The notes under the pieces were generated by a model. The model saw nothing but the letters and a program-made list of their open reading frames with translations. It was not told the origin of the DNA and searched no databases. From an uncultured Verrucomicrobiota bacterium (GTDB lineage: Bacteria > Verrucomicrobiota > Verrucomicrobiia > Opitutales > Intestinicryptomonadaceae), in NCBI GenBank assembly GCA_949298545.1, contig CASFWX010000074.1:1-39473 (forward strand): a stretch of 39,473 nt of DNA, given 5' to 3'. Shown one piece after another: positions 1 through 39,473 of the stretch. A program made the translations under genes and the position numbers. Every line of letters starts with the position of its first letter. Position 1 is the first letter of the stretch.

Positions 1-1425
1 GGAGCTTCCGATAACATAATACTCAATAGGGCGTATATTCAAAATGTCGATGCAGGCATGAGCAATCTCAATCTTGCATTAAACGGCGATCGAACATTAA
101 ACAATATAACTTTTGAGAGGAGTTCCTTAAACAAAATATCGATAATTGGTACGAAAAACGGCGGGCTTCAAACGATTACGGCAAATCAAATTTTAGTCTC
201 TAATACAGAATCGATTGTGGGGCGTGAGACAATAGACAACGTCATGCGCATTTATTCCACAAATTCAACGGGCAATGCGGTGGCAATTGTGACAAATACG
301 CTTCAAAACAGCGGCAATTACGCGTCGATCGACTTCGGAGGGAATTGGAATAACATGGCTATAAGCTCGCTGTGGGTGAAGGAAGGCATTGGAACTGCCG
401 ACCAAGCATGGCAGCGATGGGGAGCGTTAATCTTCAATGTTAACCGAGACGCCGCAGACCTGAGCTCGCGATATGATGTCCAAGTTGACGGTGTCAGTTA
501 TTTTGACGAAACTTCTCCTTCGACAACTGCGGCGATGACGCGCATAGCCCTCGCCGAACGCAATAATACCGCAAGCGGAATAGGAAACGGCTTTAAGAAT
601 ACTTTCGCCTTTAACGGGATTCAGGGAAATGTTTATATACTGACTTCATATACAGCGATTACTGCATTGGGACATGTGGACAACAAAAGTTATTCAACTT
701 TAATTTTTACTAATAGCACAAAGAACACAATATTGAAAGGGTGGCTGGATGATACAACAACGGGTGGAATGAATTCCAGCCTCGACGACCCCCGAGATAA
801 CGGAATACAGAGCGGGGTCATCGCGCTCAAAATGGCGGGAAAAGAAAATTTCTCTCAAACAATTCTCACGAACGGGTCAATCGGCGGAGGTATAGAGATT
901 GAAAGCGGAACATTAAGAATTCACCATCAAGACAGCGGTTGGAAACGCGGAGACACCTATATGTCGGGGGGAGTGCTCGAGATAATCCAAAACGAAGATG
1001 CCGCTGATATTTCGCAGATCTACGCACACATTTACGCGTGTAATTTTATTTGGGAGGGAGGGACAATCAGCGTTCCATCGCTTTCCAGCGAGCATATAGG
1101 GGCTACTGGCAAGGCGCTTATAGAACTGGACGGCGCTTTCTCAAAAGGCATGTCGGTCGCGTCAGAGTTTAAATTCTCATACGACCTTTCTCTCGTGTCT
1201 CCAGACGTCGAATACAAGCTCGTTTCATGGTCGGATTATACTGATTTTAGCGAGGGCGATTTTAGCGATGACGCGTTTTACTATAACTTGAAGGGGCAAT
1301 ATCGCATAGATGAAACCGGTAAAGCACTATATGTTTCTTTTGTTGCAATTCCAGAACCTTCATTTATGGCCACCGTCTTCGGACTCTTGGGGATTCTGTC
1401 GGTATTCTATCCTCGCAAAAAATAA
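1..1425 (+). CDS. PEP-CTERM surface protein, autotransporter-like beta-strand repeats (5' partial)
   Basis: The reading frame is open from base 1 with no stop, so the gene begins upstream of the window and only its last 474 codons are seen. The protein is rich in Asn, Thr, Ser and Gly. One stretch (around bases 870-970) alternates 'GGGIEIESGTLRI' with 'SGGVLEI', which resembles the autotransporter-associated beta-strand repeats common in large verrucomicrobial surface proteins. The C-terminus has the complete PEP-CTERM tripartite signal: the motif IPEPS, a hydrophobic helix of about 16 residues, and a basic tail ending PRKK. In this family that signal directs processing by an exosortase and placement on the cell surface or in the extracellular matrix. 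No enzymatic motif is visible. The sorting signal is certain; the beta-helix character is inferred. A hairpin follows the stop codon. Confidence 0.88.
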   Translation, partial: GASDNIILNRAYIQNVDAGMSNLNLALNGDRTLNNITFERSSLNKISIIGTKNGGLQTITANQILVSNTESIVGRETIDNVMRIYSTNSTGNAVAIVTNTLQNSGNYASIDFGGNWNNMAISSLWVKEGIGTADQAWQRWGALIFNVNRDAADLSSRYDVQVDGVSYFDETSPSTTAAMTRIALAERNNTASGIGNGFKNTFAFNGIQGNVYILTSYTAITALGHVDNKSYSTLIFTNSTKNTILKGWLDDTTTGGMNSSLDDPRDNGIQSGVIALKMAGKENFSQTILTNGSIGGGIEIESGTLRIHHQDSGWKRGDTYMSGGVLEIIQNEDAADISQIYAHIYACNFIWEGGTISVPSLSSEHIGATGKALIELDGAFSKGMSVASEFKFSYDLSLVSPDVEYKLVSWSDYTDFSEGDFSDDAFYYNLKGQYRIDETGKALYVSFVAIPEPSFMATVFGLLGILSVFYPRKK

Positions 1426-1441
1426 TAAAAAATGTTATCTC

Positions 1442-1486
1442 TCGGGGCATTGATGTCAAATTAATGTCCCGATACTCTGTTTTTTT
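1442..1486 (+). terminator. Probable intrinsic terminator of the PEP-CTERM gene
   Basis: A 10-bp stem (1442-1451 with 1463-1472, one G-U pair) is followed after seven bases by a run of seven T residues. The gap between stem and T-run makes it weaker than the other terminators in this window. Confidence 0.5.
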
Positions 1487-1489
1487 AAC

Positions 1490-1495
1490 TATAAT
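1490..1495 (+). promoter_or_regulatory. Candidate -10 element for the 1516 gene
   Basis: A perfect TATAAT lies 20 bases before the ATG at 1516 and just downstream of the preceding terminator. I see no good -35 element at 16-18 bases upstream, so this rests on the -10 hexamer and position alone. Confidence 0.3.
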
Positions 1496-1515
1496 ATTTC
1501 GTATAGCCTGTTATT

Positions 1516-3543
1516 ATGATGCTAAGTAAAAGTATAGTATGTTTCTTAATTCTTTTACCTGCTTTTGAGCTTTCCGCGAAAGTTGTGGAAGGCAATTTAA
1601 AGCCCCCGGAGTCATTCAAAGTTTCGAACTTGAAATTTTCTCTCGAAGATGGGGAGCGGACATTTCTCGAGGCTGATTTTATTGCTCCGTTTTATACAGA
1701 TGCAAAATGCGCTACTTTGAGAGTCGTCTCTCCATCAAAATCCTTGGAAGATATTGGGAAAATAAAAGTCAGCCTTGCAAAACCTGGTTCCGAAGGCGAA
1801 ATTATAAAATCTTTTGAATTTGAACTGAAGGAGGGTGCAAACGATTTGTCTTTAGATATTTCGGAATTGCACAGTGGAAGGTATCCGGTTTTTCTGCAGT
1901 GGGCTGACAAGAAATTGATGCGCCTATTGAGGGTGGAAAGGCCAATTGTGCGCGAGGCCATTCAGAAAGACGGGGCGGATTTGTCGGGAAGCAATTTGAT
2001 ATTTATCGACAATTACCATATCGAGAGCATGGAAAACCTCGGGCAAAAGATGTGTCGGCCCGAAACCTATGAAATCTGCCGTTTAAAGTACAAGTGGAAT
2101 CGCAAGCCGGTTCCTCACGTATCTATGATGCTCAGCGGAGACGAAAAAAAGCTCGTTGCGCGGTGGAGCACTTGGAACGAAGATCTGCAAGATTACGAGC
2201 CTGGGTATTCCGTAGCAGATTCCAGCGAGCCTGACAAATGGCAGCATTTTAAAGGGACATACAAAGGGAAATTGATTCCGCCGCGCGACTTTGAAGCGAA
2301 TCCTTCCGCCCTTACAGTAAAAAAGCCTTCTTTACCGATAGAAAAATGTTCTATCCGCTATTTTGAGAAAGGGCGCGATGTCCTTCCTCCTGTAAGGGAT
2401 ATTTTTATTTTATGCACAACCAAACCATTCGATTCGGAGATTTTTAAGACAGTTGACGGCGAACAGTTGGAAAAACGCGCCTCCTATGCAGCATGGGAAA
2501 AAAACAAGGGAGAAATAGTTCTCCTCGATAGAAAGCCTATTTGCGACGACAATGCCCTCGATGAAACTTATTACGGCTGGGAAGGTGAAGACAGAACAAA
2601 CGATAACTACGGAGGGACTTTTCTTAGCGATGACGGAAAAACTTTGTACTATATAATCTCGCGGGTCCCATTTCGCCGCAAGCCAATGACTATCGAATAC
2701 GACAATCTCAGGGGCTGCGATAGGATTCAGACGGTCTACTGGACCAGTGACGGCTTGAATTGGAATAAGCAATGCACATTTCCGCGCTCTGAAACGGAAG
2801 AATGGTGGATGCAGGAGTATGGCATGGTTGTCCAGCGCGATGTCCGTTCAAATCTTCTATGGGCTATAAGCTTGCGCTTCAATGTCAGAGAGCAAAGGCT
2901 TTTCTTCGCCTTGGCGACCAGCCGCGATTTTATAAATTGGCGCTATGTGGAGAATGGGGATACTTTTATCGGGAGCGCGGATATGAAAGATTGGACATGG
3001 GGCTTCCCGTGGAAACCTTTGGATCGGCAATTCATTGTCGGAGGCAAGTCCATTCGGCAAATGCATGTCTTTTCTCTCTTTCACAACGTGTGGACCGTTT
3101 TTAATCCATCTGGAAAATTCGACGAGGCCTATGTGCGCGAACTTTATAAAGGGCGAGATCTGGAAAAGCTTCCGCTTTTTGAGGAGATAGGCGGATACGC
3201 CGGTTTTGGGGATTTTGTCCGCAATAAGCAGAGGCGTTCTTTGGGAGTTGTCGTTTACCGCAAGGATACATATGGAGCATTGGAAGCGGGAGATGAAGAG
3301 GGGGTTCTCGTAACGCGCCCCATGCGCGCGAAAGGCTCGATGCATATAAACGCCGAGACAGAGAAGGGAGGTTTTATTAAGGTGGAATTTTTGAGGCGGG
3401 ATGATTTGCCCATCGAGGGATTCTCGAAAGAATTTTCCGGTTCGGATTTTTCATATAGGCTTTTTGACAAGCTGCCGGAAGGCGTTTTTAAAATCCGCAT
3501 AACCATGCAAAAGGCCAAACTTTACGCTTTGGAATTGCGTTAG
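1516..3543 (+). CDS. Secreted beta-propeller protein, glycosidase-like (GH43/GH32/sialidase superfamily resemblance)
   Basis: This 675-residue protein starts with a signal peptide (hydrophobic stretch at residues 6-19, probable cleavage after ELSA). Residues of about 30-155 look like a beta-sandwich domain. The remainder resembles five-bladed beta-propeller glycosidases: it contains 'LSDDGKTLYY', 'TSDGLNWNKQ' and 'ATSRDFINWRYVENG', which are bladed repeats with the Ser/Thr-x-Asp-x-x-x-Trp pattern of exo-acting propeller hydrolases. The C-terminal 90 residues ('GVLVTRPM', 'GGFIKVEF', 'PIEGFS', 'RITMQKAKLYAL') match a beta-sandwich module often seen at the end of planctomycete and verrucomicrobial GH32/GH43-like proteins. 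I cannot assign catalytic residues or a substrate. The next gene is an exported nucleoside hydrolase on the same strand, 95 bases on, so the two may act together outside the cytoplasm. The family assignment is by pattern only. Confidence 0.75.
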   Translation: MMLSKSIVCFLILLPAFELSAKVVEGNLKPPESFKVSNLKFSLEDGERTFLEADFIAPFYTDAKCATLRVVSPSKSLEDIGKIKVSLAKPGSEGEIIKSFEFELKEGANDLSLDISELHSGRYPVFLQWADKKLMRLLRVERPIVREAIQKDGADLSGSNLIFIDNYHIESMENLGQKMCRPETYEICRLKYKWNRKPVPHVSMMLSGDEKKLVARWSTWNEDLQDYEPGYSVADSSEPDKWQHFKGTYKGKLIPPRDFEANPSALTVKKPSLPIEKCSIRYFEKGRDVLPPVRDIFILCTTKPFDSEIFKTVDGEQLEKRASYAAWEKNKGEIVLLDRKPICDDNALDETYYGWEGEDRTNDNYGGTFLSDDGKTLYYIISRVPFRRKPMTIEYDNLRGCDRIQTVYWTSDGLNWNKQCTFPRSETEEWWMQEYGMVVQRDVRSNLLWAISLRFNVREQRLFFALATSRDFINWRYVENGDTFIGSADMKDWTWGFPWKPLDRQFIVGGKSIRQMHVFSLFHNVWTVFNPSGKFDEAYVRELYKGRDLEKLPLFEEIGGYAGFGDFVRNKQRRSLGVVVYRKDTYGALEAGDEEGVLVTRPMRAKGSMHINAETEKGGFIKVEFLRRDDLPIEGFSKEFSGSDFSYRLFDKLPEGVFKIRITMQKAKLYALELR

Positions 3544-3577
3544 TTTTAACTAAAAAATCCCGTGAACATTTGCGGCG

Positions 3578-3583
3578 TATAAT
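3578..3583 (+). promoter_or_regulatory. Candidate -10 element for the nucleoside hydrolase
   Basis: A perfect TATAAT in the 95-base gap, 55 bases before the ATG at 3639. No convincing -35 box accompanies it, and read-through from the upstream gene is equally possible. Confidence 0.25.
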
Positions 3584-3638
3584 TTTCAATTTTTTTTTAC
3601 TTTACAGTATTGGCTGTTGCCATTATCTGAGTATTGCT

Positions 3639-4679
3639 ATGAAGAAATTTATATTTTCCGTAATATCGTTTATTGCTGCAGCCTCTTTATTGCTGTCTTC
3701 TCCGCAAAAAGTCGTTTTCGATACTGACATGGGGAACGATGTTGATGACGTTTTAGCGCTGCTTATGCTCTTAAATTACCATAAGCAGGGTAAGATTGAT
3801 TTGCTTGGGATCGCCGTAAACAAGGACAATAAATACGCCGCTCCCCTCGTAAATATCGTAAATGATTTCTACGGCTGTCCGTCAATTCCATTGGGTATGG
3901 TAAAGGAAGGTGTCATGCCCAAGGACGGCAATTATGCCCGCCAGGTTTTTGAGGATAAAAATCCGGACGGAACTTTTAAATATGCCCGCAGATTGGACGA
4001 TGGGAAAACGCTTCCGGATGCCGTTAAATTCTTGCGCAAGCTTTTGTCCGAACAGAAGGACGGAGAGACAGTATATGTATCGGTCGGATTCTTTACGAAT
4101 TTGGCCAATCTTCTGAAATCTTCTCCGGATGAGATATCCTCGCTTTCGGGAAGGGAGCTTGTCGCGAAAAAAGTGAAGTATATATCCGCCATGGCGGGCG
4201 ACTTCTCAGAAGAGGCTCTTAAAAACCCAAAAAGCGCAAAGCCCGAATACAATGTCAGATGCGATTTGCCATCATCGAAGTATGTCTTTGAAAATTGCCC
4301 TGTGCCGATAATATTTAGCGGATTCGAAATCGGGAATGAGGTGTGCTATCCGCACAGCAGCATACGCAAAGACTTTAAATTTCTTCCCGCAAATCCCGCC
4401 GTTGACGCTTATGAGAATTTTTCCAAAAATATACCTTCTGTGAAAAAAGGCGGTTTTCACAACAGGCCGTCGTGGGACTTAACAAGCGTGCTTGTCGCTG
4501 TGGAACCCGAATATTTTAAGCTTTCAGGGAAGGGAACTGTTTCCTCGGACGACAAAGGCGTGACTTCGTTCAAGCCGGATCCGGAAGGTTTGCACCAATA
4601 TATACTGGCGCTTTCCAAAGAAGACGCGGACAAGATATTGAATAGGCTTATAGATCTTTGCACATCTCTTCGTCCTTAA
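3639..4679 (+). CDS. Exported nucleoside hydrolase (inosine-uridine preferring family)
   Basis: This 346-residue protein hydrolyses the N-glycosidic bond of ribonucleosides if it behaves like its family. The N-terminus is a signal peptide (MKKFIFSVISFIAAASLLL followed by SSP), so the enzyme is expected in the periplasm or outside. Directly after it comes the family signature VFDTDMGNDVDD, the Ca-binding aspartate cluster, then 'LLGIAVNKDN'. The substrate-pocket region 'EYNVRCDLPSSKYVF' and the late 'WDLTSVLVAV', with the Ca-binding Asp, are also present. I chose the ATG at 3639 over an in-frame TTG at 3570 because only the shorter form begins with a clean signal peptide. The last bases are followed by a strong terminator. 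Secreted family members are known, and the partner upstream is also secreted, which suggests scavenging of nucleosides or of another ribosylated substrate. Confidence 0.9.
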   Translation: MKKFIFSVISFIAAASLLLSSPQKVVFDTDMGNDVDDVLALLMLLNYHKQGKIDLLGIAVNKDNKYAAPLVNIVNDFYGCPSIPLGMVKEGVMPKDGNYARQVFEDKNPDGTFKYARRLDDGKTLPDAVKFLRKLLSEQKDGETVYVSVGFFTNLANLLKSSPDEISSLSGRELVAKKVKYISAMAGDFSEEALKNPKSAKPEYNVRCDLPSSKYVFENCPVPIIFSGFEIGNEVCYPHSSIRKDFKFLPANPAVDAYENFSKNIPSVKKGGFHNRPSWDLTSVLVAVEPEYFKLSGKGTVSSDDKGVTSFKPDPEGLHQYILALSKEDADKILNRLIDLCTSLRP

Positions 4680-4714
4680 GGATTGTTTCCCGGCTTGCTC
4701 CAGATAATTTTTCT

Positions 4715-4748
4715 ACGCGCGAGCGCATTTGGGCTGGCGCGTTTTTTT
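4715..4748 (+). terminator. Intrinsic terminator after the nucleoside hydrolase
   Basis: A GC-rich stem (4715-4724 with 4733-4742, one G-G mismatch, 8-base loop) runs into a T-tract to 4748. It overlaps the stop codon of the convergent esterase gene by three bases. Confidence 0.8.
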
Positions 4749-5733
4749 ATGCGATTTGCCTTATGAAGGCGCAGGCTTCTTCGACGCCCGCATTGAACGC
4801 TTTGCGCATTGCTGGCATTGTCATATATATGTGTGCGGCTCCGAGCATTCTAACTCGCCTGACTTTTCCTCCGGATTTGCGAACCTTTTCTGCGAAAAGC
4901 TCCGCTGGATCGCGCAGAATATCGCGTTCGGAAGTCAAGAGCAATATGGGAGGCAAAGTTTCGAGGCTGTCCGAATATAAGGGAGAGAATTTTTTCCTGT
5001 CGGATAGGTTCGGAATATATGCATTGTGAAACTCAGCCATTGTTTCAGAGTCGAGTGGCAGCCCGCTTGCGTATTTCTTCCATGAGTCAAAATTTTCACA
5101 GGAGCAAAAGTCGGTTACAGGATAATAGAGGACGAGGCCGCGGAGGAATTTATCGATACCTCTTTCCGCAAGCGACAAGGCGAGATTTATTGCGATGTGC
5201 CCTCCGGCGCTGTCTCCTCCGAAAAAAATTTTTTCCGGATTGAATTCGGGATTTGAAGCCGCCCATAGGAATACGCTTTCGGCGTCCTCTTGAGCTGCCG
5301 GATGCGGATTTTCGGGCGCGAGCCTGTAATCAAATGACAGGACCCGGCAAGAGGATTTTTTGGCTATTTGTGAACACGCGCTTTCGCAAGACTCGATTGA
5401 GCCGATTGTCCAGCCTCCGCCGTGGGCGTATATTAGGAGCGGGGAGGACGCTTCAGCGGAAGGCATTTCCGGGGGAACATGCAGCCGGGCGCGGATTTTT
5501 CCCGCTTTGCCTTCTATGAAAAAATCCCTAAATTCAACAGGTGCGATATCCGACGGCATAGCTGAACGCTGGGAGCGTATAATATTCAACATTCCTGTCT
5601 TGCCGGCGCGGGCATCTCGAATTGCGCGCACCATGAGTTCAGAGAATTTCTGGGAAAATTTTTTTGAAAAGGCGTCGGCTTCTTCCGTAAAATTTCCGTC
5701 AAGTTCTATATTTGTAAAATATTTGTCCGGCAT
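4747..5733 (-). CDS. Alpha/beta hydrolase, hormone-sensitive-lipase-type esterase
   Basis: The product is a carboxylic ester hydrolase of the HSL group (bacterial lipase family IV), 328 residues from the chosen start. It shows the oxyanion-hole motif HGGGW in 'IYAHGGGWTIGS', the nucleophile elbow GDSAGG, an acidic residue in 'LLTSERDILRDP' and a catalytic His in 'GAAHIYM', in the correct order. No signal peptide is seen, so it is likely cytoplasmic. The frame stays open to 5886, but that extension crosses the gyrA terminator and enters the end of gyrA. I therefore place the start at the ATG of MPDKYF (5733), although there is no clear ribosome-binding site. The substrate is unknown. It is convergent with the nucleoside hydrolase and follows gyrA on the same strand, separated from it by a terminator. 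Confidence 0.88.
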   Translation of the reverse strand: MPDKYFTNIELDGNFTEEADAFSKKFSQKFSELMVRAIRDARAGKTGMLNIIRSQRSAMPSDIAPVEFRDFFIEGKAGKIRARLHVPPEMPSAEASSPLLIYAHGGGWTIGSIESCESACSQIAKKSSCRVLSFDYRLAPENPHPAAQEDAESVFLWAASNPEFNPEKIFFGGDSAGGHIAINLALSLAERGIDKFLRGLVLYYPVTDFCSCENFDSWKKYASGLPLDSETMAEFHNAYIPNLSDRKKFSPLYSDSLETLPPILLLTSERDILRDPAELFAEKVRKSGGKVRRVRMLGAAHIYMTMPAMRKAFNAGVEEACAFIRQIA

Positions 5734-5780
5734 CGGAAATCGCGCTTTTTGAGGAGTTGTCAGGCAAGCATAAAAAGATA

Positions 5781-5818
5781 AAAAATCGGCAAAGCCCCAA
5801 AAGGCTTTGCCGATTTTT
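5781..5818 (-). terminator. Strong intrinsic terminator of the gyrBA operon
   Basis: A perfect 16-bp inverted repeat (5781-5796 with 5803-5818, six-base loop) lies 10 bases past the gyrA stop. A-rich sequence on its left gives a U-tract on the minus-strand transcript. It separates gyrA from the esterase gene. Confidence 0.92.
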
Positions 5819-5827
5819 GCCTTATAG

Positions 5828-8329
5828 TTAGGATTGAATGCCGTCTGGGTTTTCGGAGTCGGAATTTTCGGAGTCGGTATCTTCACCGGTTTCGCCCTCG
5901 TCTTCCTCTCCGTCTTTTGTGTTGATGACTTTGCATATTCCGATGAGCTTGTCGTTTTCTGCGAGGTTTATCAAGCGGACGCCCTGGGTGGTCCTTCCGA
6001 TGACGCGCACGCCCTTGACCGGGGAGCGGACGGCTTGGCCGCCCTGGGTGAACATCATTATTTCGTCGTCCTGCTTGACCGAGAGGGCGCCTGCGACCCC
6101 GCTTGTCTTTATCGCTATCACGCCTGATCCGCCGCGCTTTTGCAGGCGGTATTCGTCGTAGCTTGAGCGTTTCCCCTGTCCGCGCTCTCCGGCTATAAGC
6201 AGGGTCGAATTCGGATCGGCGACCACTATGGCTTTGACGCAGTCGTTTTCCTTTTTCAGGGTTACTCCGCGCACGCCGCGGGTATTGCGGCCCTGCGCGC
6301 GCAGTTCGGACTCGTCGAAGCGGATGGACATGCCCTCGTGGGTGATGAGAACTATATGCGAATTGCACGGAGCGAGAACTACTCCGATGAGAGTGTCTCC
6401 TTCGTCGAGATTTATTCCGATGATTCCGCCCTTGCGGCAGTTTTTATATTCGGAAAGAATGGTCTTTTTTACGACGCCTTTTTTTGTCGCCATTATGAGC
6501 GACTGCGAATCGTCGTCGAGGCTTTTTACGCATATCATTGCCGCGACAGTTTCGTCGGGCTTGAGCTCCAGGACATTTTTTATGGACCGCCCTTTTGATA
6601 CGCGGGATCCCTCGGGAATCTCATAGACTTTCTGAACGTATACGCGGCCGTTGTTCATAAAGAACATAATGTGGTCGTGTGTGGAGGCAGTAAATATGTG
6701 TTCGATAAAGTCCTCGTCGTATTGCCCGCTTCCGATTACGCCTTTGCCCCCGCGCTTTTGCGAGCGGTATGCGCTCACGCTGGTGCGCTTGATGAATCCG
6801 TTGTGCGATACTGTTATGATGCAGCCCTCGTTTGCAATGACGTCTTCCATGCGGAATTCGCCTTCATCTGCTATGAGCTGGGTACGGCGGGGGGAGGCGT
6901 ATTTTTCGGCTGTGGCTTTGAGTTCTTTTTTTATCACCGCAAGAAGCTTCTTTTCATTCGAAAGTATCGAGCGGTACTCTTCGATTTTTTTCATGAGCTC
7001 GAGGTACTCTTGCTCGATTTTTTCCCGTTCAAGGCCGGTCAACTGATAAAGCCTGAGCTCTACGATAGCTGTTGCCTGCCTGTCGGATAGGGGATATTTC
7101 AACATGAGCGATCGCTTGGCGTCGTCTCTATCTTTGGAAGCGCGTATAATCTTAATAAAATCGTCGAGATTGTTTAGGGCGATTTTATATCCTTCAAGTA
7201 TGTGCGCGCGGTCTTCGGCTTTTCTCAGGAGGAAGGCGGTTCGGCGGTATACGACTTCCCGGCGGTGCTCGATGTAGCATTCCATCATCTCCTTGAGGTT
7301 CATTTGCTTTGGCTTGCGCTTGTCTATCGCCAGCATTATTACCCCGAAGGACGACTCAAGTTCGGTATGTTTAAATAGTTTGTTTAATACGACCCGCGGG
7401 GATTCTCCGCGCTTGAGCTCTATCACAACGCGCGTATTTTCGTCGGATTCGTTGCGTATGTCGCTGATTTCCGGAAGCACTTTTTCGCCGACGAGTTGCG
7501 CTATTTTCTCAATCAGGCTGTTGCGGTTTACATTGTAGGGGATCTCGGTTATTACGATTTGTTCCTTGCCGTTTTTTAGCTCCTCTACGTTCGCGACGCC
7601 GCGCATTTTGACGATGCCGCGCCCTGTGCGCATATAATTTTCAATGCCGCTTTTGCCCACGATGACTCCGCCCGTCGGGAAATCCGGCCCTTTGACCACC
7701 TTCATAAGTTCAGATAGGGGGACCGACGGGTTGTCTATAAGCATGCAAATGCCTTCGGCAAGTTCATCGAGGTTGTGTGGGGGGATATTTGTTGCCATGC
7801 CCACTGCTATTCCGGTTGATCCGTTCATCAGGAGTGTAGGCAGCGCACAGGGCAAAACGGTCGGTTCGGAAGTGGTTTCCTTGTAATTGGGCATGAAATC
7901 GACGGTATCGGAATCGATATCGGAAAGTAGGTCCTCGGCTATTGCGGACAATTTACATTCGGTGTATCGGTAAGCCGCCGGAGAATCGCCCTCGATCGAG
8001 CCAAAATTTCCCTGCGGTATAACAAGCGGATAACGCATAACCCAGTCTTGTGCGAGGCGTGTAAGTGTATCGTAAACAGAAGAGTCGCCGTGCGGGTGGT
8101 AGTTCTTTAGAACTTCGCCGACAACGCCTGCGCACTTATCAAAAGCCCTGTTATGGAGCAGGCCTTCGCGCATCATTGCGTACAATACGCGCCTTTGCAC
8201 AGGTTTCAGGCCGTCGCGCGCGTCGGGCAGGGCGCGGGCGATAATTACCGACATTGAGTAGTCGATATACGCGCTCTGCATGATTTGCGTTATGCTCGTT
8301 TCCGTTATCTTTTCGTTTTCGGTATACAT
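5828..8329 (-). CDS. gyrA: DNA gyrase subunit A
   Basis: This is the breakage-reunion subunit of DNA gyrase, which with GyrB introduces negative supercoils using ATP. At 833 residues it has the usual size. The N-terminal winged-helix core carries 'YIDYSMSVIIARALPDARDGLKP' in two parts and the catalytic Tyr at residue 122 (motif R-Y-T-E). The quinolone-resistance region reads GDSSVYD at residues 81-87, so positions 83 and 87 are the Ser and Asp of the drug-sensitive form in E. coli numbering. The GyrA box QKRGGKG, needed for DNA wrapping, marks this as gyrase rather than topoisomerase IV. A second QKRGGSG occurs in a later blade of the C-terminal pinwheel. The protein ends in an acidic tail of about 30 residues (Glu, Asp, Ser). 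It lies 15 bases after gyrB in an obvious operon. Confidence 0.98.
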   Translation of the reverse strand: MYTENEKITETSITQIMQSAYIDYSMSVIIARALPDARDGLKPVQRRVLYAMMREGLLHNRAFDKCAGVVGEVLKNYHPHGDSSVYDTLTRLAQDWVMRYPLVIPQGNFGSIEGDSPAAYRYTECKLSAIAEDLLSDIDSDTVDFMPNYKETTSEPTVLPCALPTLLMNGSTGIAVGMATNIPPHNLDELAEGICMLIDNPSVPLSELMKVVKGPDFPTGGVIVGKSGIENYMRTGRGIVKMRGVANVEELKNGKEQIVITEIPYNVNRNSLIEKIAQLVGEKVLPEISDIRNESDENTRVVIELKRGESPRVVLNKLFKHTELESSFGVIMLAIDKRKPKQMNLKEMMECYIEHRREVVYRRTAFLLRKAEDRAHILEGYKIALNNLDDFIKIIRASKDRDDAKRSLMLKYPLSDRQATAIVELRLYQLTGLEREKIEQEYLELMKKIEEYRSILSNEKKLLAVIKKELKATAEKYASPRRTQLIADEGEFRMEDVIANEGCIITVSHNGFIKRTSVSAYRSQKRGGKGVIGSGQYDEDFIEHIFTASTHDHIMFFMNNGRVYVQKVYEIPEGSRVSKGRSIKNVLELKPDETVAAMICVKSLDDDSQSLIMATKKGVVKKTILSEYKNCRKGGIIGINLDEGDTLIGVVLAPCNSHIVLITHEGMSIRFDESELRAQGRNTRGVRGVTLKKENDCVKAIVVADPNSTLLIAGERGQGKRSSYDEYRLQKRGGSGVIAIKTSGVAGALSVKQDDEIMMFTQGGQAVRSPVKGVRVIGRTTQGVRLINLAENDKLIGICKVINTKDGEEDEGETGEDTDSENSDSENPDGIQS

Positions 8330-8344
8330 TTTAAAAATCCTGTT

Positions 8345-11456
<3,112 letters not shown>

Positions 11457-11460
11457 AAAA

Positions 11461-11503
11461 AAAAATCCCCTTCTGTGACAGTTAGGCTGCGAAGGGGATT
11501 TTT
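11461..11503 (-). terminator. Intrinsic terminator of the uppS-to-ispG operon
   Basis: A perfect 13-bp stem (11461-11473 with 11491-11503, 17-base loop) lies 18 bases past the ispG stop. The A-run on its left side gives a U-tract on the minus strand. Confidence 0.88.
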
Positions 11504-11520
11504 AAGAATTTTTTAATTGT

Positions 11521-13284
11521 TTATTTTGCGTCGGGTTCAGACCATTTCCCCTCTTTTTTAATTAGGGCGATAAGGCGTTCTATAGATTCTTCCTGTGGTA
11601 TATTTACTTCGAGGCATTTTTTGCCTTTATAAAGATTGATTTTTCCCGGCGCTCCGCCGACGTAGCCGAAATCTGCGTCCGCCATTTCTCCCGGGCCATT
11701 TACAATGCAGCCCATAACCGCAATCGTAATGTCTTTTAAATGGGAAGTTGCCGATTCAATTTTTGCCACTGCCGACTGTATGTCATAAAGGGTTCTTCCG
11801 CAGCTTGGACAAGCTATATATTCGGCTTTTGAACGCCTTGCGCGCGCGCCTTGCAGGATCGCGAAGAGATACTTGGCGTTTTGCTCCGGGTCTTCGGAAA
11901 TCTCTGCGGATACGATGTCGCCTATGCCGTCGCAAATTAGTGAGCCAATATATATCGACGCTTCATTGAGGCGGGACATTTCGTCGGAGTTTTGTTCAGC
12001 AAGTTTTTCCCTATTGAAATTGAGCCATATTGGAAGGGATACACCGAGTTTCTTCATGGTTGCTGCGAAGATTCTGGCCTCTCCTATCTGATGCCTGCCT
12101 TCCGCAGCTGAAGGGGCGACAAGCACTACATTTGGGAGTCCCTTCAGGGCTTCTGCGAAATTTGGAAGTTTTGCGGTTTCTATTTCTGCCGCCACGGCGC
12201 TTTTTTCAGCGTCTTTTATAAGATCGGAAGGATTGGAGTATTTTTTTATAGGGAAATTCAAATCGCACGGCTTAGATGTTCCCGCGACGGCTGGCGGATT
12301 GTTAGCGCCGATATTGCAGCCGTTTAAATCCACGCATGACGATTGGCGCCTGTGGTACGAATAAAAATCAATTCCTTCATCAATGCCTGAAATGGCCTTG
12401 GAGGCGCGAATTTTTTCAGCCAGGCGGGCGAGAGCAATCGCGACGGGAATTTCCTCGACCGGATCTTCCGTGAGAGAAACTCTGATAGTGTCACCCAGGC
12501 CGTCGAATAGGAGGCTGCCTATGCCGATAGCGCTTTTTACCCTTGCGTCGATTCCAAAACCTGCCTCTGTGACGCCGAGGTGCAATGGAGCGGAGAAACC
12601 TTCTTCTTTCATTCTTTTTGCCGCGAGCCTGTATGCCTGCGTCATTACCCGCGTATTGCTGGCTTTAAATGAGAAGAGAAAGTTGTTGAAGGATAGATCC
12701 CGGCAAATGCGCGCGAATTCAAAAGCGGCTTCCACCATTCCCTCCGGAGTGTCGCCGTACCTGCGTATTATGCGTTCGGAGAGGGATCCGTGGTTTGTTC
12801 CTATTCTTATTGCGCGGCCGAGCTCTTTGCACCTGAGGACGAGAGGGGAGAATGCAAGTCGGATCTTTTCGAGCTCCTGGGCGTATTCAGATTCTGTATA
12901 TTCGGCCTTGCCGAGTTTTTTATCGACAAAATTTCCGGGATTCACGCGGATTTTTTCTACGTGCTCGACAGCTTCCATGGCGGTTGCCGGCAGGAAATGT
13001 ATATCGGCTGCCAGCGGGGTCGAGAAACCGGCGGCGCGAAATTTTTTTGATATTTCGCCGAGCGCTCGGGCGGCGTCGAGATTTTGGGCTGTGAGCCTCA
13101 CTATTTGGCATCCGGCTTCGGCGAGCTTTATGCACTGCTTCACAGAAGCTTCGACGTCGCACGTTTTTGTGTTTGTCATCGATTGTACGACTATGCGGTC
13201 TCCTCCGATTGTCACGTCGCCGACTAATACGGGGGAAACGGGAGTTTTTACGCAGTTAAATCTTGATAGGCAATAGTTGTCCAT
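11521..13284 (-). CDS. ispG: 4-hydroxy-3-methylbut-2-en-1-yl diphosphate synthase, long (insert-containing) form
   Basis: IspG (GcpE) carries out the penultimate step of the MEP pathway, converting MEcPP to HMBPP with a [4Fe-4S] cluster. The N-terminal TIM barrel has 'GGDRIVVQSMTNT', 'ADIHFLP' and 'IRVNPGN'. The cluster-binding C-terminal domain shows Cys492 and Cys495 in CPSCGR, Cys526 in GCIVNGPGE and Glu533. At 587 residues it is far longer than the roughly 370-residue E. coli enzyme. The extra length is an inserted middle domain (about residues 275-470), as in the long IspG of plants, Chlamydia and Bacteroidetes. It is the last gene of the operon, 4 bases after rseP, and puts a second MEP-pathway gene in the same transcript as dxr. 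The electron donor is not encoded nearby. Confidence 0.96.
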   Translation of the reverse strand: MDNYCLSRFNCVKTPVSPVLVGDVTIGGDRIVVQSMTNTKTCDVEASVKQCIKLAEAGCQIVRLTAQNLDAARALGEISKKFRAAGFSTPLAADIHFLPATAMEAVEHVEKIRVNPGNFVDKKLGKAEYTESEYAQELEKIRLAFSPLVLRCKELGRAIRIGTNHGSLSERIIRRYGDTPEGMVEAAFEFARICRDLSFNNFLFSFKASNTRVMTQAYRLAAKRMKEEGFSAPLHLGVTEAGFGIDARVKSAIGIGSLLFDGLGDTIRVSLTEDPVEEIPVAIALARLAEKIRASKAISGIDEGIDFYSYHRRQSSCVDLNGCNIGANNPPAVAGTSKPCDLNFPIKKYSNPSDLIKDAEKSAVAAEIETAKLPNFAEALKGLPNVVLVAPSAAEGRHQIGEARIFAATMKKLGVSLPIWLNFNREKLAEQNSDEMSRLNEASIYIGSLICDGIGDIVSAEISEDPEQNAKYLFAILQGARARRSKAEYIACPSCGRTLYDIQSAVAKIESATSHLKDITIAVMGCIVNGPGEMADADFGYVGGAPGKINLYKGKKCLEVNIPQEESIERLIALIKKEGKWSEPDAK

Positions 13285-13288
13285 GAAA

Positions 13289-15085
13289 TTAGAATTTGAT
13301 GTTCTTTATGTAAGCATATTCTCTTGCCTCGTCCATTTTTTCAAGTTTTGAGTCGCCGTTCCAGCGCATGAAGCCGCACCAAACGACGTAGGCCATCAGA
13401 GATATGAAAAGTATGGAAAAAACGCCTTGTACGCCCGCAAAAAACTTTGGGGGCAGCGGTTTGCCGCGCAATTTCTCCAGGATTGCCATCAGTATGTGCC
13501 CGCCGTCGAGGACGGGTATGGGAAGCATATTGAGAATTGCCAGGTTTACGTTGAGCAGCACAGCAAATGAGATTACCAGGCAGAGATGGGCGAGAGAAAG
13601 TTGGTAAATCACCCTTCCTATGTCCACGGGGCCTGCGAGGCTGCCTATGCCTATATCGCTTTTAGGATTTATTAGGCTGGATAATGCGTTGTATGTGCGG
13701 GATATGCTGTCTGAAAATTGCTCAAAAATATTCGGGTGGCTGATGATGGTGGCATTTTCAAGCATATATCCGAGCATTGAGCGCGTTTGGGAGGGCACTA
13801 TTTTGGACGAGGATCCAATGGGAAGCAAAGCCGACTTTATTTTAAAATCCCTGTCCATAAAAGACAGGCGCAAACGCGATTTGTCGGATTTGGCGTTGAC
13901 GAGGGTATTTATTTGGGTAAGGGTTTTAATTTCCCTTCCGTCTGCCTCGTAAAGGGTATCTCCGGGGTTAATGTCGGCGAAAGCGGGAATTTCGGGGACG
14001 GAGAAAACCTTTATTGCGCCGATATCGTCCTTGTCGAATGAGTCGGCGCCATTGGGAGGCATGCAAACAAGTTTGAGGGAAGAACTTCCGAACGAAATCT
14101 CGCAAACAGGTTTCGTTATAGCGACTTTGGCAGGCTTTATAGGGATCGACAGCACTTTGCCGCCACGCTCCACAGACAGAACGACCTCTTTGTTATCAGG
14201 AAGATTTTCAAGATAATTTGACAATTGCAAATTTGAGTAAAGTGTATGTCCGTCTATCTTCCTGACCAAATCTCCGGGTTTAAGTCCGCATGCCTGCGCG
14301 GGAGAGTTTTCCATTATGGAGCCTACCCGCATGGCAAGGGCCGGAGTTATGCCTATCATTCTAATGGCATCATCGGTGCTTAGGTTTGTTCTGACGAGCG
14401 CGGGCCGGATTTTTATTTGAATGAATTTTCCGCCTCTTTCGATTTTCAAATCTGCCATCGGATTTCCGTCATCGTCGCGTCCGGATCCTATAGCTATTCT
14501 TTCCACGATTTCCGGAAAATCCGACACGGGCGCGGAATCAATTTCGAGAATTTTGTCGCCTGGTCGAAGGCCCGCTGCGAATGCCGGAGACTCGATTTCG
14601 GTTCCGTAAATATTCGAGATTTTTTCCGGGACGTAGCCGACTATGTTTGTTTTATAGGAAGCATTTTCCGGGATTCCGACAAGCCATACAACGCATGCGA
14701 GGAGAGCCGCGAGAATCAGGTTGAAGAGAGCTCCGGCCGCGCTGACGGCGATTTTCGCCCCGCAGGAGGCAGGAGGGAGTTTTTTTAGGGCTTCCTCATT
14801 TTCGCCGTCTTCGCTGCCGCCTTCGAGACTTCCCATATCGGCAAGTTGTGGAAGAGCGACATAGCCGCCGAGAGGAAGGAGGGAAATCATGTATTTGCAA
14901 CCGTCCTTTCCCGTCCACGAAACTATGCGCGGCCCGAAGCCGATTGAAAATCGGAGTATTTTCAGTCCGCATAGGCGCGCCGCCAGGAAATGGCCCAACT
15001 CGTGCACGAAGATGGATCCCCCGAAAAATAGTATGACCAGAATGAGGGCCCAAGTGCTGTCGAATAATTCTCCGTAGTCTGCCAT
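13289..15085 (-). CDS. rseP: RseP-type site-2 intramembrane zinc metalloprotease with three PDZ-like domains
   Basis: This is an intramembrane protease of the RseP/MmpA/SpoIVFB class, which cleaves transmembrane segments of anti-sigma factors and remnant signal peptides. The first membrane helix carries the zinc motif HELGH at residues 28-32. The last third has the third zinc ligand region 'NMLPIPVLDGGH', followed by membrane segments. At 598 residues it is well above the E. coli length of 450. The excess lies in the periplasmic part, where I count three PDZ-like units: about residues 150-240 ('AGLRPGDKILEID'), 255-325 ('CGLKPGDLVRKIDG') and 350-420 ('ADINPGDTLYEADG'). It sits between dxr and ispG in the classic uppS-cdsA-dxr-rseP order, 14 bases after dxr. 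Its substrate is not identifiable here. Confidence 0.95.
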   Translation of the reverse strand: MADYGELFDSTWALILVILFFGGSIFVHELGHFLAARLCGLKILRFSIGFGPRIVSWTGKDGCKYMISLLPLGGYVALPQLADMGSLEGGSEDGENEEALKKLPPASCGAKIAVSAAGALFNLILAALLACVVWLVGIPENASYKTNIVGYVPEKISNIYGTEIESPAFAAGLRPGDKILEIDSAPVSDFPEIVERIAIGSGRDDDGNPMADLKIERGGKFIQIKIRPALVRTNLSTDDAIRMIGITPALAMRVGSIMENSPAQACGLKPGDLVRKIDGHTLYSNLQLSNYLENLPDNKEVVLSVERGGKVLSIPIKPAKVAITKPVCEISFGSSSLKLVCMPPNGADSFDKDDIGAIKVFSVPEIPAFADINPGDTLYEADGREIKTLTQINTLVNAKSDKSRLRLSFMDRDFKIKSALLPIGSSSKIVPSQTRSMLGYMLENATIISHPNIFEQFSDSISRTYNALSSLINPKSDIGIGSLAGPVDIGRVIYQLSLAHLCLVISFAVLLNVNLAILNMLPIPVLDGGHILMAILEKLRGKPLPPKFFAGVQGVFSILFISLMAYVVWCGFMRWNGDSKLEKMDEAREYAYIKNIKF

Positions 15086-15099
15086 GGCATTTTAAGTTG

Positions 15100-16266
15100 T
15101 CAAACGCGCGCGCAAATTTCTGCGGCTTTTGCCCGCGCTTGGGCGTCCGCGGCGAGGACCTCTCCTATTGAATCCGGATCTGTCGCCGGAATGCTTTCAA
15201 GTGTTTTTCCTACCACTTCGGATATTTTTATCCACGGGAGGTGCTCTTTTAGAAATGCTTCAACGGCGACTTCATTTGATGCGTTGAATATTGCCGTGGC
15301 TGTCCCTCCCGCCCTCAGGGCGTCATAGGCGTATTTCAGGCATGGAAATCTCTCAGTGTCCGGGGGTGAGAAATCCAGTTGGAGAGGTTTTGAAAAGTCC
15401 AGCGGTTCAAAGACCCAGTTCCCGCGGTCGGGGCATAGAAGGCTGTGGGATATTGCGAAGGTCATTGAAGGGGGAGATAGGTGGGCGAGAACGGAACCGT
15501 CCACAAACTGCACCATTGAATGAATTATGCTTTGTTTTTGGACGACAACTTGAATCCTATCCGCATCCATATCAAACAGCCATCTTGCCTCTATTACTTC
15601 AAGCCCCTTGTTGGCGAGCGTAGACGAGTCTATTGTGACTTTCGCCCCCATGGACCAGTTGGGGTGTTTTAATGCCTGCTGGGGGGTAATGGAAAGCATT
15701 TGCTCCCGCGTATAATCGCGGAACATGCCGCCGGAAGCGGTTATCAGAAGTTTCGCGACGTCTTTGCGTTTCCGGTCGGCGTTCATGCATTGGAATATGG
15801 CGTTGTGCTCGCTGTCGAGTGGAAGGATATCCACCTTTTTGCGCTCTGATGCCTCCATGACAAATTTCCCCGCCATTACCAAAAGCTCTTTATTTGCCAG
15901 GGCTATGTCTTTTCCGGCTTCTATTGCCGCTAAGGTTGGCATGAGCGCTTTTGTCCCGACTACCGCCGCCACCGCAGTGTCGGCTTCGTCGAGTGTGGCG
16001 ACTCTCGACAGGCCTTCTTCTCCGCAATACAAGTTTACTCCATTCCCGAAAATCCCGGATCTTCTTGCGGCTTCCCAAGCGGACTCGTCGAATATTCCGA
16101 CGTGTTTTACTCCGAATTCGCGCGCTATTGCGGCGAGTTTTTCATAGTTTTTTCTGCCGGCGATTCCCACGACGGAGAGCCTGTCGCGATTTCCGCGCAC
16201 CACTTGAAGGGTATTGTCGCCTATCGAGCCTGTCGCCCCGAGTATTGAAAGCTTTCTCGTTTTCAT
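15100..16266 (-). CDS. dxr: 1-deoxy-D-xylulose 5-phosphate reductoisomerase
   Basis: Dxr (IspC) makes 2-C-methyl-D-erythritol 4-phosphate, the first committed step of the MEP isoprenoid pathway, using NADPH and a divalent metal. At 388 residues it has normal length. The NADPH-binding loop GATGSIG is at residues 10-16, 'ANKELLVMAG' follows, and the metal/active-site motif 'DSEHNAIFQC' is intact. 'ASGGMFRD' and 'HPNWSMGAKVTIDS' complete the substrate pocket, so fosmidomycin sensitivity would be expected from the family. Its start codon overlaps the end of cdsA by four bases, which suggests translational coupling. Confidence 0.97.
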   Translation of the reverse strand: MKTRKLSILGATGSIGDNTLQVVRGNRDRLSVVGIAGRKNYEKLAAIAREFGVKHVGIFDESAWEAARRSGIFGNGVNLYCGEEGLSRVATLDEADTAVAAVVGTKALMPTLAAIEAGKDIALANKELLVMAGKFVMEASERKKVDILPLDSEHNAIFQCMNADRKRKDVAKLLITASGGMFRDYTREQMLSITPQQALKHPNWSMGAKVTIDSSTLANKGLEVIEARWLFDMDADRIQVVVQKQSIIHSMVQFVDGSVLAHLSPPSMTFAISHSLLCPDRGNWVFEPLDFSKPLQLDFSPPDTERFPCLKYAYDALRAGGTATAIFNASNEVAVEAFLKEHLPWIKISEVVGKTLESIPATDPDSIGEVLAADAQARAKAAEICARV

Positions 16267-17111
16267 ATTGACAAAATGAGCATGGCGGCGGCGGTTCCGA
16301 CGGGGGCGGACAAGAGGAGGGAATCTGCGAGGTCGAGCGCTCCTCCTATTCCGGGAATGATTTTTCCGGAGTCTTTGACTCCCGCGCGCCTTTTAAAGAC
16401 CGATTCTATCAAATCTGATATTATTGCCGCCAATGCTATCGCAATCCCTCCGGCGGAAGCCGCCCATACGCTGAATGAGTTAGGAAGCATGGGCGCGCAA
16501 AGCCAAGCTATAGTAGCCGACAATGCCGCAGCGGAAAATATTCCGCCGAGCGCTCCTTCCGCCGTTTTATTCGGGCTTATTTCAGGAGCGAGTTTTACTC
16601 TCCCGAATCCTTTCCCCACAACATACGCGCCGACATCGGAGAACTTCGCCGCCGCGATAATCCAAAGTGCGAGGATTATTCCGGCATACGGATATTCCGG
16701 CGTTTGAAACTCAACGGCTATGACGGCGTACCATTGGAGCATAAATGGTATTGCCGCAAGTATTATAAGCGATGGAATGAAACTTTTTGTCGCGAATGTT
16801 AAATCCGGATTTTTTATAAGAGAGATTGATAGTGCCGCGGCGGATATTGCGAAAGTTAGCGATCCTGCATCGCCTCCGCCGACGCCTGATATATCCATGC
16901 TCCAAGTGCCGATGAAGATCACAATGTTCAGGAGTTGGATTGTTTTAGACATTGGGCGCAATCCTGCCGACTTGGCGATTGCGCATGCTTCGGCGATGGC
17001 GGCGGCCGAAAGCAAAGCCAAAATAACAGTGAGCCCCAAACTTTCAAGGCATATAATCGTCCCGATTGTGAGAGCCCAAAGTATGAGCGTGCTGGCTATG
17101 CGTGCTTTCAT
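16263..17111 (-). CDS. cdsA: Phosphatidate cytidylyltransferase (CDP-diglyceride synthase)
   Basis: CdsA activates phosphatidic acid with CTP to CDP-diacylglycerol, the precursor of all membrane phospholipids. The 282-residue protein is almost entirely hydrophobic helices, as expected for this inner-membrane enzyme. Towards the end it has 'ISPNKTAEGALGG' and the family signature region 'SVFKRRAGVKDSGKIIPG' followed by 'IGGALDLADS'. The usual signature there is HGGxLDRxDS; here His is Ile and Arg is Leu. The Lys-Asp pair and both catalytic-site Asp residues remain, so I expect function to be kept, but the change is notable. It overlaps uppS and dxr by four bases on each side. Confidence 0.93.
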   Translation of the reverse strand: MKARIASTLILWALTIGTIICLESLGLTVILALLSAAAIAEACAIAKSAGLRPMSKTIQLLNIVIFIGTWSMDISGVGGGDAGSLTFAISAAALSISLIKNPDLTFATKSFIPSLIILAAIPFMLQWYAVIAVEFQTPEYPYAGIILALWIIAAAKFSDVGAYVVGKGFGRVKLAPEISPNKTAEGALGGIFSAAALSATIAWLCAPMLPNSFSVWAASAGGIAIALAAIISDLIESVFKRRAGVKDSGKIIPGIGGALDLADSLLLSAPVGTAAAMLILSI

Positions 17112-17854
17112 TTGTTGCGGATTTGGTCGGCCGTCAGGCCGTATCGGCGCTCGCGCATTTTATATTCGTCGATTGCGCGGATAAATTCTTCTTTTGTAAA
17201 ATCCGGCCAATAGGTTCTTGTGAAATATAGTTCGGCGTAGGCGGCCTGCATCATCAAGTAGTTGCTCAATCTCATCTCTCCGGAAGTTCTGATTAGAAAA
17301 TCCGGATCCGGTACGCCGGCTGTGTCCAGTTTTTGGGATATCGTTTCCCAGCTTATGGATTTAGGGTTTATCCTGCCGTCGATGGCGTCTTGGGCTATCG
17401 AGGAAACAGCCCTTGCCATTTCGTCGCGAGAGCCGTAGTTGAGCGCCATCACCAGGGTCAACGCAGAAAAATCCTTTGTCGATTGCTTGAGGGCTTCTAT
17501 CTTTTGGCGCGTCTTTGGGGGGAGGGCGGACAAGTCTCCTATTGTTAGAAACCTCACCTTGTTTTGTATTAGCTTAGAGCCGTATTTTTCGACAGCTCCG
17601 GCCAGAAGCTTCATAAGCGCGTCGACTTCCGTTTTGGGCCTGTTCCAATTTTCAGACGAAAAAGCATAGAGAGTAATATATTTAATTCCGCATTCCATTG
17701 CGCCTTCGAGGACATCGGATATTCGTTCAGCGCCTTTTTTATGTCCGTCTATGCGTTTCAATCCGCGTTCTTTCGCCCATCTGCCGTTGCCGTCCATTAT
17801 TATGGCGACGTGGCTTGGCGCGGGCGGGATAATACTCTTTGGCTTTTGCGGCAT
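17108..17854 (-). CDS. uppS: Undecaprenyl diphosphate synthase (cis-prenyltransferase)
   Basis: UppS condenses eight isopentenyl units onto farnesyl diphosphate to make the lipid carrier for peptidoglycan and other envelope polymers. From the chosen start it has 248 residues. The active-site motif 'HVAIIMDGNGRWAK' has the metal-binding Asp at residue 21. 'GHKKGAERISD', 'LYAFSSENWNRP' and the C-terminal 'RTSGEMRLSNYL' with 'YFTRTYWPDF' are all intact. The frame is open to an ATG at 17887, but those extra 11 codons lie inside the SRP RNA gene. The ATG at 17854 leaves a normal family N-terminus and clears the RNA by 16 bases. No Shine-Dalgarno sequence is visible; the leader is T-rich. It is the first protein gene of the envelope operon. 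Confidence 0.96.
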   Translation of the reverse strand: MPQKPKSIIPPAPSHVAIIMDGNGRWAKERGLKRIDGHKKGAERISDVLEGAMECGIKYITLYAFSSENWNRPKTEVDALMKLLAGAVEKYGSKLIQNKVRFLTIGDLSALPPKTRQKIEALKQSTKDFSALTLVMALNYGSRDEMARAVSSIAQDAIDGRINPKSISWETISQKLDTAGVPDPDFLIRTSGEMRLSNYLMMQAAYAELYFTRTYWPDFTKEEFIRAIDEYKMRERRYGLTADQIRNK

Positions 17855-17870
17855 CGTGAAAAAATAAAAT

Positions 17871-17976
17871 GGGGTCAGGCGATCCACGGCACATGGAAGG
17901 CGTCGCTACCGTTGCTTTCTTCCGAACCTGGCGGGGTTCGCGCGTCTGCCCATTGCATGGAGCCCGACCTTGCCCC
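17871..17976 (-). ncRNA. ffs: Signal recognition particle RNA (4.5S type)
   Basis: Read on the minus strand, the segment starts GGGGCAAGG and ends CCTGACCCC, which pair to close a long hairpin of about 106 nucleotides. The apical part carries the conserved SRP domain: CCAGGTTC-GGAA-GAAAGCAACGG. The GGAA tetraloop (17920-17923) and the asymmetric internal loop that bind Ffh are at the expected places. Next to the tetraloop the usual UCC/GGA stem is UUC/GAA, a compensated base-pair change that supports a real structure. The RNA acts with Ffh in co-translational targeting of membrane proteins. Its 3' end is 16 bases before uppS and is followed by a T-rich tract, so it may have its own end or be cut from the operon transcript. 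No clear promoter was identified. Confidence 0.93.
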
Positions 17977-18041
17977 TTATATCCTCAAATAAGCGCCCGT
18001 CTTGCAAGCTTTTTTAAGCCGTTTTAGGGCGGAAAACGCCT

Positions 18042-18070
18042 AAAAAAAAGGAGCGGCATAATGCCGCTCC
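18042..18070 (-). terminator. Intrinsic terminator of pgk-tpiA
   Basis: A perfect 9-bp GC-rich stem (18050-18058 with 18062-18070, three-base loop) with eight A residues on its left forms a classic terminator on the minus strand, 32 bases past the tpiA stop. A second weaker hairpin lies just beyond, around 18022-18046. Confidence 0.92.
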
Positions 18071-18102
18071 GGAATTTTCGCTAAATGCTTGAGCGAATTA
18101 AA

Positions 18103-18870
18103 TTATTTCGCGCTTTCGGCGCTCTTTACTAGGGCGGCGAAACTGTCCGCTTTGAGGGCGGCTCCGCCGATGAGCCCGCCGTCAATGTCTTTTTCGGCGA
18201 GGAGCGCGTCGGCGTTTTCGGGCTTCATAGATCCGCCGTAGAGTATTTGAATCTTTTCGGCAGTTTCGGAACCGAAAGCGTCTGCGAGAATCTTGCGGAT
18301 TGCCGCATGGACTTCCTGCGCCATTGCGGGGGTGGCGGTTTTGCCTGTTCCGATTGCCCACACTGGCTCGTAGGCTATTACTATTTTTTCGGCGTCGGCG
18401 CCGGAGATCCCCTCTAGGCCTTTTATTGTCTGCTCGGAAACGACATCGAGAGTTTTGCCGGATTCGCGCTCTTCCAGTTTTTCACCGACGCAGAGAATGG
18501 GTTTCATGCCATTTTCGAGAACGGCTTTTACTTTTTTATTTATGAGGCAGTTGCATTCTTTAAAATATTCGCGGCGCTCGCTGTGGCCGAGAATGACATA
18601 GGAGCAGTCGAATTGTTTGAGCATGTCCGCGGAAATTTCCCCGGTAAATGCCCCGCTCTTTTCGAAATACATATTTTGGGCTCCAAGCTTCATTGTGGAA
18701 CCTTTGAGTGCTTTTGAAGCAGCGTCGAGGGAAGTGAAGGTGGGGCATACTGCGACCTCAACTTTTTCCTGCGACCCGATTTGTTCCTTTATGGATTCTA
18801 TGAGCGCCACGGCTTCTGCCGCAGTCTTGTTCATTTTCCAGTTCCCAGCTATAAAATATTTGCGCGACAT
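18103..18870 (-). CDS. tpiA: Triosephosphate isomerase
   Basis: TpiA interconverts dihydroxyacetone phosphate and glyceraldehyde 3-phosphate. The 255-residue protein has the full catalytic set: Asn10 and Lys12 in GNWKMNK, the electrophile His96 in LGHSERR, and the base Glu168 in AYEPVWAIGTG, followed by the flexible loop 6. The phosphate-binding 'YGGSMKPENA' and 'GGLIGGAAL' close the barrel. It follows pgk by 32 bases on the same strand and shares its terminator, forming a pgk-tpiA unit. Confidence 0.98.
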   Translation of the reverse strand: MSRKYFIAGNWKMNKTAAEAVALIESIKEQIGSQEKVEVAVCPTFTSLDAASKALKGSTMKLGAQNMYFEKSGAFTGEISADMLKQFDCSYVILGHSERREYFKECNCLINKKVKAVLENGMKPILCVGEKLEERESGKTLDVVSEQTIKGLEGISGADAEKIVIAYEPVWAIGTGKTATPAMAQEVHAAIRKILADAFGSETAEKIQILYGGSMKPENADALLAEKDIDGGLIGGAALKADSFAALVKSAESAK

Positions 18871-18902
18871 TTTTTTGTCCTTTCTTTAGGCTTAAGTTTG
18901 AA

Positions 18903-20156
18903 TTATTTATCTTGCAGGGAAGCGACACCCGGAAGCTCCTTGCCTTCAAGGAATTCAAGAGACGCTCCGCCGCCGGTGGATACATGCGACATCTTGTCAG
19001 CCAAGCCGCTCTTGTTGACCGCCGAAACGGAGTCTCCGCCTCCAATTATGGAGATTCCGCCCGCAGCTTTGACTTCGGCGACCGCGGCACAGACGCCGAA
19101 TGTTCCCTTGTTGAATTTTTCCATTTCAAAGCAGCCCATCGGGCCGTTCCAAACCACTGTCTTGGCGTCTTTTATCGCATCGGAGAACAGCTTGACGGAT
19201 TTTGGGCCGATATCCAGTCCCATCCAGTTGTCGGGAATATCCCCCTCAACAACTTTTGTATCGGCGTCTGGAGCGAATCTATCGGCAACCACATTGTCTA
19301 TTGGAAGCAGGAACTTAACTCCCCGTTTTTCGGCTTCGGTCATCATTTCTTTGGCATAGTCGATCTGGTCATTTTCGCAAAGCGAGCTGCCGATCTTAAC
19401 TCCGCGCGCTTTTAGGAAGGTGTAGGCCATTCCGCCACCGATTATTAGGGTGTCAACTTTTTGAAGCAGATTCTTTACTACCGCGAGCTTGTCGGAGACT
19501 TTCGCTCCGCCAAGAATCGCCACAAATGGGCGTTTCGGATTTTCAATGGCGGATCCGAGATATTCTATTTCCTTTTCCATGAGGAAGCCCGCCACGGATG
19601 TTCCAGCATATTTAGTGATGACGGCGGTCGAAGCGTGCGCGCGGTGCGCAGTACCGAAAGCGTCGTTGCAGTAAATGTCTCCATAGGAGGCGAGTTTTTT
19701 GGCGAGTTCCTTCTGCTTTTCCTTCAGCTCCGCTTTGCGAGCTTTAAAGTCTTCGTCGCTCTCGCCTTCCTTCTGTTTGCATTTTGCCTGTTCCTCCTTG
19801 TGGTAGCGGGTATTCTCCAGCATGACTATGTCGCCGGGTTTCATTGCGGAAACTTCTGCATCGGCGCTCGCGCAATCTGGCGCGAAAGCTACGGGTTTGC
19901 CGAGAAGTTTAGATAGATAATCTGCGACAATTTTCATCGTCGTATCGGGCGTGATTCCCTTTTCATCGGGGCGCCCCATGTGGGACATGAGAACGAGACT
20001 TCCGCCCTGTTCGAGAACGTATTTTATCGAGGGCAGAGCCCCCTTTATTCGTGTGTCGTCCTTGATTTCGCCGTCTTTTACGGGAACGTTGAAATCGACG
20101 CGCATCACGACTTTTTTGCCTTTTAAATCGACATCGCGGAGAGTCTTTTTATTCAT
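18903..20156 (-). CDS. pgk: Phosphoglycerate kinase
   Basis: Pgk transfers phosphate from 1,3-bisphosphoglycerate to ADP. From the ATG at 20156 the protein has 417 residues. I chose this start because AAGGA lies at proper spacing before it and [15 protein letters not shown] is the normal family N-terminus; an upstream in-frame ATG at 20222 adds 22 unlike residues. Visible motifs are 'RVDFNVP' (substrate Asp21), 'SHMGRP', '[13 protein letters not shown]', 'GGAKVSDK' and the nucleotide-binding 'GGGDS' with '[13 protein letters not shown]'. Odd is a highly charged Lys/Glu-rich insertion at about residues 122-148, where most bacterial enzymes have only a few residues. The gene is transcribed apart from gap, which has its own terminator. 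Confidence 0.97.
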
Positions 20157-20254
20157 TATATATCCTTTTTTAGATTTTTGTAAATATCGTTCGCATATTG
20201 GGCGGCTTTGCGCCTTTTGCAAACACTTTCTTTTTTTTTGTGCTGGCGGCGGGC

Positions 20255-20286
20255 AAAAAAAAACGGGCGGATATTCAATCCGCCCG
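20255..20286 (-). terminator. Intrinsic terminator of gap
   Basis: A perfect 9-bp GC-rich stem (20264-20272 with 20278-20286, five-base loop) with an A-run on its left lies 23 bases past the gap stop, giving a U-tract on the minus strand. It separates gap from pgk. Confidence 0.92.
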
Positions 20287-20309
20287 CATGTTTTAATTAA
20301 AGATGTTTC

Positions 20310-21320
<1,011 letters not shown>

Positions 21321-21350
21321 TTATATTGGGTTTAAAAAAATTGAACGTCG

Positions 21351-21378
21351 ATTATTTCAGGGAAGCTTTTTCTTGCAA
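21351..21378 (-). promoter_or_regulatory. Candidate sigma-70-type promoter of gap
   Basis: On the minus strand TTGCAA (21373-21378) is followed after 16 bases by AATAAT (21351-21356), about 40 bases before the start codon. The -10 matches consensus at five of six positions and the -35 at four of six. Confidence 0.4.
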
Positions 21379-21713
21379 CTCTTTTTTTCCCGTTTTTTAG
21401 TATGCTGAAAACGCGCGGAGCATTTTTGCGGCTTCTTTTGTATTTTTGATCTTATACTTAAGCACTTTTGGCATCTGCCGAGACGCAGCCGCGAATAGTT
21501 AAGCTGGCAGTCCATATCCTTTAATTTCCCTTAATCATATTCCATTTTGGCGGATACGGGCCGCCATGGCGGAGTGTACAGTTAAGTAAAATCTTCTGCT
21601 ATATTTGCTTTTTGGGGGATTTGCTTCTTGAAACTGGGTTCTCCACTTATTTAATTTATTGGCAAATTCTAGCGCGCTATTCGGCGCGATTTATTATTCT
21701 AACATTCCCGATT
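21379..21713. other. Intergenic region between divergent gap and kinase genes
   Basis: No gene is evident in these 335 bases. The most conspicuous item is a perfect 12-base palindrome CCGCCATGGCGG at 21561-21572, which could be a regulator site for the kinase/aldolase unit or chance in GC-rich sequence. The kinase promoter should be here, but I see no clear box pair. The kinase frame is open to a TTG at 21612, but the extra residues do not resemble the family. Confidence 0.5.
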
Positions 21714-22727
21714 ATGGAAAGAAACGGAATACTGGGCTCAGGTTCATGGATTGTCGACCATATCAAGATAATTGACGAGTGGCCGGAGCAGGACACTTTA
21801 TCGTCCGTAATTTCGAGCCGTTCTGCGAACGGCGGAATGCCCTTTAACATACTTAAGGATCTCGCGAGAATGAATTTTCCCGCGCCTTTGCAGGCTTGCG
21901 GGCTTTTGGGGGAGGACCCCGACGGAGAGTTCATACAGTCGCATTGCAGGGAACTTGGGATTGATACGTCGCTTTTTATAACTAGCTCTTTCGTATCCAC
22001 GGCTTTTACCGACGTTATGAGTGTTGCCAGCTCGGGGCGCAGAACTTTTTTCTATTATCCCGCCGGAAACGACCAGATAGAGCCAAAACACATGCGCGTA
22101 GAAGAATCCAGGGCAAAAATATTCTTCGAAGGTTATTTCGGCTTAAACGGGAAGATGGACGCCGTGTCTGAAAACGGCTCCACGGGGCACTCGGAAATTT
22201 TTTCCAAGGCAAAGAGCCTCGGATTTATTACCGCTTCGGATCTCGTGAGCAGAAATGTAGATTTTTCATCTTTGACCCGCAGTTCTCTTCCGCATCTCGA
22301 TTATCTTTCTTTAAACGAGTTGGAGCTAAAATATCTCGCCGGCGGAGACGCTTTAAATTGCGCCGATATAAAGAGCGAAGCTAACATAAAAAAATACGCT
22401 TCGGAAATTTTGCGCCGCGGAATAAATAAATTTTTAATAATTCATTTCCCGGAATGCGTTTACGCGTTTGGTCAAGACGGCAGCATGTACAAGCAATGCA
22501 GCGTGGATTTTCCCAGAGAAAGGATAAAGGGCGCGACAGGTGCGGGAGACGCCATGTATGCCGGCGTTCTTTTCGGAGTTCACGAATCATGGGATATGGC
22601 GGACTGCTTGCGGCTCGGCGTGTGCGCAGCCGCGCAGTGCCTTACCGACGACTCCGCCTCCGACGGGATGGCTGACTGGAGGGATTGTTTAAAGCTTGCG
22701 GACTTGTACGGATTTAAAGAAGCATAA
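21714..22727 (+). CDS. PfkB/ribokinase-family carbohydrate kinase
   Basis: This 337-residue protein belongs to the PfkB superfamily, which phosphorylates sugars or nucleosides with ATP. The N-terminus from the chosen ATG (MERNGILGSGSWIVDHIKI) is the usual first strand with a substrate-binding Asp. The first PfkB signature is represented by 'NGGMPFNILKDLARMN' and 'GLLGEDPDGEF', and the C-terminal signature by GATGAGDAMYAG with the catalytic Asp. The substrate cannot be read from sequence. The next gene begins within its stop codon (1-base overlap), so the two are almost certainly co-expressed. The partner looks like an aldolase, suggesting kinase-then-cleavage of a sugar phosphate feeding the triose-phosphate enzymes encoded next door on the other strand. 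Confidence 0.92.
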   Translation: MERNGILGSGSWIVDHIKIIDEWPEQDTLSSVISSRSANGGMPFNILKDLARMNFPAPLQACGLLGEDPDGEFIQSHCRELGIDTSLFITSSFVSTAFTDVMSVASSGRRTFFYYPAGNDQIEPKHMRVEESRAKIFFEGYFGLNGKMDAVSENGSTGHSEIFSKAKSLGFITASDLVSRNVDFSSLTRSSLPHLDYLSLNELELKYLAGGDALNCADIKSEANIKKYASEILRRGINKFLIIHFPECVYAFGQDGSMYKQCSVDFPRERIKGATGAGDAMYAGVLFGVHESWDMADCLRLGVCAAAQCLTDDSASDGMADWRDCLKLADLYGFKEA

Positions 22728-23713
22728 TGCATATGGAAACGAAGACACTGGATATAAAACTAAAAAAAATACTCTCCGGGGATAGGAGACCCGAAAATTT
22801 TATAATAGCCGACGCCAAAGATTCGGATATGGCGCGCGGTATAAATTCCGCCGGATTCGGTTCAGACGGGAAATTCCGCAACCAGCGCACGTACCGCCAA
22901 ATGATGCGCGAAGTTGTCAAGCAGGGAATTGTGGATATTATGCTGATGTCCGCATCAAATCTCGAAGTGCTTTCGAGAGAGGGGATATTTGAGAACAGCC
23001 CCGTCACCCCGGCGGCTCGCGCAAACGACACTACGGACATTTGGGTCGCGAGAAAATCCGAATATGCGAATCTCCCCTCGAAGCCGTTTGCAAGCGCGTC
23101 TATCGATTCAATATTGGGTGCCGGAGCGGATTTGGGGCTTTATTCAATGACTTTTAACAACATTCTCGAGAGGGACTTGGAGTCTATTGAGAGGTTTGCC
23201 GATTTTAGGCGCGCTTGCGCAGAAAAAGGCTTTCGGTATTTTTTAGAAGTTTTTAATCCGAACTCTCCTCAAGGCATTGCGGAATCAGACATTCCCGCCT
23301 ATGTGAACGATTGCATAGTAAGATCGCTTGCTGGCGTTGTGGAGTCGCAAAGACCGCTCTTCTTGAAAGTCGCTTATAACGGGCCCAAAGCAATGGAGGA
23401 GCTCGCGACTTACGACGACAGGATAATTGTCGGCATACTCGGAGGCAGTTCGGGCAGCACTCTTGACGCTTTTGCGCTTCTTCACGAAGCGCAAAAGTAC
23501 GGCGCCATGGTTGCGCTCTTCGGCAGGAAGATAAACGACGCGCAGTCTCCGTTGCATTTTCTTGAAAGCATGCGCGCCGTTTCGGATTCTCTTGTATCTC
23601 CGCGCGAGGGGGTCAAGCTTTACCACGACAAGATGAAAAAGGCGGGAATCGTTCCGGTGGTTTCTCTTGAAGACGATTTGATTTTGAGCGCCAAGCTTCA
23701 GCAGCATTACTAA
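22727..23713 (+). CDS. Aldolase-like TIM-barrel protein of unassigned function
   Basis: I do not recognise a named family for these 328 residues. The pattern of strand-like blocks ('NFIIADAKDSDMA', 'IVDIMLMSASN', 'GLYSMTFNN', 'RYFLEVFNPN', 'LFLKVAYNGP', 'IIVGILGGSSGST', 'GAMVALFGRKIND') is that of an eight-stranded TIM barrel of the class I aldolase type (DeoC/FbaB/LacD-like). Lys214 in 'LFLKVAYNG' on the sixth block is the best candidate for a Schiff-base lysine. 'GGSSG' followed by 'FGRKI' resembles the phosphate-binding end of such barrels. The start codon overlaps the kinase stop; another ATG six bases on is also possible. No signal peptide is present, so it is cytoplasmic. Function as a sugar-phosphate aldolase is inference from fold pattern plus the kinase neighbour. 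Confidence 0.8.
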   Translation: MHMETKTLDIKLKKILSGDRRPENFIIADAKDSDMARGINSAGFGSDGKFRNQRTYRQMMREVVKQGIVDIMLMSASNLEVLSREGIFENSPVTPAARANDTTDIWVARKSEYANLPSKPFASASIDSILGAGADLGLYSMTFNNILERDLESIERFADFRRACAEKGFRYFLEVFNPNSPQGIAESDIPAYVNDCIVRSLAGVVESQRPLFLKVAYNGPKAMEELATYDDRIIVGILGGSSGSTLDAFALLHEAQKYGAMVALFGRKINDAQSPLHFLESMRAVSDSLVSPREGVKLYHDKMKKAGIVPVVSLEDDLILSAKLQQHY

Positions 23714-23743
23714 AAAGGCGTTCGATAGGAGCATTCTGTTAAT

Positions 23744-23795
23744 TTCGGCGTTCAGGCAGCTTTTTAAAAAAACGGCTTGAGCGCCGAAGTTTTTT
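23744..23795 (+). terminator. Intrinsic terminator of the kinase/aldolase unit
   Basis: A 14-bp stem with two G-U pairs (23744-23757 with 23775-23788) is followed by a run of T residues. It lies 30 bases past the aldolase-like gene. Confidence 0.88.
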
Positions 23796-23811
23796 ATGCG
23801 ATTGCTTTGGT

Positions 23812-23940
23812 ATGAGCCAAAAATTGCCGCGTGAAGTAGTTAGGTACAGAAGGGACAAGTTCGTATTTTTTGTATATGCGCTTGTGGCGCTTATGCTTTG
23901 CGCTCAAATCGGCATATTGGTGTGGGGGTATTTATCCTAA
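23812..23940 (+). CDS. Small single-pass membrane protein (42 residues)
   Basis: An ATG just after the terminator opens a 42-codon frame whose product has a basic N-terminus with several Arg and Lys residues (about residues 1-16), then one clean transmembrane helix (about residues 17-40, FVFFVYALVALMLCAQIGIL), then WGYLS. The charge distribution predicts the N-terminus inside. The stop lies 12 bases before the CPBP protease gene, so it may be the first gene of that operon. There is no obvious ribosome-binding site. A role is unknown. The clean polar-then-hydrophobic design makes a chance frame less likely, but there is no homology evidence. Confidence 0.55.
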   Translation: MSQKLPREVVRYRRDKFVFFVYALVALMLCAQIGILVWGYLS

Positions 23941-23952
23941 AGGTTTTTTTGT

Positions 23953-24588
23953 ATGTTTCAGGACGACGCGCTTTATTCGATTTTGATGTTTTGCGCCGCA
24001 GCTTGGCTTTTCAAGATGTGGCTTGCCGACCTGTCGAACTTTCGCAAGAGCGGAGAGGTTGTAAAGGGCGCTTTTGAAGGCGCAACGCCGGCGTCAGGCA
24101 ATCTCGTTATAATAGGCGTTATAGGAGCTCTATTGCTTTTGTCTTTACACACGTCTTCGGAATATGCGGCAGGGGTGGCGGGCGAACAGACGAAAGTTTC
24201 GGCATGGGCGCTATTTTCATGGTGTTCGGCGGCGTTTATCGAGGAGCTGATTTTTCGCGGCTATTTGGTGGTAAAAAACCGCTCCGTATTGGCTTTGGCG
24301 TCAAGCATATTTCTATTTTCATTCCTTTTTGCCGCCATGCATCCGTTTTTATGGGATTATACGGTGCCTGAAGGCGGATCGCTCTTCGCGGGAAAGTGGT
24401 CGTTTGACTTTTCCCTTCAAGCGTTGTTGGCGACGCTTGCAGTATTTGAATGTTCGCTGTTTTTTTATATATTGCGTTTTTTGCCCTCTAACAAATACCG
24501 ATCAATTATCCCCTGCATAGCGGCGCATTTGACGTATAATTTGGGCGTGTTTGTTATAAAGCTCTTTTCCGGTTTTGTGGAATGGTGA
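23953..24588 (+). CDS. CPBP-family intramembrane metalloprotease (CAAX protease-like)
   Basis: This 211-residue membrane protein carries the three motifs of the CPBP (Abi/Rce1-like) family: Glu97-Glu98 with Arg102 in EELIFRG, His130 in 'FLFAAMH', and His192 with Asn196 in HLTYN. Several hydrophobic helices surround them. Family members are glutamate-type intramembrane proteases acting on membrane-anchored peptides. Bacterial ones are tied to bacteriocin immunity, surface protein processing or quality control, and none of these can be chosen here. AAGG lies about 10 bases before the start. The gene overlaps the following dus gene by 7 bases. Confidence 0.9.
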   Translation: MFQDDALYSILMFCAAAWLFKMWLADLSNFRKSGEVVKGAFEGATPASGNLVIIGVIGALLLLSLHTSSEYAAGVAGEQTKVSAWALFSWCSAAFIEELIFRGYLVVKNRSVLALASSIFLFSFLFAAMHPFLWDYTVPEGGSLFAGKWSFDFSLQALLATLAVFECSLFFYILRFLPSNKYRSIIPCIAAHLTYNLGVFVIKLFSGFVEW

Positions 24589-25541
24589 AGTTTTTAAAAA
24601 AAAACTTTTTGTTTTTGGCTCCCATGGCCGGCTACACCAATGGAGTATGGAGAAAGATATTCCGCGAATACGGGGCGGATGGAACCCTGAGCGAATTTGT
24701 GCACAGTTCGGCGCTCTTATCCGGGGCGCGCAAGGCTTTTGAGAGGATTTCTTTCGAAGAAAGCGAGCGCCCGGTCGGAATTCAGATATTTGGTTCCGAT
24801 CCGTCCGAAATGGCTGATGCCGCCTCGCTCGTCGAGGAGAGATTATCGCCTGATTTCATAGATGTCAATTTCGGCTGCCCGGCTCCCAACGCAGTCCGCG
24901 CGGAGGCGGGGAGCGCGCTTTTGAAAAACCCAGCTAAAATGGCGCGCATTGCCGCAAGCATTTCAAAAAAGCTAAAGCGGACGCCTCTTACGGCAAAGAT
25001 GCGCACGGGCTGGGATCGAAATTCGATTATTGTTCCCGACGCTGCGCTTGCCCTTCAAGACTCCGGCATCGCAATGCTGACTTTGCATGGGAGGACAAAA
25101 GTACAGGCATATGAAGGTCCTGCTGATTGGGATTTGATAGAATCCACTGCCCGCGCTCTATCCATTCCTTTAATTGGGAACGGGTCTGTGGAGAAGCGCG
25201 ATTCCAAGTTGCTTGCGGATTCAGCTTGCGGCGGGTTCATGATAGGGCGCGCGGCATTGGGCAATCCCTGGATATTTTCGCAAACGCGAGCAAGGATTGA
25301 GAATCCTGGATTTGAACCCCTGGAACCGTCGCCGTCTGAGCGGGCGAGGCTCGCGTATAGGTATGCCGAGCTTGTTTGCAGGCATGGGTATTGCGGAATA
25401 AGCTCCGGCGACATAACTTTTGCGCGCGGACAAATCATGCGCTTTTTAAAGAACGCCCCGCACTTTAAGAAGCTTCGCGTGTCTATGGGGAAGGTAAAAA
25501 CATTGGACGAATTAAAGGATATTTTATGCGCGTATTTTTAG
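24582..25541 (+). CDS. dus: tRNA-dihydrouridine synthase
   Basis: Dus enzymes reduce uridines in the tRNA D-loop using FMN and NADPH. The 319-residue protein opens with the flavin-binding motif 'LFLAPMAGYTNGVWR'. It has the catalytic Cys in 'DVNFGCPAPN', then 'AKMRTGWD', 'LTLHGRTKVQAYEGPADW' and the FMN phosphate loop 'NGSVEKRDS' with 'GGFMIGRAALGNPW'. This is the full order of family motifs, including the signature around the catalytic Cys. I cannot tell which tRNA positions it modifies (DusA, B or C class). It overlaps the CPBP gene by 7 bases and the next gene by 16 bases, indicating an operon. Confidence 0.95.
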   Translation: MVKFLKKNFLFLAPMAGYTNGVWRKIFREYGADGTLSEFVHSSALLSGARKAFERISFEESERPVGIQIFGSDPSEMADAASLVEERLSPDFIDVNFGCPAPNAVRAEAGSALLKNPAKMARIAASISKKLKRTPLTAKMRTGWDRNSIIVPDAALALQDSGIAMLTLHGRTKVQAYEGPADWDLIESTARALSIPLIGNGSVEKRDSKLLADSACGGFMIGRAALGNPWIFSQTRARIENPGFEPLEPSPSERARLAYRYAELVCRHGYCGISSGDITFARGQIMRFLKNAPHFKKLRVSMGKVKTLDELKDILCAYF

Positions 25542-26788
25542 CTCTTTCCTCTTTTGCTTGTGCCGCCGCTTTTGCAAGCGGCTCTCCGAATTCCGGAGAA
25601 GACTTTCTAAATAAGGGAATGGAATATTACGTTCGCGGAGATTACGAGTCGGCGCGCAAGCTTTTATCCGAAGTTCCTGACGACGGATCCGCTCGCTTCG
25701 GAAGCGTCGCCTATTATCTGGGGTCAATCGCGGCGAGCGAGGGCGACAAGTCGGCATACGGATATTTTGAGAAAGCCATGAATTTGGCGCCGAAAAATTT
25801 GCGCAATATGGCGGCAGTTCAGTTTGCCCGCTTCGCATTGGCGAATTCTGATGCGCCGCTGGCCCGGCAAAAACTCGGCGCCATTGCCCGATCTTCAAAA
25901 GCGGATCCGCTTCTTCGCTGGTACTACGCCAAAATTCTTGCCGAATCTAATCCGAATGAGGCTGGAGAATTTCTGCGCGACATGCTATCCGAAGAATTTC
26001 CACGCAGGGATTCAATCGGCGCTGATGAATTCGTATGCGCGCGTTTGTCCGGAGACGGGCTTGCAAGTTCGGTTCCTTCAGAAATTTTGAAGTGCGATAC
26101 TCCCGCGGGCGCATCCCGCGCTGAAATGCTCGCGGGCGGGATTCCATCTGTAAAATTTTCCGATCTTTCGCTCCTGGGAAAAATAGCGCGGGCAGAAGCG
26201 TTTGCCGACGGGAAGGGCGGGGCTTTGACCCGTGAGGATATGGACTCTTTAAAGGGCGAAATTTCCGAGAATCAAATAGCGTCGTTTGCGTGGCGCGGGG
26301 CGTTTGCACTCGCCAGATGCGCATGGAAGCTCAAGGAATGGCGGGAGTGTGCCATGTATGCCGCGGACGCGCTGGCGCTTGCTCCGGAAGATTTTTCGCT
26401 TCGCATACCTCTTTTAATGCTCAAGGGCGATGCGCTTCGCATGGAGAAAAATTACGACGCCGCCCGCAGTTCGTATTTAGACATAGCGATGTCAGGCAAA
26501 AGATCCGCTTTGGGCGAGCCATCTGCAGAAGCGCTTTATAAAACCGGACTTTGCTGGTATGAACAGGGCGATTGGGGCAAAGCCCACGCATATTTTGAGC
26601 GGGTTTTCATAGCTTATTTCAAATACGAATATTGGGGATCAAGGGCGTATTATTACGCCGCGAGGGCTTTGTGGTCGCTCGACAATAGGCGCGACGCCAA
26701 CGCGACTCTCGTCGAGTATTTTATGCGCGCCAAGGATAAAAATTCGGAAATTTACCGCCAAGCCAGGGATTTCTATGACAAAATCTAA
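25526..26788 (+). CDS. Exported tetratricopeptide-repeat protein
   Basis: The 420-residue product starts with a signal peptide (MRVFLALSSFACAAAFASG). The rest is helical, with TPR-like units such as 'NKGMEYYVRGDYESARKLL' near residues 30-50, 'AYGYFEKAMNLAPKNL' near 75-90 and 'ALYKTGLCWYEQGDWGKAHAYFERVFIAYF' split over residues of about 335-365. TPR proteins mediate protein-protein contacts; this one should work in the periplasm or at a membrane. The closing 'SRAYYYAARALWSLDNRRDANATL' is like outer-membrane-associated tol/pal-type or lipid-assembly TPR proteins, but no specific family can be named. It overlaps both neighbours, dus (16 bases) and the deaminase (14 bases). Confidence 0.85.
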   Translation: MRVFLALSSFACAAAFASGSPNSGEDFLNKGMEYYVRGDYESARKLLSEVPDDGSARFGSVAYYLGSIAASEGDKSAYGYFEKAMNLAPKNLRNMAAVQFARFALANSDAPLARQKLGAIARSSKADPLLRWYYAKILAESNPNEAGEFLRDMLSEEFPRRDSIGADEFVCARLSGDGLASSVPSEILKCDTPAGASRAEMLAGGIPSVKFSDLSLLGKIARAEAFADGKGGALTREDMDSLKGEISENQIASFAWRGAFALARCAWKLKEWRECAMYAADALALAPEDFSLRIPLLMLKGDALRMEKNYDAARSSYLDIAMSGKRSALGEPSAEALYKTGLCWYEQGDWGKAHAYFERVFIAYFKYEYWGSRAYYYAARALWSLDNRRDANATLVEYFMRAKDKNSEIYRQARDFYDKI

Positions 26789-27272
26789 AAAACACACTCC
26801 TCCGCCCGCCAATGAAATTTTAAAGATTGTAGCCGCCGCGCGCAAGTCCTCGTTGTCGGACGGGCTGGGCGGGCCATTCGGGGCGTTTGTATTTTCGGGA
26901 GACGGCAGAGTTGTCGGGCGCGGGGTCAACGAGGTGTTAGGCTCTTGCGATCCAACCGCCCATGCGGAAATGCAGGCAATACGCGATGCTTGCCGCAATT
27001 TAAAGTCGCGCGATCTTTCGGGATACAGCCTCTATGCGACGGGCAGGCCATGCCCGATGTGCATGTCGGCGATAATATGGGCGAATTTAGACATGGTTTG
27101 GTATTCGGCGGATTTTGAAGATGCCGAGAAATTAGGGTTTAGGGACGATTTTATATACCGTTTTATTCGCGGCGGATGTTCAGATGGCTCTGTGTTAAAA
27201 CTCGAGCGCATTCCCAGCGAGGATTTAAAACGCCTCTATCACGAATACTCGATTAAGGGAGAAATATATTAG
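26775..27272 (+). CDS. Nucleoside/nucleobase deaminase, guanine-deaminase-like (GuaD type)
   Basis: This 165-residue zinc enzyme belongs to the cytidine/deoxycytidylate deaminase superfamily. The zinc site is complete: His and catalytic Glu in DPTAHAEMQAI, and two Cys in GRPCPMCMSAI. Near the start, 'GLGGPFGAFVF' and, later, 'EDAEKLGFRDDFIYRFI' with a C-terminus ending in an aromatic residue resemble the Bacillus guanine deaminase GuaD more than the tRNA adenosine deaminase TadA. Guanine-to-xanthine conversion is therefore the best guess. It ends the run of overlapping genes and is convergent with smc. I saw no strong terminator in the 140-base gap that follows; a 6-bp stem near 27360-27385 is weak. 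Confidence 0.88.
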   Translation: MTKSKKHTPPPANEILKIVAAARKSSLSDGLGGPFGAFVFSGDGRVVGRGVNEVLGSCDPTAHAEMQAIRDACRNLKSRDLSGYSLYATGRPCPMCMSAIIWANLDMVWYSADFEDAEKLGFRDDFIYRFIRGGCSDGSVLKLERIPSEDLKRLYHEYSIKGEIY

Positions 27273-27412
27273 CCGCTTTGCTTGTGGAAACGGATTTGGG
27301 AAGCAGGCTAATCAGTCAGGCAAATGCCCGTGCCTTACCCGTTCAGCACAGCAAAACGCCGCGGAAATTGATCAAAGAATCCGCGTTTAAAGTGCGCTTT
27401 TCAGGGCTTCGG

Positions 27413-30400
27413 CTATGCCTGGTCGGATTGGCTTGTCGCGGGCTCTTTTGCTAAATCTCGGTCTGGAGCGCCGTCGAAACGCATGGATATAAGCCTGGTG
27501 ACGCCTCTTTCTTGCATCGTAACACCATATATTGTATTGGCAGCCGACATCGTGCGCTTGTTGTGGGTTATTACGAGGAATTGGGAATAGCGGGTAAACT
27601 CTTTGAGCAAATCTGTGTACCTGCCAATATTTGCATCGTCCAACGGTGCGTCGAGCTCGTCGAGCACGCAGAAGGGGCTCGGCTTCACCATGTATATTGC
27701 AAAAAGCAAAGAAACAGCCGTCATTGTCCGCTGGCCGCCAGACAGGAGCGACAGGCTTTTGAGTACGGTTCCCGGAGGGCGCGCCACGATTTCAATGCCG
27801 CTGTCGAGAACGTCCTCGCTCTCGACGAGTTTTAAGTCTGCCGATCCGCCTCCGAATATCTTTTGGAAGGTGAAGGCGAAGTTTTTTCTTATTTGCTCGA
27901 ACGTATCGGCAAAAAGTTTCTGGGAAGTGGCGTTGATTTCGTCAATGTCGGCGACTAGGGCGTTCTTTGAGGTCCAAAGGTCGTCAGTCTGGGTTTTTAG
28001 AAAGTCGTAGCGCTCTTTTAATTCGGCGTATTCTTCGATTGCCACCAGATTTACTGCTCCCATGGCGGATATTTTTTCTCGCAATTCCCTGACTTCCTCG
28101 CCTATTGCCGAAAAATCCGCCGAATCCATTGCGTCCAAATCCTCTTTTGTGGGATCTCCGCGCTTTTTGCGGGGGCGGGGGGATATTTCGCCGCCGGATT
28201 CCTCGAGTTCGTCGAAGTTTGCCTTTATTTCAAATTCCTCGTCTGCCTTCCAAAGTTCTTGTTTCCAATCAACCGAGGATATTTGCGTTTCGTATTCCCG
28301 GAGTATCCTTTCGGAAATAAAGTCGAGCTTCGATCGGAGCTTTGCTATGCGAACATCGCATTCGGCTTTCGAGGCGTTTGCGCGCATATTTGCCTCCCTG
28401 TCGCCCGCGGCGGACTCCTCGAACTCCATTATCGACGCTTCGCACCTTGACAGTTCCGCCCTGCGTTCCTCTATTTTGAGAAGCGCCGATTCGAGATCTT
28501 TGGAAAGCCTTTCTGCTTTTTCTCTTTCCGAGGCGGTTTCGCTTTCTAAATTTGAAATTTGGCTGGCAATTGAATCTTTTTCTGCGGAGCGTTTTTCAAT
28601 AAGAACACTCGTTTCTTCTTGTTGGGATTTGAGCGCTCCGAGCCCTTTTTCGAGATTTTCAAGGCGCGATTTTTTTGTCGCCAATTCGAGGCGCGTTTCG
28701 GAGAGAATCGAGAGTTTTTCGTCCTTTAAATTCCGCAGCTTGGCTATTTCCTCCTCTTTTTCCACTGCAGCCTTTCGAGAGGAAGCTACCGAGGCTTCTG
28801 CTTCGGATAGCAATTTCATGGCGGAATCGAGGCGGTCTTGCGTTTCAAATTTCGAGTTTTCCATTTCCCGCAGGGAGGAATTCTTTTTTTCTATTTCGCT
28901 TTCCTTTTCCGCGATGGAAGTTTTCGCCGAGGCTATTTGGGCGTTTATCGAAGCCATTTCACGGCGTATTTCGTCGGCGGTATTTTTGCAGTTTTCAATT
29001 TCGGCGTCGGCCGACTCCAGCTGGGCGTTTATCGCCATTGCTGATTCGTTGAGTTCGGTTAATGATGCATTGTCATTTTCAATTTCGGCCTTTAATCGGC
29101 GTATTTCCTTTTCCCTCAGGATAAAACTGCTTTCGGTATCGCGCTTTTCCCCGCTTGGAACATAGACTGTGCCGCGCGAATCCATCAGGTCTCCGTCGCG
29201 CGAGACTGCGGCGACAAACGCAAATTTGTCTTTTCCCATCTCGGAGGCGAAATTTGCGAAATCGCGTATGTTTTCGCAGAAATAGCAGCCTGAAACGAGA
29301 TTTGCCGCAAATTTTTCAAGAGATTTGTCTCTGCTTTTTACGATGTCGGATCCTCTAAAAATCCCCTCCGGCAATTTCCCCGCAAACTCTCCTGAAAAAT
29401 TCGCGTTGCCAGTTTGGAAGCAAGCGTTTCCGAGACTGCGCTCGCGCAATATGGAAATCGCGGGCGAGAGTTTTTGCCAATCATCTAAGGCTATTGCGTC
29501 GATTGCCGAGCCGAGCAGGGCTTCAAATGCCGAGGTCCATCCTTCGGCGACGTCCACGTTTTGGCTTACAACTTTCGCCTCTTGCGGGGGAATGCATTCG
29601 GATATTTTGCCTTTTAATATGGCTTTGACGCCTTCGGAAAACCCCTCCATGCGGGATTGGAAGTCGTTGAGCAGGCTCAGCTGCGCGCTCTTGCTGGCGA
29701 CTTGCCTGTCCATCTGCTGTATTTCAACTTGCTTATTGCGGTATGCAGCCTTGAGCTCGTCGGATTTTGCGGCGGCTTCCGCTGTGTCCGCTTCGGCTTC
29801 GGCGAGCCTTTCGCGGGAATTTTCGAGAGCCGACTCAAATTCGGCGAGCCGCCTTTCAAGCGCGCTCTTTTCCTCTGAAAGCTGGTATATGGAATCCGAT
29901 AGTGCTCCATGCCTGACTTGGTAGGACTTCAGGTCAACTTCAAGGCTCGTGCAGTTTGAGCGGAGGCGCGTGATGGAGCTCTCGTGGAAGAGCGTGTCTT
30001 GGCGGGCGGTGGAAAGTCCGCTCTCTGCGGCGCGCAGGGATTCTTCTATATTTGAGAGCTCGGCGCTTTGGCGCTTGAAAACTTCGTCGTCGGCGGAGAC
30101 GAGGTTGAGCTGCATTTGCTGTATTTCAGCGTCGCCTTTGGCTTTGCCTTCGAGATTTGCCAGTTGTTCCTTTAGGGATTTTAGCTCGTCTTCTATTTGG
30201 GCGCTTCGCTCTCCGAGGTCGCGTTTGCGGACTTCGGCGAACTCAGCGTTTCTTTCGGCCTGTTCCTTTTCCGAGCGGACTTCGGCGCTTTCTTGGCGCA
30301 TGCGCTCAAGTGTTTCGGCTATTTCCGCGCGTTCCGACTTCATGCGCGACAGAGTTTCCTCGGCTGCAGCCACCTTTTCGGATATATTTAAAATCTCGGA

Positions 30401-31156
30401 AGAGATTGCGGCGAGGGCTTCTTCGTCTTCTTTTAGAAGTTCATTTTGGGCGGAATAGTCTCTCGCATTTAGCGACAGGTCGAGATGTTTTAGCCGGTGG
30501 CTGAGGCGCTTGTAGCGCAAGGCTTTTGAAGCTTGGCGCTTAAGGGTGCCTATTTGCCTGCCGATTTCCTCCATTCTATCGCTCGCCCGCGCGAGATTTT
30601 GGTCTACGAGTGCGAGCTTGTTAAGGGCCTCGCGGCGCTGTGTTTTATATTTCGTGACTCCGGCGGCCTCCTCGAATATCGAGCGCCTCTCGCTTGGGTT
30701 CGACGATAATATCTGGTCGATTTGCCCCTGGACCATGAAGGAGTATGATACGCGCCCCACGCCGGTATCCATAAACAGGGTTTGGATATCGCGCAGGCGG
30801 ACGGATTTACCATTTATAAAATAGTCGCTTCCGCCGTCCCGGGTTGCGCGCCTTGTAATTTCCACCTCGTTGAAGTTCGTTCCGAGCTGTTTCTCGCAAT
30901 CCGAAAACAACAGGGAGACTTCGCAAAATTGGAGCGGTTTGCGGGATTCCGTCCCCTGGAATATAACGTCCTGCATTTTGCCCCCGCGCAGGGCTTTTGC
31001 GCTTTGCTCTCCCAAGACCCACCTGATGGCGTCCACGATGTTGCTCTTGCCGCAGCCGTTTGGTCCAACGATGCAGGTAACGCCATCGCTGAGCGCCAGC
31101 GTGGTCTTGTCGGCGAAGCTTTTAAAGCCGTTTATGGTGGCCTGTTTCAGATACAT
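27413..31156 (-). CDS. smc: Chromosome segregation protein SMC
   Basis: SMC forms a ring-shaped ATPase that compacts and aligns chromosome arms together with ScpA and ScpB. The 1247-residue protein has the Walker A motif GPNGCGKS at residues 31-38. Long coiled coils rich in Glu, Lys, Ala and Ser follow (about 165-500 and 690-1000), separated by the globular hinge (about 515-670). At the C-terminal head are the ABC signature LSGGQ (about 1138-1142) and Walker B 'CVLDELDAPLDDAN' (about 1163-1176). 'INGFKSFADKT' at the start is typical. The gene lies 40 bases after alaS on the same strand. scpA and scpB are not in the window. Confidence 0.98.
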   Translation of the reverse strand: MYLKQATINGFKSFADKTTLALSDGVTCIVGPNGCGKSNIVDAIRWVLGEQSAKALRGGKMQDVIFQGTESRKPLQFCEVSLLFSDCEKQLGTNFNEVEITRRATRDGGSDYFINGKSVRLRDIQTLFMDTGVGRVSYSFMVQGQIDQILSSNPSERRSIFEEAAGVTKYKTQRREALNKLALVDQNLARASDRMEEIGRQIGTLKRQASKALRYKRLSHRLKHLDLSLNARDYSAQNELLKEDEEALAAISSEILNISEKVAAAEETLSRMKSERAEIAETLERMRQESAEVRSEKEQAERNAEFAEVRKRDLGERSAQIEDELKSLKEQLANLEGKAKGDAEIQQMQLNLVSADDEVFKRQSAELSNIEESLRAAESGLSTARQDTLFHESSITRLRSNCTSLEVDLKSYQVRHGALSDSIYQLSEEKSALERRLAEFESALENSRERLAEAEADTAEAAAKSDELKAAYRNKQVEIQQMDRQVASKSAQLSLLNDFQSRMEGFSEGVKAILKGKISECIPPQEAKVVSQNVDVAEGWTSAFEALLGSAIDAIALDDWQKLSPAISILRERSLGNACFQTGNANFSGEFAGKLPEGIFRGSDIVKSRDKSLEKFAANLVSGCYFCENIRDFANFASEMGKDKFAFVAAVSRDGDLMDSRGTVYVPSGEKRDTESSFILREKEIRRLKAEIENDNASLTELNESAMAINAQLESADAEIENCKNTADEIRREMASINAQIASAKTSIAEKESEIEKKNSSLREMENSKFETQDRLDSAMKLLSEAEASVASSRKAAVEKEEEIAKLRNLKDEKLSILSETRLELATKKSRLENLEKGLGALKSQQEETSVLIEKRSAEKDSIASQISNLESETASEREKAERLSKDLESALLKIEERRAELSRCEASIMEFEESAAGDREANMRANASKAECDVRIAKLRSKLDFISERILREYETQISSVDWKQELWKADEEFEIKANFDELEESGGEISPRPRKKRGDPTKEDLDAMDSADFSAIGEEVRELREKISAMGAVNLVAIEEYAELKERYDFLKTQTDDLWTSKNALVADIDEINATSQKLFADTFEQIRKNFAFTFQKIFGGGSADLKLVESEDVLDSGIEIVARPPGTVLKSLSLLSGGQRTMTAVSLLFAIYMVKPSPFCVLDELDAPLDDANIGRYTDLLKEFTRYSQFLVITHNKRTMSAANTIYGVTMQERGVTRLISMRFDGAPDRDLAKEPATSQSDQA

Positions 31157-31196
31157 TTTTGTTGGTTTTATTTTGAGGTGGCTGCGCGGATAGAGA

Positions 31197-33869
31197 TTAT
31201 TTTATCGCGGATTTATACTCCGACAAAACTTTTTTCAAGTTTTCCGGCGAACCGCCTCCCTGTGCAAAGTCCGGCTTTCCGCCGCCCCGTCCTCCGAGTT
31301 TTCCGGTTATTTCGCGCACGATATCCCCGGCTTTAAAGCCCGCGGCTATCGCTTCATTTGAAGACAGGGCGAGCACAGTTGCCTTGTCCCCGAAGCGCGC
31401 TCCGAGAACTACCACCCCGCCAGGCTTTTCTTTCGATATCTCGACCGCGAGGCTCCTCATTTCGCCGGGATTTTCAAGCTCGACCAATTTTACCATAAAC
31501 GGCACTTTGCCGCCTTTGAGGACAGATTCCTCCGCTATTGTTTTTGCAATCCGGCCCGCGTTTTGTTTGCGAAGGGATTTAAGTTCGCGCTCGAGTTCCT
31601 GTTTTGCCTCGGTGAGTTTTTCCAATCTGCCAGGTATTTCTTCGATAGGGCAGGATAGCCTGCGGGCGGTTTCGGAAAGCTGCCTTTGGAAGCCCTCAAT
31701 CCTTTCAAGGGCGGATATTCCGGCGACTGCCTCTATTCTGCGAGTGCCGGAGGATATCGCACCCTCTGAGACTATTTTTATGATTCCGAGCTCACCGGTG
31801 GAGGATACGTGCGTTCCTCCGCAAAGCTCCTTGCTGAACTCTCCCATTTCCACGATTCTTACGACGGCGCCGTATTTTTCGCTAAACAGCGCCATGCAAT
31901 CTTTTGGAACTTCGCGCCTCGGGAGGAGCCTCCACGTGACGGGGGCGTTTTCGAGAATCTTCTTGTTCGCAAGAAATTCTATTTCGCGAAGCTGTTCAGG
32001 CGTTGGCGCCTCGTAATGCTGAAAGTCAAACCTCATTCTTTCATCGTCGACGTATGAACCTGCCTGCCGCACGTTGTTTCCGAGAACTTGGCGGAGCGCC
32101 CAATGGAGTATGTGGGTTGCGGAATGGTGGCGCTGTATCGAGCGGCGCCGAACCACGTCGACGCTGACGCTGACGTCCGCTCCAACGTCCCCCTTCTTGA
32201 ATACGTCTTTGCGAACCTTGTGCAGTATGTGGCCGGCGGCGTCGGTTTTTGTGTCAAACACCTCATGGGCAACTCCTCCTATTTCTATGAATCCCCTATC
32301 ACCAACTTGTCCGCCTTTTTCCGCGTAGAATGGAGTTTGGGGGAGTATCACAAAATCGGCGTCGTCGCCTTCGACGATTGCTATTATATTCGTGGTGAAA
32401 TTAACGAGATTTTCAGATTTGTATCCGACAAATTGCGTGGCGTGCTCAACCTCCGAGACGTCGGAAACGCTAATTACTTCCTTCTTTTGAGCCTCCCGCG
32501 CGCGGGCGCGCTGGCGCTCCATTTCCCGCTCGAAGCCCGCGACGTCGACGGGGAGGTTTCGCTCTCTGGCTATCAGTTCGGTTAGATCGAGAGGAAAGCC
32601 GAAAGTGTCGTAAAGTATAAATGCCTGTTCACCTGAAATGCTGCCTTCCTCTACCGTTATGCGGTCGAGAATTTCGAGCCCGCGGTCGAGGGTGCGCGCA
32701 AAGCTTGTCTCCTCGTTTTCTATCGTCTTTATTATTACCTTCTTTTGCTCTATGAGTTCCGGAAAAACGGGCGACATCTTTTCTATGAGGGGGTCTGCAA
32801 GGCGCGCAAAAAATCCGTTTTTCAAACCTAGCCGGCGTCCATACATTACGGCGCGGCGAAGAATTCTTCTGAGCACATAGTTGCGCCCTTCATTGCTTGG
32901 AAGTATTCCGTCGGCGATTGAAAATGAAAGCGTGCGGATGTGGTCGGCGAGGACTCTGAACACGCAGTCGGTAATCTCCTGGGCAGACATGTCTCTCGGA
33001 TCCCGCGGAACCGTCCCGGTGTAGGTCTTTCCGGACATGTGGGATATGTGCTTGAAAATATCGGTAAAGAGATCGCTGTCGTAGTTTGATGATGGCTTCG
33101 AAAAATCTTTGAAATTTTGGGTTGTCGCCATTATTCCCGCGACGCGCTCGAGCCCCATGCCGGTGTCTATGTTTTTGTGCTTTAATGGCACGAAGGTCCC
33201 GTCGGGCTGCGCGTTGAACTGCATAAAAACAAGATTCCATATCTCCATGCAGAGAGGCGACCCGGAGTTTACCAAAACGCCCTTGCTGTCGCCGTTGGGC
33301 GTCAAATCCATATGGATTTCAGAGCAAGGCCCGCAAGGCCCCGTGTCTCCCATCATCCAGAAATTTTCCTTTTTGCCGCATTTTTTGATATGTATCTTCG
33401 GATCAAGGCCGTAAGAGGCCATAAGCCTTTCCCATATCTGGAAAGCTTCTTCGTCGAATTCTGCGGGATCCCCATCGCGCGGCTCGTATACTGTTGCATA
33501 GAGGCGCTCTTTGGGAAACTTCCATACCTCTACGAGGAGTTCCCACGCCCATTCTATGGCCTCCTTCTTAAAATAGTCCCCGAACGACCAGTTCCCGAGC
33601 ATTTCAAAAAAAGTGTGGTGGTAGGTGTCGAGCCCGACGTCTTCAAGGTCGTTGTGCTTTCCGCCGGCGCGTATGCACTTCTGCGTGTCGGCCGCCCTGA
33701 GGAAGGGCGTTTTTTGCTCCCCGAGAAAATACGGGACAAATTGGTTCATGCCCGCGTTGGTAAAAAGCAGGTTGGGGGACGTTGGCATGAGCGGCGCAGA
33801 CGGCACTATGGTGTGTCCTTTGGAATTAAAAAAATCCAGAAAACTCTTTCTTATTTCTGAGGAAGTCAT
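31197..33869 (-). CDS. alaS: Alanyl-tRNA synthetase
   Basis: AlaS charges tRNA-Ala. The 890-residue protein starts with the class II catalytic core: 'SKGHTIVPSAPLMP', 'NLLFTNAGMNQF', 'RAADTQKCIRAGGKHNDLEDVG' and 'TYHHTFFEMLGNWSFGDYF' in segments. The editing domain, which clears mis-charged Ser and Gly, has its zinc ligands in 'HHSATHILHWAL' and 'ELCGGTHV'. The C-terminal C-Ala domain ends with 'GKLGGRGGGKPDFAQGGG', the conserved glycine-rich segment. It lies between leuB (68 bases upstream) and smc on the same strand. GGGA about 10 bases before the ATG may serve as ribosome-binding site. Confidence 0.98.
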   Translation of the reverse strand: MTSSEIRKSFLDFFNSKGHTIVPSAPLMPTSPNLLFTNAGMNQFVPYFLGEQKTPFLRAADTQKCIRAGGKHNDLEDVGLDTYHHTFFEMLGNWSFGDYFKKEAIEWAWELLVEVWKFPKERLYATVYEPRDGDPAEFDEEAFQIWERLMASYGLDPKIHIKKCGKKENFWMMGDTGPCGPCSEIHMDLTPNGDSKGVLVNSGSPLCMEIWNLVFMQFNAQPDGTFVPLKHKNIDTGMGLERVAGIMATTQNFKDFSKPSSNYDSDLFTDIFKHISHMSGKTYTGTVPRDPRDMSAQEITDCVFRVLADHIRTLSFSIADGILPSNEGRNYVLRRILRRAVMYGRRLGLKNGFFARLADPLIEKMSPVFPELIEQKKVIIKTIENEETSFARTLDRGLEILDRITVEEGSISGEQAFILYDTFGFPLDLTELIARERNLPVDVAGFEREMERQRARAREAQKKEVISVSDVSEVEHATQFVGYKSENLVNFTTNIIAIVEGDDADFVILPQTPFYAEKGGQVGDRGFIEIGGVAHEVFDTKTDAAGHILHKVRKDVFKKGDVGADVSVSVDVVRRRSIQRHHSATHILHWALRQVLGNNVRQAGSYVDDERMRFDFQHYEAPTPEQLREIEFLANKKILENAPVTWRLLPRREVPKDCMALFSEKYGAVVRIVEMGEFSKELCGGTHVSSTGELGIIKIVSEGAISSGTRRIEAVAGISALERIEGFQRQLSETARRLSCPIEEIPGRLEKLTEAKQELERELKSLRKQNAGRIAKTIAEESVLKGGKVPFMVKLVELENPGEMRSLAVEISKEKPGGVVVLGARFGDKATVLALSSNEAIAAGFKAGDIVREITGKLGGRGGGKPDFAQGGGSPENLKKVLSEYKSAIK

Positions 33870-33937
33870 GTTATTTTTCCCTTGCTTGCCGCGCGTTTAC
33901 TTTAACGGCGCCGCGCGGCGGCCGCCGGCTTTGCCTT

Positions 33938-35035
33938 TTATAAATTCTCGATTACGGCGTTTTTCATTTCCTCCGTGGAGGCGGTTTTGCCTCCGAAGGC
34001 TATGTCCGCCGTGCGGACTCCGCCGCACACTGCCGCGCGGACGGCATTTTCGATTTTTTTTGCGAGGCAGTCTTGGCCAAATGAATAGCGCATCATCATT
34101 GCCGCCGACAGAATTTGTGCGCACGGATTTGCAATACCTTTGCCCGCTATGTCTGGAGCGCTTCCGCCCGCCGGCTCGTAGAGCCCGAATTTAAGCCCGA
34201 GCGAATTCTTTATCTCTCCGAGGGAGGCAGAACACAAGGTTCCGAGAGATCCGCAGACAACTGCCATCTCGTCGGAGAGTATGTCTCCAAACATGTTTTC
34301 TGTAAAAAATACGTCGAATTGATTTGGGTCCCGCACGAGCTGCATTGCCGCATTGTCGACGTACAAGTGGGTCAACTCGATTTCGGGGAAGTGCTTCTTG
34401 AAATATTCCGTGACGGTTTTTCTCCAGAGGACCGAAGTTTCAATGACGTTGGCTTTGTCTATTGAGCAGACCTTTTTTCCGCGCGCCATGGCGGTTTTTC
34501 CGGCGACTTCGGCTATGCGCTCTATTTCCGACACCCTGTATTGCATGACGTCCATGGCGGCGGTTTCGCCGTTTTCAAGGGTCCAGGTTTTCTTGTCGCC
34601 GAAGTAGATTCCTCCTGTGAGTTCGCGTATGCACACGATGTCTATGCCGTTGGGTATGCGGGCATTTTTCAGGGGTGAAGCCTCGGCAATTTCGGGATAT
34701 AAAAGGCCGGGGCGTATGTTGGCAAAAAGTTTGAATATTTTGCGCAGGGGTAGGAGGGCGGCGCGTTCTGGCTGCTCATTGGGCGGGAGCTTTTCCCATT
34801 TTGGGCCGCCGACCGAACCGAAAAGTATGGCGTCGGAGCTGCGGCAGGCTTCGACCGTGCTTTCGGGAAGGGCTTTGCCGAATTTGTCTATGCCGGCTCC
34901 TCCGACGGCATGTTCGCCGTATTCGAGGGTATGTCCTTCGCGCTCGCACGCCGTTTTTAGGACTTCGAGAGCCGCCTTCATGACTTCGGGGCCGATTCCG
35001 TCGCCCGCCAAAACTGAAAACTTAAATGTCGCCAT
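33938..35035 (-). CDS. leuB: 3-isopropylmalate dehydrogenase
   Basis: LeuB oxidatively decarboxylates 3-isopropylmalate in leucine synthesis. From the ATG at 35035 it has 365 residues beginning MATFKFSVLAGDGIGPEVM, the family N-terminus; the frame extends 18 codons further up without family resemblance. Diagnostic motifs are 'LFGSVGGPKWEKLPP', 'IRELTGGIYFGDK', which separates it from isocitrate dehydrogenase, 'VDNAAMQLVRDPNQFDV', 'TENMFGDILSDE' with the metal-binding Asp residues, and 'GSAPDIAGKGIANP'. No leuA, leuC or leuD is in the window. The gene is divergent from the cobalamin-riboswitch locus and probably heads a leuB-alaS-smc transcript. Confidence 0.95.
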   Translation of the reverse strand: MATFKFSVLAGDGIGPEVMKAALEVLKTACEREGHTLEYGEHAVGGAGIDKFGKALPESTVEACRSSDAILFGSVGGPKWEKLPPNEQPERAALLPLRKIFKLFANIRPGLLYPEIAEASPLKNARIPNGIDIVCIRELTGGIYFGDKKTWTLENGETAAMDVMQYRVSEIERIAEVAGKTAMARGKKVCSIDKANVIETSVLWRKTVTEYFKKHFPEIELTHLYVDNAAMQLVRDPNQFDVFFTENMFGDILSDEMAVVCGSLGTLCSASLGEIKNSLGLKFGLYEPAGGSAPDIAGKGIANPCAQILSAAMMMRYSFGQDCLAKKIENAVRAAVCGGVRTADIAFGGKTASTEEMKNAVIENL

Positions 35036-35184
35036 AAATTTGAATATAAATAAAGTACTAGAAAAACATCTTTCGCCGCATATTTCCACAAAATTTTTTA
35101 GGTTTTCGACAATCTTGGGGGATTTGTAAAAAAATACTTGACTCCATTTCCAGGAAGTCGAGATTGTGCTCCGTTCTTTGCAAC

Positions 35185-35362
35185 TTATAGGATTCGTTCA
35201 AAGACGAAATTCCTCCGCAAACGGAAGCCCGTGAAATTCGGGCGCGGTCTCGCCGCTGTAATATCCGAAAGCGCCCCTGTGCCACTGTTGTTTCAATGGG
35301 AAGGCGGGCGCTCGTCGCTCTTTCGCGACTTTGGATCGAGCCAGAAGACGTGTGTGGGGAAT
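35185..35362 (+). promoter_or_regulatory. Cobalamin (vitamin B12) riboswitch aptamer
   Basis: The conserved core of AdoCbl/B12 riboswitches is present in order on the plus strand. It has ACGGAAGCCCGTGAAATTCG then GGCGCGGTCTCGCCGCTGTA (35221-35260), GCCACTG (35281-35287), TGGGAAGG (35297-35304) and the closing GAGCCAGAAGAC (35338-35349). The outer ends are approximate because the P1 helix is not obvious. These elements bind a cobalamin and in known cases shut off downstream B12 uptake or synthesis genes. The genes downstream here (surface protein, TonB-dependent receptor, exported protein) fit B12 uptake. A TTGACT at 35139-35144 might be part of its promoter, but the matching -10 is poor. Confidence 0.92.
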
Positions 35363-35424
35363 GTCCATTTAATTCCCGAGAATGGAAGACAGGACAATGC
35401 GCGGATTCCTTTTGCCGCCCATGC

Positions 35425-35464
35425 GGCGGCGCGGAGGTTTCCCGCGGACGCGAGCGCCCTTTTT
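35425..35464 (+). terminator. Candidate riboswitch-controlled terminator
   Basis: A GC-rich hairpin (35425-35428 with 35455-35458, and 35430-35433 with 35449-35452, separated by a small internal loop) runs into CTTTTT, with a second T-run soon after. The left arm can instead pair with 35414-35418 (GCCGC with GCGGC), giving a mutually exclusive structure that could act as antiterminator. Position between aptamer and gene suits a transcriptional expression platform. Confidence 0.5.
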
Positions 35465-35512
35465 CAGTTTTTCATCAGCGCGGGCGCGCGCGGAGCGAAA
35501 GGCGTGTCGGAG

Positions 35513-35571
35513 TGTTTTCTTTCGAGGGAATTAACCAATCTCTCTGCTTCGCAGAAAACGGAAAGAAAACA
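35513..35571 (+). promoter_or_regulatory. Candidate ribosome-binding-site-sequestering helix
   Basis: An 11-bp perfect inverted repeat (35513-35523 with 35561-35571) has its 3' arm only three bases before the ATG at 35575. That arm holds the purine-rich stretch GAAAGAAAAC, part of the only Shine-Dalgarno-like sequence. A small inner hairpin (TCTGC-TTC-GCAGA, 35543-35555) sits in its loop. It could be a translational expression platform of the riboswitch. Confidence 0.5.
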
Positions 35572-35574
35572 AAC

Positions 35575-36462
35575 ATGCATACAACTCGACAAAATAAAAC
35601 CAAATGCGGAGTCTTCGCCTCATTGGCGCTTTTAGCCTTCGCATCTTCAACCAACGCCGCTCTTTTTGATTTTGAAGGCGGAGTTCCTGTTTACGACGCA
35701 TATCGCTCCGAGATTTTGCCGGCCACCACCGGCTACCATTTCGACGAAAATCTCGCTTCGTCCGCGACTGTCGGATTTAATTGGAATAATTTTTATTATT
35801 CCGATTGGGATTCATGGTCGTATTCATGGGACGGAATAGCAGTTTCCAACTGCGACGATCCAAGCATAAGCGCCAGCCAGTATTGGGTTGCGGGCGACAA
35901 GTCTTCATACACGTCCATTACTGGAACCGACGGCAGCGGTGTAAAGGGCGGAACTTACGGCGTGTTCTTCGGCCTGACGGACGGCACCAGCCCAACTCAA
36001 GCCTCCTCCGACGCGGGGCATATAATATTTAACGAACTTGTAAACGTTCAGAGCATAGACATCGCAAACACACTTGTGACATTTGACCAGTTGAACGCCC
36101 AGCGCGACGACGACGGAAACTTGAAATATACTTATTGTATAGACATCTACGGCGTGATGTCGGACGGCGCAACTCTCACTGACGAATATGTCCGCGTTAC
36201 TTTAGCTGATGCCGAGGGAATTTCACAAACATGGCAAACCGGAGTCGACTTGAGCTCGCTCAATGTGGATCCTGAAGGCCTCTGGGGCTTAGCTTTTGTG
36301 GCATATTCCGACTGGTACAATTCATACGGCATGCTGGCTCCGGCCTATTGCGCCATCGACAATATTTCTTATGCGGCGATTCCCGAACCCGCATGTTTTG
36401 CGGCAGTTTTCGCGGCGGCGGCGATTTTAGTGTCGTTGCGGTTTGGTAGAAATAAAAAATAA
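35575..36462 (+). CDS. DUF4465-type exported protein with PEP-CTERM anchor, B12-riboswitch controlled
   Basis: This 295-residue protein has a signal peptide (cleavage likely after STNA, residue 28). The mature part fits the DUF4465 family: 'FDFEGG' at the start, 'DSWSYSWDGIAVSNCDD', 'QYWVAGD', 'GGTYGVFFG', 'FNELVNVQSIDIANTLVTF' and the hallmark C-terminal 'YGMLAPAYCAIDNI'. The C-terminus carries a PEP-CTERM signal: IPEP (Pro270-Glu271-Pro272), a hydrophobic helix and the tail RFGRNKK. I chose the ATG at 35575 because the open frame above it runs back into the riboswitch. DUF4465 proteins occur in Bacteroidetes B12 uptake loci as lipoproteins (from memory). Here the anchor is PEP-CTERM instead. 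A role in binding cobalamin at the surface is inference from the riboswitch and the adjacent receptor. Confidence 0.88.
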   Translation: MHTTRQNKTKCGVFASLALLAFASSTNAALFDFEGGVPVYDAYRSEILPATTGYHFDENLASSATVGFNWNNFYYSDWDSWSYSWDGIAVSNCDDPSISASQYWVAGDKSSYTSITGTDGSGVKGGTYGVFFGLTDGTSPTQASSDAGHIIFNELVNVQSIDIANTLVTFDQLNAQRDDDGNLKYTYCIDIYGVMSDGATLTDEYVRVTLADAEGISQTWQTGVDLSSLNVDPEGLWGLAFVAYSDWYNSYGMLAPAYCAIDNISYAAIPEPACFAAVFAAAAILVSLRFGRNKK

Positions 36463-36477
36463 TCCATAGAAACTTAA

Positions 36478-36516
36478 TATTCGCCCGCAATCTTTTAAAT
36501 AAAGTGCGGGCGGATG
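36478..36516 (+). promoter_or_regulatory. Hairpin covering the receptor start codon
   Basis: A 12-bp stem pairs 36478-36489 with 36505-36516, including a G-C-rich 8-bp core and two or three wobble or A-T pairs at the base. The last three paired bases are the ATG of the TonB-dependent receptor. Five T residues follow, so the same hairpin could end transcripts of the DUF4465 gene. It may lower receptor output relative to the first gene. Confidence 0.55.
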
Positions 36517-38664
36517 TTTTTCTCGGGGCGTTTGAAATATTTGAAAAAAAACTTATTCATAATTTCCGGGTTTTTCTGCCTCTTGCATTGTCTCGCTGAA
36601 AATAGCGAAACCGCTGAAGCTTTGTCGGAAGATTTAAAAGATCTTCCCGCGGTTGCGCACGCCGATTCCAAAGAGGTGGAGGGCGTGCTTGAAGAATTTG
36701 TCGTCACGGCGTATAGGTTTGACGCGCTTCCGCTCGATTCTCCGGTCAATTCTACTTTTATAAGTTCCGACAAACTCGATTCGTCGCCCTATTCGAATGT
36801 AGCAGAGGCCATAAAAAAATTCGGAAATATAAACTTTCGTTCCGTCACTGGTTCAGATGCTTCCGGAGACTTGTCTATGAGGGGGTTCGGCGAAAATTCC
36901 CAAACCCGAATTCTCGTAATGGTGGACGGGCAAAAGATAAACCGCGCGGATATGGGGGCGATAAACTGGCTTCAAATACCGCTTTCAGACGTGGAGAGCA
37001 TAGAAATACTGCGCGGGCCCCAGAGCGCTCTTTACGGGTCTTCGGCAGAGGCGGGCGTTATAAAGATAACCACGCGCAGATCGAAGGAAAACGGATTTAA
37101 CTATTCGGCACAGGCATATTACGGCTCGTGGAACACCTATAACTTGGCGTTTCGCGCCTCCGGCCGGCAAGACGAAAACTTCTTCTCTCTCGACTTAAAC
37201 ACTTTGTCGAGCGACGGCTGGCGCGAAAACTCGGCTGCCCGGGCATCTTCCGCAAATCTTTCGCTCGGCTGGGATATAAATTCGAAAAACACTCTTATCG
37301 TGACAGGAAACTACACAGATTCGAGAACGGAGTTTCCCGGTCCTCTCACATGGGAGCAATATGTTGAAGATGCCAGGCAGAGCGATGGGAAGGGCGCTTA
37401 TTCCGACTCAAAAGACGGCGTTTACACTGCGACGCTCAAAAACGAATCGGCTTCCGGCGAGGGCGAGATCGGACTCGGATGGAATTTTCGCGACATATTT
37501 TGGACTCTCGGCGGCAGAAGCAAAAATTTCCAATGGACTGGCACTGTCACCCCGCGCTATAAATTCGACGTCGGGGAAAGCGCCCATGTCCTCGTAGGAT
37601 TCGACGGGACTCTCGACGACATAGATTACAAGGGATATTACAGGCAAACCCGATATTACCAGCGCATGGCAGACGCCGACAGATATTCGCTTTCTCCGTA
37701 TTTCGGTGGCGATTTAAAGCTTGGGGAAAAACTTATTTTTAACGCAGTCGGCAGATTTGAGTCTTCGAGGCTCCATGTTAACAATACCGAATATTTGCCA
37801 AATACAATAGAGCCGGAAAGAGTAGTAGTGATTGGAGGAAAAGAATACCGCATTCCCAATCCGGATTACCCCCCGCAAATCGATCCTGCCAATTCTTTTG
37901 ACAATTCCATAACTTACAACGGCTGGAGCGCGAATTTTGGGGCGACTTATCTTCTGAGCGATGCAGTGTCGCTCTTTTTTAAATTCGACCAGATATACCA
38001 TTATCCGACAACGGACGAAGTAGCTTCATATCAGGGGGGTGGGCTTCCCGTGCCCTTCAACTTCAACCTCAAGCCCGAACAGGGGCAAAATTATGAATTG
38101 GGTGCGAAGGCGGCATTTGAAAAGTGGACTTTTACGGCGAGCGTGTATCTCATGGAGCTCATCGACGAAATTGCTTATTACGAGTATGTCGATTCCTCCG
38201 GAGGCGTATCGTACACAAACACGAACTTGCCTCCGACGCGCCGTTTTGGAACCGACATAGAAGCGCGGTACGACGATGAGAGATGGGGCGTGGGCGCAAT
38301 GTTTTCAGCGGTGCGCGCCGAGTTTGACGGGGGAAAGTGGTCGGGTAAAAGCGTGCCTTTAGCTCCCGATTTTTACGGAAATCTGTCGGCTTATTTCAAG
38401 CCTCTTGAATGGATAACTCTCAGCGCGCGTGCCACGTTTATATCGGAACAGTATGTCGGCAGCGACTATGCAAACTCGGTTCCCAAACTTCCCGCATATG
38501 TCCTGGTTGACTTTCAAGCGACTTTCGACTTTTGCCGCTACGGCAATTTTTTTCTCGCTATCGAAAACGCTTTCGACAAGCGTTATGTATCTTGCGCGTG
38601 GATGAGCGGATACTATCCCGGAGCAGGAAGAATGTTAAAAGCGGGAGTAAACCTTAAATTCTAG
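36514..38664 (+). CDS. TonB-dependent outer-membrane receptor, BtuB-like (probable cobalamin transporter)
   Basis: This 716-residue protein has a signal peptide (basic residues 8-12, hydrophobic to about 27, then AEN). A TonB box EEFVVTAYR lies at residues 60-68, close to the DTLVVTA box of E. coli BtuB. The plug domain follows (about 72-175) with 'SMRGFGENSQTRILVMVDGQ', 'LSDVESIEILRGPQSALYGS' and 'AGVIKITTRR'. A 22-strand barrel fills the rest, ending in Phe as outer-membrane proteins do. Late motifs are 'LKPEQGQNYELGAK' and 'ENAFDKRY'. The B12 riboswitch upstream makes cobalamin the likely substrate. The start is uncertain: the ATG at 36514 lies inside a hairpin, and in-frame TTG codons at 36532 and 36541 would give shorter signal peptides. 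TonB/ExbBD and the BtuCDF transporter are not in the window. Confidence 0.92.
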   Translation: MFFSGRLKYLKKNLFIISGFFCLLHCLAENSETAEALSEDLKDLPAVAHADSKEVEGVLEEFVVTAYRFDALPLDSPVNSTFISSDKLDSSPYSNVAEAIKKFGNINFRSVTGSDASGDLSMRGFGENSQTRILVMVDGQKINRADMGAINWLQIPLSDVESIEILRGPQSALYGSSAEAGVIKITTRRSKENGFNYSAQAYYGSWNTYNLAFRASGRQDENFFSLDLNTLSSDGWRENSAARASSANLSLGWDINSKNTLIVTGNYTDSRTEFPGPLTWEQYVEDARQSDGKGAYSDSKDGVYTATLKNESASGEGEIGLGWNFRDIFWTLGGRSKNFQWTGTVTPRYKFDVGESAHVLVGFDGTLDDIDYKGYYRQTRYYQRMADADRYSLSPYFGGDLKLGEKLIFNAVGRFESSRLHVNNTEYLPNTIEPERVVVIGGKEYRIPNPDYPPQIDPANSFDNSITYNGWSANFGATYLLSDAVSLFFKFDQIYHYPTTDEVASYQGGGLPVPFNFNLKPEQGQNYELGAKAAFEKWTFTASVYLMELIDEIAYYEYVDSSGGVSYTNTNLPPTRRFGTDIEARYDDERWGVGAMFSAVRAEFDGGKWSGKSVPLAPDFYGNLSAYFKPLEWITLSARATFISEQYVGSDYANSVPKLPAYVLVDFQATFDFCRYGNFFLAIENAFDKRYVSCAWMSGYYPGAGRMLKAGVNLKF

Positions 38665-38671
38665 TTTAACG

Positions 38672-39473
38672 ATGTTGAAAAAAACTTTTTTAAAAATTTC
38701 TCTTATTTTACTTTGCGCGCCTCTTGCAATCGCGCAAGAGAAAGAGCCGTTTATTCCCGCAAACGAATATTATAATCTCATGGAAGGCGTCGGGATAGTC
38801 GGATTTGCGGGAGTGCTGGGAAGCGATACAAATGCGGCTATTCATGTCAGCGGGAAAATCTGGCGCGGAAACACTCTCGTCTCGCCCGCCAAGTATGTTT
38901 TTGCGGAATGGGCTTCAAAATGCGTTTCCTACGAGCCGGGCGATGGAATTACCGGAAGCGGAACAGACTACGGGGCGTCGGAATGGATGAAGCCGGAAAA
39001 AGCATTGGGAAAGCCTACCACTGGCGACACGTCGGACGTTGTCGTCTTGGGTGAAGGCGGTAAAATCACTCTCTCGTTTGACAGGCCGATTCGCGACGGC
39101 GATGGATATGACTTCGCCATATTTGAAAATTCGCTAAACGACACTTTTATCGAATTGGCATTCGTGGAGGTTTCAAGCGACGGAGTCCACTTTGTGCGTT
39201 TTCCGAATTTTTACTTGGGCAGTTCTCCGGTCGGTTCCGATTCCGACAGCGGAGGGGGCGTAAACGACGCGACTTTAATTTATAACCTCGGTTCAAAATA
39301 CCGCATAGGGTTCGGAAACGGTTATGACTTGGCGGAGCTTAAACAGGCGCATGAATATATTTTAAAGCATGGCGCTTCGCTTTCCAGCGCGCCGGACGCA
39401 TCGTGTATATTTACGGAACAATACTGCGCGGACTTTTTGGAAAATTACGCGTATTTAGATCTTCAAAGCGTAA
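38672..39473 (+). CDS. Exported cell-surface protein of the B12 locus (3' partial)
   Basis: An ATG 7 bases after the receptor stop opens a frame that stays open to the window end (267 codons seen). It begins with a signal peptide (MLKKTFLKISLILLCAPLAIAQ). The body has 'LGEGGKITLSFDRPI', 'DGYDFAIFENSL' and 'FIELAFVEVSSDGVHFVRFP', a pattern I recall from proteins annotated only as cell-surface proteins that accompany TonB-dependent B12 receptors in several phyla, and a related pattern (GGxIxLxFD) occurs in Bacteroides surface proteins. Two Cys residues at each end may form disulfides. The stop codon, and any PEP-CTERM or lipid anchor, lies beyond the window. It belongs to the riboswitch operon by position. 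A role as another cobalamin-capture component is inference. Confidence 0.85.
   Translation, partial: MLKKTFLKISLILLCAPLAIAQEKEPFIPANEYYNLMEGVGIVGFAGVLGSDTNAAIHVSGKIWRGNTLVSPAKYVFAEWASKCVSYEPGDGITGSGTDYGASEWMKPEKALGKPTTGDTSDVVVLGEGGKITLSFDRPIRDGDGYDFAIFENSLNDTFIELAFVEVSSDGVHFVRFPNFYLGSSPVGSDSDSGGGVNDATLIYNLGSKYRIGFGNGYDLAELKQAHEYILKHGASLSSAPDASCIFTEQYCADFLENYAYLDLQSV

Follow-up and report, generated by a model that had tools for sequence, protein, structure and literature searches.

Characteristics of the gene pair

Two adjoining genes on the forward strand of the window (the whole 39,473-nucleotide stretch analysed here, from an uncultured Verrucomicrobiota bacterium) encode a PfkB-family sugar kinase and a 328-residue protein of an unnamed family (Table 1). 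The kinase gene runs from an ATG at 21714 to a TAA at 22725-22727, and the second gene from an ATG at 22727-22729 to a TAA at 23711-23713. Downstream of the second stop codon, after 27 bases, comes a hairpin with arms at 23741-23757 and 23775-23791 and a T-run behind it; its folding z-score of -3.37 was obtained against 200 shuffles, and it is absent from the result of a simple terminator scan with a loop limit of 8. An earlier sequence-only reading had described a kinase/aldolase pair with a one-base overlap and its own terminator, which is confirmed by the reading-frame coordinates and by the hairpin with its T-run. Homologues of the aldolase gene were found at 42-64% identity in several phyla, which rules out a chance arrangement of open reading frames.

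Table 1. Features of the kinase/aldolase pair and its neighbours, with positions in the window.
Feature	Position	Strand	Evidence
PfkB-family sugar kinase, proposed ketose 1-kinase, 337 aa	21714..22727	+	PF00294; ketohexokinase as top PDB sequence match; AF2 model
Class I-type aldolase (predicted), unnamed family, 328 aa	22727..23713	+	AF2 TIM barrel; fold neighbours; LsrF-type profile match
One-base gene overlap, TAATG	22727..22727	+	Direct sequence reading
Codon of Lys214, proposed Schiff-base lysine, strand 6 (212-215)	23366..23368	+	Invariant, 123/123; aligned with LsrF-type Lys
Codon of Glu174, possible acid/base, strand 5 (170-176)	23246..23248	+	Invariant, 123/123; role inferred
Intrinsic terminator, 17-bp stem then T-run	23741..23793	+	RNA fold z -3.37
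gap, divergent neighbour, probably outside the unit	20310..21311	-	PF00044/PF02800
pgk, neighbour	18903..20159	-	PF00162
tpiA, neighbour	18103..18870	-	PF00121

The adjacency of gap, pgk, and tpiA had been read as a link to triose phosphate metabolism. These genes are real, but they are divergent from the pair (402 bases separate the start codons of gap and the kinase gene) and none of them was seen next to it in L031, L153, or L155, the closest relatives whose loci were read. Therefore, the adjacency is no evidence for a route, and a functional association is unsupported. Elsewhere in the window, a bacterial small SRP RNA gene lies on the minus strand (17870-17969), and a cobalamin riboswitch (35168-35369) precedes a TonB-dependent receptor gene (36514-38664).

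The host genome carries two phosphofructokinase (PFK) matches (C4 and C23), one class II FBA (C41), and DeoC, all away from the pair. The presence of PFK and class II FBA indicates that the pair is accessory and not needed for ordinary glycolysis, and the idea that it stands in for missing glycolytic enzymes was rejected. Seven PfkB stretches were found in this genome, including the window kinase, and the sole match in a PF01791 search belongs to another locus (C85). A search of the same genome (92% complete) for two isomerase families, PF07385 and the epimerase-type PF07221, found neither, and no transporter adjoins the pair in the window.

Fold and conserved residues of the 328-residue protein

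The 328-residue protein has no Pfam match up to an E value of 1, PF01791 included, and NCBIfam matches it only weakly, with class I aldolase models (LsrF, E 0.018; ADH-synthase, E 0.1). Identity as LsrF (3-hydroxy-5-phosphonooxypentane-2,4-dione thiolase) was rejected, with 14.3 bits against a cut-off of 297 for the NCBIfam equivalog PRK08227. An AlphaFold2 model based on 22 sequences predicts a TIM barrel (pLDDT 86.5, pTM 0.88) with eight strands in barrel order (26-31, 71-74, 94-98, 136-142, 170-176, 212-215, 234-238, and 262-265) and two weak stretches (36-38 and 103-113, pLDDT under 50). The predicted barrel, the blank Pfam result, and the weak NCBIfam matches bear out the earlier description of an aldolase-like barrel of no nameable family.

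Among the solved structures listed, the closest folds are MJ0400 (Z 23.5, rmsd 2.9, 254 aligned residues) and LsrF (Z 22.6, rmsd 3.0, 250 aligned); T. tenax FbaB (Z 22.1, rmsd 3.1, 249 aligned), sulfohexulose-1-phosphate aldolase (Z 21.6, rmsd 3.2, 252 aligned), LacD (Z 20.8, rmsd 3.0, 247 aligned), YihT (Z 20.6, rmsd 3.4, 249 aligned), and aldolase B (8d44; Z 18.9, rmsd 3.4, 259 aligned, 11% identical) were also matched. Foldseek agrees on MJ0400, LsrF, archaeal FbaB, and LacD as neighbours. The top solved folds matched by the predicted model are all class I aldolases, a likeness that alone shows no function. A comparison of the family with six LsrF-type enzymes by hhalign (all six of L022-L027 forming the outgroup profile) gave a probability of 96.2% and an E value of 2.3e-9 over 103 columns.

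Residue 214 is lysine in all 93 homologues of a first set and all 123 of a larger one, and Glu174 (strand 5), Gly239 (after strand 7), and Gly266-Arg267 (after strand 8) are invariant in the same 123. Lys214 falls exactly on the invariant lysine of the six LsrF-type enzymes in the hhalign alignment; in a HMMER alignment to LsrF (E 0.0042), the two lysines are one column apart. The aligned lysine of LsrF is its Schiff-base residue. The sequence-only reading was to be given up if the fold proved not to be a TIM barrel or if Lys214 varied among homologues; the model is a TIM barrel that carries Lys214 on its sixth strand, and the lysine is invariant. The class I aldolase superfamily of the DeoC/LacD/FbaB/LsrF type is recognised by a TIM barrel with a strand-6 Schiff-base lysine, and the fold, the lysine position, and its conservation place the protein there, with Lys214 as the predicted Schiff-base residue. 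Taken together, the 328-residue protein is very probably a class I aldolase acting on a sugar phosphate.

Since LsrF and MJ0400 are the closest folds and profile matches, the protein could instead perform Schiff-base chemistry without aldol cleavage, as LsrF does in its thiolase step and MJ0400 in its transaldol step. However, the profile alignment covers the C-terminal third alone, and the neighbouring genes encode sugar isomerases and sugar kinases, with no lsr or aromatic genes among them, which makes such a chemistry very unlikely.

The kinase

The kinase matches PF00294 (PfkB) with an E value of 2.9e-24 and 86.4 bits against a cut-off of 25.8, and its GAGD motif (G276-A277-G278-D279), invariant in all 14 kinase sequences, agrees with membership of this family. 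D15, GG40-41, and N45 are invariant as well; together with GAGD 276-279, they are general PfkB features, and the invariant residues leave the phosphate position unfixed. The best PDB sequence match is ketohexokinase (E 5.6e-10). In the AF2 model (pLDDT 91.7), the nearest fold among those listed is E. coli YdjH (3in1; Z 38.2, rmsd 2.3, 307 aligned, 20% identity), followed by ribokinases; ketohexokinase is missing from the best 50 fold matches, an absence that excludes nothing. We propose that the window kinase phosphorylates a ketose at C1, as ketohexokinase does.

Two more specific assignments were rejected. The kinase has no match to PF25270 ("Prokaryotic ketohexokinase"), and the loci with PF25270 carry a different gene. 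A pairing of an IolC-type kinase with its aldolase was also discarded, as the kinase scores 46.8 bits against a TIGR04382 cut-off of 300 and the aldolase gives no match.

Distribution of the aldolase family

In a sample of 387 genomes spanning the phylum, 21 of 387 have a strong match to the aldolase, and a threshold of E 0.001 raises this to 27 of 387. The six weak phylum matches (L022-L027) are not members, and the four scanned (L023, L025, L026, and L027) are LsrF/ADH-synthase-type class I aldolases (LsrF/DhnA-like). Within the order, 40 of 372 genomes have a strong match (43 of 372 at E 0.001), and the gene occurs in 4 of 19 genomes of the family and 3 of 14 of the window's genus; this patchy presence from phylum to genus marks the aldolase gene as accessory. 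Of 65 loci found in a collection of genome contigs, 64 lie outside the phylum, mostly in alphaproteobacteria, many of them SAR11-like single cells. Moreover, 47 plasmid records, largely from Rhizobiaceae, carry the gene, and a matched feature, where named, is called "hypothetical protein". The family is thus widespread, spanning Verrucomicrobiota, SAR11-like and other alphaproteobacteria, and rhizobial plasmids.

Partner genes

Partners were counted within 3 kb of the aldolase gene with our own profiles, using cut-offs of 150 bits for the window-type kinase, 100 bits for the ketohexokinase-type kinase, and 60 bits for the isomerase. The verrucomicrobial set comprises 53 loci (the window, L031, L102-L124, L153, and L155-L181), of which G228 gives four, G497 two, and G684 two; L154 was dropped for apparently sharing a contig with L031, and two G443 matches lie outside the set. 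Weak members count as absent, for example the L042 isomerase (PF07385, E 1.6e-9). At that locus (L042:2229-3944), the aldolase and the weak PF07385 match have as neighbour a PfkB kinase with a fused nucleoside/nucleotide-kinase-type domain.

A window-type kinase was found near the aldolase in 18 of the 53 verrucomicrobial loci and in 52 of the 64 others, so the survey for conserved pairing suggested by the sequence-only reading did recover it. A ketohexokinase-type kinase was found in 15 verrucomicrobial loci, and five of these genes, when scanned, belong to PF25270 (L103, L105, L107, L116, and L177; E 9.1e-42 to 7.9e-50). Both kinds occur together in one locus of 53 (Fisher p 0.0098, a guide only, given the relatedness of the loci and the fact that one genome can contribute several of them); the ketohexokinase-type gene nearly always stands in place of the PfkB kinase. 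The D-lyxose/D-mannose isomerase (PF07385) was detected in 22 of 53 verrucomicrobial loci and in 42 of 64 others, the latter not being 42 independent cases, since the alphaproteobacterial loci derive from many closely related SAR11-like genomes. In the window's own genus, isomerase, kinase, and aldolase genes overlap in one operon (L031), followed by an AraC-like gene identified by eye. In 15 of the 53 loci, the fetched stretch holds no kinase of either type and no isomerase.

With this isomerase as a recurrent partner, the kinase probably acts on a ketose that carries no phosphate. The substrate had been left as a sugar or a sugar acid, and with aldose isomerases and ketohexokinase-type kinases as the conserved partners, a sugar acid is the less likely of the two. 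These partners also bear on a bisphosphate route, in which a ketose-6-phosphate would be converted to a ketose-1,6-bisphosphate and then to dihydroxyacetone phosphate (DHAP) and glyceraldehyde-3-phosphate, as by LacC/LacD. LacC and LacD are likewise a PfkB kinase and a class I aldolase, and the fold comparison lists LacD as a close neighbour (Z 20.8), but the partner isomerases and ABC transporters supply unphosphorylated sugars, and the kinase is swapped with the PF25270 ketohexokinase; such a route is accordingly improbable. A ketose-1-phosphate is the probable substrate of the aldolase.

Six of the 47 plasmid neighbourhoods were opened. Four contain the kinase (split into two ORFs in L099), and in three of these four it is accompanied by a ROK regulator and by a sugar transporter of the ABC type. 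The kinase is replaced by an FGGY kinase with a glycerol-3-phosphate-dehydrogenase-like enzyme in L097 and by DhaK/DhaL in L101, partner sets that may represent different ways to make a ketose-1-phosphate.

Other neighbours concern the supply of sugar. A GH38 alpha-mannosidase lies beside the operon in L102 and L157 and, together with the mannose/lyxose isomerase, points to mannose as one feed. GH2 genes occur in a cluster of five loci (L112, L113, L119, L159, and L161); little weight was given to their being mannosidases, as a mannosidase Ig domain was detected in L112 alone of three scanned and NCBIfam weakly suggests galactosidase/glucuronidase. NagB-like and PIG-L deacetylase-type genes stand beside the aldolase in L105:3712-5470, L108:4742-6710, L155:1521-3321, and L160:6067-7878. 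The NagB-like protein is distant, with no Pfam match in the two scanned; one might speculate that an amino sugar is another way to the fructose skeleton. Two aldolase types share one locus in L104:9070-12579 and L109:4275-7952, where the new class I-type aldolase stands next to genes for a class II-type aldolase and for an SftI-like isomerase, in L104 with a further PfkB kinase between them.

Operons with product-side genes and the choice of ketose

Three verrucomicrobial operons from two families (L173, L177, and L181) have the order SftI-like isomerase, ketohexokinase, aldolase, aldehyde dehydrogenase, APH-type kinase, and enolase, with an extra protein lacking a Pfam name between aldehyde dehydrogenase and APH-type kinase in L177 and L181. 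Each of the three genomes has another, better-scoring enolase elsewhere; G619 and G228 have one enolase. The aldehyde dehydrogenase, APH-type kinase, and second enolase fit a conversion of glyceraldehyde to glycerate, 2-phosphoglycerate, and PEP. An enolase is useful solely if the second half-product ends as 2-phosphoglycerate, suggesting glyceraldehyde as that product and hence a ketohexose-1-phosphate as the substrate. This reasoning comes from the three operons and, carried over by analogy, points to a ketohexose for the window as well. The APH-family kinase beside the second enolase and aldehyde dehydrogenase is a candidate glycerate 2-kinase of a new type. In L168 (5576-7141), an enolase gene adjoins a window-type kinase and aldolase.

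A pentose version would convert D-lyxose or another pentose to D-xylulose and D-xylulose-1-phosphate, with cleavage to DHAP and glycolaldehyde. It would suit the partner isomerase family, which is named for D-lyxose, and the xylulokinase-like FGGY kinase and ribose-type binding protein that SAR11 loci also carry; the xylulose-1-phosphate route is described, in the titles and abstract openings found, solely as a synthetic pathway. However, a second enolase and an APH-type kinase in three operons would make no sense for glycolaldehyde, and GH38 mannosidases stand beside the aldolase, so we regard the pentose version as unlikely. The least probable of the alternatives considered is a ketose with a modification, for example a sulfo-sugar or a 6-deoxy sugar: the fold neighbours include sulfohexulose-1-phosphate aldolase (Z 21.6) and an SftI-like isomerase heads the three operons, but the latter is distant from sulfoquinovose isomerase SftI (98 bits against a cut-off of 700), and a reading of the neighbourhoods by eye brought up no sulfoglycolysis gene.

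Proposed route

Our preferred reading, to which we assign a probability of roughly 0.6, is that the pair forms a two-gene operon that splits a keto-sugar by means of a C1 kinase and a class I aldolase of an undescribed family; the kinase-plus-aldolase chemistry suggested from the sequence is thus probably right. It builds on the fold family, the invariant lysine, the conserved pairing, and the partner genes, from which we infer catalysis, phosphorylation at C1, and the substrate. A free ketose would be phosphorylated at carbon 1 by the PfkB kinase, and the 328-residue protein would cleave the ketose-1-phosphate via a Schiff base on Lys214 to give DHAP and an aldehyde. The likeliest ketose would be D-fructose, derived from D-mannose or another aldose, with D-glyceraldehyde as the second product; that the aldolase acts on fructose-1-phosphate in particular is a tentative assignment, somewhat short of even odds.

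More tentative still is a wider proposal, namely a liver-like fructose-1-phosphate route built from unrelated parts and spread through bacteria, reaching SAR11-like ocean bacteria. Its parts would be an aldose isomerase, a C1 ketose kinase from either of two interchangeable families, and the new class I ketose-1-phosphate aldolase, joined in the most complete operons by aldehyde dehydrogenase, an APH-type glycerate 2-kinase, and a dedicated second enolase. Neither phosphofructokinase nor FBP aldolase would be needed on the way from mannose or fructose to DHAP and PEP.

Comparison with known systems

The predicted aldolase resembles LsrF, MJ0400, and archaeal FbaB in fold and strand-6 lysine, with the GG and GR phosphate-site motifs aligned; it differs from them in its greater length, in the low identity of the fold alignments (13-16%), and in being missed by PF01791. 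The LacC/LacD and YihV/YihT systems also combine a PfkB kinase with a class I aldolase, and LacD, YihT, and YihV are fold neighbours, whereas the new aldolase has no Pfam or NCBIfam assignment to their families. The substrates of both systems differ from the one proposed here. E. coli YdjH, the nearest fold of the kinase, phosphorylates ketoses at C1 and has as its partner the aldolase YdjI, which is a class II enzyme, unlike the new class I-type aldolase.

The proposed bacterial route is similar to vertebrate fructolysis by ketohexokinase and aldolase B, although in fold the new aldolase stands closer to MJ0400, LsrF, and FbaB than to aldolase B. According to PMC11519228, the human route phosphorylates the ketose at carbon 1, followed by class I cleavage to DHAP and an aldehyde, and the Haloarcula ketohexokinase is the first with a demonstrated physiological role in prokaryotes. 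A gene of PF25270, the family to which the Haloarcula enzyme presumably belongs judging by the family name, lies beside the new aldolase in some Verrucomicrobiota. In Haloarcula hispanica, however, fructose-1-phosphate passes through 1-PFK and FBP aldolase and, as described in the same paper (PMC11519228), is not cleaved directly. In the titles and abstract openings of the open-access literature searched, no paper was found on a bacterial fructose-1-phosphate or ketose-1-phosphate aldolase, or on this gene set or its near relatives.

From sequences and predicted models, three things appear to be new: a widespread family of class I aldolases that had gone unrecognised, the ketose kinases that alternate as its partners, and a route of the fructose-1-phosphate type that is coherent but unproven. 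A family annotated as "hypothetical protein" would thereby gain a testable enzyme activity. If confirmed, the activity would also provide a class I aldolase for making ketose-1-phosphates. Should the substrate be fructose-1-phosphate, bacteria would possess the direct cleavage route that textbooks give for animals, and models of sugar catabolism in gut-type Verrucomicrobiota and marine alphaproteobacteria would have to be revised.
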